A stretch of 59,948 nucleotides of DNA from Carboxylicivirga sp. M1479 (lineage in GTDB: Bacteria; Bacteroidota; Bacteroidia; Bacteroidales; Marinilabiliaceae): positions 1 to 59,948 of the forward strand of contig NZ_VKDE01000028.1 of assembly GCF_007097485.1 (NCBI RefSeq), given 5' to 3'. Under the pieces are notes generated by a model. The model was not told the origin of the DNA, did no database searches, and saw nothing but the letters and a program-made list of their open reading frames with translations. This document shows positions 1 through 59,948 of this stretch, in pieces. Numbering within the stretch: position 1 is the stretch's first letter; each line of letters opens with the position of its first letter. Both the position numbers and the translations under genes were made by a program.

Positions 1-298
1 TTTTATCTATCTGTTTATTAAAGTTAATGCAGCAGATGGAGCTTTTTGCCTAAGTTAAAAATCACGTTTGACTCCTAATTGGTTTTCTCATATTTAGGTA
101 TTCCACAAACTAACGATCTGTTTAAATTTATTTTCATTTGTCAGATGGAACTCTCAAGTAATGTTCATCATCCGCCTGTGTGTCAATCTGGATAATCAAA
201 TTTACATGATCGTTTCATGGTATTGGGTTTGAATTTGAAAATTAAGTAAAAAGCACTGGATAAGTAATTTTTATACAACAAAAAGTGCTTGGCATTAT
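1..298. other. Intergenic stretch before the SUI1 gene
   Basis: No reading frame with recognisable coding character is visible on either strand. The stretch is AT-rich. Its right end leads into the -7 promoter element at 299-306. No RNA gene was recognised. Confidence 0.5.
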
Positions 299-306
299 TA
301 CTTTTG
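299..306 (+). promoter_or_regulatory. Bacteroidota -7 promoter element TACTTTTG
   Basis: The octamer TACTTTTG matches the Bacteroidota sigma-factor -7 consensus TAnnTTTG. It lies 18 bases before the ATG at 325 and inside the longer in-frame extension that begins at 289, so translation should begin at 325. A clear -33 TTTG was not found at ideal spacing. Confidence 0.6.
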
Positions 307-324
307 TATAAAAAAAGTAAGGTA

Positions 325-675
325 ATGGCTAAAAAGAAGAAATGGAAAAATCTTGATGGCGTGGTATTTTCAACTAATCAGGATTACGACTACCAATATG
401 ATAATGATGAAGAACAGGAGACACTAGAACCTCAACAGCAGGATTTGCGGGTTATGCTGGATAAAAAACAAAGAGGTGGTAAAAAAGTGACTTTAGTTAC
501 TGGTTTTATAGGTCAGGATGATGACTTAAAGGACCTGGGTAAAATGCTAAAAAGCAAATGTGGCGTTGGTGGTTCGGTTAAGGATGGCGAAATACTAGTC
601 CAAGGCGATTTTAGAGATAAGGTAGTTGAGCTGCTTAAAAACAGTGGCTATAAAGTTAAGAAATCGGGTGGTTGA
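325..675 (+). CDS. SUI1/eIF1-like translation factor (YciH family)
   Basis: A 116-residue protein. The N-terminal third (about 1-50) is Lys-rich then Gln/Asp-rich and probably disordered. Residues about 52-116 form the SUI1/eIF1 fold, visible in KKVTLVTGF, the [18 protein letters not shown] block and the closing VQGDFRDKV...[14 protein letters not shown]. Bacterial YciH homologues are thought to influence initiation fidelity at the ribosome; that role is family knowledge, not shown here. The start at 325 is preferred over 289 because the -7 element falls between them. The gene stands alone and converges on the metal-efflux operon, with a long inverted repeat between the two stop codons. Confidence 0.85.
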
Positions 676-692
676 TATCATTGTATAAAAAA

Positions 693-771
693 TTCATCGC
701 GCTGAGCTCAGTCGAAATAATAAGCTGATGTTATAGTATTATTTCGACTTATGCTCAACGAACGAATTTCA
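693..771. terminator. Long inverted repeat between convergent genes, likely bidirectional terminator
   Basis: AGTCGAAATAATA (710-722) pairs perfectly with TATTATTTCGACT (737-749). Outer arms TGAGC (703-707) and GCTCA (753-757) extend the stem after a short asymmetric bulge. It sits between the stops at 675 (+) and 791 (-), the expected place for a shared terminator. The TGAGCTCAGTCGA wording resembles short palindromic repeats scattered in many Bacteroidota genomes, so it may also be a mobile repeat doing a terminator's job. Confidence 0.6.
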
Positions 772-790
772 ATCTTGTAAGCAAACAATA

Positions 791-1969
791 CTAATTAAGC
801 TGAAAGGCTTTCATTTGAGCTAAACTGGTATGGTAATTAAGCTGAGCATTTAGGGCATTCTCAACCGCTTGATAGTAAATACTCAGTTCTACCATGTATT
901 CCAAAATGGTAATTTGACCATTTTCTAAAGCTGTTTGCAATAATTCGGCATTACTAAATGCACTTAATGATTCATCATAATCAGCTGCCACCTGTTGCAT
1001 TTTTTGAGCTTGATGATACAAAGCTCTTAAGCCATGGTAAAGCTTTAAGCGCTCATCAGCCAATTCTGTTTCTTTCATCAAAGTATTCAATTTTGCTTGT
1101 TTTACCGTATTTTTATTTTCCCACAAAGGGATGGTAATCCCAACATTAACACCCTTAAACTTATCAACATTACTCGACTCTGAACTATATCCACCAGTGA
1201 GCTTTGGCAGAGTCATTGCCTTATTCAGTTTTTCGTTATACTGGCTCGCATACAAATCGATACTGAGGCTTTGTAATTGAGGTATGATATCGGCATTTTC
1301 GTTAAACCACAGTTCAAAATCACTTGGCAAAACTGTAAGGGGCCAATCTTCATTGTCGAAATTAATTATTTGACCACCATTTACACTTTGTAATTGCTCC
1401 ATTAAAATCTGCTGTGCTGAGGCTAGTTGCGCAAAATCGTTTTGTGCATTCAAAAGATTAATATCAGCTTTGTTACGCTCAATAATATTGGCATCTCCCT
1501 CATCAAACTTTATATGAAAGGCTTTAGCTATTTCACGGGCATGCTCAAGCCTAATCTCATATTCATTGATGAGAGCTTTATAATAAATTATGCGGAACAA
1601 AATTTGCTGAGCGTTAAGCATTACAGCATTATAGGCATTTAAATAATCACTCTCCGCTTTTTCGTTCAAACTATTCATCATTTGCTTTCGGTAACGATAG
1701 GCCGATGGAAAGTCAAAACTTTGGCGAACATGAAACTCCTGTTTATTACCAAGTTCATTGGTATTTCCCCATTGATAAATGTACTCAATTTGCGGGTTCG
1801 ATGGATTTAAACCTGTCTTATTACCTACAATAACAGCATCGGCTTGCGCCCGCAATCTTTTGAGTGTCAAATTATTTTCCTCCACCGCTTGAAGAAAAGG
1901 AACAATTGATTGCTGCGCACTAAGGATGCTCGTCAGCATTACTAAAACAACTACTATCGAAATTCTCAT
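791..1969 (-). CDS. TolC/CzcC-like outer-membrane efflux factor
   Basis: A 392-residue outer-membrane factor (OEP family). It has a signal peptide (about 1-18, ending LSAQQS), then alternating coiled-coil helical repeats and beta strands typical of a TolC protomer. As the trimeric exit duct it would dock on the adaptor and RND pump encoded just upstream. Its ATG overlaps the pump stop in an ATGA arrangement (1966-1969), implying translational coupling. Length is in the usual CzcC/CusC range for this phylum. Substrate is inferred from the neighbours to be a metal cation; nothing in this protein alone shows it. Confidence 0.88.
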   Translation of the reverse strand: MRISIVVVLVMLTSILSAQQSIVPFLQAVEENNLTLKRLRAQADAVIVGNKTGLNPSNPQIEYIYQWGNTNELGNKQEFHVRQSFDFPSAYRYRKQMMNSLNEKAESDYLNAYNAVMLNAQQILFRIIYYKALINEYEIRLEHAREIAKAFHIKFDEGDANIIERNKADINLLNAQNDFAQLASAQQILMEQLQSVNGGQIINFDNEDWPLTVLPSDFELWFNENADIIPQLQSLSIDLYASQYNEKLNKAMTLPKLTGGYSSESSNVDKFKGVNVGITIPLWENKNTVKQAKLNTLMKETELADERLKLYHGLRALYHQAQKMQQVAADYDESLSAFSNAELLQTALENGQITILEYMVELSIYYQAVENALNAQLNYHTSLAQMKAFQLN

Positions 1970-4900
1970 GATTGACCTCCTTTCTCTACCAATGCTTTGT
2001 TCTTTTTTCGTAACAAATAATATACAATTGGTATTACATACATATTTAACAAGGTAGATGTTAATAAACCTCCCAAAATTACTTTAGCCATGGGGCTTTG
2101 AATCTCATTCCCAGGCTGGTCGCCATTTAAAGCGAGGGGAATTAATGCCAAAGCAGCTGTTAAAGCTGTCATTAAAATTGGATTTAAGCGATCACTTGAA
2201 CCATTAACAATCAACTCTTTTATTGAAACTCCAGATTGTGTGAACTGCTGATAATTGGAAATTAATAGAATACCATTTCGTGTGGCTATTCCAAACAAAG
2301 TGATGAACCCAATTATAGCCGGGATACTAATTACGCCTGAAGTTATTTTTATGGCAAAAACGCCACCAATTAGGGCCAGTGGTAAATTCAACAGAATTAT
2401 ACTTGCCAATCGGGCATTTTTAAACTCCTGGTATAGCAATAAGAAAATTATACAGATAGCTAATATTGATGTTAGCAAGAGCGTTTGAGAAGCTTTTGCT
2501 TCACTTTCAAACTGACCGCCATACTCAATTCGGTAGCCTTCTGGTAAGTACATTTGCATTTTCACAAGCTGTTTAATGTCATTAACAGTGCTTCGCAAAT
2601 CGCGTCCAGCCACATTTGCCGAAACCACTAATTTACGCTGTACATTTTCGCGCGACACCATGCCCGGGCCAGTTGCTGAACTGATGGTCGCAACATTTTC
2701 AAGCGGTACTTTTCTGCCATCATCTGTATCAATCAAAGCTTTTTTGAGTCCTTCAACTGTGCTTGTATAATCGTGATTGAAGCGCAATACCAGGTCAAAA
2801 CTTTTCTGGCCTTCGTAAATATCTGCTAATTTTTCGCCCGCAAAAGCAACATCTACAAACTCATTAAACTCATTCATGGTAATACCATACATGGCTAATT
2901 TGTTTCGATCGGCTTTAATTTGCAATTGTGGCACTTCTGTTTGTTGTTCCACATTAACATCTACCAGCCCCTCAACATTTTGTACTGTATTCTTCAATTG
3001 ATTACCCAAAACAAATAATTGATTCAGATCCTGACCAAATATTTTAATGGCTATATTAGCTCTGGTACCCGATAACATATGATCGATGCGGTGCCCCAAT
3101 GGCTGACCAACGGTGGTGGCTACACCCGGTACACTGGCCAAACAATCCCTTACTTCTTCCATAAATTCATCCTGATGACGATCACCCAGAATAAAATTGA
3201 CATCAATCTCAGCACTATTGGTGGTTTGTGAATGTTCATCCAATTCGCCACGTCCGGTTCTTCTGGCCGTGCTAGTTACCTCTGGTATTAACAACAATTG
3301 CTCTTCTATTAAATTTCCCAACTGATTGCTTACCTCTAAGGACACACCCGGCTGACTAACGGCAGATATAGTTAAAGCGCCCTCATTAAATTCTGGCAAA
3401 AAACTTCGTCCCATGCGACTCATAACACCCATCGCTACAATAAACAACATCAGGCTACCAATAAGAAACCCCGTTTTATGATTTAAAACCCAGTGAAGAG
3501 ATGTCTTATAATTTGCTTGTAAGAACCGCGACAAACGACCGTCTTTACTTTTCTTTTGCAGGTATTTATCATTCGACAATAATAAATGACACAAAAGCGG
3601 CGTAATTGTCATGGCAATTAGCAAGGACATAAACAAGGAAACAATATAGGCTATACCAAGGGGCTGCAGCATGCGTCCCTCCATTCCTGATAAAAAGAAC
3701 AAAGGAATAAAAGCAACTATAATGATTAGCGTTGCATTTAATATAGACGCCCTAATCTCTTTTGAGGCCTCATACACGATAACAATGGATGATGCTCGCT
3801 CCTTTTTCGGTTTTTGGTAATTTTGCCGCAAGCGTTTGTAAACATTCTCCACGTCAATAATGGCATCATCAACCAATGAGCCAATGGCAATAGCCATACC
3901 ACCCAAACTCATGGTATTGATATTTAAATCGAGGTATTTTAAAACAATAATGGCTCCCAATAAGGACAAAGGAATTGCCAGCAAAGAAATAATGGTGGTT
4001 CTAAAACTTCCTAAGAATAAGAACAGAATTATCACAACAAACAAACCTCCCTCTAATAAGGCTCTTCGCACATTATTAACTGATGTTTCAATGAAATCAG
4101 CTTGTCGAAATATCTTGGTATCTAGCTTAACGTCGCTTGGCAAAGTTTCAATCAGCTCCAATAGGTTGGCTTCAATCTTTTGAGTAAGTGCCAAAGTATT
4201 GGTAACTGGCTGCTTTGAGATAGAAATAACAACAGCCGGAGTGGCATTTTGCGATGCGTAGCCCATTTTCACTGCAGGCTCAATTACTACTTCTGCAAGA
4301 TTTCTGACATAGATCGGTAATCCCTTATTTTGCTTGACGAGCGAATTCCCCAATACTTCAATACTGGAACTTCGAGCCATGCCTCTAACAACATATTCAT
4401 TACCAAATTCGCGCACCACCCCGCCAGTACTATTCTGGCTTATACCAGAACACACTTCAGCCAGTTCATCCAATGACACTTGATAATGCATCATCTTCAT
4501 TGGGTCAGCCAACACTTTATACTGCTTGTAATCACCACCAATAATTGTTACCTGTGAGACCCCTCCTGTTGCTAATAAAAGTGGTTTTACCTGCCAATCG
4601 GCAATGGTTCTCAAGCTCATTAAATCCGTACTGTCTGATTGCAAACCAATAAACAGAATTTCTCCCATTACACTTGACTGAGGAGCTAATACTGGTTGTG
4701 ATATACCCAGTGGTAATTGCCCCGCTAGTGTCACAAGCTTCTCACTTACAATCTGACGCGCCTTAAACACATCTGTTCCCCAATCAAATTCAACCCATAC
4801 AAATGAAAAACCATGAGAGCTAGCTGAACGAACACGTCGCACATCCGTTGCTCCATTCACAGCGGTTTCAATAGGGAAAGATACCAGGCGTTCAACTTCC

Positions 4901-5076
4901 TCGGTTGCCATGCCATGCGCATCTGTCATAATTACCACTGTGGGCGCGGTTAAATCGGGAAAAACGTCAACATCCATATTATTAGCAGTGTAAACACCTG
5001 CCAACATAAGCACCACTGCTCCCAACAGCACTATCAGCTTATTGTGGAGCGAAAAATGTATAATCTTATTTAGCAT
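1966..5076 (-). CDS. Heavy-metal RND efflux pump, CzcA/CusA type
   Basis: A 1036-residue inner-membrane resistance-nodulation-division transporter driven by the proton gradient. It has the standard layout: TM1 at about 10-30, a first porter loop, TM2-6 at about 335-490, the TM7 region near 535, a second porter loop and TM8-12 at about 870-1030. The fourth-helix proton-relay motif appears as VDDAIIDVEN near residue 400, with the paired acids and Glu expected in HME-RND pumps. The N-terminal VFPDLTAPTV is typical of CzcA/CusA. It is sandwiched between adaptor (11 bases upstream) and outer-membrane factor (4-base overlap). The exact metal (Co/Zn/Cd or Cu/Ag) cannot be read from sequence by eye, though His-rich neighbours favour a divalent ion. 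Confidence 0.92.
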   Translation of the reverse strand: MLNKIIHFSLHNKLIVLLGAVVLMLAGVYTANNMDVDVFPDLTAPTVVIMTDAHGMATEEVERLVSFPIETAVNGATDVRRVRSASSHGFSFVWVEFDWGTDVFKARQIVSEKLVTLAGQLPLGISQPVLAPQSSVMGEILFIGLQSDSTDLMSLRTIADWQVKPLLLATGGVSQVTIIGGDYKQYKVLADPMKMMHYQVSLDELAEVCSGISQNSTGGVVREFGNEYVVRGMARSSSIEVLGNSLVKQNKGLPIYVRNLAEVVIEPAVKMGYASQNATPAVVISISKQPVTNTLALTQKIEANLLELIETLPSDVKLDTKIFRQADFIETSVNNVRRALLEGGLFVVIILFLFLGSFRTTIISLLAIPLSLLGAIIVLKYLDLNINTMSLGGMAIAIGSLVDDAIIDVENVYKRLRQNYQKPKKERASSIVIVYEASKEIRASILNATLIIIVAFIPLFFLSGMEGRMLQPLGIAYIVSLFMSLLIAMTITPLLCHLLLSNDKYLQKKSKDGRLSRFLQANYKTSLHWVLNHKTGFLIGSLMLFIVAMGVMSRMGRSFLPEFNEGALTISAVSQPGVSLEVSNQLGNLIEEQLLLIPEVTSTARRTGRGELDEHSQTTNSAEIDVNFILGDRHQDEFMEEVRDCLASVPGVATTVGQPLGHRIDHMLSGTRANIAIKIFGQDLNQLFVLGNQLKNTVQNVEGLVDVNVEQQTEVPQLQIKADRNKLAMYGITMNEFNEFVDVAFAGEKLADIYEGQKSFDLVLRFNHDYTSTVEGLKKALIDTDDGRKVPLENVATISSATGPGMVSRENVQRKLVVSANVAGRDLRSTVNDIKQLVKMQMYLPEGYRIEYGGQFESEAKASQTLLLTSILAICIIFLLLYQEFKNARLASIILLNLPLALIGGVFAIKITSGVISIPAIIGFITLFGIATRNGILLISNYQQFTQSGVSIKELIVNGSSDRLNPILMTALTAALALIPLALNGDQPGNEIQSPMAKVILGGLLTSTLLNMYVIPIVYYLLRKKNKALVEKGGQS

Positions 5077-5087
5077 AAATCCCTCTC

Positions 5088-6587
5088 TTAATGTACATGA
5101 CCGGCATGTGGGTCAACTGTATTAGACATGGCTGCCAGCTTAACTAAAATAGCTCCCTGAGTTACAATACGCTCCCCGGCCATTAAGCCCTTTTCAATCA
5201 CAAACATATGGCCATCGTTATTACCAATTTCAACTTGACGCCTCTCAAATAGCTCTGGAGTCAATTGAATGTATACAAAATACAAACCCTGCATCTCTAC
5301 AAGTGCTGATTTTGGTACTAACAAGCGTTGCTTATTATCACTGGTTTTTAAATAAACATTTACCACACCGCCATCAAGTAGTAATGGGTGATGGTCTATC
5401 TCCATCATTACTGGTATTTGTTGAGAGCTTTTATCAACCGACTGTCCAACTGATACAAGGTATCCATCCAAATCGCTCAAATTCATTATTTCATGATTAT
5501 TGAATTCGATAGATGCATCGCTTAAATGCTCAATTGAAAGCATTTGAGAACTTGGCACGAGAGCGGTAATTAACATGCGACTGTTTTGCCCTATTGATAA
5601 AAGCGGACTACCAGCAGTGACATAGTCACCATTATTAACATAGACCTCATCAATAAAACCTGTTGCAGATGATCTTATACGTTCACCGTTTACATTAACG
5701 GTTGACTGCAAGCTACGCCACTGATTACGAGCTTTGTCTAATCGAGCTTTTGCTTCCAATAACTTACGATCAGAAACAATTTTTTGCTGATGCAAACGCT
5801 GATCCCGTTCATAATCGGTTTTTGCAATTTCATATTCCACTTTTGCCTCTTGCAAACGCACAATAGCATTATTCTCAGTTAGACCTTTCCCCGAAATAGT
5901 TAATAAACTCTCACCTTTTCTAATATCTTTACCAGCTGTAAGCAATCCAGCTGTGAACTGAACAAAGCCGTTTGATTTAGCGGCAACAACGCTCTTAGCC
6001 AATGGAGAAATGGTCACTCTGGCACTTGCTTTAAATACATCACCAAAACTCTGTAACGCTATTTCTTCGGCTTTAAAATCAACTTTCCATGATTGCTCTT
6101 TGGTAAAGCTAATACCATTGGGCGACGATGGGATATCCTTTTCCGCCCAGTGCACAGCCTCATGCGGATCGTCATAAACCATTACATCGTCGATGCTTAC
6201 TTGATGGTTTTTACCATCCAGTAAAAATTCAAAAACCAAGCGTCCTTTACCAGTATATTCAGGTTGAATCGCCAGTTTAAATATACCTGGTTTAAGCGCA
6301 TTTTCCGACTTTACACGAATACCCTTTTGGCCTACCTCAAGAGATAGATTCAGGTACGGTGTTACGATTGGTTTAAAATTTTCCAAACTAGTTAAGTGCA
6401 CAATTAACTCCGAAGTACCCCCAACAGCCAAAGGCTGAACGTCGGCAAAAACCTCCACTTTACCGGAGTATGCTGTGTAAGGCACTGTAATATCATCATG
6501 TGCATGACCACCATTATCAGAAACCTTTGAAGTACAGGCAACAGATAAAAGCAACATGCTAAAGCATATTAGTTTAACTAAATTCAT
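5088..6587 (-). CDS. RND periplasmic adaptor lipoprotein (CzcB/CusB family)
   Basis: A 499-residue membrane-fusion protein. The lipobox LLSVACTS places the acylated Cys near residue 18. Residues about 20-180 form an N-terminal extension that begins with a short His-rich stretch (GGHAHDD). About 185-345 holds the barrel-sandwich (lipoyl-like) halves separated by a helical hairpin rich in Lys/Arg/Glu (NNAIVRLQEAKVEYEIAKTD onward). About 350-490 holds beta-barrel and membrane-proximal domains. The last residues, DPHAGHVH, add another His cluster. It would bridge pump and duct and may collect metal in the periplasm, as CusB-type adaptors do. It is encoded 11 bases before the pump. Confidence 0.9.
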   Translation of the reverse strand: MNLVKLICFSMLLLSVACTSKVSDNGGHAHDDITVPYTAYSGKVEVFADVQPLAVGGTSELIVHLTSLENFKPIVTPYLNLSLEVGQKGIRVKSENALKPGIFKLAIQPEYTGKGRLVFEFLLDGKNHQVSIDDVMVYDDPHEAVHWAEKDIPSSPNGISFTKEQSWKVDFKAEEIALQSFGDVFKASARVTISPLAKSVVAAKSNGFVQFTAGLLTAGKDIRKGESLLTISGKGLTENNAIVRLQEAKVEYEIAKTDYERDQRLHQQKIVSDRKLLEAKARLDKARNQWRSLQSTVNVNGERIRSSATGFIDEVYVNNGDYVTAGSPLLSIGQNSRMLITALVPSSQMLSIEHLSDASIEFNNHEIMNLSDLDGYLVSVGQSVDKSSQQIPVMMEIDHHPLLLDGGVVNVYLKTSDNKQRLLVPKSALVEMQGLYFVYIQLTPELFERRQVEIGNNDGHMFVIEKGLMAGERIVTQGAILVKLAAMSNTVDPHAGHVH

Positions 6588-6676
6588 TTGTTATATTTTG
6601 TTATGACAACCTAATTAATAAAAGCACCACCAACAGAAAAGTTCTTCTCTGTTGGTGATAGCCTTAGACCTGCTTT

Positions 6677-6985
6677 TTAATGCTGGTGACCGTGGTCATG
6701 ATCATGACCGTGATGTTCATGAGACTCTGTTTCATTGGCATGCTTCACTTCAATGCATTCAGTTTTAGTCTTACAACTATCTTTACTGCACTCTTTAGAG
6801 CAAGCATGTTCGTCTTTTACATCATAGGCCTCTTGAGCAGGCGTGGCATGATCTGTAGTTCCATGAGCTTCGTGAACAGTACCATCGGCATGCACATGCA
6901 CACCCTCTTTCTGTTCTGCTTTTTTAGTTCCGCATGATGATAAAACAAAGGCCGAAACAGCCAGTACAAACAAAATTTTTCGCAT
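6677..6985 (-). CDS. His/Cys-rich small lipoprotein, putative periplasmic metal-binding protein
   Basis: A 102-residue protein with a signal peptide and lipobox FVLSSCGTKK (acylated Cys about 18). The mature part carries HVHADGTVHEAHGTTDH, then a Cys cluster (CSKECSKDSCKTKTEC, about 61-76), then a C-terminal tail GHDHDHGHQH. Such residue clustering is what metal-chelating proteins show, so it may sequester or hand metal to the adaptor. It is the gene immediately upstream of the adaptor (89 bases) on the same strand. No named family was recognised, so the metallochaperone role is inference from composition and context. Confidence 0.7.
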   Translation of the reverse strand: MRKILFVLAVSAFVLSSCGTKKAEQKEGVHVHADGTVHEAHGTTDHATPAQEAYDVKDEHACSKECSKDSCKTKTECIEVKHANETESHEHHGHDHDHGHQH

Positions 6986-7071
6986 GATTTCAATAGATTG
7001 AATTAGTAAATAAAAGTCATATCAATTGCCCCATTTTAAATAAGACAATCAATTAATTTCTTAAGTTTCAA

Positions 7072-7512
7072 TCATGCTATTGCAGGCGGCGCCCTTAAGG
7101 GAACTGCATAATTATAACCCTCCAGGAGTTTTTGAGGGAAGTAATCTATTTGGTGGTTTGTTATTTCATTAACCGGCTCATTCAACTGAATGATTGCTAC
7201 AACATAGGCAAACATGGGTAAAGCCATTGTTTTTGAGGTAACTGGCCTAACATCGAAATGACATGCGGCGTGATCGTCATGCTCATGGTGATGATGCAAC
7301 TCTGTATCTGCTGTATGATGATGGTGACGGAGCCCTTCACTATGTGCTTCAATTCCTGAGCCATGGTGATGCTCACACTCTAGCTGCTGAACGCTGCTCA
7401 TTAACTCACTGGCGATACCAAAATGATGATCATGAGGAATCACATTGTGCGCAAATATCACGCTGTAAACAGCTAATAACAGAAAGGCAATATGTTGTCT
7501 GAGTTTAAGCAT
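7072..7512 (-). CDS. His-rich membrane-anchored protein at head of efflux operon
   Basis: About 146 residues with an N-terminal hydrophobic segment (about 7-22) that may be an uncleaved signal anchor. Next come HNVIPHDHHFG, ECEHHHGSGIEAHSEG, RHHHH and HHHHEHDDHAACHF, so roughly a fifth of the middle third is His. The C-terminal 60 residues are less biased and include a possible second hydrophobic segment. The ATG at 7512 is preferred to an in-frame GTG six bases upstream. It is first in the run of minus-strand genes leading to the RND pump, so it probably senses or buffers the metal. No function is recognised from homology. Confidence 0.65.
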   Translation of the reverse strand: MLKLRQHIAFLLLAVYSVIFAHNVIPHDHHFGIASELMSSVQQLECEHHHGSGIEAHSEGLRHHHHTADTELHHHHEHDDHAACHFDVRPVTSKTMALPMFAYVVAIIQLNEPVNEITNHQIDYFPQKLLEGYNYAVPLRAPPAIA

Positions 7513-7676
7513 TCTCACAATTTTACAAAAAAAATATCATTCAAAACTAGTTTTAAGAATGATTTAACAAGACAGTAATAGAAAGCGTAACTAAATAGTA
7601 AAAAAGTATGTATTAAGGTTGGTTATTTATTCAAAGTAATTGAATAAAAACTTAAATTCGTTGCAAATAAAATTTT

Positions 7677-8387
7677 ATGGGATTCTTACAATCACTCATC
7701 GAACTGGATAAGGAATTATTGCTTTTTCTAAATAGTTTCCACAATGGCTATTGGGATAACTTTTTTTGGATGTTTACCAGCAAAGAGGTTTGGATACCAC
7801 TTTACCTCACCATTGCCTACGTATTATTTAAAAACCATGGCTTAAGAGGGATTGTAACTTTACTGGCAATTGGACTTTTGATCACCTTGTGCGATCAGAT
7901 TTCAACAAATGTATTTAAAGAGGGCTTTGAGCGTTTGCGACCATCTCGCGACGAAGATCTAAAGTATTTGGTTCATCTTATAAATGGCAAGCGTGGCGGT
8001 ATGTATGGATTTGTTTCATCCCACTCTACCAATGCCTTTGGCTTGGCTATGTTTACCAGTCTTATATTCCGCAACAAAACATTTAGCATTTTCATGTTTA
8101 CCTGGGCAGCTATTAATGCCTATTCAAGAGTATACATGGGTGTGCATTACCCAGGTGATATTATTGGTGGATTTCTATTGGGAATAATACTCGGTCGCAT
8201 TGTTTACGGCATCTATTTACGCATATTCCCACGCTTTGTTATGGTATCGCACCACAATAAACGGATACTAAAAGCAGGCATTGCCGAAACGTTTGGCAGC
8301 GATTATAAAACGATATATTTCACCATAATTATAATGGTTGGCACCTTGTTAACCGCCGCTAAAGTGATGTTGAAGATTACCGGTTAA
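7677..8387 (+). CDS. PAP2-family membrane phosphatase
   Basis: A 236-residue integral membrane protein with the three PAP2 signature blocks: KEGFERLRPS (KX6RP), SSHSTNAF (the PSGH block with Ser-Ser-His) and SRVYMGVHYPGD (SRX5HX3D). These give the catalytic His/Asp set used to hydrolyse undecaprenyl, phosphatidyl or other lipid phosphates facing the periplasm. Five to six hydrophobic helices are visible. The protein ends with a hydrophobic helix after a basic loop. The stop overlaps the end of the convergent EamA gene by four bases. Which lipid is the substrate is not visible. Confidence 0.88.
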   Translation: MGFLQSLIELDKELLLFLNSFHNGYWDNFFWMFTSKEVWIPLYLTIAYVLFKNHGLRGIVTLLAIGLLITLCDQISTNVFKEGFERLRPSRDEDLKYLVHLINGKRGGMYGFVSSHSTNAFGLAMFTSLIFRNKTFSIFMFTWAAINAYSRVYMGVHYPGDIIGGFLLGIILGRIVYGIYLRIFPRFVMVSHHNKRILKAGIAETFGSDYKTIYFTIIIMVGTLLTAAKVMLKITG

Positions 8388-9292
8388 AACCAGAAAAGAA
8401 CGACCACTCCTAATACGGCTATTGCGGCACCCAATACTTCTTTGAGTGACACCCGCTCTTTAAACAAAAGGATAGCCGGAGGGATAATTAGTACAGGTAC
8501 GATAGACATGATGGTTGAAGCCACGCCTGTTGTGGTATACTTAATTGCCAACAAAGAAAACGATACTCCCAAAAATGGGCCAAAAAAGGCTCCAATAGAA
8601 ATACGGGCCATGGCAGCACCATAACTCAAAGCTTTAATGACTTTAGGCCAATGCCCGGTAAATAGAAAGAGTATAGAAAAGCCAAGCGTACCAGCCAGCA
8701 CTCTAATCATGGTGGCTGAAGCAGGATCGTAATCGCCCATACCAAGCTTACTCAGCACCAAGCCCAAGCCCTGACCACTAGCACCTCCGAATGCCAACAG
8801 AATACCTTTAATCGGATATTTTATTTGCAGTCGTTTGCCTTTTTGAGGTTTACCCAATATGACCAGAGAGATACCAAGCATGGTTATTATCATCCCAGCC
8901 ACATGGGCTAAGGTTAATTGTTCGCCCAATATAAGCCAGCCAAAGAAAGCAGCCAATGGTGGCGAAAGAGACATGACAAGCATGGAGATGCGAGCTCCTA
9001 TCACTACAAAAGCCTGAAAAAGGAGCATATCACCAATTACAAAACCAACCAGCCCACTTATACCTAACCACATCCATTGATACGTATCAGCCCCCTCAGG
9101 AAAGAAGTAACCAAAGCGAAAATACTGCAAGGTCCCCAATAAACCAATGGCCATAAACAGGCGAATAATATTAACCGACATGGAGCCAACTTTCTTACCC
9201 GCTGACTCAAATGAAAGTGAGGTAAATGTCCAGCATACTGCCGTTACTAATGCTGCTAATTCTCCTTGATGTGCGGCAATAAAATTATTCAT
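8384..9292 (-). CDS. EamA/DMT-family transporter
   Basis: About 302 residues, ten predicted transmembrane helices in two tandem EamA halves (about 10-145 and 160-300), which is the drug/metabolite transporter plan. Start at 9292 (MNNFIAAHQGEL) is preferred to an upstream in-frame start, because the first helix then begins at the usual distance from the N-terminus. Substrate is unknown; members export amino acids, nucleosides or other metabolites. The gene converges on the PAP2 gene, and its upstream flank is a repeat block (9345-9820), so promoter DNA between 9293 and about 9345 is short. Confidence 0.85.
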   Translation of the reverse strand: MNNFIAAHQGELAALVTAVCWTFTSLSFESAGKKVGSMSVNIIRLFMAIGLLGTLQYFRFGYFFPEGADTYQWMWLGISGLVGFVIGDMLLFQAFVVIGARISMLVMSLSPPLAAFFGWLILGEQLTLAHVAGMIITMLGISLVILGKPQKGKRLQIKYPIKGILLAFGGASGQGLGLVLSKLGMGDYDPASATMIRVLAGTLGFSILFLFTGHWPKVIKALSYGAAMARISIGAFFGPFLGVSFSLLAIKYTTTGVASTIMSIVPVLIIPPAILLFKERVSLKEVLGAAIAVLGVVVLFWF

Positions 9293-9344
9293 TGTGTTTT
9301 TGGTTGATGCAATTTTGCTGTAAACATAGGCAATATTGCCCAAA

Positions 9345-9820
9345 TTATTTTTTTCGCTATAGCTGCGACAGGGAAATTGCTTTTAAAACTAATTACACCA
9401 CCCCGCCTGTCGGCACCCCTCCTAAAGTTCAGGAGGGGACGTTTTTTCATCCCTCTCATCCTTGCCAAGGAGGAGTACCACGAAGTGGGGAGGTGGTTAA
9501 AATGCTTAAAAGCGAATTCCCTGATAGCTGCGATGGCTCCAACTTTTTTCTGCAGTCAAAAAAGTTGACAAAAAGTCCGTCGGCTGCACCCACTTAGTTC
9601 ACTAAAGTGTTAGTTTTTAAATGAGTTCATGTTTTCCGCTTTGCTCCAATTCTCTCAAAAAACTAGGTTTCATAACTGAAATTGTTTTAAACTCGACTTT
9701 TTTGTTCCAACAAAAGTCTCAAACAAAAAAACAATTCTTAAACGTTATTTCAATCCTGTTTTTTGGCTCACTGGCTGAGGCCGAGATTGAACAAGGTGTA
9801 CAGCATATTCAACAAAATTA
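9345..9820. repeat. Dispersed repeat B, copy 1 (interrupted by repeat A)
   Basis: This copy matches 24662-24985 in the opposite orientation. Shared blocks include TTTTTCGCT...GCGATGGCTCCAACTTTTTT, the GTCGGCTGCACCCA block, the AAAAAACTAGGTTTCAT block and the GGCTGAGGCCGAGAT block near 9775-9790. It is split at 9359-9533 by repeat A with a duplicated 10-bp target. A short open frame at 9621-9836 resembles the matching frame in copy 2 only because the DNA is repeated; I do not call it a gene. Confidence 0.75.
9369..9523. mobile_element. Repeat A: 155-bp MITE-like element, complete copy with 10-bp target duplication
   Basis: The ends are inverted: CAGGGAAATTGCTTTTAA on the left and, read inward from the right, CAGGGAATTCGCTTTTAA. 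The direct flanks ATAGCTGCGA (9359-9368) and ATAGCTGCGA (9524-9533) are identical. The interior is itself palindromic (ACCACCCC...GAGGTGGT arms, CCCTCCT/AGGAGGG inner stem). There is no coding capacity, as expected for a miniature inverted-repeat element mobilised in trans. Partial or eroded copies lie at 22052-22150 and 27227-27383. Confidence 0.8.
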
Positions 9821-9844
9821 TTTTAGATGCTATTGAAACATAGG

Positions 9845-9877
9845 CAAAAAAAAGGAGCACCATTTTGGTACTCCTTA
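9845..9877 (-). terminator. Intrinsic terminator after nhaA
   Basis: On the minus strand GGAGTACC and GGTGCTCC form an 8-bp stem with one wobble pair and a short loop, followed by an unbroken run of T. It begins about 12 bases after the nhaA stop at 9889 and ends the 14296-9889 operon. Confidence 0.85.
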
Positions 9878-9888
9878 TTCTATAATTT

Positions 9889-11268
9889 TTATCTCGTTGT
9901 TATGGGCTTACTCTCTTCATCCTTTCTCAAAGAATATTTGAGCAGGTAGAAACCGGCTAATCCGGCAATGATAGAACCCACGAAAATACCAATCTTCGCT
10001 TGATTCAATAACTCAGCACTTCCTTTAAAGCCTAAACTGGCAATAAATATGGACATGGTAAAACCAATTCCACCTAAAAATGCCAGACCTAAGAATGATA
10101 ACCATGACGAACGCTTAGGCTTAACAGCAATACCAAGCCTAACAGCCAACCATGAAAAGAAAGTGATACCAATACCTTTACCAACAACTAAACTAAAGGC
10201 AATAGCCAGTGATAATGTTGTAAATACTTCGCCGCTTCCTTCGCCGTGATGAATTAAAGTAACACCTGCATTGGCCAATGCAAACACTGGCAACACAAAC
10301 AAACTGATAAAACCATGAAACTGGTGTTCGATCAATTGCAGTGGACTCTGTACCTTTTTCACACTGTAGTTAATATCATTGATGGCATATAATTGATCAT
10401 CGGTTAATACACGTTCGTTTTCACTTTTAGGCACCGAATCAAAACGTGTTAAGCCGGATTTGATACGAGCTAAAAATTCATTGACATGAACTTTTGGACG
10501 GGCAGGAATGGTAAAGGCAATTAATACACCCGCAATGGTGGCATGCAAACCTGAACCAGGTCCATTAACACCTGATTGTAAAAACAAATACCAAATGATA
10601 AAACCTAAGAAAGTATAGAGTTTAAGGTTCTGGATATTTCTAAGGTTTGCGATTGTTAAAACAATAAGTAATCCACCTGCAATTAAAAGGTTCATCCACT
10701 GAAGGTCGCCACCATAAAACAAGGCAATTACCAATACAGCACCCAAGTCATCTACAATGGCTAAGGCTGTAAGAAATACTTTCAACGCAAGAGGCACTCG
10801 TTTTCCTAAAAGTGATAGAATACCCAATGAAAAAGCAATATCGGTTGCCATTGGTATACCCCAACCTTTCGATGCTGTTCCTTCGAAGCCAAACATCATG
10901 TATAAAGCAATTGGCACCACCATACCTCCAATAGCGGCAAAAATTGGTAACGATGCTTGCTTAAATGAACTCAGCTCTCCAGCTAAAAACTCACGCTTGA
11001 TTTCTAAGCCCACCACAAAAAAGAAAATGGCCATTAATCCATCGTTAATCCAGTGTGTTAAACCCATTTCAACACTAAACAGTTCGGAAGAAATGCCAAA
11101 CTTACTGTGCCAAAAATGATCGTAACTCACGTAATCTACGTTAGCCCAAACAACCGCTATTGCAGTAGCAAGCATTAATAAAGCACTACCGCTGGAGAAA
11201 AATTTCATAAATTGCTGAAGCGGATCGCCTAAACGCCCTCTTCCTGTTCCACTTTGAATTTCATTCAT
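9889..11268 (-). CDS. nhaA: Na+/H+ antiporter NhaA
   Basis: A 459-residue inner-membrane sodium/proton antiporter of the NhaA family with about 12 helices. The ion-binding pair of adjacent aspartates is present in LTALAIVDDLGAVLVIALFY (about residues 165-185). The GLEIKREFLAGELSS block (about 85-100) and the GIGFTMSIFIA block near 405 are characteristic. A hydrophilic loop at about 255-310 and a charged C-terminal tail make it longer than the roughly 390-residue E. coli protein, as is common in this phylum. It exports Na+ at alkaline pH. It follows the nucleotidyltransferase gene by 10 bases and is last before a strong terminator; the functional link to wall recycling is not obvious. Confidence 0.95.
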   Translation of the reverse strand: MNEIQSGTGRGRLGDPLQQFMKFFSSGSALLMLATAIAVVWANVDYVSYDHFWHSKFGISSELFSVEMGLTHWINDGLMAIFFFVVGLEIKREFLAGELSSFKQASLPIFAAIGGMVVPIALYMMFGFEGTASKGWGIPMATDIAFSLGILSLLGKRVPLALKVFLTALAIVDDLGAVLVIALFYGGDLQWMNLLIAGGLLIVLTIANLRNIQNLKLYTFLGFIIWYLFLQSGVNGPGSGLHATIAGVLIAFTIPARPKVHVNEFLARIKSGLTRFDSVPKSENERVLTDDQLYAINDINYSVKKVQSPLQLIEHQFHGFISLFVLPVFALANAGVTLIHHGEGSGEVFTTLSLAIAFSLVVGKGIGITFFSWLAVRLGIAVKPKRSSWLSFLGLAFLGGIGFTMSIFIASLGFKGSAELLNQAKIGIFVGSIIAGLAGFYLLKYSLRKDEESKPITTR

Positions 11269-11278
11269 ATTAGTTAGT

Positions 11279-12001
11279 TTATTTCCCTGAATAATATTTT
11301 TCTGCGTCTTGTAATTTCTCTATTGTTCCCACATCAAACCAGGCCTCATTATCATCAACCTGATAACCATTTATTTGATATTGTGCTGCCAAATCTAAAT
11401 AAGCCTGAATAATTGAAAACGGCCTTATTGCACCCATTTTATTTAAAAGATGAGCTTCAACAATGTGCATTCCACTAAAAGCTAAGTCTTTTTTATTACT
11501 AGCCTGATAAACATCTATTTGCTCTTGTGTTTTTGTATTTTTCCATCCACACAAATGCATTTTATCATCAAATAATAAATAACGTGATGTATTACGCTTT
11601 TTAACCATTAAGGTTGCATCGTTTTTATTATTTCGATGCGAATATATGAAACTTTCTAGATTTGTAGATGTGATAATATCAACATTTCGTATCAGAACAG
11701 GTTCATTTGCAATAAAAAAAGGTTTTGCTTTCAGCAGCCCCCCACCAGTTTCCAATAGTAAATCCGATTCGTCAGATATAATTACATCAGCCTGCCAATC
11801 ATTCGCTTCTACAAAATCGATTATTTGCTGAGCAAAATGGTGTACGTTAACCACAATTCGTTTAACACCTACTGCTTCCATACTTTTAATAGCGTGCCAC
11901 AATAAGGGCTTACCCATAAAAGGAGCTAAGGCTTTAGGAAGATTATTGGTGAGTGGCTTTAGGCGCGTGCCGAGGCCGGCAGCAAAAATCATTGCATTCA
12001 C
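11279..12001 (-). CDS. MurU-like sugar-1-phosphate nucleotidyltransferase
   Basis: A 240-residue nucleotidyltransferase with the N-terminal signature AAGLGTRLKPLTNNLPKAL (G-x-G-T-R-L-x-P-L-T, substrate Lys) and acidic metal-binding residues in NVDII. The size matches MurU (MurNAc-alpha-1-phosphate uridylyltransferase) rather than larger GlmU or RmlA. In the recycling route described in Pseudomonas and others, AmgK phosphorylates MurNAc and MurU makes UDP-MurNAc, bypassing de novo synthesis and fosfomycin. Its neighbour two genes upstream is an AmgK-like kinase, which strongly favours this reading. A GTG at 12001 gives the family-typical N-terminus MNAMIFAAG; it overlaps the preceding stop by one base. 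An ATG three codons later is the alternative. Confidence 0.8.
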   Translation of the reverse strand: MNAMIFAAGLGTRLKPLTNNLPKALAPFMGKPLLWHAIKSMEAVGVKRIVVNVHHFAQQIIDFVEANDWQADVIISDESDLLLETGGGLLKAKPFFIANEPVLIRNVDIITSTNLESFIYSHRNNKNDATLMVKKRNTSRYLLFDDKMHLCGWKNTKTQEQIDVYQASNKKDLAFSGMHIVEAHLLNKMGAIRPFSIIQAYLDLAAQYQINGYQVDDNEAWFDVGTIEKLQDAEKYYSGK

Positions 12002-12141
12002 TAGTCTCTTATTTTTTTAGGTTTGCACAATTTTGATTCCTTTTTAGAACCAATACCACATTTTTTGCACTCATAAACATGGCTCTCTTTCACCACCGGA
12101 TTGTTTAGCTTCTCCGGATCTTTACATTTCTTTCTTGCCAT
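12001..12141 (-). CDS. 46-residue Cys/Lys-rich putative zinc-ribbon protein
   Basis: A very short gene. It encodes MARKKCKDPEKLNNP, then VYECKKCGIGSKKESKL, then CKPKKIRD. Four Cys (one at residue 6, a CxxC pair at about 29 and 32, one near 40) and about 13 Lys suggest a single small zinc knuckle. The ATG is six bases after the kinase stop (12148), and its TAG overlaps the GTG of the nucleotidyltransferase by one base, so it is embedded and probably coupled within the operon. The tight fit, start codon and codon pattern support it as real. Function unknown; it may bind RNA or one of the two enzymes. Confidence 0.7.
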   Translation of the reverse strand: MARKKCKDPEKLNNPVVKESHVYECKKCGIGSKKESKLCKPKKIRD

Positions 12142-12147
12142 CGTACT

Positions 12148-13584
12148 TTACTTCTTCTTCATTTCTTGCTCTACATGCTTCAGCTCAACATTAACCTTGT
12201 ACTTATGCTGCAAATGCGTTGCCAGTGCCTCGGCACTATATACAGAACGGTGTTGTCCACCCGTACATCCAAAATTAACCATTAGGTTTTGAAAGCCACG
12301 CGATATGTATTTCTCAACAGATTTTTCAACCAGGGCAAACGAATCTTTCAAAAATTCTGCCATCTCAGGCTCTTTAGCAAAAAAGGTGATCACCTCCTCA
12401 TCCTTACCCGTCTTATCCGCATACTCGGGATAACGCCCAGGATTATGAATGGCTCGACAGTCGAAAACAAAGCCACCTCCGTTACCAGATACATCAACAG
12501 GCACACCTCTTTTAAATGAAAAACTGGTGATGTAAACAGTAAGGGTCGTTGACTTTTGACCTATCGTCTTTAGCTCTTCAGATTCACAAACATTGTGGAG
12601 AGCGGCAAAAAGCGTTGGTAGTTCAATGCCCAACTCAACCTTATCAAGCAGGTATTTTAAATTGCTGATTGCAAAAGGAATACTCTTTAAAAAATGCTCT
12701 TTCTTTTCGTAAAAGCCCCTAAAACCGTAGGCTCCCATGGCCTGCATAATACGAATTAACACATAACCCTGGTAATGTCGTATAAAGTCTGGGCGGTCTA
12801 CTGTCTGATGTTTTTGTAATTCATCGACATAATAATCCAGTAGCTCTTCTCTTATTTCGTTAGGAATATCGGCCTTGGCATCGAACAACAAAGAAGCCAA
12901 ATCGTATTGCAAAGCACCTTTACGCCCTCCCTGGTAATCGATAAACCATGGCTCATCATTCACCACCATTATGTTACGCGACTGGAAATCGCGATATAGG
13001 AAATAATTATGCTCGACTTCGAGTAGAAAATCGATTAAACGATGATAATCATCTTCGAGTGCCTGCTCGTCAAATGGCACACGTGCTAACTTAAGAAAAT
13101 AGTACTTAAAGTAATGCAAATCCCACAACATGGATTGACGGTCAAAAGCCTGACGCGGATAGCAATGATCATAGTCTAAACCTTCGCCACCTTTCACCTG
13201 AAAATCAATCAGACTCTTCAGTGTTTTTTTATAAAACACAAGCAAATCATCGGGGAACGACTGTTCCTTTCTTACGCCCTGTAAGAAACTATATAGTGTT
13301 ACATCGCCCAAATCTTGTTGCAGGTAAACATGCTTCTCTAAATTGTGTGCATACACCTCAGGCACCGACAAATCCTTTTCTTTAAAGTGTTTTGAAAACT
13401 CAATAAAGGCACGATTTTCCTTTTCATCGGCATTAAAGGCGCCAAGGGCAGTTTTAGTACGACCTGTGATACGGTAGTACTCGCGATATGAGCCCGATTG
13501 AGGCAACATCACAAAAGAGCGAGCCTCTTCTCCGGCCCACTTTTCAAACATTTGAATTAGTATATTTTTTGTATTTATTTCCAA
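12148..13584 (-). CDS. AmgK-like amino-sugar kinase fused to RapZ C-terminal domain
   Basis: A 478-residue fusion. Residues about 15-330 are an aminoglycoside-phosphotransferase-fold kinase: SGSYREYYRI nucleotide loop, catalytic LYRDFQSRNIM and metal-binding FIDYQGGRKGA. Residues about 345-478 match the C-terminal domain of RapZ/YvcJ: VFDCRAIHNPGRYPEY, TGKDEEV and the hallmark GCTGGQHRS. The N-terminal P-loop ATPase of RapZ is absent. AmgK phosphorylates MurNAc/GlcNAc at C1. RapZ-C in E. coli binds glucosamine-6-phosphate, so the fused domain may sense an amino-sugar product. A TTG at 13584 is taken as start (13 bases after the DUF554 stop), since it completes the first helix; ATG at 13551 is the alternative. 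Confidence 0.8.
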   Translation of the reverse strand: MEINTKNILIQMFEKWAGEEARSFVMLPQSGSYREYYRITGRTKTALGAFNADEKENRAFIEFSKHFKEKDLSVPEVYAHNLEKHVYLQQDLGDVTLYSFLQGVRKEQSFPDDLLVFYKKTLKSLIDFQVKGGEGLDYDHCYPRQAFDRQSMLWDLHYFKYYFLKLARVPFDEQALEDDYHRLIDFLLEVEHNYFLYRDFQSRNIMVVNDEPWFIDYQGGRKGALQYDLASLLFDAKADIPNEIREELLDYYVDELQKHQTVDRPDFIRHYQGYVLIRIMQAMGAYGFRGFYEKKEHFLKSIPFAISNLKYLLDKVELGIELPTLFAALHNVCESEELKTIGQKSTTLTVYITSFSFKRGVPVDVSGNGGGFVFDCRAIHNPGRYPEYADKTGKDEEVITFFAKEPEMAEFLKDSFALVEKSVEKYISRGFQNLMVNFGCTGGQHRSVYSAEALATHLQHKYKVNVELKHVEQEMKKK

Positions 13585-13597
13585 GGTATAATTTTTA

Positions 13598-14296
13598 TCA
13601 AATGACGTTAAAATAAAGAGCTAACCAAGCCATTAGCACCACCACCAATAAAGACGGCAACATATTCATAATACGAATGTGTTTAATTTCTAATATATTA
13701 ATTCCTAAACCCACTAGTAAAACACCACCAACAGCACTTAGTTCGTTAATAATTACCGGAGCAATAAAATCACCCAAAATAAAGGCTAAAAGAGTTATGC
13801 CTCCTTGAAACAATAGCATGGGTACAACCGACAGTCCCACGCCCATACCAAAAACCGATGCCAGAGCAATGGATGAAAATCCATCCATCAAAGCTTTAGT
13901 CATTAAAATTTCCGATCCGTTTCCCATTCCCTCATCAATGGCACCTAGTATGGTCATTGAACCAACGCAATACAATAAAAAAGCCGTTAGCATGCCCTCT
14001 GTTATTTTAGGGTTCTTAAGTTTTAGTCGTGTTTTTAACCAATCACTCAGGCCTTCTACTTTTTTATCTAAATCGAGCAATTCTCCAATGACGGTACCCA
14101 ATATCAAACTGAAAATAATAATTAGAATGGCTTCGCCTTTTATGGCCATACTCACCCCTAACACCAAAGTAAACAAGCCTAGTACTTGAAAAACCCCTTT
14201 GGTAACTTTCTCTGGGATTCGATTACCAATCAATATTCCGATGGTGCTTCCCACAAGTACAGTTAAAACGTTTAATAATGTTCCGCCAAATAGCAT
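13598..14296 (-). CDS. DUF554-family membrane protein
   Basis: A 232-residue hydrophobic protein with six to seven helices and the Gly-rich opening GTLLNVLTVLVGSTIGILIGNRIPEK, which is typical of DUF554 (YdfK/YqgA) membrane proteins. Further marks are GSMTILGAIDEGMGNGSEIL and a long Gly/Leu C-terminal helix pair. Its biochemical role is unknown in the family. It is first in the operon that continues into the sugar kinase 13 bases on, so a part in wall-sugar or ion handling is possible but unproven. Confidence 0.8.
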   Translation of the reverse strand: MLFGGTLLNVLTVLVGSTIGILIGNRIPEKVTKGVFQVLGLFTLVLGVSMAIKGEAILIIIFSLILGTVIGELLDLDKKVEGLSDWLKTRLKLKNPKITEGMLTAFLLYCVGSMTILGAIDEGMGNGSEILMTKALMDGFSSIALASVFGMGVGLSVVPMLLFQGGITLLAFILGDFIAPVIINELSAVGGVLLVGLGINILEIKHIRIMNMLPSLLVVVLMAWLALYFNVI

Positions 14297-14444
14297 TACA
14301 CGTGTGTTTTTTATATTGAACGCATAAAAATAGTTTAATATCCAGTAATAAGGGAATACATCTAAAAGAAAAAAGGGTATAGTTGCTTATGCCCTGCCTA
14401 TTTATTTTTTATTGATGAATGTTTTATCTACGAATTACATCAAT

Positions 14445-14468
14445 ATCACGCGAAAGTAATCGCCCAAT
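14445..14468. repeat. REP-like palindrome, outlying degenerate copy
   Basis: Begins ATCACGCGAAAG and continues into TCGCCCAATAGCGGAG. It aligns with the two better copies at 14783 and 15415 but has a weaker stem. It lies just downstream of the truncated GNAT gene, so this copy and the one at 14783 bracket the fragment. Confidence 0.55.
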
Positions 14469-14489
14469 AGCGGAGTTTGTTAGCATTTC

Positions 14490-14738
14490 TTATTTCTCTA
14501 GTTTCATATGTAAAGTCGGATAAGGTTTGCCTGATAAATCCAATTCTGAACGTTTACATGTTTTAAATCCAAATTTTTCATAAAATCCAACCGCCTGTTC
14601 ATTGTCTTCATTCACGTCAACTTTTGTAACTTTTTGTTCGTCGATTGCATATTCTAAGAGGTCCTTTCCAATACCATTTCCTCTTTCTTTTGGATGTACA
14701 AAAAGCATTTCAAGATCACCCCACTGCTCCCGCGCGAA
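14490..14738 (-). pseudogene. 5'-truncated GNAT N-acetyltransferase
   Basis: The readable part is the C-terminal half of a GNAT enzyme. EMLFVHPKERGNGIGKDLLE is the acetyl-CoA-binding R/Q-x-x-G-x-G/A motif, followed by the VNEDNEQAVGFYEKFGFKTC motif and an intact C-terminus. The N-terminal domain (about 70 residues in full-length relatives) is missing. Upstream, at about 14730-14740, the frame runs into CCCGCGCGAA repeat sequence of the REP/RAYT block. It is best read as a gene cut by that element. An internal ATG (14708) could still give a 72-residue product, but it would lack a complete fold. Confidence 0.7.
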
Positions 14739-14758
14739 ACAGCGTTCGACGAAGTCAA

Positions 14759-14815
14759 TCCCTTCGCGTGGTTTGATTCAATATCACGCGAAAGAATGCG
14801 CGCGATAGCAGGTTA
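14759..14815. repeat. REP-like repeat, left flank of the RAYT gene
   Basis: About 57 bp: TTCGCGTGGTTTGATTCAA, then the hairpin ATCACGCGAA (14783-14792), a four-base loop and TGCGCGCGAT (14797-14806), then AGCAGGTT. It aligns base for base with most of 15392-15447 in the same orientation, so the two copies are direct repeats enclosing the transposase. A related CGCGCGAA...TTCGCGTGG inverted pair lies at about 14730-14770. Confidence 0.7.
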
Positions 14816-14817
14816 TA

Positions 14818-15354
14818 CTATTTAATCACAACTATATCCAACAAACCATTTTCTCCACTATAATCTCTGGCACTACTATACACATAATCTTCAGGACGAA
14901 AAACCAAACCCTCCTCTACTGGGTTATTATGGATGTAAGCAATCTTCTCATCAATCACCTTATTGCTCCATAATTCAACTGGTTTATTGTCATGCCTCCA
15001 AAACTGGTGATTGTTTACATTTGATGATTTTAATGCTTCATTCTTAAACTGTTCCAACAACCATTCTTTCCGACTCTCTATTGCTTTAACAATTGCATTA
15101 CTCGTAAAGCGTTTGAAATCACCTAAGAGTAATTCAGGCTTTTGTTTATTGATACTTCTGAAAATCAGATGCACATGATTGGTCATTATACACCAGGCAA
15201 AGATTTCCATGCCTTTATTCTTACTACAGAAATCTAAACTTTCAATTAAAAGGTCTTTGTATTCATTTCGAGTAAAAACATCCAGCCATTCTACTACTGC
15301 AAAGCTGACAAAATAGGTGCCTTCATGGTTATGAAATTTATAGTTCCTACTCAT
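14818..15354 (-). CDS. RAYT (REP-associated tyrosine transposase, Y1 family)
   Basis: About 178 residues of the Y1/IS200-like HUH transposase fold. The opening SRNYKFHNHEGTYFVSFAVV, the HUH pair in CIMTNHVHLIF, and the C-terminal IHNNPVEEGLVFRPEDYVYSS (carrying the helix with the usual nucleophile-bearing segment) are typical of RAYT/TnpA-REP proteins. Members nick single-stranded REP hairpins and are thought to spread them. The family assignment is firm. I did not place the catalytic Tyr with certainty. Start at 15354 (MSRNYKF) is preferred to an in-frame ATG 18 bases upstream. It is enclosed by REP-like direct repeats and is complete, so it may be active. Confidence 0.87.
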   Translation of the reverse strand: MSRNYKFHNHEGTYFVSFAVVEWLDVFTRNEYKDLLIESLDFCSKNKGMEIFAWCIMTNHVHLIFRSINKQKPELLLGDFKRFTSNAIVKAIESRKEWLLEQFKNEALKSSNVNNHQFWRHDNKPVELWSNKVIDEKIAYIHNNPVEEGLVFRPEDYVYSSARDYSGENGLLDIVVIK

Positions 15355-15391
15355 ATAATCAAATATAAACAAAGCTGTGATCCTGTGCGAA

Positions 15392-15447
15392 GCCTTTCGC
15401 GGGGTTTATCCAACATCACGCGAAAGAATTCGCGCGATAGCGGGGTT
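15392..15447. repeat. REP-like repeat, right flank of the RAYT gene
   Basis: It carries TTTCGCGGGGTTTATCCAA, then the best palindrome of the set: ATCACGCGAA (15415-15424), loop AGAA, TTCGCGCGAT (15429-15438), then AGCGGGG. On the minus strand the only non-Watson-Crick position becomes a G-T wobble, so the hairpin is strongest on the strand that encodes the transposase. Confidence 0.72.
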
Positions 15448-15510
15448 CAGAAACCTGCTTAAACTGCTAAATAATCACGAGTCCATATGCTTTATACTAG
15501 CGTATTGTAC

Positions 15511-15517
15511 GTTGGCA
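15511..15517 (-). other. TGCCAAC box after the lipoprotein gene (attC-like arm)
   Basis: On the minus strand TGCCAAC follows the TAA of the lipoprotein gene (15521) by three bases. The same box directly follows the TAA of the RDD gene at 16282-16288, and its inverse GTTGGCA precedes that gene at 16931-16937. This gene-spanning pattern is what cassette recombination boxes look like. Confidence 0.4.
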
Positions 15518-15520
15518 TTT

Positions 15521-16054
15521 TTATTTATTCATGTCATTGCAGTATTTTTCAAATTCCTGCTTCAAATCAACATTCTCTTCTTCTGTTATTAAATATCCTA
15601 TTTTGATTTGACCATTATCATTTGTAACTCTGTATTCAACAATTTCGTTATTACCTCTTTGTTTGAGTGAACTTTCAAAAGGTTTTGCATAAATATTACC
15701 CCCAATAAAAGTGCTATCTTCTTTATTCCAATAATGAACATTTTTGTAAATGTCGATTAAACTATCAGGTTGTCTTGTTAGTATACCTTTATCAAATTCA
15801 TAGCTCATATACATCAGGTATTGTGGTCCAGATTGATTAATCCTCATTTCTTGTAATACATTACCTAAAAAACTCAGCTTGCTGCTATGTGACTCATTAC
15901 TTGTTAGTTCATTGCGTGAATTATATCTTTCTAAAGATAAGCCAGTCCAAACACCTTTAACTTCAGTAACATCTTTCTCAATAATTATTTCATCCTTACT
16001 ACAAGAAATCATTGTTATAGTTAGAATAAGAAATAGAATTTGTACTCTAATCAT
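15521..16054 (-). CDS. Small lipoprotein of unknown function
   Basis: A 177-residue protein with a type II signal peptide (LILTITMISCSKDE, acylated Cys about 18). The mature part looks like a mixed alpha/beta domain opening VKGVWTGLSLERYNSRNE, reminiscent of small lipocalin-like or DUF-type lipoproteins of Bacteroidota in which a Trp follows the first strand. It ends in a charged helix (EEENVDLKQEFEKYC). I recognise no family with confidence. It is a single-gene unit between an attC-like structure (16096-16288) and the RAYT block, so it probably came in by transfer. Confidence 0.6.
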   Translation of the reverse strand: MIRVQILFLILTITMISCSKDEIIIEKDVTEVKGVWTGLSLERYNSRNELTSNESHSSKLSFLGNVLQEMRINQSGPQYLMYMSYEFDKGILTRQPDSLIDIYKNVHYWNKEDSTFIGGNIYAKPFESSLKQRGNNEIVEYRVTNDNGQIKIGYLITEEENVDLKQEFEKYCNDMNK

Positions 16055-16095
16055 ATTGTGTTTTTATTTACATCTTCGGTTTTCATGCTTGTGTA

Positions 16096-16288
16096 CAACG
16101 TTTCGAATAAGAGGTCGTGGGCTGAATTTGAAAATCCAAACCTCCAAACTCCCACCAAGCCGAAGCTTTTGTTTTGGTTATAAATTTATTCTTTTTACTA
16201 GCCGAAGCAAAAGCTTCGGCGAACTTATTAAAAGAGCAAAACCTCAAATTTTATACTGGCAGCCCATGCCTTTTATTTATTGTTGGCA
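16096..16288 (-). other. attC-like folded recombination site between two single-gene units
   Basis: Read on the minus strand it starts TGCCAACA right after the RDD gene's TAA and ends ACGTTGTACAC before the lipoprotein gene. Complementary arms are GGGCTG/CAGCCC (16119-16124 with 16260-16265) and AATTTGA/TCAAATT (16125-16131 with 16244-16250). A strong central hairpin GCCGAAGC-loop-GCTTCGGC lies at 16201-16220. This long, imperfect, protein-free palindrome, ending in short inverted boxes and placed exactly between genes, is the layout of an integron attC site. The boxes deviate from the canonical RYYYAAC/GTTRRRY and no integrase is in the window. Confidence 0.5.
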
Positions 16289-16882
16289 TTAGTTTTTTCT
16301 TCTAATAACAGTTGTTTTTGATAAATAGTCGTGAAAACCATTCTTCGTAAATATGTACGAGAACTGGTCAAACGGTATAAGTCTGCATAAGGTTCTAATA
16401 AAAATATCTGTAGAAGTTGGGCTTTCTCCATTGGGTTTTACTACAATTGTTTTGGTTAACATTTTCCCTATGGTTTTTCCAAATTTTACTTCTAATACTA
16501 TGTAGTAAGCAAAGTATAACGCAATCAATAAAACAAAACTGATAAATCCTAATGTAAGTTGGTCTGTTCCTGTTAAGACAAGATTTATAGTTCCTGCTAT
16601 TATAAAATAAAGAACAAGGTATGAGATTGTATCTACAAGAAGGTGGACAAATCGAAGCATTGAGCTAGGAACATTTGATTCAATTTTATTTTTTTGTTTA
16701 GTCTCCTCGACTACCTCTTCTTTAATTGTTTGTTGTTCTTCTATTGAAAGGTTTCTTTTCTGTAATTCTTTTTCTGCACAATGAATAGCTTCTGGTTGAT
16801 AGTCTTCCTTATGAACAGTTAATATTTTTATCAACTCTTCATCGCTTCTTTGTGCCATTACTTCTGTAAAATCTTTATTCAT
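16289..16882 (-). CDS. RDD-family membrane protein
   Basis: A 197-residue protein. An N-terminal cytosolic helical part (about 1-75) includes the repeat-like HCAEKELQKRNLSIEEQQ. It is followed by an RDD domain with three helices (about 80-190): LRFVHLLVDTISYLVLYFII, the central hydrophobic helix, and GKTIGKMLTKTIVVKPNGES with the IRTLCRLIPFDQFSYIF end. The name-giving Arg-Asp-Asp is reduced to R-x-x-x-x-x-D here. RDD proteins are thought to be transport-related or membrane regulators. It is enclosed by TGCCAAC/GTTGGCA boxes, consistent with a mobile cassette. Confidence 0.75.
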   Translation of the reverse strand: MNKDFTEVMAQRSDEELIKILTVHKEDYQPEAIHCAEKELQKRNLSIEEQQTIKEEVVEETKQKNKIESNVPSSMLRFVHLLVDTISYLVLYFIIAGTINLVLTGTDQLTLGFISFVLLIALYFAYYIVLEVKFGKTIGKMLTKTIVVKPNGESPTSTDIFIRTLCRLIPFDQFSYIFTKNGFHDYLSKTTVIRRKN

Positions 16883-16945
16883 AGTTTATGTCTTATTCTA
16901 GGTTTCTTGCTTGCTCGGTTTTGAAATTAATGCCAACTCGTTTTT

Positions 16946-16962
16946 AACATGCAATGCATGTT
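16946..16962. repeat. 17-bp perfect palindrome upstream of RDD gene
   Basis: AACATGCA-A-TGCATGTT, an uninterrupted 8-bp inverted repeat about 64 bases before the RDD start, next to the GTTGGCA box. It could be an operator or the loop end of a recombination site; the sequence does not decide. Confidence 0.4.
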
Positions 16963-17101
16963 ATTTCAAATATAGAAAAAGTAGAGTGTAATAATACTTA
17001 TTTGAATTTATTATTGACATTCGCTGTGCTCCCGCGCGCAAGCAGGGCAGCTCAAACTCCACAGGTAAGCCTTTACGGATGTCATCTTTTTAATAATTCT
17101 C

Positions 17102-17289
17102 CTGCCCTCAGCGGCAACACTTCCAGCCATTTGGAAATGGCGCTGCCCTGAGCAGGGGCATTTCCAAACGTTTGGAAACCTTCCTGCCGCGAGCGGGAAC
17201 ATTTCCAAACGTTTGGAAACGATGCTGCCGTGAGCAGGAAGACTTCCAAATGATTGGAAGCGATCTCGCCGACAGCGGGAAGATTTTAT
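17102..17289. repeat. 41-bp tandem array of two-hairpin units
   Basis: Units begin at 17102, 17143, 17184, 17225 and (partial) 17266, an exact 41-bp period. Each has a GC stem CTGC-5 nt-GCRG, then a second palindrome. The second palindrome is TTTCCAAACGTTTGGAAA in units 2 and 3, CTTCCAA/TTGGAAG in unit 4 and a shorter TTCCA/TGGAA in unit 1. Changes between units keep pairing in both stems, so structure rather than wording seems conserved. The array ends about 87 bases before the DUF6261-like gene. There are no unique spacers, so it is not a CRISPR array. Confidence 0.85.
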
Positions 17290-17375
17290 GTTCGACATTG
17301 CCTGACATTTCTCATGTTTTAGTAAACAATAATATATCATCTTTATACTGAACCATTCATAATTCTAAAAACAAT

Positions 17376-18101
17376 ATGGAAAAAGTAACTCCATACTTTG
17401 GTAATTATAACCAAAGTGAATGCATCCAGTACTTGTTGGATGCGGCAGCACTATGTGCCAAGCCTAACAATGAAAGTCTGTCTACACCCTTACAGGCGCT
17501 GGCACAAGGCAATACCAAACTGGTACAGGCCTTTAAAAAAGACAAGAAAAGTAACATTACAAAACTATTAACACAGTATGACCAACGTCGCGATGATGCA
17601 GTAGTATGTCTGCGCATGTGCGCTCAGGCTTATACCAATCATTACGATACTGAAATGCGCGAAGCTGCACATATTGTATTAAATACGATAGATAAGTATG
17701 GCAAATCGTTGCACAAGCTGAATTATCAATCGGAAACCAGTGTACTTTCTAATTTGTATACCGATTGCACCACAGAGCCAGTTGCCAGTGCAGTTGCTAA
17801 AATCCTTATGAGCGATGTGGTTGAAGAGATGAATACAGCTAACAGCCTGTTTAATGAAACATATCTGGCACGTGTGGAGGAATCGGCAGCTAAGGAACAG
17901 ATTGCAACAGGTCAGCTCGTGCAGGATGCCATAGCCAACTACCGTCATTTGGTTACATTTATTGAGGCCTATAATACCATTAATCCCGATGGTGGATATG
18001 ATACACTGCTGAAACAACTTAGCGAGTTGGCAGTCAAATACAATGGTTTAATAACGACTAGCGAAACCAGAGAGGAAGTTGAAGAAGAACTTCTGGATTA
18101 A
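17376..18101 (+). CDS. DUF6261-like protein of unknown function
   Basis: A 241-residue, largely helical cytosolic protein without signal peptide or membrane segment. Recurrent pattern residues (RRDDAV near 68, HYDTEMREAAHIVLNTIDKYG near 90, YQSETSVLSNLYTD, MNTANSLFNETYLARVEE, and an acidic tail EEVEEELLD) resemble the Bacteroidota-restricted family DUF6261. The family name is a moderate-confidence match from memory. No catalytic motif is visible. It is alone on its strand, preceded by the 41-bp hairpin array and followed by an intrinsic terminator, so it forms a self-contained transcription unit whose control most likely involves the array. Confidence 0.7.
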   Translation: MEKVTPYFGNYNQSECIQYLLDAAALCAKPNNESLSTPLQALAQGNTKLVQAFKKDKKSNITKLLTQYDQRRDDAVVCLRMCAQAYTNHYDTEMREAAHIVLNTIDKYGKSLHKLNYQSETSVLSNLYTDCTTEPVASAVAKILMSDVVEEMNTANSLFNETYLARVEESAAKEQIATGQLVQDAIANYRHLVTFIEAYNTINPDGGYDTLLKQLSELAVKYNGLITTSETREEVEEELLD

Positions 18102-18137
18102 AACAAAACATTAACCATGAATAGGTTCACCCATAAC

Positions 18138-18179
18138 AAACCCGCTTGATTAGTTTCGAGCGGGTTTATTTGTTTTTTT
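18138..18179 (+). terminator. Intrinsic terminator after the DUF6261-like gene
   Basis: AAACCCGCT and AGCGGGTTT form a 9-bp stem with a 12-base loop, followed by ATTTGTTTTTTT. It lies 37 bases after the stop at 18101. Confidence 0.88.
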
Positions 18180-18198
18180 GATAATTCGAGCTAATATC

Positions 18199-18765
18199 TT
18201 ATGATTTGTTAGCCCTTGCTTTCATCCAGTTAACCAAGCATATAAGCAACAAAACAATCAGTACTATAAAATACAAGGTGGTAAATGTACTTTTAATAAC
18301 AGAAAAGGCTGATGTAAGTGTAACTAGAGATACAGATACATCGGGATAGGCAGATAGCAGGCGAATTATTCCAAAATTCTCGGCATAATCGAATACACCT
18401 GCAATAAGCGGAATCAGGCACAAGTTCCACAGCGTAGTATTCAGTTGCTTCATCTTTTTAAGCACATATGCCAATAAACTGCCATAACAAAGTATAAACA
18501 GCACGGGGTATATCATATCGAGTGGTATCTGACGCCATAAATACAAATAGCGCCCACTCTCGCCTAATGCTGCTAATAATGTAGAAACATAAGCTGAATC
18601 ATAACCTCCAGGCATCATATCAAGTAGTTTCATACCATCGGCAAAGGCCATAGTCTGGGGTATTGTAAACAATAACATGGTAGCATAAACCAGATTGGTA
18701 ACTATAAAAAGCCACAGTACTTTTATGCCTGTTATTTTGTTAAGATGTGTTTTAAGTGTTTTCAT
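18199..18765 (-). CDS. Four-helix membrane protein of unknown function
   Basis: About 188 residues from the preferred ATG at 18765 (MKTLKTHLNKITG). An upstream ATG at 18867 would add 34 residues with no domain. Hydrophobic helices are at about 14-34, 77-100, 112-135 and 155-180. GGYDSAYVSTLLAALGESGRYLYLWRQIPLD between helices 1 and 2, and DYAENFGII in the third loop, are the most distinctive stretches and probably face one side as a conserved pocket. No family was recognised. It converges on the DUF6261 unit. Confidence 0.6.
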   Translation of the reverse strand: MKTLKTHLNKITGIKVLWLFIVTNLVYATMLLFTIPQTMAFADGMKLLDMMPGGYDSAYVSTLLAALGESGRYLYLWRQIPLDMIYPVLFILCYGSLLAYVLKKMKQLNTTLWNLCLIPLIAGVFDYAENFGIIRLLSAYPDVSVSLVTLTSAFSVIKSTFTTLYFIVLIVLLLICLVNWMKARANKS

Positions 18766-19360
18766 GTTTGGCCGTTTGATGTTTTGTATACCATCATTAG
18801 AGGTGTAGCTCTTTATTACGTCAATTATAATATTTAAACGATTCATATCCAACCGTACAATATGCAAAAATTAAACTACCGCCTCAACGGTTGAGACAGT
18901 GTGGTATTGACCACCTCAGGAAGTTTGCTGGTAAGGTAAACGGCCTTTTTGTCTTCATAAAGCACATTATTATCCTTAAAGAAATGAACTAACATTTGCT
19001 TTCTCTTTAATCTGCCACCCATTATACCGCATCTAAATGCATCGTACCATTTATAATACCGATTTAATATCAAAATGAGCCTTTTGCTTCGCTTACTCCT
19101 CGCATTCGTATTTAAGATTCAACCACTTTGTGGTTGTTACAAAAAAAGGTATATATCATACCCCCTGCATTCCATGCAGGGTTATTAATATTAATTCCTT
19201 TTCAGGATTTATCACCAACAACCACAGGGTGGTTGAATAAGAATAACCCCGGATAAAATCTGGGGCAAATAAAAATTCTCAATTATAGAATCCTAAAGGG
19301 ATTCAACTTTTAAATGCAATTGCGATGCACTTACTCCCAAAACCTCTTTCGTTTATTATC

Positions 19361-19420
19361 GGCATTAACAATTGCAATTTCAAAGTTTCATTTAAAGCTC
19401 ACTTTAAAATGCTATTGGTA
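19361..19420. repeat. Direct repeat C, copy 1
   Basis: GGCATTAACAATTGCAATTT, then CAAAGTTTCATTTAAAGCTC, then ACTTTAAAATGCTATTGGTA. It matches 20149-20208 with about three differences. No function is assigned. Confidence 0.75.
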
Positions 19421-20148
19421 CAATTTGTAACGATAGGAAGCAATGAAACACCCTGTTTTGTGAGATGGTTTTCCTTTCTTTTGCATCGCCCAAAAGAAAC
19501 AAAACGCTAGTCCCATTGATGCTACCACCCGCTCTAATGATTAATCAATTTCACCATCAAAGTAAGTCAAGCCCCTTTGATGTTCAATTAAATTAATCAT
19601 TATTCACGCCTTCGCAAGCCCGCCAATGGAACAGGCCACCGCATATTCGAAATTGCATTTCGAGTGGGGCAAGGAGGATAGCCAAACGGGAAGGGTAAAA
19701 AACTAATTAATCGATTAAATAATGCCGATTACGAATCAAAACGATTGATAAAAAATCAATCTGTGATTCTGTTTTCGGCATTAACCCATGATATAATGAG
19801 CCAGCAGAGTTTATTCATCATGCCGAACTACCCCCCCCAATCGAAACAAGGTTTCGAACGATTGAAAGCCAAGGATAAGAGTGGATATTGCGCAATTGGA
19901 ACGAAGTGGAAATCGTGAAGACCTACAAAAACTTACTCATCTGAATCAATTGCAAGGCGATAGCCTTTAGCATGAAGCAATAAATCCATCTCTGGTGCGT
20001 AGCAATCACCTCTTTCAATCAGGTTTTGCATCCTTTTTTAAAAAGGATGTGTCAGCCCGGCACTAGGGCAGTGAATGATACCGATTGTTCAATTAAATGA
20101 GCCTTATCTCAAACTGTGTTTGACTTAGTCTCTCCATTGATGCATCGG

Positions 20149-20208
20149 CATTTACCATTGCAATTTCAAAGTTTCACTTAAAGCTCACTTTAAAATGCTA
20201 TTGGTATA
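20149..20208. repeat. Direct repeat C, copy 2
   Basis: The second copy of the 19361-19420 repeat in the same orientation, 788 bp away. It ends about 50 bp before the -7 promoter element of the aminotransferase gene, so it may contribute upstream promoter sequence there. Confidence 0.75.
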
Positions 20209-20258
20209 ACAATGATAAAACTCATATTTTCGGCATATCTTTTTCCCAATTAATCTTC

Positions 20259-20266
20259 TATTTTTG
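20259..20266 (+). promoter_or_regulatory. -7 promoter element TATTTTTG of the aminotransferase gene
   Basis: Matches TAnnTTTG 46 bases before the ATG at 20312. It overlaps an earlier in-frame ATG (20264), which makes that earlier start unlikely. Confidence 0.5.
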
Positions 20267-20311
20267 CTTGCATACCAAATAAAAACAATAGTAACCTATA
20301 ATTTCTGTATT

Positions 20312-21538
20312 ATGACCAATAAGAAGATGACACCTGCAGATTACATAGCACGTGAAGACAAGTACGGAGCACATAATTACCACCCACTACCAGTAGTTCT
20401 TGAAAAAGGAGAAGGTATTTACGTATGGGATGTTGAAGGTAAAAAATACTTCGATTTCCTTTCGGCCTATTCTGCCGTTAACCAAGGACACTGTCACCCA
20501 CGCATTATTAATGCACTAACCGAGCAAGCTAAAGAATTAACTTTAACATCTCGTGCTTTCTATAGCAGTGTATTAGGTGAGTTTGAAGAGTACATGACTA
20601 AGTATTTTGGTTTTGACAAAGTGTTACCAATGAACACAGGTGCCGAGGCTGATGAAACAGCTCTTAAGCTTTGTCGTCGTTGGGGATATGATGTAAAAGG
20701 TATTCCTGAAAACGAAGCGAAGATTATTGTATGTGCCGAGAACTTCCACGGACGTACCATTACCATCATTTCTATGTCTACCGATCCTGATTCGTATAAA
20801 GGATTTGGACCATTTACACCTGGCTTTGTTACGGTACCTTACAACGATTTAGATGCTTTAGCTAAAGAGTTGGAAGACCCTAATGTAGCTGGTTTCCTTG
20901 TTGAGCCTATTCAGGGCGAGGCTGGTGTATACGTACCAGATGCTGGATACTTGAAAAAGGCTTCTGAAATGTGCAAAGAAAAGAACGTACTTTTTATTGC
21001 TGATGAGGTACAAACTGGTATTGCACGTACAGGTAAGTTGTTAGCTTGTGATCACGAAGATGTTAAGCCAGATATCTTAATCTTAGGTAAAGCCATCTCG
21101 GGTGGTGTATTCCCAGTATCGGCAGTATTGGCTAACGACGATGTGATGTTGGTAATTAAGCCAGGTGAGCACGGATCAACATACGGTGGTAACCCACTGG
21201 GTTGTAAAGTTGCCATGGCTGCTTTGGATGTAATCAAAGACGAAAACTTAGCTGACAACTCAGAGCGTTTAGGTAAAATCTTCCGCGAAGAGATGTTGAG
21301 CATTGATTCGGATATGATTGAACTAGTGCGGGGTAAAGGTTTATTAAATGCCGTAGCCATCAAGCCTAAAAATGGAAAAACTGCATGGGATGTGTGTGTG
21401 GCCATGAAAGAAAATGGTTTAATAGCTAAACCAACTCATGAACACATTATTCGTTTTGCTCCTCCATTGGTAATTAACGAAGAGCAGTTACGCGAGGCCA
21501 TTGCTATTATTAAAAAGACAATTGCTCAGTTCGCTTAA
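20312..21538 (+). CDS. rocD: Ornithine aminotransferase
   Basis: About 408 residues, a class III PLP aminotransferase that converts ornithine plus 2-oxoglutarate to glutamate semialdehyde and glutamate in the cytosol. Marks are [20 protein letters not shown] at the N-terminus, [31 protein letters not shown] (cofactor phosphate), [15 protein letters not shown] with the PLP-pairing Asp, and the Schiff-base Lys in [10 protein letters not shown]. Its closeness to eukaryotic and Bacteroidota OAT (rather than acetylornithine aminotransferase) is suggested by the NYHPLPVVL opening. The gene is monocistronic, with its own promoter element and terminator. Confidence 0.93.
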
Positions 21539-21557
21539 TTCGCTTTCTGATATAAAA

Positions 21558-21598
21558 TAAAAAAGGCGGAAATTCCATAGAGGTTTTTCCGCCTTTTT
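21558..21598 (+). terminator. Intrinsic terminator after the ornithine aminotransferase gene
   Basis: AAAAAGGCGGAAA pairs with TTTTTCCGCCTTTTT around a short loop. It sits 20 bases after the stop and is also usable in reverse. Confidence 0.9.
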
Positions 21599-21618
21599 GC
21601 ATTAATACCACAACAAAA

Positions 21619-21725
21619 GCCCTGAAAGGGCAATGCGTAGTAGCAAAGGCCTGTGTGAAAATCCAAACATCATAATGAGGGTTGTAGGTCCGATGCATAC
21701 AAATAATATCAAGCAAATTTATCCT
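21619..21725. repeat. Repeat D, copy 1
   Basis: About 107 bp from GCCCTGAAAGGGCAATGCGT to CAAGCAAATTTATCCT. It matches 21931-22044 in the same orientation. Contains the short palindrome GCCCTGAAAGGGC. Confidence 0.75.
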
Positions 21726-21930
21726 GTGTCGACCCTTCAGGCCTTTAAAGAACTGCACATTTTGAATAGACCTGCGGCCTATCCTGATACGTGACGGCCT
21801 GTCGGGCCTGATTTATTGAAATTATAAGAAGAGTTAACCTGTACCTTACATCGAACTCATATCAATTAAAGTTAAACTGTTTATATGTAGGTTTTCTAAA
21901 CTAGGTATTATTTTAGGTGTAGTACATTAT

Positions 21931-22044
21931 GGCCTGAAAGGGCAATGCGTAGTAGCACAGTCCGAAGGTCTGTGTAAAAATCCATACATCATCATGAGGG
22001 CTGTAGGCCCGATGCATACAAATAATATCAAGCAAATTTATCCT
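21931..22044. repeat. Repeat D, copy 2
   Basis: About 114 bp. It differs from copy 1 mainly by an 8-base insertion (AGTCCGAA region) and scattered substitutions. The two copies together with repeat A fill most of the 627-bp space between the aminotransferase and the siroheme gene. Confidence 0.75.
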
Positions 22045-22051
22045 ATTTCTT

Positions 22052-22150
22052 CAGGGAAATTGCTATTAAAACAAATTACACCACCCCGCCTGTCGGCACC
22101 CCTCTCATCCTTGGCAAGGAGGAGTACCACGAAGTGGGGAGGTGGTTAAA
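22052..22150. mobile_element. Repeat A, truncated copy
   Basis: The left end CAGGGAAATTGCTATTAA is recognisable, then ACCACCCCGCCTGTCGGCAC and the CTTCGTGG block. The middle CTAAAGTTCAGGAGGGG segment is deleted. The right inverted end is lost after GAGGTGGTTAAAATACTGAC. It stops 16 bases from the end of the siroheme gene. Confidence 0.7.
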
Positions 22151-22165
22151 ATACTGACTAAGGAT

Positions 22166-23881
22166 CTAATCAATCACCTCAGCCGTTCCACACAAATCAC
22201 TCACAATGTTTTTCATTTGAAATTGCTCAATGTACTTATTGAGTACCTCGCGTGTTAAACCGCCCCTCACTTTAATATGGAGATGATGCGGTAAACTGAC
22301 ATAGTGCTTAAAAAAATGATGTACCGCCTTTGGCGATGTAAACACCACACCGTAAAAATCCTTTAAATTATGCTGCACTGCATTTGCAGGTAACGAAGTT
22401 CTATACAACTTTAACTCATGCACATGATTACCCAGTTCGCCCAGGGCCTTGGGCAAATAGCTTAAACCATCCTTAGCACAAGGAATTAAAATGGTGCTCT
22501 GACGCACCCCTTTATTTTCAAGGGACCGCTTTAAGCCTAGAGCCGAATTATCCGTCGATTCTGGTAGTATGCTTAACCCGTATTGACGCAAAGCCTTGCT
22601 AGTAGAAACTCCGATTGAACTCAGCTCAATATCGGCCAGAGCACGCACGTCGAGCTGGCAATTAAAAAGCGCATTAAAAAACTGGTGCACAGCAAAGGGC
22701 GTAGCAAACACAATGTGACTAAAGGCCTTAATATTTTTGAGTAAATCTTTCTGCTCCTGATTCAATTCCAGAGCCTCAAGCTCAAGCAAAGGATTGTGTA
22801 CCACCTGCCCCTCTTCTTTAAAGTATTTTAAATCGATGCCAGTATACAGCCACTTTTTATTGAGGGCATTGGGACTTACATGTGCTGTTTGTCCAACTAT
22901 TAGCAAGGCAGGTGCGGGCAACACCTCATCTGTTTGTAACAATTCAATAAGTGTGTAACGCTTGGCCTGTTTTGTATCCAGTGAAGCATTTCGAACACAA
23001 GCAACAGGTGTATTACCTGCCCATCCACTATCGAGCAAGCGTTGTGCCCACTTTTTTTGTTGCGATGCTCCCATGTAAAACACCAAGGTGTCGGCTTGGG
23101 GCAATTTATTGTAAATGGCATCGTGCCCCAAGGTAAAAGCTACCGATGTACTTGTACCACGCGATGTAAGCGGTACGGCAAAATCAGATGCCGCAGCCAA
23201 AGCAGAAGTAATACCTGGCACTAATTGAACCTGCACCATACGTTGCTTCAGGTAGTGGTATTCCTCGGCACCACGACCAAAAATAAGCGGATCGCCCCCC
23301 TTTAATCGCAATACATTTTTACCCTCCAAAGCCGCCTCGAACAGTAGTTTATTAATATCCTCTTGCTTGGCACTATGCTTTCCCTTTCGCTTACCAACGT
23401 ATACCAACTCCTTATTGTAGGCCTTTAAATACTTATCGTCCAATAAATCATCGTAATAAATAACATCGGCAGCCTCAATCAACCTTTGTGTTTTAATGGT
23501 TAGTAACTCAGGGTTACCTGGTCCAAAACCAGCAATATGAACCTGACCATATTGTGATTGCAAATCGCCACTTATCGCTTTTAAAGCTACAGGCAATTGA
23601 TTGCTTAAAGCAACTACCAAATAAGGGCGATAAACCTCTTCAGCATTTGGAAAAACAGCTAAAATATTCAAGCGCTCATTCAATGGGTATTCCAGCATAT
23701 CGTGAGGAACAATGGCAATATCAACTCCCTGAACCAGTTGCTCCATAAGATGACTGGTGGCAAGTACTTGTTGCTGCTTGTTATACGACCAATTCAGGTG
23801 CGTATGATTAGGCACTGCCTGTGTAAGCGCATTGAACAATTTGGTATTTAGGGGCGCGTATGAAAGGATGTGAATATTCAT
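22166..23881 (-). CDS. Siroheme biosynthesis fusion: HemC-like remnant, CobA (SUMT) and HemD
   Basis: A 571-residue fusion. About 1-95 resembles the first domain of porphobilinogen deaminase (the DIAIVPHDMLEYPLNERLNI run mirrors the DIAVHSLKDLP region) but lacks the catalytic Lys and the dipyrromethane-binding domain, so it should not be an active deaminase. About 113-345 is uroporphyrinogen-III C-methyltransferase: VHIAGFGPGNPELLT, LRLKGGDPLIFGRG and VPGITSALAAAS. About 350-571 is a uroporphyrinogen-III synthase-like domain (VFTSPKAVHHFFKHY). Together with the dehydrogenase next door it would build precorrin-2 for siroheme, the cofactor of the sulfite reductase in the same cluster. Confidence 0.85.
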   Translation of the reverse strand: MNIHILSYAPLNTKLFNALTQAVPNHTHLNWSYNKQQQVLATSHLMEQLVQGVDIAIVPHDMLEYPLNERLNILAVFPNAEEVYRPYLVVALSNQLPVALKAISGDLQSQYGQVHIAGFGPGNPELLTIKTQRLIEAADVIYYDDLLDDKYLKAYNKELVYVGKRKGKHSAKQEDINKLLFEAALEGKNVLRLKGGDPLIFGRGAEEYHYLKQRMVQVQLVPGITSALAAASDFAVPLTSRGTSTSVAFTLGHDAIYNKLPQADTLVFYMGASQQKKWAQRLLDSGWAGNTPVACVRNASLDTKQAKRYTLIELLQTDEVLPAPALLIVGQTAHVSPNALNKKWLYTGIDLKYFKEEGQVVHNPLLELEALELNQEQKDLLKNIKAFSHIVFATPFAVHQFFNALFNCQLDVRALADIELSSIGVSTSKALRQYGLSILPESTDNSALGLKRSLENKGVRQSTILIPCAKDGLSYLPKALGELGNHVHELKLYRTSLPANAVQHNLKDFYGVVFTSPKAVHHFFKHYVSLPHHLHIKVRGGLTREVLNKYIEQFQMKNIVSDLCGTAEVID

Positions 23882-24057
23882 GGGTAGACATTTATGAAGT
23901 TGAGTTATAACATTTACTAATCAAAATGCGTCTTTAGTGCGTTTCATTTCTAAAGCCACATTGATTATGTTACGGTATTATACCAGCGCATTATGAAATA
24001 CAAGTGGTATTAAAATGGTCTTGATTAGTTTTTTCGCTTAAGGAGCGCTGAAATCTA

Positions 24058-24558
24058 TCACACGTTTTTGTGAAACTCCTCTCGGTATTCGTTCTTGGTT
24101 TTGGTTTGGAGCAACAGCTCCTCCTCCATTAATTCGCGTATACTGTTACGCCATTTTATGGTAGCATATACATTTTCGCCATTGGAGCTTACAGCCACTG
24201 TCATTGGGCCACTCTTTGTAATGGCTGGCGACACAAAATCGCAATTATCAGGCACATCAACAACATTAACAAGACACCTGTACAAACGTCCATCTTTACG
24301 AACCTGGGTATTAAAATCGTTGCTTTCGGTGGCCGCATACACCAAGAGGTGCCCCTCTAAATCAGCGGCTTCGTAATCCTTTCGAAGCACTTCAATAAAA
24401 CCTCTATCGGTAATTTCGGGCAGCACATCTTTAGCTATTACTTTAATCTTGCGAGTAAAGCGTTCAAGCGATTCGATTTTATGAATAGCCAGTTTACCAC
24501 CACCAATAATTAAAATGGTTTCATGCTCAATATCTATGCTTATTGGAAGAAAATTCAT
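24058..24558 (-). CDS. Precorrin-2 dehydrogenase / sirohydrochlorin ferrochelatase-type protein (CysG N-terminal family)
   Basis: A 166-residue Rossmann-fold protein. ILIIGGGKLAIHKIESL is the NAD-binding Gly motif, and LVYAATESNDFNTQV plus VNVVDVPDNCDFVSPAI contain the Asp expected for the bifunctional NAD-dependent dehydrogenase/ferrochelatase of the MET8/CysG-N/SirC class. It is shorter than CysG-N (about 215 residues), lacking most of the C-terminal dimer segment, as is frequent in this phylum. It acts after the methyltransferase of the downstream gene (177 bases apart) and supplies siroheme to CysI. Confidence 0.85.
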   Translation of the reverse strand: MNFLPISIDIEHETILIIGGGKLAIHKIESLERFTRKIKVIAKDVLPEITDRGFIEVLRKDYEAADLEGHLLVYAATESNDFNTQVRKDGRLYRCLVNVVDVPDNCDFVSPAITKSGPMTVAVSSNGENVYATIKWRNSIRELMEEELLLQTKTKNEYREEFHKNV

Positions 24559-24661
24559 AGTAGCTGTTTTTAGTCAGTTAGCACTAATAAAATTTAAACA
24601 CTGAGACGCGGAGTCACAGAGGTTTCTTAAAAAAATTGTTCTCAAGGATGTTTTTAGTAAA

Positions 24662-24985
24662 ACATGCTATACTTCTTGTTCTATCTCGGCCTCAGCCAGT
24701 GAACCAAAAAACAGGATTGAAATGACGGTTAAAAATTGTTTTTTTGTTTGAGACTTTTGCTGGAACAAAAAAGTCGAGTTTAAAACAATTTCAGTCATGA
24801 AACCTAGTTTTTTGTGAGAAATGGGTGCAGCCGACGGGCTTTTTGCCAACTTTTTTGACTGTAGAATTGGAGTGCAACGTAAATCATGAACTCCAAATAA
24901 AACTAACAAAATAGTGAACTAAAAAAGTTGGAGCCATCGCGGCTTGAGCGAAAAAGCAATTAAGAAAACATTGGTTTGTTAAAAA
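24662..24985. repeat. Repeat B, copy 2 (uninterrupted)
   Basis: Opposite in direction to the copy at 9345-9820. It provides the pre-insertion sequence for repeat A: here TTTTTCGCT is separated from GCGATGGCTCCAACTTTTTT by only a few bases. Here the 59-bp block 24863-24921 lies in a different place than in copy 1. The frame 24667-24909 (minus) is an artefact of the repeat. It separates DUF2061 from the siroheme dehydrogenase. Confidence 0.75.
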
Positions 24986-25022
24986 CTAACGCTCTCAAAA
25001 ATGCTTAACACTCATTAAGTAT

Positions 25023-25250
25023 CTATATCTGATAATCAGGTTCTATCTTCTCCTGACCAATCTTTACTTTATTCCATACGCGCTCGTGCAGGTAATACAG
25101 TAGCAACTTGGTAAATACCTCTACCACACTTATGGAGGCCGCTACACCTATTTCTCCAGTTACGAGGTAAGACACTAAAAAAGTATCTATAGTACCTGTT
25201 ACCCGCCACGATATGGTTTTGATAATGCTTCGATATCTTTTATCCCTCAT
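25023..25250 (-). CDS. DUF2061 small membrane protein
   Basis: A 75-residue protein with two hydrophobic helices (about 12-31 and 35-54). KTISWRVTGTIDTFLVSYLVTGEI matches the DUF2061 pattern, in which Arg-x-x-Gly-Thr-x-Asp-Thr is conserved, followed by KLLLYYLHERVWNKV. DUF2061 proteins often sit next to sulfate-assimilation genes, as here, six bases after CysI, which suggests a part in sulfite/sulfate transport or complex assembly. The function is unproven. Confidence 0.8.
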   Translation of the reverse strand: MRDKRYRSIIKTISWRVTGTIDTFLVSYLVTGEIGVAASISVVEVFTKLLLYYLHERVWNKVKIGQEKIEPDYQI

Positions 25251-25256
25251 GTGAAG

Positions 25257-26975
25257 TTATTTTACGGATGTAACACTTTGTGCGGCTTGCACAATACCCT
25301 GTCGCACTACAAAATCACCAAAACGCTCTCCCTTGCTACGCTCTTGGGCATATTGCTCAAACAGTGGTGCCAAAAGCGTTAATATCTCCTCTTCAGATAC
25401 CATTTCTTTATAAAGGGTATTGATTCTATCGCCCGAGAAGCCAGCTCCCAGGTATAAGTTATACTTACCCATGGCACGCCCTACCAATCCAATCTCTCCC
25501 AGGAAAGGTCGTCCACAGCCATTAGGGCAACCTGTCATACGAATCAATATATCGTCCTGCTCCAGCTTATTCTCTTTTAAGAGCACTTCTAACTTTTCTA
25601 TCAGGCTTGGCAAATAACGCTCCGCCTCGGCAAAAGCCATGGTGCAGGTGTTAAGGGCCACACAAGCTATGGCATGCTTTCTTAAGCCCGATAACTGCTG
25701 GGCATCGCCTGCCGAATATCGACTAAGGATATTTTGAATCTTTATTTTATCACGGGCAGACACATATCCCAACACAAGCCCCTGATTACCTGTCAATCGA
25801 AAATCACACACATCCAATGCGGCCACTTCCTTAAGGGCATCTTTTAACTTAAGCGATTCGGTATTTTGTATGCGACCATGCTCAATAAACAAACCCAAAA
25901 ACCACTTACCGTTGGCCGCTTTTTTCCAGCCAAATACATCGCCATTGGATTTAAACTCATACGGCTTGCTTGCCTCCAGGTCAAAGCCCAAACGAAACTG
26001 AAGCAAATCAACAAATTGTTGCGAGCCAATGCGGTCAAGCGTATATTTCAAGCGTGCCTGCTTTCTGTTTTCGCGGTTACCAAAGTCGCGCTGAATCTTT
26101 ACTATTTCCTCAACCACATCCAAGGCCTTGTCTTTCGTAACAAAACCAATCACATCGGCCAATCGGGCATAGGTCTCGGGCATGCCATAGGTTTTACCCA
26201 TGCCTCCACCAACAGCAACATTGTAACCAATCAGTTCATCCTTTTCTACAATGGCTATTAAACCAATATCATTAGCAAACACATCGGTATCGTTGTAGGG
26301 CGGCACAGCTATGGCAATTTTAAACTTACGGGGCAAGTAGGTTTTTCCATAAATCGGCTCTTCATCCTGACCTTGCTCCGAAATCAGTTTCTTATTCAGC
26401 CAAATCTCGTGGTAAGCAGTTGTTTTCGGCAATAAATGATCGCTGATACTCTGGGCAAAAGATGCTAACTCACCTACCACAGGCGATAAAGCCTCATTGG
26501 AGGTACTCATCACATTACGATTCACATCTCCACAGGCAGCAATGCTATCCAAAAGGCTATCGTTGATGCCTTTCATGGTTTGTTGCAGGTTCTTTTTTAC
26601 AATACCATGTAACTGAAAGGCCTGCCTGGTTGTTAACTTCATGGTTTCGTTGCCATAGGTGTCGGCCAGTTTATCAAATGCTAACCATTGTTGAGCAGTA
26701 GCCACCCCAGCAGGCACTCGTGCCCTAATCATAAAGCTATAAAGCGGTTCTAGCTTCTGTCGCTTTCGCTCATCATCCAGGTCTCTATCTGTTTGCTGAT
26801 AGCTACCATGAAATTTAATCAACTGTGTATCATCAGGCGCGATAGCTCCCGTGATCGTATCAGCCAGGCTTTCCTTCAGGCTTCCGCGTAAGTAATCACT
26901 CTTCGTTTTAATTATTTCTACCTCCGACGCTTTCCACTCTTGCGGCTGTGGCAGGTTATTTATCTTTTCACTCAT
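25257..26975 (-). CDS. cysI: Assimilatory sulfite reductase hemoprotein subunit
   Basis: A 572-residue siroheme/4Fe-4S enzyme reducing sulfite to sulfide with six electrons delivered by CysJ. The cluster ligands appear as CVALNTC (CX5C) and GCPNGCGRPF (CX3C) near 435-480. The N-terminal ferredoxin-like half-domain has FMIRARVPAGVATAQQWLA and LTTRQAFQLHGIVK, and the VGGGMGKT siroheme-binding block is near 255. Length equals that of the E. coli enzyme. It is separated from CysJ by 418 bases that contain a copy of repeat A, and is followed closely by DUF2061. Confidence 0.95.
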   Translation of the reverse strand: MSEKINNLPQPQEWKASEVEIIKTKSDYLRGSLKESLADTITGAIAPDDTQLIKFHGSYQQTDRDLDDERKRQKLEPLYSFMIRARVPAGVATAQQWLAFDKLADTYGNETMKLTTRQAFQLHGIVKKNLQQTMKGINDSLLDSIAACGDVNRNVMSTSNEALSPVVGELASFAQSISDHLLPKTTAYHEIWLNKKLISEQGQDEEPIYGKTYLPRKFKIAIAVPPYNDTDVFANDIGLIAIVEKDELIGYNVAVGGGMGKTYGMPETYARLADVIGFVTKDKALDVVEEIVKIQRDFGNRENRKQARLKYTLDRIGSQQFVDLLQFRLGFDLEASKPYEFKSNGDVFGWKKAANGKWFLGLFIEHGRIQNTESLKLKDALKEVAALDVCDFRLTGNQGLVLGYVSARDKIKIQNILSRYSAGDAQQLSGLRKHAIACVALNTCTMAFAEAERYLPSLIEKLEVLLKENKLEQDDILIRMTGCPNGCGRPFLGEIGLVGRAMGKYNLYLGAGFSGDRINTLYKEMVSEEEILTLLAPLFEQYAQERSKGERFGDFVVRQGIVQAAQSVTSVK

Positions 26976-27226
26976 AGGATTTGTTTTAGTTCAATTGTGT
27001 TCTACTTTACTTTGGCGCTTCGCCCAAACCTTATTTTTAAAACTGAAACATTTTAGAATACTCAATTCTTAAATGTTCCGATGTTCTTGATGACAAAAAC
27101 TAAGGAAAAAGCATCAAGGCTACTTTTAAAAGAGGCCACAACAATAAAAAGTTATATCAGGTCCACTACTAGGCTTCCGATTCGATACTTTTTTTTCATT
27201 ACAAGAAGCAAATCATCTGTAACTAT

Positions 27227-27383
27227 TACAAGGAATTCACTTTTAAGCATTTTAACCACCTCCCCACTTCGTGGCACTCCTCCTTGGCAAGGAGGAGAGG
27301 GATAAAAAACCGTCCCCTCATGAATTTTAGGAGGGGTGCCGACAGGCGGGGTGGTCTAATTAGTTTTAAAAGCAATTTCCCTT
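27227..27383. mobile_element. Repeat A, inverted copy next to cysJ
   Basis: The ends are CAAGGAATTCACTTTTAA (left) and, read inward from the right, CAAGGGAAATTGCTTTTAA. The interior matches 9369-9523 in reverse order. Flanks GTAACTATTA and GTTACAATTA are similar (8 of 10) and may be an eroded target duplication. It lies 11 bases beyond the cysJ stop, between cysJ and cysI. Confidence 0.72.
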
Positions 27384-27393
27384 GTTACAATTA

Positions 27394-29190
27394 TCAATAC
27401 ACGTCCTCTTGATAGCGGCCACTTTTTCGAAGAGCGCGTAGGCGCTTTTCTGCTTCCTCGGCACTCAGCGATTCTTTTTGACTGATAATGGTAATAAAGG
27501 CCTGTAGTACATCTTTGGCCATTTTTTGTCGGTCGCCACACACATAAATATGAGCGCCACTGCTCAACCAATCGTACACCTCGTCTGCCTTTTGTAAGAG
27601 GCGATGCTGAACATATATTTTTTCTTCCTGATCACGCGAAAAAGCTACATCAATCTTGGTCAATTCATTTTTCTGTCGGTGCTTTAGCCATTCCGACTGG
27701 TACAGAAAATCGGTTTCAAAATGCTGATCGCCAAAAAATAACCACGTACGCCCTGTGCTATCACGCTCTGCTCGCTCTTGTACAAAAGAGCGAAATGGAG
27801 CCACACCAGTGCCTGCACCAATTAATATGATGTCTTTCTTATCTTCTGGTAAACGAAAACCATCATTGCTCTTAATGGCTACAGCTACTTTATCGCCAAC
27901 ATTTAAACGATCAATCAAATAAGTAGAGCACACCCCTTCGTGCTGACGCTCATTTTTTTGGTAACGCACAGCGCCTACCGTCAAATGAACCTCATCGCCC
28001 ACATCAGCTTGCGACGACGCAATGGAATAGGCACGCGGTGGCAATGTTCTTAAGGTGTCGCCCAGCTCTTGCGCAGTAATATTAAACGTATACTCCGATA
28101 CGAGATCCAATAGATCACTTCCATCGAGAAATCTATCCAATTCATCTTTATTGTCCAATAAACGGTTCAGGTCTGGCTCGGTAACAAAAGACGATAGCTT
28201 GGTTATGACTGGGCGTGTTACCACAGTAATTTCTTTGTGATGTAGTAATAGTTCATTCAAACTAACTGTTTCACCCTGATGTGTAACTTCCTCGTTGGCC
28301 TGCAAGCCTATTTTTGAAATAACCTGCTCAACCAAGTGGGCATTATTAACCGCATACACTTCCAAGGAATCGCCTGGCTGGTATTCAAAACCTGAACCCT
28401 CTAGATCCAACTCCAAGTGATAGGTTTCTTTTTCAGAACCTCGTCCGTTGAGTTTTACTTTATCAATTACTTCTGCTTCAAAAAGACCATTGCTATCGCT
28501 CAGCAATGTTGTTTCCGTTGAAGCTTGACTCTGCTTGGTTGAGCCCTCTTTAAAAACACCCTTTAATAACTCTGGAACAACTGTTGGCAATTGCTGCTTA
28601 AAATCCACATCTAAGAGATAAGGCTCGGCAATGGCATTAGCTCCATGCGTTTTAAGGCGGTCGTGAAAATCAATACCTGTTTGGCAAAAATATTGATAAC
28701 TACTATCGCCCAAAGCTATTATCGCGTAATTAAGCTGTGACAAATCACCTACGCGCTTGGTTCCTAAAAAGCGGTACAACTCCTCTGCCTCGGCAGGAGG
28801 CTCTCCCTCACCATGGGTAGAAACAATAAAGAGTACGTTTTCTTCCTTCTTAATTTGCTTCGGCTTATACTCAGCCATATTCAGCACTTCCACTCGCTGA
28901 TGATTCGCTTGCGCCTGTTCATTTATAATTTTTGCAATAATTTTTCCATTTCCAGAATGGGAACCCACTAAAACTTTTAGTACCTGCGTGGCATTTGAAG
29001 CTGAAGCAGCCTCCATATCACTAACGGCACCTTGTTGGCTTAGTCCATTAGTTGTTGAGGTATTTAAACCAACTCCTGAAAGATATCCTCCCAGCCATAA
29101 TAGCTGTTCTTTAGATAGTTGAGAGACTAAACCATTGGCTTCATCCAATAATTTAGCTGGTAATATACCAGTATTTATAGGTTGTGACAT
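27394..29190 (-). CDS. cysJ: Assimilatory sulfite reductase flavoprotein subunit
   Basis: A 598-residue NADPH:sulfite reductase flavoprotein. An N-terminal tail leads into a flavodoxin domain (about 70-215; LVGSHSGNGKIIAK for FMN phosphate, STHGEGEPPAEAEE). Then comes the FAD domain with RAYSIASS (about 385) and the NADPH domain with IGAGTGVAPFRSF and the C-terminal AEKRLRALRKSGRYQEDVY. It passes electrons from NADPH through FAD and FMN to CysI. The gene follows cysK by 248 bases; a near-palindrome at 29384-29406 lies in that gap. Confidence 0.95.
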   Translation of the reverse strand: MSQPINTGILPAKLLDEANGLVSQLSKEQLLWLGGYLSGVGLNTSTTNGLSQQGAVSDMEAASASNATQVLKVLVGSHSGNGKIIAKIINEQAQANHQRVEVLNMAEYKPKQIKKEENVLFIVSTHGEGEPPAEAEELYRFLGTKRVGDLSQLNYAIIALGDSSYQYFCQTGIDFHDRLKTHGANAIAEPYLLDVDFKQQLPTVVPELLKGVFKEGSTKQSQASTETTLLSDSNGLFEAEVIDKVKLNGRGSEKETYHLELDLEGSGFEYQPGDSLEVYAVNNAHLVEQVISKIGLQANEEVTHQGETVSLNELLLHHKEITVVTRPVITKLSSFVTEPDLNRLLDNKDELDRFLDGSDLLDLVSEYTFNITAQELGDTLRTLPPRAYSIASSQADVGDEVHLTVGAVRYQKNERQHEGVCSTYLIDRLNVGDKVAVAIKSNDGFRLPEDKKDIILIGAGTGVAPFRSFVQERAERDSTGRTWLFFGDQHFETDFLYQSEWLKHRQKNELTKIDVAFSRDQEEKIYVQHRLLQKADEVYDWLSSGAHIYVCGDRQKMAKDVLQAFITIISQKESLSAEEAEKRLRALRKSGRYQEDVY

Positions 29191-29383
29191 TTTATATCGT
29201 ATTAAGGGAATACAACACCTAGCGACAAAAGCCGCTTGATAATAAATAATGTAAGGAGGTATTGCCTGATGAGTTATCGGGCAAAGAAATTAATTAGGCC
29301 CGGCAGGGCATTCGATGAAAAACGAAAAGATATGAATAGTAGAATAGATGCATAATCAATATCGCTTGAGGTTTGTGAAGTAA

Positions 29384-29406
29384 GGAAAGTAGCTAAGCTA
29401 CCTTCC
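29384..29406. promoter_or_regulatory. 23-bp near-perfect palindrome between cysK and cysJ
   Basis: GGAAAGTAGCT-A-AGCTACCTTCC, ten of eleven positions paired. Neither strand shows a clean T-run, so it may be an operator or attenuator, not a standard terminator. Confidence 0.4.
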
Positions 29407-29438
29407 CTTTAACTTCAATCACTATTATAACTGCTTTA

Positions 29439-30362
29439 TTAATCTATATTAAAACTACTAAGGTAACGCTCACCTGTATCTGGTAATACCACTACAACTC
29501 GCTTCCCTGCATTTTCAGGTCTTTTGGCCACTTCAATGGCGGCATATAAAGCTGCTCCTGATGAGTAACCACATAAAATACCGTCTTGCGTGGCTGCTTT
29601 ATTGGCGGTGTCAACAGCTGCTTCGTTGGAAACCTTAACTACTTCGTCAAACACATCGGTATTTAATACATTGGGAACAAATCCAGCTCCAATACCCTGT
29701 ATTTTATGAGGCCCTGGTTGACCACCAGATAATACCGGAGAAGCTTCAGGCTCAACCGCCACCACTTTGATAGCAGGATTCTTCTCCTTAAGCACCTCTC
29801 CTACACCTGTGATAGTACCTCCAGTTCCAATACCAGCAACTAATATATCTACTTTACCATCGGTATCTTCCCAAATTTCCTGAGCCGTTGTGGCACGATG
29901 CACAGCTGGGTTAGATGCATTATTAAACTGCTGTGGCACAAAAGCCTTCGGTAACTCTGAAGCTATCTGATCAGCCCTTTCAATGGCACCTTTCATTCCT
30001 TTTTCGGCAGGTGTTAACACTAGTTCTGCACCAAATTTCACTAAAAGCTTACGGCGCTCAATGCTCATACTCTCAGGCATTGTTAAAATAATGCGGTAAC
30101 CTTTAACTGCTGCTACAAAGGCTAAACCAACTCCTGTATTTCCGCTTGTAGGCTCCACAATAACTGTATCTGCATCCAGTTGTCCGTTTTTCTCAGCATC
30201 GCTAATCATTGCGTTAGCTATACGATCTTTCACCGAACTTGCAGGGTTAAAAAATTCTAATTTCGCTACTACTTCAGCTTCGGCACCTTCAGCCAGTCTG
30301 TTTACTTTTACTAGAGGTGTTCTTCCGATTAGTTCTGTTACATTTTGTGCAATCTTACTCAT
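29439..30362 (-). CDS. cysK: O-acetylserine sulfhydrylase (cysteine synthase A)
   Basis: A 307-residue PLP enzyme joining O-acetylserine and sulfide into cysteine in the cytosol. Signature blocks: [15 protein letters not shown] with the Schiff-base Lys, [12 protein letters not shown] (substrate loop), [17 protein letters not shown] (cofactor phosphate) and [12 protein letters not shown]. It follows an Rrf2-type regulator by 10 bases and precedes the sulfite-reductase genes, completing sulfite to cysteine. No serine acetyltransferase gene is within the window. Confidence 0.95.
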
Positions 30363-30372
30363 GGTCTATGGT

Positions 30373-30792
30373 TTATATGTAATACATTATTCGTTCATTT
30401 TCATCAGCGTAATAGTTACGTAGTTTCTCCAGGTTAGTGCGTCGCAATAAGCGTCCATAATCATTTCGTACACTTAATAAGAATCGTCCCACGGCTCGCT
30501 CGGTGTTACTTCCTTCCGTCCCTATTTCCTTGTCTATTTTTTCATCCAAAACAAGAACCACATCAAAAAGAGTAATTTCTTTTAATGATTTAGAAAGGCT
30601 ATAACCACCTCCAGCACCTCTTCGAACATCCACTAAGCCGTTTTTCCGAAGAGCTACAGCAATCGCTTCTAAGAACTTAACTGAAATATTTTCACGTTCA
30701 GCTATTTCTGCAACTCCCAAGTGGCTGCCTTCTGCAACTCCTGATAGAGTTAATAAGAATCGTAAGCCGTAATGTACTTTCTTTGGAAACAT
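30373..30792 (-). CDS. Rrf2-family transcriptional regulator, CymR-like
   Basis: About 139 residues with the winged-helix Rrf2 fold: KKVHYGLRFLLTLSG opening, VAEIAERENISVKFLEAIAVALRKNG (recognition helices) and RRGAGGGYSLSKSLKEIT wing. The protein contains no cysteine, so it cannot carry an Fe-S cluster like IscR. This resembles CymR of Bacillus, which regulates cysteine metabolism through CysK binding. It heads the cysK operon, so control of this cluster is the likely role. Start at 30792 (ATG) is preferred to a TTG six bases earlier. Confidence 0.83.
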   Translation of the reverse strand: MFPKKVHYGLRFLLTLSGVAEGSHLGVAEIAERENISVKFLEAIAVALRKNGLVDVRRGAGGGYSLSKSLKEITLFDVVLVLDEKIDKEIGTEGSNTERAVGRFLLSVRNDYGRLLRRTNLEKLRNYYADENERIMYYI

Positions 30793-31129
30793 ATTCAACT
30801 ATTTTGCTTTTTCTGTTAGCAAATATGAAGCACTTTAGCTGCGTGACAAAAAGTTTTCAATAAATTAATTCCTACTATTATTAAAGGAATTGACCACACA
30901 CACTTACTATCAATTACTTAACTGCAGAATTTATTTTCCTACAAAAAGCATTACTCCTACTATTTTAATATCCTTTTAAGAAGCACTTCAGTAGGATTAA
31001 TTAAAATGAGCAAAAGACATCAGGGAATAACACAAATATCTCTACCAATGCCCCTTATGCAAATGCCACTACAAATGAAATTGAATAAGCCACACAAATT
31101 AGTAGAAAGAAGTAATTATCTAGGAAATA
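30793..31129. other. Gap between the Rrf2 and Omp85-like genes
   Basis: 337 bases with no gene. It should hold the promoter for the Rrf2-cysK operon; the AAAGTGCTTCATATTTGC stretch (minus strand, about 30812-30840) resembles a weak -7 element but does not reach TAnnTTTG. No hairpin of note. Confidence 0.4.
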
Positions 31130-32290
31130 TTAAAAAGCTTCGCGTATAGTGAAATAAACACCATTGTCGCCATGGTTAGAAATACCAAAGTCAATTCTGA
31201 AGTTAAGGCCTTCATCTGGCAGAACCTTAAAACGGGCACCAGCACCAGCTACCACATGTAAATCGGAAAAAGGAGATTGAAAAAAATCAGGAGATACTTT
31301 ACCCGTACCAGCAAAAGCAACAGCACCAATACGCCACCATATATGCCTACGCCACTCTGCCTGAGCAAACCACGAGTGTTTATCCATGTAGCGATAAGGG
31401 TGCGCTATCCCTCGCAGCATTCGTTTTCCACCTATGGATGACAGCTTGTAAAATGGCACATCTCCCACCCTGGCGTTTACTACCGCCTGAAAACCAAGTA
31501 TTGATTTATCTTCATTAAGAGAGATGAATTTGCGGGCATCTAAACTAGCACTTCCAAATTGATAATCGCTACCCATGAAAGAATCATAGGCTGCAGCCGA
31601 AAAAATAACGAACCATCCTTTGGTCGGATACAACTGATCGTCACGATTATCGAAAGCCATACCTGGCCCAATACCATTAACCCAACCACCAGCATAACCT
31701 AATACAGATGGATTTAACAAATCGCCTTCAAAATTAGAAAACTCATCGTAATTAATATCGAATCGCAAACCAATAAACCAACTATCGTTAATCCCCTTTA
31801 ACACATCGCTACTAAAGGCAAAGCGATTAATATCAAACTGTGAAAATGGCGGTTCTTTTTGCTGATTGCCAATACCGTAAAACTCATCGGGCAAATACAG
31901 GTATTGAAACTTAGAGATAAACATCCAACGATTGGAAGTAAAAGCCAGCACATCGAACTCTACTTCATACATACCTTTGGTGGCGATGGTAATGGATGGC
32001 GCAATGGTGGTTGGTCTATAAAAACGATTTTCATCGATGTTTTTAGGCTTAATTCTCCAAACTGGCATCACCCCTATTTCAAAACCAGTACGTGGCGAAT
32101 AACCAGCCATAGGATATAATGATATAGTGCTACGCCCTTTTTCGATCGTGACTAAATCAATTACATCCTCAACCAGCACAGCCGCTTTTTCAACAAAGGT
32201 ATTATCTGTCGTATCTGAAACAGCTGGCTCTTGTGCATGCAGTGGAGCAATACAAGCCAAACACAAAACGATAAAAAGAATTTTCTGCAT
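31130..32290 (-). CDS. Omp85/BamA-like outer-membrane barrel protein
   Basis: A 386-residue protein with signal peptide (about 1-19, LHAQEP). The C-terminal half is a beta-barrel of the surface-antigen/Omp85 type: alternating hydrophobic strands, DNRDDQLYPTKGWFVIFSA near 215, and the GGKRMLRGI block (L6-type R-G) near 285. The final strand ends in an aromatic residue (REAF), as barrel proteins do. POTRA domains are lacking, so it is not BamA itself; related small barrels are called 'BamA/TamA-family outer-membrane protein'. It follows the PLP gene by three bases. Cargo or substrate unknown. Confidence 0.75.
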   Translation of the reverse strand: MQKILFIVLCLACIAPLHAQEPAVSDTTDNTFVEKAAVLVEDVIDLVTIEKGRSTISLYPMAGYSPRTGFEIGVMPVWRIKPKNIDENRFYRPTTIAPSITIATKGMYEVEFDVLAFTSNRWMFISKFQYLYLPDEFYGIGNQQKEPPFSQFDINRFAFSSDVLKGINDSWFIGLRFDINYDEFSNFEGDLLNPSVLGYAGGWVNGIGPGMAFDNRDDQLYPTKGWFVIFSAAAYDSFMGSDYQFGSASLDARKFISLNEDKSILGFQAVVNARVGDVPFYKLSSIGGKRMLRGIAHPYRYMDKHSWFAQAEWRRHIWWRIGAVAFAGTGKVSPDFFQSPFSDLHVVAGAGARFKVLPDEGLNFRIDFGISNHGDNGVYFTIREAF

Positions 32291-32293
32291 AAA

Positions 32294-33535
32294 TTAAAAT
32301 TGCAAGGCTTGTGTAAAATCCTCAATTAAATCTTCCACATCCTCAATACCAACCGATAAACGCATCATGGTCGGACGCACATCCATCGCTTGCTTTTCTT
32401 CGCTAGAAAATTCGGCATATATAGTCGATTCAGGATGAATGATTAAGGTTTTATTATCGTTTAAGTTGGTAGCCTTACGCATTACTTGCAGGCGATTATA
32501 AAACTTAAAACACGCCTCCTTTGACTCCAAATCAAATGTCATAACAGCACCAGGCTTACCTAAGAACTGTTTTTGCGCTAAATCATATCCCTTATTCCCA
32601 ACAATGCCTGGGTAATTATATGATTTAATTTGCGGATGCCCCTCTAAAAACTCGCCTAAACGCAAGCAGTTATCAACACAACGCTCAATACGCAATGGCA
32701 TAATATCCAAACCCAAGTTCATAAAGTGAGCAGTATGCGCCGTCATCGTACCGCCCAAGTGCCTGAACACTTCCTTACGTATACGAGCAACAAGTGCATC
32801 TTTACCATACTTATCATGCCAACTCTCTAAGGATGGATTTTTGGCATAATCAAATAAGCCATTATCAACTACAACACCACCAAAAGCAGCCGCACCTCCT
32901 GATATAAACTTGGTAGTCGACATTACTTCCACATCAACACCAAACTGTTTCGATTGAAAAACATAAGGAGGCGTAATGGTACTATCGCAAACAACGGCCA
33001 CACCTTTTGCTTGAGCCAATTGACTTAAAGCATGAAGGTCAACAATCTCCAATTGCGGATTGGTTATGGTTTCAAAAAAGTAAACTCGTGTTTTTTCATC
33101 CGTCGCTTTTTCTACGGCAGAAATGTCTGTCATATCAACAAATCGCACCTCCAAACCCAAAGATGGCAGTGTTTGTTTGAGTAAAGCATACGAATGCCCA
33201 AATAACTGATTTGAAGTGACTATGTTTGCCCCTGGCTCAACCATACTAATAAGCACATTGGAAATAGCAGCCATACCGGAAGCCAAGGCCACTACAGCAT
33301 GTGCCTCTGTAACGGCTTTCATCTTCTTTTCAAAGTACTCAACTGTAGGGTTTGATGTACGAGAATAGGCATGTGCCACTTTTTTCCCTGCAAAGGTTTC
33401 AGCAATATCTTCGGCGCTCTCAAATTCGTAAGCCACCCCATCGTACACAGGCATGTGTAAGGCATTATAAGCATCTCCTTTGGGGAATTTTGCATGCAGA
33501 GAGCGGGTTATAAAGCCCTGTTTATTCTTCTTCAT
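32294..33535 (-). CDS. Cys/Met-metabolism PLP enzyme (O-acetylhomoserine sulfhydrylase or methionine gamma-lyase-like)
   Basis: A 413-residue trans-sulfuration-family enzyme. AYSRTSNPTVEYFEKKM, VALASGMAAISNVL (cofactor phosphate) and the Schiff-base Lys in EVMSTTKFISGGAAAFGGV are all present. The length and the YAKNPSLESWHDKYG loop resemble O-acetylhomoserine (thiol)-lyases, with methionine gamma-lyase as the main alternative; residues at the substrate mouth cannot settle this by eye. It would assimilate sulfide into homocysteine, which fits the cys cluster next door. Upstream are a c-type cytochrome and a DUF302 protein, an unusual partnership. Confidence 0.85.
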   Translation of the reverse strand: MKKNKQGFITRSLHAKFPKGDAYNALHMPVYDGVAYEFESAEDIAETFAGKKVAHAYSRTSNPTVEYFEKKMKAVTEAHAVVALASGMAAISNVLISMVEPGANIVTSNQLFGHSYALLKQTLPSLGLEVRFVDMTDISAVEKATDEKTRVYFFETITNPQLEIVDLHALSQLAQAKGVAVVCDSTITPPYVFQSKQFGVDVEVMSTTKFISGGAAAFGGVVVDNGLFDYAKNPSLESWHDKYGKDALVARIRKEVFRHLGGTMTAHTAHFMNLGLDIMPLRIERCVDNCLRLGEFLEGHPQIKSYNYPGIVGNKGYDLAQKQFLGKPGAVMTFDLESKEACFKFYNRLQVMRKATNLNDNKTLIIHPESTIYAEFSSEEKQAMDVRPTMMRLSVGIEDVEDLIEDFTQALQF

Positions 33536-33590
33536 TTATGGTATATTTTGGTTTTGCGCGGTAAAATTAATTAAATATTCAGCTTAACTA

Positions 33591-34013
33591 CTATCGCAAA
33601 GCTTTTACCTCACTAGGTGTAATTTCCTCACCCGAATTACCAAATCCAACTCTCAAGTAATTAAGAACTGAGGCGATATCTTTGTCTGAAATGTTTTTAT
33701 AACCAGCCATCACTCCATTATAAACTATGCCATCCACCTCAATTTCTCCACTCATTCCGTGTAATACAATATTAATCAGAGCTTCTTTTTCGCCCGAGAT
33801 AACTTTATTCTTGGCTAAGGGTGGGTACATCTTTGGAATACCGCCAGCATCTTTCTGATGACACGACATACAATGCCTTGTATAAATAATTTTACCAGGA
33901 TGCTCGGCATCTGCTACAACAACAGGATTATTAACCTTTGTTTTTTTACTACCTGAAGAGCCACAGCTCATCAATACCATTGCCATAACAATAAATACAA
34001 TTCCTATACGCAT
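33591..34013 (-). CDS. Small c-type cytochrome lipoprotein
   Basis: A 140-residue protein with lipobox VLMSCGSSG (acylated Cys about 17) and one haem site CMSCH near residue 49, followed by KMYPPLAKNKV and the probable distal Met in GVMAGYKNISDKD. This is a monohaem class I cytochrome of the cbb3/CytC-like group, anchored on the periplasmic face. The gene is flanked by a DUF302 gene 25 bases upstream and the PLP enzyme 55 bases downstream. The electron partner is unknown. Confidence 0.88.
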   Translation of the reverse strand: MRIGIVFIVMAMVLMSCGSSGSKKTKVNNPVVVADAEHPGKIIYTRHCMSCHQKDAGGIPKMYPPLAKNKVISGEKEALINIVLHGMSGEIEVDGIVYNGVMAGYKNISDKDIASVLNYLRVGFGNSGEEITPSEVKALR

Positions 34014-34038
34014 GCTTTACCTTTTTTATTAACTTATA

Positions 34039-34515
34039 TTACTTAACAATAACAGTTTCAATAATTTGTTCACTCTCTCCACCGGCAACATCCATCGCCT
34101 GTTCAATAACGCCTCCAAACAAACGTCCCATTTTAATGCTATTCAAACGCGACACATACACCTTTCCGTCGCTCTTTTCATAAACCGATATTCGACAAGG
34201 CATCATTGTAGAAGCTATTCGCTCATCATCTTTCGATAGAATTAGCTGTGCCACATCTGGCTTACAAACCTCCATCACTTTCACCTTTTTAACATCGTAA
34301 TCAAACTTAGCCATGGTCGCTTGCAAATCATGTACATGAGGTGTTTTCCAACCACTCGCATCAATCGCTTGTTGCAATCGATTAAGTGTCTCTTCAAAAG
34401 AATACATACTCTCACTCTCAACAATCATTATTTTAGATGCTCTTTGCTTAACGATAACAATTGCAACAAAGGCTCCAATTAAAATACCCACAATAATTAA
34501 AACTATACGTTCCAT
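34039..34515 (-). CDS. DUF302-domain protein with N-terminal membrane anchor
   Basis: A 158-residue protein with one helix at about 4-23, then a DUF302 domain: SFEETLNRLQQAIDASGWKTP, VMEVCKPDVAQLILSKDDER and TMMPCRISVYEKSDGKVYVS. The pattern in which a Cys pair lies 35-45 residues apart and is followed by Tyr/Val-Ser is common in this family. DUF302 proteins occur with thiosulfate or sulfide oxidation and metal redox systems, so a sulfur redox role fits the cytochrome and PLP neighbours. The function is not established. Confidence 0.82.
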   Translation of the reverse strand: MERIVLIIVGILIGAFVAIVIVKQRASKIMIVESESMYSFEETLNRLQQAIDASGWKTPHVHDLQATMAKFDYDVKKVKVMEVCKPDVAQLILSKDDERIASTMMPCRISVYEKSDGKVYVSRLNSIKMGRLFGGVIEQAMDVAGGESEQIIETVIVK

Positions 34516-34614
34516 TTTAAAATGTTTTTAAGTTACGCGTTATAAACAATCCTAATCAAACCAATGTTTAAACCTTTTCAGATATTAAACGTATTACATG
34601 CGTGTAATTTTTCA

Positions 34615-34622
34615 TACTTTTG
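34615..34622 (+). promoter_or_regulatory. -7 promoter element TACTTTTG upstream of the ORF-3-like gene
   Basis: Exact match to TAnnTTTG, 37 bases before the ATG at 34659 and overlapping an in-frame ATG at 34620, which is therefore not the start. Confidence 0.6.
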
Positions 34623-34658
34623 CCGCCCCCAACCCGAGAAACCAACAAAACGCGCAAA

Positions 34659-35207
34659 ATGATTATTTATCTTAGGATATTATCCAACGAGGCTGATGGC
34701 TTTGTGCAGGAAATAGCAATTGACGACACACTGACTTTTGCCGATTTACACAAGTGCATACAACAGCAACTCAGTTACGATGCCTCACAAATGGCTTCCT
34801 TTTTTACAACGGATAGCGAGTGGAACAAAGAAATGGAGATTACATTGTTTGACATGGCAGATGGAGGCTCAGAACTACTAAAAGTAATGAGCGAAACAAT
34901 GTTAAGCGACTATCTATATGAAACGGGGCAACGCATGCTTTATGTTTTTGACTTCTTTTCGGAGCGAGCCTTTTTTATGGAAATAATACAAGTAGCCAAA
35001 GGCAATCTTGAAAATCCCAATTGCTACAGAAGCGAAGGAGAAGCGCCTAAACAAATAATGATTGGCGACTTGTCGGGCAATAGTAAAAAGGCATCGCTGC
35101 ACCAATTTGAAGATGAATTTGATGGCTCACTTGACTCGATGAAGTTTGATGAACTTGAAGATTTAGAAAACGACATTAATCTTGACGACTTAGCCGACCT
35201 CTATTAA
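34659..35207 (+). CDS. pRiA4b ORF-3-like protein
   Basis: About 182 residues. The N-terminal two thirds resemble the plasmid pRiA4b ORF-3-like fold: MIIYLRILSNEADGFVQEIA, TFADLHKCIQQQL, FFTTDSEWNKEMEITLFDM, MLYVFDFFSERAFFMEII. The final 45 residues are highly acidic (DEFDGSLDSMKFDELEDLEN...), a feature found in Bacteroidota members. Function is unknown. It precedes miaA by eight bases on the same strand, so the two are co-transcribed, a pairing seen in related genomes. Confidence 0.78.
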   Translation: MIIYLRILSNEADGFVQEIAIDDTLTFADLHKCIQQQLSYDASQMASFFTTDSEWNKEMEITLFDMADGGSELLKVMSETMLSDYLYETGQRMLYVFDFFSERAFFMEIIQVAKGNLENPNCYRSEGEAPKQIMIGDLSGNSKKASLHQFEDEFDGSLDSMKFDELEDLENDINLDDLADLY

Positions 35208-35215
35208 CAAACACA

Positions 35216-36124
35216 ATGATCAACACCTTAATTGTATTAATTGGCCCTACTGGCATAGGCAAAACCGAACTAGGTCTGCAGCTTGCCAAGCAGTTTAACT
35301 GCGAAATTATATCGTCGGACAGCAGACAGATTTTTAAGGAATTACAGATAGGTACTGCGGCACCAACTCCAGAACAGCTGTCGGTGGTAAAACACCACAT
35401 GGTGGGCACACATTCAGTGAATGACTATTACAACGCCTACGAATTTGAGCAAGATGTTCTTAAACTTCTGCAAGAGCGCTTTCAGCAGCATCCCAACATG
35501 CTAATGACAGGTGGCTCCATGATGTATGTAGATGCCGTTTGCAAGGGCATTGATGAATTACCCACCATAGATGCCGAAGTGCGCCAACACGTAATGGATT
35601 TGCACGAAAAAGAAGGTTTGGAAGCCGTGCGTGGTCAACTAAAAATGCTAGACCCTGTTTTTTACGATCAGGTAGATCTAAAAAATCACAAGCGCGTAAT
35701 GCACGCCCTTGAAGTTTGCCTGATGACAGGCAAACCCTATAGCTCCTTACGTAAAAACACCGATCAAAAAAGACCTTTTAGGATGATTAAAATAGGTTTG
35801 GACATGGATCGGGAAACATTATACCAACGCATTAACAAACGGGTAGACATGATGGTGGAAGAAGGCTTATTTGATGAAGCCAGTCAGTTTTACCACCTAA
35901 AAAATACCAATGCGCTCAACACGGTTGGATACAAAGAAATATTCGGTCATTGGGATGGCGAATACGACGCCGACACGGCCATTGAATTAATTAAGCGAAA
36001 CTCTCGTCGCTATGCCAAAAGACAATTATCGTGGTTTAGGCGTGATAAAGAAATAAGTTGGTTTCATCCGCAAAGTAAAAATGAAATCATTAACTTCGTT
36101 AATCAACAACTAGAATTAGTTTAA
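35216..36124 (+). CDS. miaA: tRNA dimethylallyltransferase
   Basis: A 302-residue enzyme that isopentenylates A37 of tRNAs reading UNN codons. The P-loop LIGPTGIGKTELG and the SSDSRQIFKELQIGTAAPT block open the protein. GGSMMYVDAVCKGIDELP, the SSLRKNT region and the C-terminal NTVGYKEIFGHWDGEY and RRYAKRQLSWFRRDKEI blocks are characteristic. It is a standard length for the phylum. A hairpin with a T-rich tail follows (36126-36178). Confidence 0.95.
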   Translation: MINTLIVLIGPTGIGKTELGLQLAKQFNCEIISSDSRQIFKELQIGTAAPTPEQLSVVKHHMVGTHSVNDYYNAYEFEQDVLKLLQERFQQHPNMLMTGGSMMYVDAVCKGIDELPTIDAEVRQHVMDLHEKEGLEAVRGQLKMLDPVFYDQVDLKNHKRVMHALEVCLMTGKPYSSLRKNTDQKRPFRMIKIGLDMDRETLYQRINKRVDMMVEEGLFDEASQFYHLKNTNALNTVGYKEIFGHWDGEYDADTAIELIKRNSRRYAKRQLSWFRRDKEISWFHPQSKNEIINFVNQQLELV

Positions 36125-36125
36125 C

Positions 36126-36178
36126 CCACCGGGTCTGTAGCAAATCCTTGCTCGCGGTTTACAAACTTAAAAGGCCCG
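36126..36178 (+). terminator. Probable terminator with nested hairpin after miaA
   Basis: CACCGGG and CCCGGTG are separated by about 35 bases, within which TGTAGCAA...TTGC and a TTTACA arm can form an inner helix. GCTTTTTCTCTC follows. The large structured loop is unusual for a simple terminator. Confidence 0.5.
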
Positions 36179-36195
36179 GTGCTTTTTCTCTCTCC

Positions 36196-36645
36196 ATGAA
36201 TCAAACCAGCGCATTTAATCTTCGTGTATACGGCATCCTGCAAAATGAAAAAGAAGAAATATTAGTGACTAATGAGTATCGAATGAATAGATACATGACA
36301 AAGTTCCCTGGGGGCGGACTTGAATATGGGGAGGGAACGATTGACTGTCTTAAGCGAGAATTTCGAGAAGAGCTAGGTATCGACATTTCAATTAAAAGTC
36401 ACTTCTACACCACGGATTACTACCAGAAAGCTCAGTTTTTCGAGAACATGCAGCTCATTAGCATTTATTACATCGTGAATTTCAATAACTATGCATCAAT
36501 AGTCACAAAAGAGAAAGTTAATAACATACCTAAAACAGAAGGGGCACAAGCATTCAGATGGATTGACATGAGCGACTTGAATGAAGAGGATTTTACATTC
36601 CCCATCGACAGAAAAGTTGTTCAGATGCTAAAAGCTACTTTGTAG
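36196..36645 (+). CDS. Nudix hydrolase
   Basis: About 149 residues. The Nudix box is readable as GGGLEYGEGTIDCLKREFREELG (GX5EX7REUXEEXGU with conserved positions). It probably hydrolyses a nucleoside diphosphate linked to another moiety; the substrate cannot be assigned. The start at 36196 (MNQTSAFNLRVYGILQ) is preferred to an in-frame ATG 48 bases upstream, which lies inside the preceding hairpin. The stop overlaps the end of the convergent methyltransferase by 11 bases. Confidence 0.86.
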   Translation: MNQTSAFNLRVYGILQNEKEEILVTNEYRMNRYMTKFPGGGLEYGEGTIDCLKREFREELGIDISIKSHFYTTDYYQKAQFFENMQLISIYYIVNFNNYASIVTKEKVNNIPKTEGAQAFRWIDMSDLNEEDFTFPIDRKVVQMLKATL

Positions 36646-37354
36646 CTTCAACGACTAAATGAAATGAAGAGCTAGACCATGGAGATTGGTCAAAACCTCC
36701 GTAGTACTTAATATCACTAAAATACTTTTCCAATATCACAACCAATTGCTCTTTAGTTAGCATCAACAATGGCACATTATTTTCAATAGTGGCAGTTGGG
36801 GTACTTAAAATAGTGGCAAAGTCAACCTTGCCATCTGAACGACGTACATAATTGCGAACAAAGCTATAATCGTCTGTTTTAATGGTCGGTAAGCAATCTA
36901 TCTCATTATTTATTATTCTATCGTAATTAACTATCTGAAGCAAGAACTTACCACCATCTTTTAAACGATCGACCACTTTTTTAATTACCGTTTCAACTTC
37001 CTTATTCGACTTTAAATGAACCAGCGTATTGCCATAACAAAGAACAGTATCGAAATCCAACGAAAGGAAAAGCTCATCAACCAAACACATATCACCTTGC
37101 ATAAACTGAAGATCTAATGCTTGAGGACGCTTTTCTTCGGCCACCCTTACCATATCAGCATTAAAGTCGAAACTACGCACTTTTGCACTTCGGCGGGCAA
37201 TAGCTATGGACAAAGCCCCAGTGCCACAGCCCATATCAAGCACACACTTATCATGAAGCGACGCGCCACAGCAAAGCTCAGTAAACGCCAATTGCTTTTC
37301 ATTGTATGGAAAAAGCGCATCGTAAGCGTTAATTATTTCACTATAAAATGCCAT
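36635..37354 (-). CDS. Class I SAM-dependent methyltransferase
   Basis: A 239-residue methyltransferase with motif I VLDMGCGTGALSIAIA (about 37-52), the acidic motif II in VRSFDFNADMVRVAEE, motif III GDMCL and the DTVLCYGNTLVHL region. Substrate unknown; a small molecule rather than a macromolecule is suggested by the compact size. Its ATG overlaps the glycosyltransferase stop by one base (TAATG), so the two are translationally coupled. Confidence 0.88.
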   Translation of the reverse strand: MAFYSEIINAYDALFPYNEKQLAFTELCCGASLHDKCVLDMGCGTGALSIAIARRSAKVRSFDFNADMVRVAEEKRPQALDLQFMQGDMCLVDELFLSLDFDTVLCYGNTLVHLKSNKEVETVIKKVVDRLKDGGKFLLQIVNYDRIINNEIDCLPTIKTDDYSFVRNYVRRSDGKVDFATILSTPTATIENNVPLLMLTKEQLVVILEKYFSDIKYYGGFDQSPWSSSSFHLVVEATK

Positions 37355-38304
37355 TAATCAATAGTTTCAGATATGTGATAACGATTACGTTCAGAACCGC
37401 TCCTTGAAACCAATTCGGCTAAGAAACCTGCCAGAAAAAGTTGCGTTCCAATTACCATGCTTACCAAAGCAATATAAAAATACGGACTATCGGTTACCAA
37501 ACGAGCCTGCACATTATGGTATACATACCACAACTTACTCATACCTAACCACAAGGCCGACAGAAATCCAACTACAAACATTAGTGTACCTAAAGCTCCA
37601 AATAAATGCATTGGTCGCTTACCAAACTTGGAAATAAAAGTAACTGACAGCAGGTCTAAAAAACCTTTTATGGTTCGCTCAATACCAAATTTTGAAACAC
37701 CATACTTACGCTCCTGATGCTGCACCACTTTTTCTCCAATCTTTTCAAAGCCAGCCTGCTTAGCTATGAGCGGAATGTAACGGTGCATTTCGCCATACAC
37801 CTCTATGTTTTTAATCACATCTTTACGGTAAGCCTTTAAACCACAATTAAAATCGTGCAGTTTAATTCCAGAAACCATACGAACTGTGCGGTTAAACAAC
37901 TTACTAGGAAGTGTTTTACCGATTGGGTCAAAGCGTTTCTTTTTCCAACCGCTTACAATGTCATAACCTCCCTCATGAATCATTTTCACAAGCTCAGGAA
38001 TCTCTTCCGGACTATCTTGCAAGTCGGCATCCATGGTAATAACAACATTACCCTCGGCAGCTTCAAAACCACAATATAATCCAGCAGATTTTCCGTAGTT
38101 ACGTCTAAATCGTATCCCTTTTACATTAACAGAGTGTTCTCTTAACTCTTGAATAACTCGCCAGGAGTCATCACTACTTCCATCGTCAACAAAAACAACC
38201 TCATAAGACCAATTCAGCGGGTTTACAACCCGCTGAATCCATGCATATAATTCTTTTATTGACTCGTCCTCGTTGTATAAAGGAACTACAATTGATAAGT
38301 CCAT
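37354..38304 (-). CDS. Family 2 glycosyltransferase with two membrane helices
   Basis: A 316-residue GT2 enzyme of the dolichol-phosphate mannose synthase/GtrB type. VVPLYNEDESIKELYAWI, FVDDGSSDDSW (DXD-like) and TMDADLQDSPEEIP carry the nucleotide-sugar binding acids. GLKAYRKDV and two helices near 235-260 and 270-300 anchor it. Such enzymes load a sugar on undecaprenyl phosphate for surface glycan or lipid A changes. It is the middle gene of DUF4199-GT2-methyltransferase, with two bases between it and DUF4199. Confidence 0.92.
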   Translation of the reverse strand: MDLSIVVPLYNEDESIKELYAWIQRVVNPLNWSYEVVFVDDGSSDDSWRVIQELREHSVNVKGIRFRRNYGKSAGLYCGFEAAEGNVVITMDADLQDSPEEIPELVKMIHEGGYDIVSGWKKKRFDPIGKTLPSKLFNRTVRMVSGIKLHDFNCGLKAYRKDVIKNIEVYGEMHRYIPLIAKQAGFEKIGEKVVQHQERKYGVSKFGIERTIKGFLDLLSVTFISKFGKRPMHLFGALGTLMFVVGFLSALWLGMSKLWYVYHNVQARLVTDSPYFYIALVSMVIGTQLFLAGFLAELVSRSGSERNRYHISETID

Positions 38305-38306
38305 AA

Positions 38307-38852
38307 TTAAGCCTCTTCCATAATTTCTGAGCGATCAAACATCGCTGGTTCTTTTTTAAAGATTGCTGCTAAAATAAGTGAAATAATAGTTCCCATAAGG
38401 GCACTTCCAAAAACACCCATTAACAATAGAGCAGTTGGAGAGGTAAACATACGCACCATTTTTTCAACCATCTCCATTTGTTCTTCTGGCGTTCCTTTTG
38501 CCATTGCATCCTCCAAAGCTTTATTCACTATTTGATCAATTAAAGCTGGATCGATGTATTTCATCAAAATAAAAGTAAAAACAGTAGAAATGACACCACC
38601 AACTACGGCTGTTAGAATGCCTAATCCTAAACCTTGACTATAACGCAAGACTCCGCCATTAACTTTATCGCGATAATTGATCATGGCATAAGACATAATG
38701 CCAATAAAAATAATGTAACTCAGCCAGCTTGCGGCCTGATTCCCTGTTAAGCCAGCTAAATAGATAATTAATGAATACACAACCAACGCCAGACCAAGAA
38801 ATAAGCCATAGTTTAAAGCGCTTTTGCCAATTGAAGGGTTTTGATTTTCCAT
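38307..38852 (-). CDS. DUF4199-family membrane protein
   Basis: A 181-residue hydrophobic protein with four helices (about 10-32, 38-58, 72-96 and 150-172) and a cytosolic helical loop with IDQIVNKALEDAMAKGTPEEQM, the family pattern of DUF4199. The family is restricted to Bacteroidota and often precedes a GT2 gene, exactly as here. Its role is unknown; flippase or scaffold for the glycosyltransferase are possibilities. Confidence 0.85.
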   Translation of the reverse strand: MENQNPSIGKSALNYGLFLGLALVVYSLIIYLAGLTGNQAASWLSYIIFIGIMSYAMINYRDKVNGGVLRYSQGLGLGILTAVVGGVISTVFTFILMKYIDPALIDQIVNKALEDAMAKGTPEEQMEMVEKMVRMFTSPTALLLMGVFGSALMGTIISLILAAIFKKEPAMFDRSEIMEEA

Positions 38853-39017
38853 GATTTAGTTTTTAAGTTATCTCAACGAAAATACAAATATCCTTTTAAA
38901 CACACCGATTAGCGCTGGAAAATATTTTAAACCATGGGCAGATAAAAAAAAATTAATTTTTTTATTTTTCATTATCACCACTTTAGATAATCAAAGTAAA
39001 AAAAGTGCTCTTGAAAA

Positions 39018-39048
39018 TTTGCACGGTTGAAAAATTGCCCTACTTTTG
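39018..39048 (+). promoter_or_regulatory. Promoter of the SRP RNA / tRNA operon
   Basis: The -33 element TTTG (39018-39021) and the -7 element TACTTTTG (39041-39048) are 19 bases apart, matching the Bacteroidota consensus TTTG-N19-21-TAnnTTTG. The SRP RNA begins 25 bases further on. Confidence 0.75.
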
Positions 39049-39072
39049 CATCCGCAATCAAGAAGCAAACAC

Positions 39073-39169
39073 GGGTAAGTCCCATACGACTAGCTCCTGT
39101 TGAATTCCCCCAGGGCCTGGCGGCAGCAAGGGTAGACGGTTGTAGCAGTGCGATATGGGTAGCTTACCC
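39073..39169 (+). ncRNA. ffs: Bacterial signal recognition particle RNA (4.5S type)
   Basis: About 97 nt. The ends GGGTAAG and CTTACCC close the outer helix. The conserved domain IV core AGGGCCTGGCGGCAGCAAG (GG-N-AGCA internal loop) is the Ffh-binding site. It pairs with Ffh to target membrane proteins. The tetraloop reads GGCG-like rather than the GGAA of E. coli, a variation seen in some Bacteroidota. It leads a transcript that includes the following tRNAs. Confidence 0.85.
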
Positions 39170-39173
39170 ACCC

Positions 39174-39247
39174 GCCTGTGTAGCTCAGCTGGCTAGAGCA
39201 GCTGATTTGTAATCAGCAGGTCGGGGGTTCGAGTCCCTCCACAGGCT
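39174..39247 (+). tRNA. tRNA-Thr (TGT), copy 1
   Basis: 74 nt. Acceptor GCCTGTG/CACAGGC, D arm GCTC...GAGC, anticodon stem GCTGA/TCAGC with TGT in the loop, T arm GGGGG-TTCGAGT-CCCTC. No encoded CCA. It starts five bases after the SRP RNA end. Confidence 0.97.
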
Positions 39248-39332
39248 CTAAAAACCGAATAGGTTTTTAGAGAAATAAGCCTAACAACAAAAGAGTTGTT
39301 AGAAAGAAGTAAGAGATATTGAAAATATTGAT

Positions 39333-39415
39333 GGGGAGATACCAAAGCGGCCAACTGGGACGGACTGTAACTCCGTTGACTTATGTCTTCGCAGGTTCGA
39401 ATCCTGCTCTCCCCA
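39333..39415 (+). tRNA. tRNA-Tyr (GTA), copy 1
   Basis: 83 nt with a long variable arm (class II). Acceptor GGGGAGA/TCTCCCC, anticodon GTA within GACTGTAACTC, T arm GCAGG-TTCGAAT-CCTGC. First of three near-identical copies. Confidence 0.96.
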
Positions 39416-39421
39416 CATATT

Positions 39422-39495
39422 GCCTGTGTAGCTCAGCTGGCTAGAGCAGCTGATTTGTAATCAGCAGGTCGGGGGTTCGAGTCCCTCCACAGGCT
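39422..39495 (+). tRNA. tRNA-Thr (TGT), copy 2
   Basis: 74 nt, identical to copy 1 by eye. Six bases after tRNA-Tyr copy 1. Confidence 0.97.
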
Positions 39496-39514
39496 CAATA
39501 TTTTTCTTATTATT

Positions 39515-39587
39515 GCGAAAGTAGCTCAGTTGATAGAGCATCAGCCTTCCAAGCTGAGGGTCGCGGGTTTGAGCCCCGTCTTTCGCT
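39515..39587 (+). tRNA. tRNA-Gly (TCC), copy 1
   Basis: 73 nt. Acceptor GCGAAAG/CTTTCGC, anticodon TCC between stems TCAGC and GCTGA, T arm GCGGG-TTTGAGC-CCCGT. Followed directly by a T-tailed hairpin (39590-39617). Confidence 0.96.
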
Positions 39588-39589
39588 CA

Positions 39590-39617
39590 AAGCCATTCGT
39601 TAGGATGGCTTTTTTAT
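39590..39617 (+). terminator. T-tailed hairpin between tRNA-Gly and tRNA-Tyr copy 2
   Basis: AGCCAT and ATGGCT form a six-pair stem, followed by TTTTTTATT. It has the form of an intrinsic terminator within the tRNA array. Confidence 0.65.
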
Positions 39618-39629
39618 TGAATTACAATT

Positions 39630-39712
39630 GGGGAGATACCAAAGCGGCCAACTGGGACGGACTGTAACTCCGTTGACTTATGTCTTCGCAGGTTCGAATC
39701 CTGCTCTCCCCA
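39630..39712 (+). tRNA. tRNA-Tyr (GTA), copy 2
   Basis: 83 nt, identical by eye to copy 1. Its start is 297 bases after that of copy 1, marking a tandem unit. Confidence 0.96.
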
Positions 39713-39718
39713 CATTTT

Positions 39719-39792
39719 GCCTGTGTAGCTCAGCTGGCTAGAGCAGCTGATTTGTAATCAGCAGGTCGGGGGTTCGAGTCCCTCCACAGGCT
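39719..39792 (+). tRNA. tRNA-Thr (TGT), copy 3
   Basis: 74 nt, identical by eye to copies 1 and 2. Six bases after tRNA-Tyr copy 2. Confidence 0.97.
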
Positions 39793-39812
39793 CAATATTT
39801 TTTTTTATTATT

Positions 39813-39885
39813 GCGAAAGTAGCTCAGTTGATAGAGCGTCAGCCTTCCAAGCTGAGGGTCGCGGGTTTGAGCCCCGTCTTTCGCT
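39813..39885 (+). tRNA. tRNA-Gly (TCC), copy 2
   Basis: 73 nt. It differs from copy 1 by one base (GAGCGTCAGC instead of GAGCATCAGC) just before the anticodon stem. Confidence 0.96.
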
Positions 39886-39887
39886 CA

Positions 39888-39916
39888 AGCTATTCGTTTT
39901 AGAATGGCTTTTTTAT
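39888..39916 (+). terminator. T-tailed hairpin between tRNA-Gly copy 2 and tRNA-Tyr copy 3
   Basis: AGCTATT and AATGGCT pair with one wobble, followed by TTTTTTATT. It is the counterpart of the hairpin at 39590. Confidence 0.6.
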
Positions 39917-39928
39917 TGAATTACAGTT

Positions 39929-40011
39929 GGGGAGATACCAAAGCGGCCAACTGGGACGGACTGTAACTCCGTTGACTTATGTCTTCGCAGGTTCGAATCC
40001 TGCTCTCCCCA
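39929..40011 (+). tRNA. tRNA-Tyr (GTA), copy 3
   Basis: 83 nt, identical by eye to the other Tyr copies. Its start is 299 bases after that of copy 2. Last tRNA before the final terminator. Confidence 0.96.
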
Positions 40012-40014
40012 CAC

Positions 40015-40052
40015 AAAAAGGTTTTGTTAGCAATAGCAAAACCTTTTTTGTT
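40015..40052 (+). terminator. Intrinsic terminator of the SRP/tRNA operon
   Basis: AAAAAGGTTTTG pairs with CAAAACCTTTTTT around a short loop. It is strong and correctly placed. Confidence 0.9.
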
Positions 40053-40127
40053 TCTAATCATAAAAGGCTAACTAAACACACTGGTATTCATTTTATTTGC
40101 TATTTTTAGGCAAATCAAGTCATTAGC

Positions 40128-40742
40128 ATGATAGTTAAACTATACCCTGAAAATCCAAACGAGAAAGAAATTCGCAAAATTGCCAATGTATTGCGCAATG
40201 GCGGCATTGTAATTTATCCTACCGACACCATTTATGGCATAGGCTGCGATATTAATAATGCCAAAGCGGTTGAAAAGGTTGCTCGCATTAAAGACATCAA
40301 CCTCAAAAAAGCCAACCTATCGTTTATTTGCTACGATTTAAGCCATATTTCAGACTATTGCAAACCATTGAGTAATTCGGTTTTTAAACTGATGAAAAGG
40401 CATCTACCTGGTCCTTTCACCTTTATTCTGCAAGCCAATAGCAAAGTGCCAAAGCTTTTCAAAAACAATAAAAAAACAATTGGTATTAGAGTGCCAGATA
40501 ATAATATTATTCGCGAATTGGTAAAAGAGTTGGGAAACCCTATTCTTTCGACCTCTGTAAGGGATGAAGATGATATTATTGAGTACACGACCGACCCTGA
40601 GTTGATAGATGAAAAATTTGCCGATATGGTGGATATTGTCATTGACGGAGGCTATGGCGACAATGAGCCCTCAACCATTGTTGATTGCACCAATGATGAG
40701 ATTGAAATACTACGACAGGGCAAAGGGGAGATTGAAGTATAG
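40128..40742 (+). CDS. Threonylcarbamoyl-AMP synthase (TsaC/YrdC/Sua5 family)
   Basis: A 204-residue YrdC-fold protein that makes threonylcarbamoyl-adenylate from threonine, bicarbonate and ATP for t6A37 of tRNAs reading ANN codons. GGIVIYPTDTIYGIGCDINN is the nucleotide-binding opening; KDINLKKANLSFICYDLS and MKRHLPGPFTFILQ follow. TIGIRVPDN and LSTSVRDEDD are typical. It lacks the extra Sua5 C-terminal domain. The placement just after the tRNA operon is fitting but may be chance. Confidence 0.9.
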   Translation: MIVKLYPENPNEKEIRKIANVLRNGGIVIYPTDTIYGIGCDINNAKAVEKVARIKDINLKKANLSFICYDLSHISDYCKPLSNSVFKLMKRHLPGPFTFILQANSKVPKLFKNNKKTIGIRVPDNNIIRELVKELGNPILSTSVRDEDDIIEYTTDPELIDEKFADMVDIVIDGGYGDNEPSTIVDCTNDEIEILRQGKGEIEV

Positions 40743-40818
40743 AAAAAAGACAGATTAATTCCATGAGATAATTCATTATCTCAAAAAAGTGGTAAAACTA
40801 CCTTATACACCACAAAAA

Positions 40819-41010
40819 ATGAATAGCAACGCACTACGATACATCATACAAAGCCTAACAACTGCATTGGTATACATGCTCATTATTTACTTTTGGGATA
40901 AAGCAGACGGGACAACTTTTGAGCTAAAGAAATCGATAATAATGGCGTGTTTTGTAGGCTTATCTTCAATAATACCAAGCATCATTACAAATAAGCCTCA
41001 TAAGAAATAA
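40819..41010 (+). CDS. Small two-helix membrane protein
   Basis: 63 residues from the preferred ATG at 40819 (MNSNALRYIIQ); an earlier in-frame start at 40789 would add ten residues. Two hydrophobic stretches (about 8-24 and 36-53) flank WDKADGTTFELKK. No family is recognised. It sits 76 bases after the tsaC gene and is convergent with trkH. It is conserved-looking but could be a chance frame. Confidence 0.45.
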   Translation: MNSNALRYIIQSLTTALVYMLIIYFWDKADGTTFELKKSIIMACFVGLSSIIPSIITNKPHKK

Positions 41011-41040
41011 AACCGTGTGAAATCAAATAACTTGCTTAGC

Positions 41041-42492
41041 TTACTCTTTCCAAAAATAAGGCGAGAACAGAAGTATTACAGTAAACAATTCCAATCGGCC
41101 TATCAGCATCAAGAATGATAAAAACCATTTTCCAAAGGCTGGTACTTCATAAAAGTTAAGTGCTGGTCCTACTTCTCCTAATCCGGGACCAATATTACCT
41201 ATTGAGGTGGCCACAGCTCCTAAAGCAGTATCCAGATCATAGCCCATTATACTCATAATAATCATGGCCAAGCCCACCGTCATCATGTAAATCACAATAA
41301 AGGCTAATACATTGGTAATAATACCAGGGTTTACAGCACGCGTATTGTATCGCACAGGAATAACGGCATTGGGGTGTACCAGGCGTTTTAGTTCGAAAAA
41401 TGAATTTTTCATAAGCAGAACAATGCGAACAATTTTAATACCTCCACCGGTTGAACCAGCCGATCCTCCCGTAAACATGAGCAAGAATATAACGATGCTT
41501 AGGAAAGGCACCCACACTAGGTAATCAGCAGTTGCATATCCTGTTGTGGTAATAATAGACACAACCTGGAACAGTCCATCGCGCCATGCTTTTTCAATAC
41601 CCAAAGTATCTTCTGTAAAGTATAGAACAGCTGCCACCAACGCACTCACACCAATTATAATGCCTGCATAAGCCTGAAACTCTTCGTCGTTCACTACCTT
41701 TTTAAACTTACCGCGCAGCACACTATACGATAAGGTAAAGTTAGCGCCTGCCACAAACATAAAAAGGATGATGACATATTGAATAAACGGAGATGCAAAA
41801 TAAGCTACACTGGCTTGTTTGGTTGAATAACCTCCAGTTGCCATAGTCGTAAACGAATGACAAATGGCATCAAAGGGTGTCATTCCTCCAACAACAAGTA
41901 AAACAGCCTCGGCCAAGGTAAATAATACATAAATCCCATATAAACGCTTAGCTGTTTCTGTAATACGAGGATGCAATTTATCTGGAGCTGGCCCAGGTAC
42001 CTCAGCAATAAACATCTGCATACCCCCTACTCCTAGCACTGGTAATATGGCTAATGAAAGAACAATTATTCCCATACCTCCGAGCCATTGTATTAGACTA
42101 CGCCAAAACAATAAGCCGTGCGGCAAGGCTTCAATATCGTTTAGTATACTACTGCCAGTTGTGGTAAACCCCGAAATGGTTTCAAAAAAGGCATCGGTAT
42201 ACGACGGGATGGCGCCACTTAGCCAAAAAGGTAATAATCCGAAAAATGAAAACACCACCCACACCAATGCAACAATTAAATAGCCCTCACGCTTACCAAT
42301 ATCCTTAGGTGCTTTGCGCAATAGAAAACCAGTAGTACCACCAAGTACTATACATATAGCAGCCGATATTAAATGGTAAGGCATATCGTATTCGCCATAC
42401 AAGGCAGCTACGCCTGCCGATAAAAGCATAAAAGCGCCCTCAACTACCAACAGTAGGCCAAGAACTAAAACTATAAAGCGTGTGTTAAGCAT
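41041..42492 (-). CDS. trkH: Potassium uptake protein TrkH/KtrB family
   Basis: A 483-residue inner-membrane K+ translocating subunit with four MPM (membrane-pore-membrane) repeats and about ten helices. The selectivity-filter glycines are recognisable in ISGFTTTGSSIL (first loop), TATGGYST, TTTGYATADY and GNIGPGL. GSAGSTGGGIKIVRIV precedes the third cytosolic segment. It works with a TrkA/KtrA regulatory subunit, whose gene is not in this window. The gene is monocistronic by spacing, facing the small membrane protein. Confidence 0.93.
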   Translation of the reverse strand: MLNTRFIVLVLGLLLVVEGAFMLLSAGVAALYGEYDMPYHLISAAICIVLGGTTGFLLRKAPKDIGKREGYLIVALVWVVFSFFGLLPFWLSGAIPSYTDAFFETISGFTTTGSSILNDIEALPHGLLFWRSLIQWLGGMGIIVLSLAILPVLGVGGMQMFIAEVPGPAPDKLHPRITETAKRLYGIYVLFTLAEAVLLVVGGMTPFDAICHSFTTMATGGYSTKQASVAYFASPFIQYVIILFMFVAGANFTLSYSVLRGKFKKVVNDEEFQAYAGIIIGVSALVAAVLYFTEDTLGIEKAWRDGLFQVVSIITTTGYATADYLVWVPFLSIVIFLLMFTGGSAGSTGGGIKIVRIVLLMKNSFFELKRLVHPNAVIPVRYNTRAVNPGIITNVLAFIVIYMMTVGLAMIIMSIMGYDLDTALGAVATSIGNIGPGLGEVGPALNFYEVPAFGKWFLSFLMLIGRLELFTVILLFSPYFWKE

Positions 42493-42622
42493 TTCTACAA
42501 AGAGTGGTTTTGCGTGGCAAAGATGTTATTTTTTCAAACAAAAAAGACTTGATCGCTTAAATATTCTTGTAAAAATTATGGAGAAATGCGGATAAGCACA
42601 AGTAATAATGTGAATTGGGCAT

Positions 42623-42648
42623 AAAAAAAGGGAGCATCAACTCCCGTC
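42623..42648 (-). terminator. Intrinsic terminator after the STAS-like gene
   Basis: On the minus strand GGGAG and CTCCC close a short loop, followed by TTTTTTT. It sits about 27 bases beyond the stop of the gene at 42675. Confidence 0.8.
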
Positions 42649-42674
42649 TTTATTTTTAGTCAACACTTATAGTT

Positions 42675-43052
42675 CTACACGCCAACAGCTTCTTTTGATA
42701 CTAACCACTCTTTTGCCAAGTCCATTGATTCAAAAGAACGTAAATCGCGACCTGTTAAACGCATTATTCCATTATATATAATTCGTTGTAAACCAGAAAT
42801 ACCAACCACTGCTCCATGTCGAACATATGCCTTATTTCCCCCGATAAACTCAGAAAACATTTCTTTAATTTCAGCATTAAAATGCAAACCTTGAATATTA
42901 CTTAAAGTAACAACACTCTTTTCGGGCTGTACTCTGATATAGTTAACACTTTCTTTAATAATTTCTGCAATCTCAGATACATCGCGCAGGTCACTAAAAT
43001 TCATATAAAATATTTTAGTTCCCTGGTAGTTTATTAGCTCAATTCTATTCAT
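42675..43052 (-). CDS. SpoIIAA/STAS-like small protein
   Basis: A 125-residue soluble protein with the strand-helix alternation of STAS/SpoIIAA-like domains: KIFYMNFSDLRDVSEIAEII, SVVTLSNIQGLHFNAEIKEM, VRHGAVVGISGLQRIIYNGI and ESMDLAKEWLV. The family is inferred from pattern rather than firm signatures. It may be a membrane-proximal or anti-sigma-pathway partner, but no kinase or phosphatase gene accompanies it. It is expressed alone and ended by a terminator. Confidence 0.55.
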   Translation of the reverse strand: MNRIELINYQGTKIFYMNFSDLRDVSEIAEIIKESVNYIRVQPEKSVVTLSNIQGLHFNAEIKEMFSEFIGGNKAYVRHGAVVGISGLQRIIYNGIMRLTGRDLRSFESMDLAKEWLVSKEAVGV

Positions 43053-43165
43053 TGTCCTTTGGTTTTTATTTACTCAACAAAAATATAAACACCAATTTGA
43101 ACACTTCAAGCTCTTATCAATAAAATCAATAGCTTAATCAAATCAGACTGCAATAATCGAATAAT

Positions 43166-44224
43166 TCATTCGGAAAGTTTAAAATCAACAACATATCGAA
43201 CAACACCATCGTAATCGAGTATACCATCGTGCACATTATTGGTTTTTAAGTAGGCATCGTTAACAGAACTGGCTACCAACTCAACGTTTTTATTCATCAG
43301 CTTCATCCAATACTCGTATGTTTGTACGAAATCTTGTTTTACCTCGGGGCGTAACTTCGCAACTATATCGGCATAACCCTCATGTTTTGAACACTCATAA
43401 ATAAAGTATTGCAACAAATAAAAGTTACCACTATAAATAAGGCGACTGTCCTGCGAATGCACACAGGTATACCAGGCGTAAAAATTAGCCTCAGCCTCGC
43501 TGGTTACGCCTAACTTATGCGCCATTTCATGAGCCAATACACTGGGGTATTCAATAGCAGGCACGTACTTATTAATGTGCACTTCGCCAAAGAAAGGCCC
43601 ATAATATCCTGAAATACTTGCCGACGCAAAGAAGCGACTCAAACTAATTCGTTTGGGGGTAAGCGATAATAAAGTGGTATCAATACTTAGAAAATTGTTG
43701 TTCAAGCGATAACTATTCTGGATTGAATTAAGCACTTCCTCATGCTCATTTATTTCCATTTTTAGATAAGCATCATTTGTTTCCTCAACTAAATCTTCAA
43801 ACACCTCCAATAAGGCAGCAGTGGCAGGCTTTGATGAAGTGATATTTAAGCGTGGATTTATGGGAATACGGTAATAATTAAAACCCCACACAATATTAAA
43901 TGATCCATAAATAAGAGCACTTAAAACAATTAGTCGCTGAATGAACTTAAACCATTTTATACGCCTCAATATTAGCCACACAACTAAGCCAAACAGATAA
44001 AGCATCAAGAATAAATAAAACAAGTCGCTTAAAGAGACGCTTATCCAATTGCTCAACACTCCTAAAACAGAGGCAATAAATGGAAACAGAGTGTTGGAGT
44101 AAAAACGCTCAATCAATTGCGGGTAAAGCATTCCCAATCGCGTGATCGTAAATACAAGCACCATAAATAAGATGCTCCAAAAAGCACTTGATCTGCATAA
44201 TTTATTTAAATACGACTGCTTCAT
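43166..44224 (-). CDS. DUF3810 putative zinc metallopeptidase, membrane-anchored
   Basis: About 352 residues. N-terminal helices at about 15-35, 48-68 and 75-95, then a large soluble part with the zincin motif VLAHEMAHKLGV (HExxH) and the following acidic ligand in TSEAEANFYAW. This is the DUF3810 pattern of Bacteroidota. The Zn ligands are intact, so a peptidase activity is expected, but substrates are unknown. Start at 44224 (ATG, MKQSYLNK) is preferred to a TTG three bases upstream. Confidence 0.83.
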   Translation of the reverse strand: MKQSYLNKLCRSSAFWSILFMVLVFTITRLGMLYPQLIERFYSNTLFPFIASVLGVLSNWISVSLSDLFYLFLMLYLFGLVVWLILRRIKWFKFIQRLIVLSALIYGSFNIVWGFNYYRIPINPRLNITSSKPATAALLEVFEDLVEETNDAYLKMEINEHEEVLNSIQNSYRLNNNFLSIDTTLLSLTPKRISLSRFFASASISGYYGPFFGEVHINKYVPAIEYPSVLAHEMAHKLGVTSEAEANFYAWYTCVHSQDSRLIYSGNFYLLQYFIYECSKHEGYADIVAKLRPEVKQDFVQTYEYWMKLMNKNVELVASSVNDAYLKTNNVHDGILDYDGVVRYVVDFKLSE

Positions 44225-44345
44225 CAACTAAAAGTATATAATGCATGCTTTAAAACAGCAAAAAGTGCTATTTCTATTATAGAATTTTATCAAGATTAAG
44301 GCAAATTAATAATAACTTCGCGACCGAAACAAAAATGTTTTCGTC

Positions 44346-45467
44346 ATGAGTATTGTAATTAAAGAGGTAAACAATAAAAAAACACTTAACGACTTTGTCA
44401 ATTTACCATATTCACTTTATAAAAATGAAGCGAATTGGGTTCCTCCAATGAAAAAAGAGGAGTTACATGCCCTTATTGCTGAAAAAAATCCAGCTTTTGA
44501 ATTTAGTAAGGTTAAACTATGGGTAGCCTATCAAAACAACAAATGCGTTGGACGAATTGGCGGTATCATTAACTCATTATGGATTGAGAAGAAAGGCGAA
44601 AACATTGGTCGATTTACCCGCCCAGAATTTATTGATGACGCGGAAGTGAGTCGTTTACTGTTTCAAACAGCTGAACAATGGCTTAAAGAAGAGGGCATGG
44701 TTGAAGCGCAAGGACCATTAGGCTTCTCTAACCTTGATCATCAAGGCTGTTTAATTGAGGGGCACGACTGGTTACCGTCGGTAGCATCTGATTATCACAT
44801 GGCCTATTACCAAGAGCACTATAACGCACTAGGTTACGAAAAAGAAATCGACTGGCTTGAGTTTCGTTTAACCTTTCCAGACGAATTACCAGAGAAATCG
44901 TTTAAAGTAGCTAATATGCTAATCAAACGATATGGTTTTAAACCCCAAAACTTTACGTCGAGCAAAGAACTGGAACCCTACAAAGAGAAAATTTTCAACT
45001 TGTTTAATAAAGCATTCGCTGAGCTTTTCGGAACATTTAAGTTACCCGAAAAGATGATTCAGTTTTACATCAATAAGTACTTCCCTATTTTAAATCCTCG
45101 CTACGTTAAAATTATACTCGACAAAGAAGATGAATTGGCAGGTTTTATAATTGCTTTACCATCATTATCTAAAGCGATGCAAAAAGCTAAAGGCAAGATT
45201 TTTCCGTTTGGCTGGTGGCACATTATGCAAGCGCTTAAGAAACCAAAAGAGATGGATTTATTACTAACAGGTGTAAAGCCCGAATTGCAAAAACAAGGCG
45301 TGGTGTCGCTATTAATGAATGACCTATGGAAAACTGCCAATGAAGATGGGGTTAAAAAGGTAGAAACAACGGGAATGCTCGAAAATAACCATGTTGCCAT
45401 TCAAATGTGGAAATCATTTGATCATATACAACATAAAAGGAAACGTTGTTACAAAAAAGCACTCTAA
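44346..45467 (+). CDS. GNAT-superfamily acyltransferase, two-lobed
   Basis: A 373-residue protein with an N-terminal acyl-CoA-like lobe (SIVIKEVNNKKTLNDFVNLP, WVAYQNNKCVGRIGGIINS, EAQGPLGFSNLDHQG near 118) and a C-terminal GNAT lobe (DELAGFIIALPSLSKA, LLTGVKPELQKQGVVSLLMND, KKVETTGMLENNHVAIQMW). The C-terminal KQGVVSLL stands for the acetyl-CoA Q/R-x-x-G-x-G/A loop with a Val, so binding may be weak. The double-lobed layout resembles Bacteroidota proteins annotated simply as GNAT. Substrate unknown. A possible promoter element TAACTTCG lies at 44313-44320. Confidence 0.72.
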   Translation: MSIVIKEVNNKKTLNDFVNLPYSLYKNEANWVPPMKKEELHALIAEKNPAFEFSKVKLWVAYQNNKCVGRIGGIINSLWIEKKGENIGRFTRPEFIDDAEVSRLLFQTAEQWLKEEGMVEAQGPLGFSNLDHQGCLIEGHDWLPSVASDYHMAYYQEHYNALGYEKEIDWLEFRLTFPDELPEKSFKVANMLIKRYGFKPQNFTSSKELEPYKEKIFNLFNKAFAELFGTFKLPEKMIQFYINKYFPILNPRYVKIILDKEDELAGFIIALPSLSKAMQKAKGKIFPFGWWHIMQALKKPKEMDLLLTGVKPELQKQGVVSLLMNDLWKTANEDGVKKVETTGMLENNHVAIQMWKSFDHIQHKRKRCYKKAL

Positions 45468-45492
45468 AACAATATTTTTAAATATGTGATTT

Positions 45493-45523
45493 AAAAGGTG
45501 CTTGTTTTACAAGCACCTTTTTT
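45493..45523 (+). terminator. Intrinsic terminator after the two-lobed GNAT gene
   Basis: AAAAGGTGCTTG and CAAGCACCTTTTTTT pair with a TTTTA loop. It lies between the GNAT gene and the yitT-like gene, separating the two transcripts. Confidence 0.9.
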
Positions 45524-45538
45524 AATGAAAACAAAACA

Positions 45539-46456
45539 ATGACCAGAATAGAATTATTAAAAGAGCTAAAAAGTTATGCTATCATTACACTCGGTCTAAT
45601 GATCAGTGCGGTGGGCTGGACCGGGTTTATCATCCCATCAGATATTGTGGGTGGAGGTGTAATGGGACTTTCGTCCTTGTTATATTTTGTATTTGAAATA
45701 CCAGTTGGTCCAACTAACCTGGTTATTAATGGTATTCTCATCCTTTTATCGATGAAGATATTAGGGAAAGGCTTTGGATTTAAAACCATTTACTCACTGG
45801 TTGTACTTTCCTTGTTTATTACGGTATTTCCATATTTTATTACAGACCCAATTGTAACCGATAAATTTATGGCTGCCATAATTGGCGGAGGAATGGTAGG
45901 TGCCAGCATTGGTATCTTATTTGTTCAAGGAGGTAGCACTGGAGGCACCGAAATTGTGGCCATGATCATCAATAAAAACCACAACATCAGTCCTGGACGC
46001 ATCATGATGTTTCTCGATGTGATCATTATCAGCTCTTCCATCTTCGTTTTTAAATCCTTGGAAACAATGGTTTTTGGTTTTGTTGTTATTGGCCTAATGT
46101 CATACATAGCCGACATGCTACTCACCGGATCGCGTCAATCCGTACAGGTCCTTATAATATCTCAGCATCCTAAAGAAATTGCCGATAAGCTTTCGTCGCA
46201 AATCAATCGTGGATTGAGTTTTTTAAAGGGTCGAGGCTATTATCATGCAGGCGATCGCGAGTTTATCATTACCATTGTAAAAAAATCAGAATCTCACATG
46301 GTTTTTCAGATCATTAAAGACACCGACCCCGATGCCTTTATCTCCGTTGCCAACGTAATGGCTGTGTATGGTCAGGGATTTGATCAATACAAACCTCCAT
46401 TAAGTGCTAAAAAGAGCTCTAAACCAAAGAGTACTCCAAACCGGATAACTGGTTAA
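45539..46456 (+). CDS. YitT-family membrane protein
   Basis: A 305-residue protein: five to six helices at about 12-180 (ALMISAVGWTGFIIPSDIVG-like first helix, then GGSTGGTEIVAMIINKN) followed by a cytosolic DUF2179 domain at about 205-290 (SRQSVQVLIISQHPKEIADKL, FIISVANVMAVYGQGFDQYK-like end). This is the YitT/DUF161 plus DUF2179 plan. Role unknown; transport of an anion or small metabolite has been suggested for relatives. The gene runs 38 bases into the convergent pseudouridine synthase. Confidence 0.87.
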   Translation: MTRIELLKELKSYAIITLGLMISAVGWTGFIIPSDIVGGGVMGLSSLLYFVFEIPVGPTNLVINGILILLSMKILGKGFGFKTIYSLVVLSLFITVFPYFITDPIVTDKFMAAIIGGGMVGASIGILFVQGGSTGGTEIVAMIINKNHNISPGRIMMFLDVIIISSSIFVFKSLETMVFGFVVIGLMSYIADMLLTGSRQSVQVLIISQHPKEIADKLSSQINRGLSFLKGRGYYHAGDREFIITIVKKSESHMVFQIIKDTDPDAFISVANVMAVYGQGFDQYKPPLSAKKSSKPKSTPNRITG

Positions 46457-47126
46457 GAACCGAATTAAAAGCCTCAGGCATTTTTGCTTTGAGGCTTAAT
46501 TTTTCCCCAGTATGCGGATGCTCTAATTCCAATGACTCGGCGTGCAGTAATAATCGCTTCACTCCTTTATTCTCAGTCATGATTTTATTCAAGGTCCAAT
46601 CGCCATGCTGAGTATCTCCCAAAATATCGGTTCTATTCATGGCAAAATGTTGCCTTAACTGGTGCCAACGACCCGTTTTTGGCGTTGCTTTTACCAGACT
46701 TAGGCTCACATCAACATCATTTTTGTAGCTAATTTGTGTTTCGAGTGTTTTAATTGTTTTGTAAGCGGTGCTCGCCGATTGACGTTTCTTCTTTTTCTTT
46801 ATCAACACATCCTTATCAAAAACACCTTCGCCAGGCACTCCCTTACATACAAGCAAGTAACTTTTAACTACTTTTCGCTGTTCAAACATCTTACTTAATG
46901 CTGCCGCTGTTTCGCTCGAAAAAGCAAGGATGATAATACCTGAGGTTTTAGAGTCTAAACGATGAACCGGAAAAACCGACTCGTTTAATAATTTCCCAAC
47001 CTGCTTGGTTAAATATTCAGCGTCGGCAGGCATAAAATCATTTTTATGAACAGGTAGGTCAATTGGTTTATTAACGGCTACCATCACTTCATCTTGGTAA
47101 ATAATGTCTTCAGAGCTTATATGCAT
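46419..47126 (-). CDS. RluA-family pseudouridine synthase
   Basis: A 235-residue synthase with the RluA catalytic motif VHRLDSKTSGIIILA (Asp nucleophile near residue 57), NKPIDLPVHKND, and KTPKTGRWHQLRQHFA (RluA motif III) and LLLHAESLELEHPHT. There is no S4 domain, and the small size resembles TruC or YmfC-type enzymes. The RNA target (tRNA or rRNA) is not determinable. It shares 38 bases at its 3' end with the yitT-like gene. Confidence 0.88.
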   Translation of the reverse strand: MHISSEDIIYQDEVMVAVNKPIDLPVHKNDFMPADAEYLTKQVGKLLNESVFPVHRLDSKTSGIIILAFSSETAAALSKMFEQRKVVKSYLLVCKGVPGEGVFDKDVLIKKKKKRQSASTAYKTIKTLETQISYKNDVDVSLSLVKATPKTGRWHQLRQHFAMNRTDILGDTQHGDWTLNKIMTENKGVKRLLLHAESLELEHPHTGEKLSLKAKMPEAFNSVLNQLSGLEYSLV

Positions 47127-47180
47127 ACTTCAAAGATAAGTGCTTCTACTACTTTTACATCATCAAACAAAAATACTTAC

Positions 47181-47188
47181 TACTTTTG
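47181..47188 (+). promoter_or_regulatory. -7 promoter element TACTTTTG of the EamA gene
   Basis: Exact consensus match 21 bases before the ATG at 47209, inside the longer frame that would start at 47140. Confidence 0.6.
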
Positions 47189-47208
47189 CAGCCTTAAAAT
47201 ACCTAGCT

Positions 47209-48105
47209 ATGCGGAACGTTGAACTTAAATATAATGTTTTGGCCATTTGTGCCTGTTTACTTTGGTCCACTGCCTTTGTGGGCATTAAAATAGGATTACA
47301 ATACACCACACCTCTTCAGTTTGCAGGCCTTCGCTTCTTTTTATCGGGTATAATGCTGCTTCCATTAATCCGACCCTTCTCGCAAATTACAAATGCAATA
47401 CGCCATAACTCATGGTTAATTACAAAAGTATCTGCTTTTCAAACATTTGTGTTATATGCCTTATTTTATTGGGGTATTGATTTAATTGATGGAGCCTTAG
47501 CTGCCATTATCATCGGCTCGCAGCCTTTGTTTGCTGCTCTTACCGCTCATGTAATGATGAAGAATGATAAAATGACCATCAGAAAAACGCTCACAATTTC
47601 CACAGGCATTGCGGGCATTGTATTAATTGCCATACCCAAAGGACTGGATGGCCCAGATGGATGGTTAGGCATAGTGGGTATTGCACTTTTAATCCTGGCT
47701 AACATTGCATCTGGTATTGGCAACGTATTTGTTAGTCAGCATAAAACAAGCATATCGCCCATCATCCTTAGCTCTTTACAAATGATTATTGGCGGACTGC
47801 TACTTTTTTGTTTTTCACTTCTTTTTGAACCGTTTACTGGTTTTTCATTACCTAGTAGTTATTTCCTGGCACTCGGATGGCTTAGTTTTCTATCGGCAAC
47901 CGCCTTTACCATATGGTTTTATTTATTACAAAAGCCTACAATTAAAGTATCGGACCTCAACATATTTAAATTCATCATACCAATAGTAGGTGCTGCCTTA
48001 AGCTGGCTTATCCTACCCGATGAATCTCCCAACATTACGAGTATTGTTGGCATGTTAATAATTGGTTCTTCAGTCATCTTTTATAACCTTGCATCTAGAA
48101 ATTAA
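47209..48105 (+). CDS. EamA/DMT-family transporter
   Basis: About 298 residues with ten helices in two EamA halves (about 5-140 and 155-295). MRNVELKYNVLAICACLLWSTAFVGIKIGL opens the first half. LQKPTIKVSDLNIFKFIIPI is the conserved run before the last helices. The start at 47209 follows the promoter element. Substrate unknown. Its end overlaps the convergent LpxR-like gene by 11 bases. Confidence 0.86.
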   Translation: MRNVELKYNVLAICACLLWSTAFVGIKIGLQYTTPLQFAGLRFFLSGIMLLPLIRPFSQITNAIRHNSWLITKVSAFQTFVLYALFYWGIDLIDGALAAIIIGSQPLFAALTAHVMMKNDKMTIRKTLTISTGIAGIVLIAIPKGLDGPDGWLGIVGIALLILANIASGIGNVFVSQHKTSISPIILSSLQMIIGGLLLFCFSLLFEPFTGFSLPSSYFLALGWLSFLSATAFTIWFYLLQKPTIKVSDLNIFKFIIPIVGAALSWLILPDESPNITSIVGMLIIGSSVIFYNLASRN

Positions 48106-49045
48106 GAAACAGTTTAGTAGTAGTATACCAATGATGCGTACCGGCTTTAAACTCCTTTGATTGTAAAATTACATCGAAATTAATACCAAAGGATTTATAA
48201 CTAACTCCCAAACCTGTGCGCCAACTTCCAATCACTTTTTGAAGCTCGTTAAATTCAACATAGTGAATTTTCTCATTACGATGCCAGCCTCCCATTAGCG
48301 TGGCATTGTAACCTACCACAGTTAAAGTAGGCTCGGTATTAAGATACATTTGCCATTTATTATCGGCTCCCATCAGGGGTAAACCAAGGCTTTCCATATA
48401 ATCATCCATTTTACCAGCTCTAAACAACACACCTACAGATGCATCATCATGCAAGGTGCCAATACGAGCCGCTCCTGATGCATGCAGATCAAAGTTATTA
48501 GCCTTATAAATTTGTTTGGATGCCTTGAAATTATAATTTAACACAGGCCAGTTATATTGCTGATGATGCCAACCATTTGGCAATGTATTATCCGAAAATT
48601 CATGATATCGGTATTGTACCTGACCTGCCCCAGATGCTGGTCCCATCACACCAATATCCAGCTCCGAGCTGTATAACCACCCTGTTTCATCGTTGGCAGC
48701 GCGTGAATGCGAGGTAAATACTAAAACACCTGCATATGGTCTATCAGAATACTGCACTAGGTCGCTCTTTAAATCCTTTGGGGTATAGGTTTTTTGATAG
48801 CCAGAGAAACCATACATCACGCGGTTATACCCTTTGGGTCTTAGCAAAATATGATTCACAGGATTATACTTAAAAAAGGCATTATAAGTCCCAAAAGACA
48901 TGCCCTGTGTGTAGTAATAATCCGTCATCATAAATACATCATTATCCCAGCCAAGTTGGTAAAACGAGTTTGCCAAAGGTTGCTGCGCTCTTGTAGCAAT
49001 ACTTGCACAGCCTATTAAAAACAATGTTAAGATGTAGCTCTTCAT
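48095..49045 (-). CDS. LpxR-like lipid A deacylase (DUF2219 family)
   Basis: About 316 residues, signal peptide to about 20 (SIATRAQQ), then an outer-membrane barrel of the LpxR/DUF2219 type. WDNDVFMMTDYYYTQGMSFG carries the N-D and Thr region that holds the active site and metal in LpxR, and QYSDRPYAGVLVFTSHSRA matches the family's D-R-P-Y-A-G motif. LpxR removes the 3'-acyloxyacyl group of lipid A, lowering host recognition or altering membrane packing. Start at 49045 (ATG) is preferred to a TTG upstream. It is divergent from the PagL-like gene. Confidence 0.85.
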   Translation of the reverse strand: MKSYILTLFLIGCASIATRAQQPLANSFYQLGWDNDVFMMTDYYYTQGMSFGTYNAFFKYNPVNHILLRPKGYNRVMYGFSGYQKTYTPKDLKSDLVQYSDRPYAGVLVFTSHSRAANDETGWLYSSELDIGVMGPASGAGQVQYRYHEFSDNTLPNGWHHQQYNWPVLNYNFKASKQIYKANNFDLHASGAARIGTLHDDASVGVLFRAGKMDDYMESLGLPLMGADNKWQMYLNTEPTLTVVGYNATLMGGWHRNEKIHYVEFNELQKVIGSWRTGLGVSYKSFGINFDVILQSKEFKAGTHHWYTTTKLFLNF

Positions 49046-49228
49046 CCTCAATTTATGAAAGTTTTGGGGCTGTATATCAAAATTGATTCCACAAATTCTT
49101 AAAAAATATTAAACTTTACCTGTACCTTTTTTGTCATTAATATTATAAAGACAGAAACAAAGAGCTATTTTTGATATAATTATTTAATCCAAACTAATTT
49201 AAAACCATTAATCTTAACAACTTATTCA

Positions 49229-50446
49229 ATGAAAATTATCGTAGTCATTTTATTAGTTGCTTTCTCATGGCAATTAAATGCGCAAGAAGTCAATAAAAAA
49301 GACTCCACAAGCACAGAAATAAAGAAGCCGAAACGATATAATTTTGTAACAGCTCGCTACCATGCAGGTAGAGTGTTGGCAACGAATGATTTTTTGAAAG
49401 GCGAGAATGAAACCGGAGAACCGATTGATTTTTACCAGGCCATTAATTTTGCCTATGGTGTACAAACCGATGGCAGCAAAGAGTGGCACCATATTTTCAA
49501 CTTCCCCTACTATGGCGTTTCCATCTACACAGCCAACTTTTTTAACGTTGATGAACTAGGTACACCTACATCAATATATGGTTTTATGGGATTTCCATTT
49601 AAAAGATGGAAAAAAAGCATGTGGGGTTATGAACTTGGCTTTGGTTTGACTTATAACTGGGAACCATACGATGCCTACACCAACCCTTTTAATGTGGTAA
49701 TCGGGTCGTATCGTACGGTATACATCGATGCAAACCTATTTTATCAATACCACTTAAGTCCTCGTTGGGATATCAGAGGTTCGTTTGGTTTTACTCATTT
49801 TTCTAATGGTGGAACAAAAAAGCCCAATAGTGGCATCAACTTATTATCACCAGCCATAGAGTTGAGTTATAGCTTTAAAGACCGTCCATTATTAGTTAGG
49901 GAACAACAAGCGGCCTATATGCAGCATTATGAAGTAGCTTTACAATTTGGTGCAGGTGCACGAAATATCTTATACGATAACCCCAATGATCCAAGTGACC
50001 CAAACATGCCAAAAGGAACAGCTGATGTGATGCATTCCTATTTTAACTTTTCAGGAGCCATTCTAAAACAGAGCACTTGGAGAAATAAATTTGGTGCTGG
50101 TTTGGACATTACCTACGACGAAACACAAAACGTTACAGTAACTAATCCTGAGGATGGAAATCAGGAACCAACAGTTGTATTTGCAGATAAACTTTCGAAA
50201 AAGATGATGTTAGGTGTATTTGGGGCCTATGAATTCACAATTGATCGCTTATCAATTGCCTCGAACATTGGTATTTTGGTCTTAAGAGACAAGGGAACCA
50301 ATGCAAACCCTCTCCTATATCAAAAATTTGGTTTAAAATACCATTTCAAAAATGACCTTTACGCTGGGTTATTAGTGCGTGCTCATAATTTCTCAGTTGC
50401 TGAAGTAATTGAATGGAATCTTGGCTACAGAATTAAGTGGCATTAA
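49229..50446 (+). CDS. PagL-like lipid A 3-O-deacylase (acyloxyacyl hydrolase family)
   Basis: A 405-residue protein with signal peptide to about 18 (SWQLNAQEV) and a two-part barrel. The catalytic block GFTHFSNGGTKKPNSGINLL near 190 has the His-x-Ser-N-G-G set of PagL and the conserved N-x-G-x-N after it. PagL cleaves the 3-O fatty acid of lipid A. This protein is about twice the length of enteric PagL; the extra half continues as alternating strands and is typical for Bacteroidota homologues. It is 184 bases from the divergent LpxR-like gene and is followed 40 bases on by a DUF4251 gene. Confidence 0.86.
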   Translation: MKIIVVILLVAFSWQLNAQEVNKKDSTSTEIKKPKRYNFVTARYHAGRVLATNDFLKGENETGEPIDFYQAINFAYGVQTDGSKEWHHIFNFPYYGVSIYTANFFNVDELGTPTSIYGFMGFPFKRWKKSMWGYELGFGLTYNWEPYDAYTNPFNVVIGSYRTVYIDANLFYQYHLSPRWDIRGSFGFTHFSNGGTKKPNSGINLLSPAIELSYSFKDRPLLVREQQAAYMQHYEVALQFGAGARNILYDNPNDPSDPNMPKGTADVMHSYFNFSGAILKQSTWRNKFGAGLDITYDETQNVTVTNPEDGNQEPTVVFADKLSKKMMLGVFGAYEFTIDRLSIASNIGILVLRDKGTNANPLLYQKFGLKYHFKNDLYAGLLVRAHNFSVAEVIEWNLGYRIKWH

Positions 50447-50486
50447 TTTTGAAATAACACACGCATAACTTTTAAAACTTATAACC

Positions 50487-51053
50487 ATGAAACAAATTTT
50501 GTTACTAACGTTCCTCATCGGTTTCTCTCTGTCTAGTTTTGGTCAGGAAAAAGATGAAAAGGACATGACCAGAAAAGAGCGTAGAGCATTACACAAACAA
50601 CAACAAAAAGAACTATCAGAACAGATGGCTCAAATACTTGCTGTTTCAATTGATAGTAAACAGTGGGTGCTTGAAGCAAATACACTTTCAAACAAGAGGG
50701 GCTCAACTATAAATGTTAACAGTTCACTAAATTTCATTGCGGTTGAGGGCGAAGAGGCCTTTGTTCAATTAGGTTCCAACACTGGAATGGGTCAAAATGG
50801 CGTAGGAGGTGTTTCGGTAAGAGGTAACATCACTAAGTACGAAGTAAATAAAAATGAAAAGAAAGGGACTTACTACATTACACTTTATGTGTCTTCGGCC
50901 CTCGGATCATTTGACATACGACTTGACTGTAATTCTGATGGTCAGATTGCTAACGCCACAATACAAGGCAACTCTTCCAGCAGAATTAACTATCGAGGTA
51001 TTGTAGTACCATTAGGACAATCAACAGTTTATAAAGGAACACCCGTTATTTAA
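50487..51053 (+). CDS. DUF4251 secreted protein
   Basis: A 188-residue protein with a signal peptide (LSSFGQEKD, cleavage near 19). The Lys/Gln-rich linker MTRKERRALHKQQQKEL leads into the DUF4251 domain (about 55-185): SKQWVLEANTL, NSSLNFIAVEGEEAFVQLGSN, GVGGVSVRGNITKYEVN and YYITLYVSSALGSFDIRLDC. Family function unknown. It may be part of the outer-membrane remodelling unit with the preceding PagL-like gene. Confidence 0.88.
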   Translation: MKQILLLTFLIGFSLSSFGQEKDEKDMTRKERRALHKQQQKELSEQMAQILAVSIDSKQWVLEANTLSNKRGSTINVNSSLNFIAVEGEEAFVQLGSNTGMGQNGVGGVSVRGNITKYEVNKNEKKGTYYITLYVSSALGSFDIRLDCNSDGQIANATIQGNSSSRINYRGIVVPLGQSTVYKGTPVI

Positions 51054-51073
51054 ACAATAAAATATCAACAATA

Positions 51074-54000
51074 TTATTGCTGGTCAGAAGCTTTGGTTTC
51101 TGACCTTTTTTCTGTCTGATAAGGTATATAGAATTTGAATGTTGTTCCAACATTAGGCTGTGAACGTAACCAAATTTGTCCTTTAAGCATTTCAACCAAC
51201 TGCTTAACAATGCTCAAGCCTAAGCCAATGCCATCGTTTACTGCATTTTTCTCCTGAACCTTTTGAAAAGGCGAAAAGATATGCTCATAATACTCCTCTT
51301 CAATACCTATTCCGGTATCTATGACTTGAAACAAAATTACATCACCTTCGCCATTATCTGTACTAGACAGCTTTTCGCTCTTTAATATGCTATTTCTATT
51401 CTCAAATGAAACAGCTAGTTTAACATGCCCTTCTGAGGTAAACTTCAAGGCATTGTTAAGCAAATTAATTATGATTTGCTTTAGTCGCTCGGGATCTGAA
51501 ACTAAGGAGATTGATTTAAGCTCTTCTGGTAGATTCAGCTCAAACTTTACTAACTTATTTGTATGGCCTAGTTTTAACGACCGATAAACATCAGTGCATA
51601 AATCATAAATATTAAAACACTTACTAACAAGCTGTATTTGGCCGGTTTCAATCCTTGAAATATCAATAATATCATTAATTAAGACCAATAAGCTATCGCT
51701 ACTTTTTTGAACAGCATTGGCGAATTCTTTGCGTTCTTCTTTATCGTACACATCGCTGGATAATAAACTTGAAAACCCAACAATCGCATTCATGGGTGTT
51801 CTTATTTCGTGTGATAAATTGGCCAAAAATGCTGTCTTCAAACGATCTGCATTTTCAGCTTTCTCTTTTGCCTCCTGAAGATCAACCGTTCGTTCCTGTA
51901 CTAATTCTTCTAAATAATACCTGTGGCGCTCCAGTTCTGACTTTTGAACAATCACCTCCTCTTTACTATCCTCCAGCTCACTATTGGCTTGTTGTAATTC
52001 AATGGTGCGCTGCTGAACTTTTATCTCCAGGTTCTTTCTATGCTGACTTAAATACCTGATACGAACCAAATAAACAAGATAAATAACGACGATTCCCAAA
52101 GCACCCAGCAAGTAACGAAATAAACGACTATCAAAAAAAGTAGGCTTAACGATTAGATGTATAGATGCTCCGTCATCATTCCAAATATTATCATTATTAC
52201 CTCCTTTAACCCGTAAAGTGTATTCTCCTTCATCGAGGAAAGAATAACTTTTAGCACTATAGGACATTAGGGTATCCCACTTGGCGTCATAACCTTCCAG
52301 CTTCCACGCAATCATATTACGGTTAGCATTCTGATAATTAAAAACGCTTCCGTTAAAAGTCACCTTATTATCGGCAGTACTTATTTCAAGAGTATCACTT
52401 TCTAAAAATGAAAGGTTATAAAATACCTGACCACTTTCCAGGTCATGATCATCATTTATAAAATAAGAATTTATCGAAACTTGCGGAATCTTTGCATTAA
52501 TCTTAAAATCATTGGGGTCAAATTCGATAAACCCGCCAAAACCACCCATTAAAATCGCGCCATCCGCCGCTTGATAATGTGAACGTTCATTAAACTCCCT
52601 ACAAAAGGTTCCATCAATTTTCCCAAAACTCAATACCTTTTTATTCTTCGGATCAATCCGTAATACCTTTGAATTGGTATTAACCCAACAATAACCATTT
52701 TCATCGGGATAAATAGAGTAAATATTGGTTGAAAGCTGATCATTATAGTGCAATGGGGTGATTACTTTTGAATTGGTATTAAAACTTAATAAGCCCGAAC
52801 CAAACGTTGAAAGCCAAAGGGTTGAATCACTCATTGGCAACAAGCCAAAAACAGAATTATTCATTTTATCACCGTGGGCTGAAATGTTTGCCGATGAATA
52901 CATATTAAAAGCTAACTCATCTTTGTTAAAACTAATAATATGGCCACCCTTAGATCCTATCCATAACATTCCTTGATCATCAAAATTACCTGTTGATGTT
53001 ACAATAATTCCTTTATCACCAAAATCGCTTGGAAATTGGAATAATTCGTAAGACCCAGAGGACAAATCAAACTTAATAATTCCACTATAGGTAATTAGCC
53101 ACAAATCTGTATTTAATGGTAAAACATCAGTAACAGTATTATAGCGATGATTTGTTAGCAAATCACAATCGAACTGGTAACGCTGAACAGAATGATCGTG
53201 TATATCAACACTAAATAAACCATTAAATGAGCCTAACCATAACATACCATCACTCGTTTCATAACTACACGTTATAGTATCATTTTTTAAATCGAAGCCC
53301 TCGCGGGATTTAAACACTTGAGGACTTTCATTCTCCTTCTTAAAAAAGAAACCTTTATATGACCACCACCAATAATTTCGATTTAAATCTTTGTGAAGAA
53401 AAAATATATCATCACCACCAATTCCACCATCTATTGATGTTTGAACATGTTTGAAACGTATGTCATCGTCAGATAATTTAGACAAGCCACCTTTGGTTCC
53501 AATCCATAATAAATTGTGGTCTTCTGAATAAGTAAGGGTAGAAACCCAATTACTTGCCAGTGAATAGCCATTATTATTTGTGAGTAGCTTATTGACAACT
53601 TTCCCTTCCATCGAAAGCTGTAATAAGCCATCTCCGTTAGTTCCTAGCCACACATTCCCTTTACCATCGACCAAATGGCACACCAACAATGTTTTTTGAT
53701 CAAGCGTACGATACAGTACTGTCGCTTGTTTAGTATCCATACTTATTGATACCAAACGATTTTTCGTACATAACTCAATAGTGCTATCACTGCTTTGTGT
53801 GATGGAGTTAATTTGATCTTTGCCAATGTTGAAATCGGAAACCTGTAGCTGATAGTTCTCTTTCAATAATTGAGACAAATCGTAACGATAAAGCCCAATG
53901 CTCGTTGCAATTTCTAAAGTATTATTTATCTGCTTAACATCATACACTGAATAGGAAGATCCTTTGTCAAAGAGAACTAAGTCAGTGAATTCTTCAGTTT

Positions 54001-54475
54001 TTATATCATATACCTGCAGGCCCGTATCTTCTGTTCCGATAAACAGATAATTATTATACCGCAACAATGAGCGTACAATTCCAATCTCATTAACATGGTT
54101 TTTGGTTCTATTGCGCTGAATACGATCAAACTTATACGTTTTCACATCCATACGGCATATTCCACCAAAATAGGTACCTACCCACAGGGCACCATGCTCC
54201 TCATCCATCAATAAGCTTTTCACATTATTATCAGATAAGGATAAAGAGTCGTTCGCTACATATGTAAATACATCGAAATAAATGCCATCAAATCGAAATA
54301 AACCCTCCGATGTACCTACCCAAGTATAACCTTTGGGGTTTTGCACGACACTCTGAGCGTACGGATGATCCAGGCCATCATTTGCGCCATAACTCACTAT
54401 TCCATATTGCTGACCAACAAGGTTATTAACTAGAAGAAATAAACTAATACACGCAAAGCAGATTATTTTCAACAT
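51074..54475 (-). CDS. Two-component propeller sensor histidine kinase
   Basis: A 1133-residue sensor. A signal peptide (LVNNLVGQQYG) is followed by a long periplasmic part with about 12 two-component-regulator propeller repeats (WVGTSEGLFRFDG, LWVGTYFGGICRMD, WLGTNGDGLLQL and so on) and a Y_Y_Y domain (about 690-785). Next come a helix at about 790-810 and a coiled coil. HisKA has the phospho-His in FLANLSHEIRTPMNA; HATPase_c has NLLNNALKFTSEG, DTGIGIEEE and GIGLGLSIVKQL. It resembles hybrid sensors of polysaccharide loci but ends after the ATPase domain, lacking receiver and AraC parts, so a separate regulator must exist outside the window. Confidence 0.9.
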   Translation of the reverse strand: MLKIICFACISLFLLVNNLVGQQYGIVSYGANDGLDHPYAQSVVQNPKGYTWVGTSEGLFRFDGIYFDVFTYVANDSLSLSDNNVKSLLMDEEHGALWVGTYFGGICRMDVKTYKFDRIQRNRTKNHVNEIGIVRSLLRYNNYLFIGTEDTGLQVYDIKTEEFTDLVLFDKGSSYSVYDVKQINNTLEIATSIGLYRYDLSQLLKENYQLQVSDFNIGKDQINSITQSSDSTIELCTKNRLVSISMDTKQATVLYRTLDQKTLLVCHLVDGKGNVWLGTNGDGLLQLSMEGKVVNKLLTNNNGYSLASNWVSTLTYSEDHNLLWIGTKGGLSKLSDDDIRFKHVQTSIDGGIGGDDIFFLHKDLNRNYWWWSYKGFFFKKENESPQVFKSREGFDLKNDTITCSYETSDGMLWLGSFNGLFSVDIHDHSVQRYQFDCDLLTNHRYNTVTDVLPLNTDLWLITYSGIIKFDLSSGSYELFQFPSDFGDKGIIVTSTGNFDDQGMLWIGSKGGHIISFNKDELAFNMYSSANISAHGDKMNNSVFGLLPMSDSTLWLSTFGSGLLSFNTNSKVITPLHYNDQLSTNIYSIYPDENGYCWVNTNSKVLRIDPKNKKVLSFGKIDGTFCREFNERSHYQAADGAILMGGFGGFIEFDPNDFKINAKIPQVSINSYFINDDHDLESGQVFYNLSFLESDTLEISTADNKVTFNGSVFNYQNANRNMIAWKLEGYDAKWDTLMSYSAKSYSFLDEGEYTLRVKGGNNDNIWNDDGASIHLIVKPTFFDSRLFRYLLGALGIVVIYLVYLVRIRYLSQHRKNLEIKVQQRTIELQQANSELEDSKEEVIVQKSELERHRYYLEELVQERTVDLQEAKEKAENADRLKTAFLANLSHEIRTPMNAIVGFSSLLSSDVYDKEERKEFANAVQKSSDSLLVLINDIIDISRIETGQIQLVSKCFNIYDLCTDVYRSLKLGHTNKLVKFELNLPEELKSISLVSDPERLKQIIINLLNNALKFTSEGHVKLAVSFENRNSILKSEKLSSTDNGEGDVILFQVIDTGIGIEEEYYEHIFSPFQKVQEKNAVNDGIGLGLSIVKQLVEMLKGQIWLRSQPNVGTTFKFYIPYQTEKRSETKASDQQ
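51081..51111 (+). terminator. Terminator of the DUF4251 gene inside the convergent kinase gene
   Basis: GGTCAGAA and TTCTGACC, then TTTTTTCTG. It lies within the final codons of the kinase gene (minus, ends at 51074), so it is both terminator and coding sequence. Confidence 0.75.
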
Positions 54476-54626
54476 CTCTTAGTTTTGATTTTTGGGCATT
54501 CACATCATCAACACTTTTTTCTCGAAAAGAAAAAATAACACTTACTAGTTAACGATACTTTTGCCTAAAAGTTACGACACCATTTAACTTAGGTATGTAA
54601 CAAGAGATAGCTTAAAATATCATCTC

Positions 54627-55274
54627 CTATAAACCAAGCACCTGAATAGCCAAGCCCGACAAGAATATAACAAATCCGGCAATAGGATGCCCTAAGTTTT
54701 CGAAACGTTTGAGGTTTAAAAAAGTAAGTCCATAACTCGCTACTAGTACTGCAATTGTCATGGTTGTTAGTGTTACCAAACCAAAAACACTTGTTACCAA
54801 AACTAAAGAACCAATACTTTCAATTGCAGCAGGATACATTAATATAGGTATTAAAGGCTCACAAGGTCCCAATGCAAAAATGATAAACAAAACCCAAGGT
54901 GTAATATTTTTAGAGTCTTTGAGCTTATCTGTATGGTCGTGATTATGATTTTTATACCAACGCCTAACTCCCCAAAGGGCATAAAGTAAACCAAATGCAA
55001 TCAGAGCCCAGGCAGCCAAATTACCTCTAAAAGACTCGAACCAATTAAGCTTTTCAACTTGCATTTCTAATCCTATACCTATTAAACCAACTACTACCGA
55101 ACTAAGAATATGTCCAATTCCACACACCAAAGTAAGGGCAAGAATTTTACCGAGCTTCCACTCGCGTGCTTTACCAATCATGATAAATGGTAAATAATGA
55201 TCGGGGCCAAAAAGGGTATGAAAAAAGCCAATAGAGGCAGCGCTGATGACTAATATTTGCAATTCCTGACTCAT
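54627..55274 (-). CDS. NicO/UreH-like metal transporter family protein
   Basis: A 215-residue protein with six helices. FFHTLFGPDHYLPFIM near 17-32 is the HX4-5DH signature of the NicO/UreH nickel/cobalt and related group. LGPCEPLIPILMYPA near 134 gives a second conserved polar run. A cytosolic His-containing loop, NHNHDHTDKL, between helices 3 and 4 adds probable metal binding. Nickel or cobalt is the family's usual cargo. No urease genes are near, so the substrate is inferred only from the family. Confidence 0.78.
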   Translation of the reverse strand: MSQELQILVISAASIGFFHTLFGPDHYLPFIMIGKAREWKLGKILALTLVCGIGHILSSVVVGLIGIGLEMQVEKLNWFESFRGNLAAWALIAFGLLYALWGVRRWYKNHNHDHTDKLKDSKNITPWVLFIIFALGPCEPLIPILMYPAAIESIGSLVLVTSVFGLVTLTTMTIAVLVASYGLTFLNLKRFENLGHPIAGFVIFLSGLAIQVLGL

Positions 55275-55350
55275 TTTTTTTCTTAAAAATAGAAAAATAT
55301 TGACTTCAAGTTTAGACGATAACGATTAACTAAGCTAATTTATTTTCAAT

Positions 55351-55890
55351 CTAAATCTTATTTTCTGCCTGCTTTACATACACTTTTAGAATATGCGCAA
55401 TTGACACAGAACTAATTTCGTGATCGGGAATATCATCAAGTTTAAAAAAATGATAAGCGCTTATATCATCCATTGCATGCATTTTGTCGAACGATTTTAC
55501 CTGGCATACAAATGCCATATCACAAGTAAAAACCGAGTATCCCGAAAAAATATATTCATTGGGATAAGAGCACAGAAAATTCAAATCAACCACATCCAGG
55601 TTCAATTCCTCTTTAACTTCTCTAAGCACAGACTCTTCAGCACTCTCTCCTGGATCGACAAAACCACCTGGTAAGTCAAGCTTTCCAGCATTGGGCTCAC
55701 AGGCTCTTACCGTTAATAATATTTCTTGACGCTCGTTTAAGATGATGGCAGCAACTGCACTGGCTGAGTTAACAAAAAAATGAAAGCCACAAACCTTGCA
55801 CTTAAATGACTTGCTACCATCGTATTTAAAATCATTAGACCCACACTTGGGACAATACTTTATAACATTTTCTGGTTTGGTTAACTTCAT
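55351..55890 (-). CDS. Nudix hydrolase with N-terminal zinc ribbon
   Basis: A 179-residue protein. YCPKCGSNDFKYDGSKSFKC and CGFHFF form a four-Cys zinc ribbon (about 12-38), as in NADH pyrophosphatase-like Nudix enzymes. GGFVDPGESAEESVLREVKE is the Nudix box (about 76-98) with the needed Glu pattern. It probably cleaves an NAD(H) or nucleotide-diphosphate substrate. Spacing from the transporter gene (76 bases) is loose, so co-transcription is uncertain. Confidence 0.87.
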   Translation of the reverse strand: MKLTKPENVIKYCPKCGSNDFKYDGSKSFKCKVCGFHFFVNSASAVAAIILNERQEILLTVRACEPNAGKLDLPGGFVDPGESAEESVLREVKEELNLDVVDLNFLCSYPNEYIFSGYSVFTCDMAFVCQVKSFDKMHAMDDISAYHFFKLDDIPDHEISSVSIAHILKVYVKQAENKI

Positions 55891-56000
55891 AGCTTTTCAT
55901 AAATAAATAAAACTTAACAATGCAATAAATGATAATTTTATCACAAAGCGACTTATATTTGTTAATATAAAATTAGAAAAAGTATTTTAACCAACCCCGC

Positions 56001-56579
56001 ATGCCTGATAATTATAAACCATCCCTAATTAAGTCGGCCTACGACATATTGGCATTGGCTCTGCAATTAAAGAAAGTATCCAATCGAGCTAATTTATATG
56101 TTGATAGAAACAGCATCAGCTATAGAAGAACAAAATGGGGTTTTGAAAAAGAAGAAAAATACAACTTGCGTGTTGCTCTCAGGCGTAAAGAACGACAGCT
56201 CGATCAGTTATCTGATGCTAAAAATGACCTGGAACAATCATTTACTCAACTCACAAAACGCAAAACTGGTTTACTGCAACACCTGGAGGCTGCTAACGAC
56301 AAATTAAAACAAGCGAAAAAAGAAAAGGGATTTTTTAAGAAACTAATAAAAGAACTATTAGATAAAAATACGGCCTTGGATAAGCGTATGGAGCGAATGC
56401 AAAATCAAGCTGACAACCTACAACAACAGGTTAAAAAACTAAAAGAGAACAAAGACAACTTATTTGAGCAAAACCTCAACTTAACGGAAAAAACGCGTCA
56501 GCAAAAAGTGCAAATAACTGCATTACAAAAGGCCATCAGTGAGTTAAAATCAAAATCTCACGAAAAAGCTAACAGCTAA
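56001..56579 (+). CDS. Coiled-coil protein of unknown function
   Basis: A 192-residue soluble protein. After a short N-terminal segment (MPDNYKPSLIKSAYDILALA, about 1-22), residues about 45-190 have a long run of heptads rich in Lys, Gln, Glu and Leu (for example LRRKERQLDQLSDAKNDLEQ, QADNLQQQVKKLKENKDNLF). No signal peptide or known domain. The N-terminal motif may be a docking element. It may be a structural or scaffolding protein. It is convergent with the beta-galactosidase gene, 31 bases apart. Confidence 0.6.
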   Translation: MPDNYKPSLIKSAYDILALALQLKKVSNRANLYVDRNSISYRRTKWGFEKEEKYNLRVALRRKERQLDQLSDAKNDLEQSFTQLTKRKTGLLQHLEAANDKLKQAKKEKGFFKKLIKELLDKNTALDKRMERMQNQADNLQQQVKKLKENKDNLFEQNLNLTEKTRQQKVQITALQKAISELKSKSHEKANS

Positions 56580-56610
56580 AACAGTTAACAAACAAAAGGA
56601 TCACCAACCA

Positions 56611-59727
<3,117 letters not shown>

Positions 59728-59743
59728 TTATTGCCATAATGTG

Positions 59744-59759
59744 TCCCGATTTATCGGGA
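59744..59759. promoter_or_regulatory. 16-bp palindrome upstream of the beta-galactosidase gene
   Basis: TCCCGAT-TT-ATCGGGA, perfect 7-bp arms, 35 bases before the start codon. It could be an operator for a local regulator, or a copy of the common short ATCCCGAT...ATCGGGAT palindromes of this phylum. Confidence 0.35.
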
Positions 59760-59948
59760 TGGAACTCGCCAAAAATCAATCATACTCCTGTGTGAGAAGC
59801 GATTCTCTTGGCTCGTTTCATATACTCTAATTAATTACAAGTTTTTAAGCCACTTTATTAGTGGAGCTATTAATATTTTTCTCTCTCGGATCAAGACATA
59901 TATAATCCTGACGATATGGTGTTTTGTTTTTAATGACGCTGTAAATAG

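Follow-up and report, generated by a model that had tools for sequence, protein, structure and literature searches.

Alternately inverted half-units in a 41-bp palindromic array before a DUF6261 gene of Carboxylicivirga: a possible DNA-binding platform with a two-turn step

The window analysed here is a stretch of 59,948 nucleotides from Carboxylicivirga sp. M1479, and it carries a tandem array of palindromes in front of a gene of the DUF6261 family. This arrangement raises the question of what the array does and which molecule reads it. The first-pass annotation described an exact 41-bp tandem array with two palindromes in each unit, a description that is upheld by TRF, by shuffling and by the dyad centres. 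The whole array, built of alternately inverted half-units of about 20.5 bp, occupies 17102-17286 and comprises 4.5 copies with a period of 41 (TRF). It scores 64.8 in a self-match, and the same 1,200 bases, shuffled 100 times at the dinucleotide level, never scored above 13.6; these shuffles, together with the control stretches, exclude a chance repeat. A coding repeat is disfavoured by the unit length, since 41 is not divisible by 3.

Nine dyads are found at 17102-17278 in the order A-B-A-B-A-B-A-B-A, with centres at 17108, 17128.5, 17149 and onward to 17272. The spacing between neighbouring centres is exactly 20.5 bp throughout, so each 41-bp unit is better seen as a pair of 20.5-bp half-units in opposite orientation. 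The five type A dyads follow the form CTGC-N5-GCRG, with TCGC in the last one: A1 (17102-17114, CTGC-N5-GCGG), A2 (17143-17155, CTGC-N5-GCAG), A3 (17184-17196), A4 (17225-17237) and A5 (17266-17278), a half unit that closes the array. The four type B dyads are B1 (17120-17137, imperfect), B2 (17161-17178) and B3 (17202-17219), both perfect 18-bp palindromes, and B4 (17243-17260); the best form is TTTCCAAACGTTTGGAAA. A search allowing up to three mismatches found two copies of the 18-bp palindrome in the window, both exact, and none of 100 shuffles held as many. It had been claimed that substitutions between units preserve pairing. Inside the window this is weak, since the A stems contain G-T mispairs (CTGC/GCGG in units 1 and 3, TCGC/GCGG in unit 5) and the outermost pair of the unit 1 B stem is broken (CTTCC...GGAAA). 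The claim becomes strong once relatives are added, as set out below.

The gene that follows the array encodes an acidic protein of 241 aa (17376-18101, forward strand), which matches PF19775 at 121.4 bits (E 4.1e-35), above the curated Pfam cut-off of 27. A terminator-like stem-loop is located behind it at 18138-18167 on the same strand, in agreement with the early description of a DUF6261-like gene with its own terminator. The spacer between the array and the start codon (17287-17375, forward strand) is a probable promoter or leader; it lacks a canonical TAnnTTTG, and its stretch TCATCTTTATACTG is conserved in the alignment with the orthologue of Carboxylicivirga marina. Further downstream, a palindromic stretch, AACCACTTTGTGGTT ... 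CCCTGCATTCCATGCAGGG, is found at 19110-19300, and by eye it also occurs beside another DUF6261 gene of the source genome, at L018 (G000:C58). The window has other features of its own. A Y1 transposase-like gene (PF01797) is present at 14818-15372 on the reverse strand, and a CCGAAGC...GCTTCGG palindrome pair is located about 1 kb away at 16147-16225; the two are possibly a RAYT/REP pair. At 39066-40013, a small SRP RNA precedes tRNA genes that are repeated in tandem as 297-bp copies.

The source genome has nine DUF6261 genes above the Pfam cut-off, and the family is present in 17 of 40 related genomes, with up to eleven matches each, and in 11 of 395 genomes sampled evenly from the phylum (the source genome being included in both counts). 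For the linkage analysis, 96 of the 102 matches from related genomes were combined with all 20 non-own matches of the phylum sample, which gave 116 loci in 27 genomes; of the six matches left out, five were at contig ends or had broken or short frames, and one had 43 bp upstream. A linked array was defined as a best period of 40-43 with a score of at least 18 within 800 bp of the gene. Such arrays were found at 66 of 116 DUF6261 loci and at 6 of 256 control ORFs taken from 400 kb of a single relative (Fisher P 6e-34, orthologous loci kept). The suggested check, whether arrays precede DUF6261 genes more often than chance, thus has a clear positive outcome. The linkage is also seen in 46 of 81 clusters at 60% identity (proteins >200 aa), at 13 of the 20 non-own loci of the even phylum sample, and at least once in 23 of the 27 genomes. 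A best array of such strength with another period (28 to 70), on either side, occurs at only four of the 116 loci.

The threshold lies above most shuffles, not all of them: shuffled flanks mostly scored below 17 and the highest reached 20.0 (18 flanks, 100 shuffles each). Of the six control positives, two ORFs reflect a BlaI-type repressor operator and two a repeat within coding sequence; the other two are a match beside an ORF that by eye resembles an IS21-type transposase and an array of the second family described below, seen from a neighbouring ORF. With the cut-off at 18, no array is seen at 50 of the 116 loci; with 15, 74 loci have one. In the source genome, six of the nine DUF6261 genes have an adjacent array scoring at least 18, two have weak arrays (12.8 with period 42; 14.0 with period 41), and one has none.

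The array stands upstream of the gene in the window and at 59 of the 116 loci, and downstream at eight, one locus having it on both sides. The placement of the array directly before a single gene is thus true of the window and fails as a rule, given the eight downstream arrays and the solo arrays described below. The two findings expected to weaken the link, homologues that lack an upstream array and arrays far from any such gene, are both partly borne out, the former by the 50 loci without an array and the 8 with a downstream one. The distance from array to start codon can shrink to a few tens of bases. A canonical TAnnTTTG promoter lies between array and start codon at 9 of 59 loci and upstream of the array at the same number. 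Several orthologous DUF6261 genes have long flanks in common, so these loci look vertically inherited, and cassette mobility is disfavoured for them.

The wording of the arrays varies widely, and their step is nearly constant. The periods near DUF6261 genes are mostly 41 or 42, and the paralogues of the source genome have differing repeat sequences with one or the other of these periods. When strong arrays were folded on their period and compared with column permutations, dyad symmetry was found in 41 of 55 at P<0.05 and in 37 of 55 at P<0.01. Array similarity correlates with protein similarity (Mantel r 0.57, 0 of 2000 permutations as high, 64 arrays). Array wording thus tracks protein lineage, a correlation that linked inheritance would also yield. 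In genome G347, two DUF6261 paralogues that are 75% identical (L141 and L146) have near-identical arrays, with 2 differences in 105 bp; these arrays are unlike that of their relative in another species, which is a concerted change of arrays.

The C. marina orthologue of the window protein is 89% identical in the best segment, and an array is found at the equivalent place before it. Its B dyads have changed in the inner part of both arms in all four units (towards GC..GC), and the outer arms are mostly conserved. For covariation, 52 distinct B units from 16 arrays were picked by an outer-arm template only. Of the 52 units, 43 have a Watson-Crick pair at positions 6-13 and 42 at positions 7-12, against about 24 in shuffles, and none of 1000 shuffles was as high; the independent changes are fewer than 52 units suggest, since the units of one array are related, and at least four inner types are seen by eye. 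The covarying pairs include AT, GC and CG types, and the central four bases have no excess pairing. Covariation beyond random, which had been named as a test of the locus, is therefore present across relatives. The C. marina orthologue hinted that array and protein change together strictly, genome by genome. This was rejected, because G009 and G006 each hold more than one inner-dyad type, G009 in the form of two window-type arrays with different inner B dyads.

The spectrum of column information in the 55 arrays has one clear peak at 10.4 bp (power 0.144 against a null of 0.048, z 15.4), with powers of 0.073 at 13.9 bp and 0.044 at 8.3 bp nearby. The helical repeat of B-DNA is 10.4 bp, and such a rhythm is expected of contacts on one face of the helix. 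The peak alone cannot separate hairpins from face-wise contacts, because four palindrome arms per unit also give four blocks. This ambiguity is removed by a second family, here called family B, whose arrays have the same rhythm without dyads, so that the rhythm is independent of hairpins.

Family B was found through a control stretch in which a strong 42-bp array lies beside an ORF of 229 aa (L127:6270-6959, reverse strand). It is a multi-copy family of mostly 215-240 aa, with loci including L164-L183 and L204-L221, and no significant Pfam match was found among the members scanned. Within the genus, 13 of 14 genomes have family B, and across the phylum 11 of 198 do, the source genome being counted in each. 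Five of 25 matches without a fetched locus and one repeated gene were left out, and so were 2 of the 19 matches of the phylum set (one already included, one with stop codons). An upstream array scoring at least 18 was found at 27 of 36 family B loci when periods of 15-109 were scanned. Of these periods, 24 are exact multiples of 21 (21, 42, 63, 84, 105), two are 82 and 104, and one is 16. The arrays are direct repeats, with dyad symmetry in 1 of 24 at P<0.05, and their column conservation is strongest at a 10.5-bp period (power 0.316 against 0.101, z 11, 24 arrays). Homology between family B and DUF6261 was considered and rejected, as the hhalign probability is 2.8% in local mode and 10% when forced global, neither being significant. 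Family B is thus a second instance of the DUF6261-type design with the same two-turn rhythm. At one locus (L207, genome G136), a 66-bp-period array lies downstream of the family B gene, and its repeat is CRISPR-like in look.

Arrays of the window type also occur away from their gene. A DNA search with the window array found matches in 6 of 14 genomes of the genus, including its own, and at the matched loci examined (1.7-3.2 kb) no DUF6261 or family B ORF was present except at the cis locus. The source genome has two window-type arrays, the cis array and one solo array, and the exact AA-type B dyad pattern has one match outside the two. The solo array lies between the genes for purine nucleoside phosphorylase (PNP) and riboflavin synthase (ribE), identified from their translations. 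By eye, the same two genes are neighbours in four congeners (G006, G009, G010, G011), and there the gap has no array, so the solo array of the source genome was most likely gained. In the richest relative, G013, eight contigs carry window-type matches, and the cis locus accounts for one of them. A second array type also stands alone, with a clear and a degenerate copy in the source genome and further copies in two relatives. Solo window-type arrays are present in G009, G010 and G011, where the window protein has no close relative (best-scoring matches 26-27% identical, highest 34%), and this speaks against a strict rule of one protein for one array.

The solo sites are concentrated between convergent genes, this being the position of 8 of the 12 classifiable sites, whereas 8 of the 90 gaps taken as background are of this kind (P 1.4e-6). 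In this count, an orthologous pair was entered once, two contig-end sites were omitted, and the degenerate site L231 was included among the eight; the background gaps were of 150-900 bp from control stretches of one relative. Two sites, L200 and L231, lie behind what by eye seems to be the same AMP-binding gene of acyl-CoA synthetase type (by Pfam for L200), and their arrays differ: one species has window-type arrays at this place, and another has a degenerate array of the other type.

Together, these data suggest that the array serves as a protein-binding platform of double-stranded DNA, with one contact per turn on a single face of the helix, and that the adjacent DUF6261 protein is its most likely reader; we put the probability of this reading at slightly above one half (about 0.52). 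DUF6261 is the best candidate because the array wording tracks the protein lineage, although linked inheritance could also account for that. In the mechanism proposed, adjacent subunits or dimers would sit on successive half-units of 20.5-21 bp, each spanning two turns and inverted relative to the last, with cooperation extending over the full array of about 185 bp. From a cis array upstream of the presumed promoter, such binding could provide autoregulation and nucleation, and the solo arrays, many of which separate convergent genes, would add targets in trans. Since many paralogues carry arrays of distinct wording, a genome may contain several protein-array pairs that are largely orthogonal. 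Autoregulation would fit the upstream arrays that lie close to the start codon; arrays behind the gene or at solo sites would fit a broader function, for instance as barriers or tethering points. The reader, its cooperative binding and its effect on transcription or chromosome structure are predictions from sequence. Of the options offered earlier, an operator with several sites, to which the DUF6261 product is predicted to bind, thus becomes the best supported, and the regulatory RNA is disfavoured.

Several observations stand against DUF6261 as the reader. Its members are acidic, with a net charge of about -6 on average (n=96), no DNA-binding domain is recognised, the threshold leaves 50 of the 116 loci without an array and 8 with a downstream one, and canonical promoters are as infrequent between array and start codon as they are upstream of the array. 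Two inner B-dyad sequences in G009 are also not predicted by a single strict reader. Searches of 42 members in Pfam, NCBIfam and PADLOC gave no convincing match to a DNA-binding family; beyond DUF6261 itself there were weak matches of one or two members, the best being Pfam CIS_TMP (1.5e-4) and an NCBIfam LysR-regulator model (3.8e-4), these two in one member each. Five DUF6261 proteins had nothing below 0.06 in PHROGs, and PDB sequences gave nothing below 0.003 (best 0.0039). Helical moments are seen along much of the length of the family alignment, and from these moments alone the protein is thought to be mostly helical. A defence-gene reading was rejected, since the window protein has no PADLOC match and 11 PADLOC families were weakly matched by one of the 42 members each. 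Carriage by plasmids or phages was likewise rejected, as a tblastn search with the window protein alone found no match in 72,556 plasmid and 50,697 phage records; the family alignment lacks any stretch of sufficient conservation to serve in a scan of viral contigs.

The first alternative is that the arrays are selfish or structural repeats similar to REP elements and BIMEs, with the linked DUF6261 protein responsible for their copying, movement or maintenance, as has been proposed for RAYT proteins and REPs. The units are alternately inverted as in BIMEs, and a linked gene with cognate palindromes and dispersed extragenic copies is a further likeness to the RAYT/REP system (PMC2817692). The preference for gaps between convergent genes, in which one of the eight sites is degenerate (L231), fits such elements, as do the PNP-ribE gap without an array in four congeners, the spread over eight contigs in G013, and the two array types behind apparently the same AMP-binding gene in two species. 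However, DUF6261 is not a Y1/HUH transposase, and PF01797 is matched only by the separate gene of the window. REP copy number is usually >100 per genome (PMC2817692), against two arrays in the source genome, one further match for the exact AA-type B-dyad pattern, and eight contigs in the richest relative. The rigid step of 41/42 bp and the 10.4-bp rhythm lie outside the REP definition given there, and by eye neither a GTAG/CGTC-type foot nor a GTAG/GTGG-type head beside the palindrome was noticed in the consensus units. This alternative is considered unlikely.

A second alternative, somewhat less probable still, is that a shared host protein, such as a nucleoid protein, gyrase or a global regulator, binds the arrays and that DUF6261 and family B are merely its regulated targets. 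This would agree with the use of the same two-turn step by two families without detectable homology and with the persistence of window-type arrays in genomes without a window-clade protein, but it leaves unexplained why arrays differ so widely between the paralogues of one genome and follow the protein lineage.

A folded RNA is very unlikely. On this view, a transcript would carry the array in its leader or 3' region, where stacked hairpins would control expression, and the view can point to paired positions that covary and to both strands folding far better than shuffles (z -6.8 and -11.2). Folding on both strands is, however, expected of any inverted-repeat array. Mispairs on the gene-sense strand have no significant wobble bias (77 G-U against 59 A-C, P 0.14), the helical rhythm of 10.4 bp recurs in family B without dyads, the array is downstream of the gene at eight loci, and no Rfam family is matched at gathering score. 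The regulatory-RNA option of the first-pass annotation therefore gains no support from either the curated families or strand-specific, wobble-tolerant covariation. Quasi-palindrome correction is a template switching mechanism, and the notion that it writes the palindromes while unequal exchange makes the tandem copies, all without function, has the least to commend it: a solo site in two relatives with a 188-bp array against a 66-bp match (the gap being 124 bp, or about three units, shorter) and half-changed, intermediate palindromes in G006:C148 would suit it, but the linkage to two protein families, the near-constant step of 20.5/21 bp over the phylum, the 10.4-bp rhythm and the family B arrays without dyads are left unexplained.

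Among known systems, repressors of the BlaI/MecI type are winged-helix proteins, and to our knowledge no long arrays or solo copies are associated with them. One such gene in a control stretch (PF03965, L116:18111-18482, reverse strand) was picked up by the same period scan, since it has repeats spaced 20 bp just upstream; the likeness lies in this spacing before its own gene, and the difference in the number of sites, two to three. StbA of plasmid R388 (PMC3098194) binds DNA and has repeats arrayed around the promoter of its own gene: this array, stbDR, acts in cis and StbA in trans, the motif is also found at other promoters, and stbDR consists of two sets of five 9-bp direct repeats with 2-bp spacing in an operon with StbB and StbC. 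The joint presence of array and protein gene, with the motif also elsewhere, resembles the present case, whereas StbA is plasmid-borne, DUF6261 in the window genome stands beside alternately inverted 41/42-bp units, and no relation was detected between them. KfrA of plasmid RA3 (PMC7783346) is almost wholly alpha-helical, oligomerises and represses its own gene through a repeat array, OK, of five 9-bp direct repeats over the promoter; its HTH has been mapped, whereas none was found for DUF6261 in the libraries searched, where scattered weak single-member matches do not amount to a recognisable DNA-binding domain of the StbA or KfrA kind. In Porphyromonas gingivalis, the BrickBuilt MITE contains 23-nt repeats together with a leader and a tail (PMC4596501); like the present arrays, these are tandem repeats in intergenic Bacteroidota DNA, but the abstract names no linked protein family. 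The alternating extragenic palindromes of RAYT/REP systems are found here without a Y1/HUH domain (PF01797) in the linked protein and without high copy number. By analogy, the DUF6261 arrays may be assigned to the array-plus-linked-protein kind, like StbA/stbDR and KfrA/OK in working, with no common domain detected. A literature search on DUF6261, PF19775, Bacteroidota repeats, RAYT/REP and array-binding proteins, in which most subscription journals were outside coverage, returned no account of these arrays.

The finding gives DUF6261 and family B a concrete, testable role, namely the reading of arrays stepped at two helical turns. It can be proposed, tentatively and as a possibility we regard with some doubt, that the two families are the founders of a new class of Bacteroidota proteins, the readers of chromosomal arrays, in which a helical filament would follow one face of the DNA with a contact once per turn, and each protein would have a private, fast-diversifying array whose sole fixed property is the two-turn step of 20.5-21 bp. 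If this were true, insulation or a barrier function would fall to the solo arrays between convergent genes, and a single genome would hold many mutually orthogonal DNA-tethering codes. The diverged protein-array pairs with their near-constant step form a natural data set on the joint change of proteins and their DNA sites, and if the pairs prove orthogonal, they may supply DNA-tethering or repressor modules for Bacteroidota.
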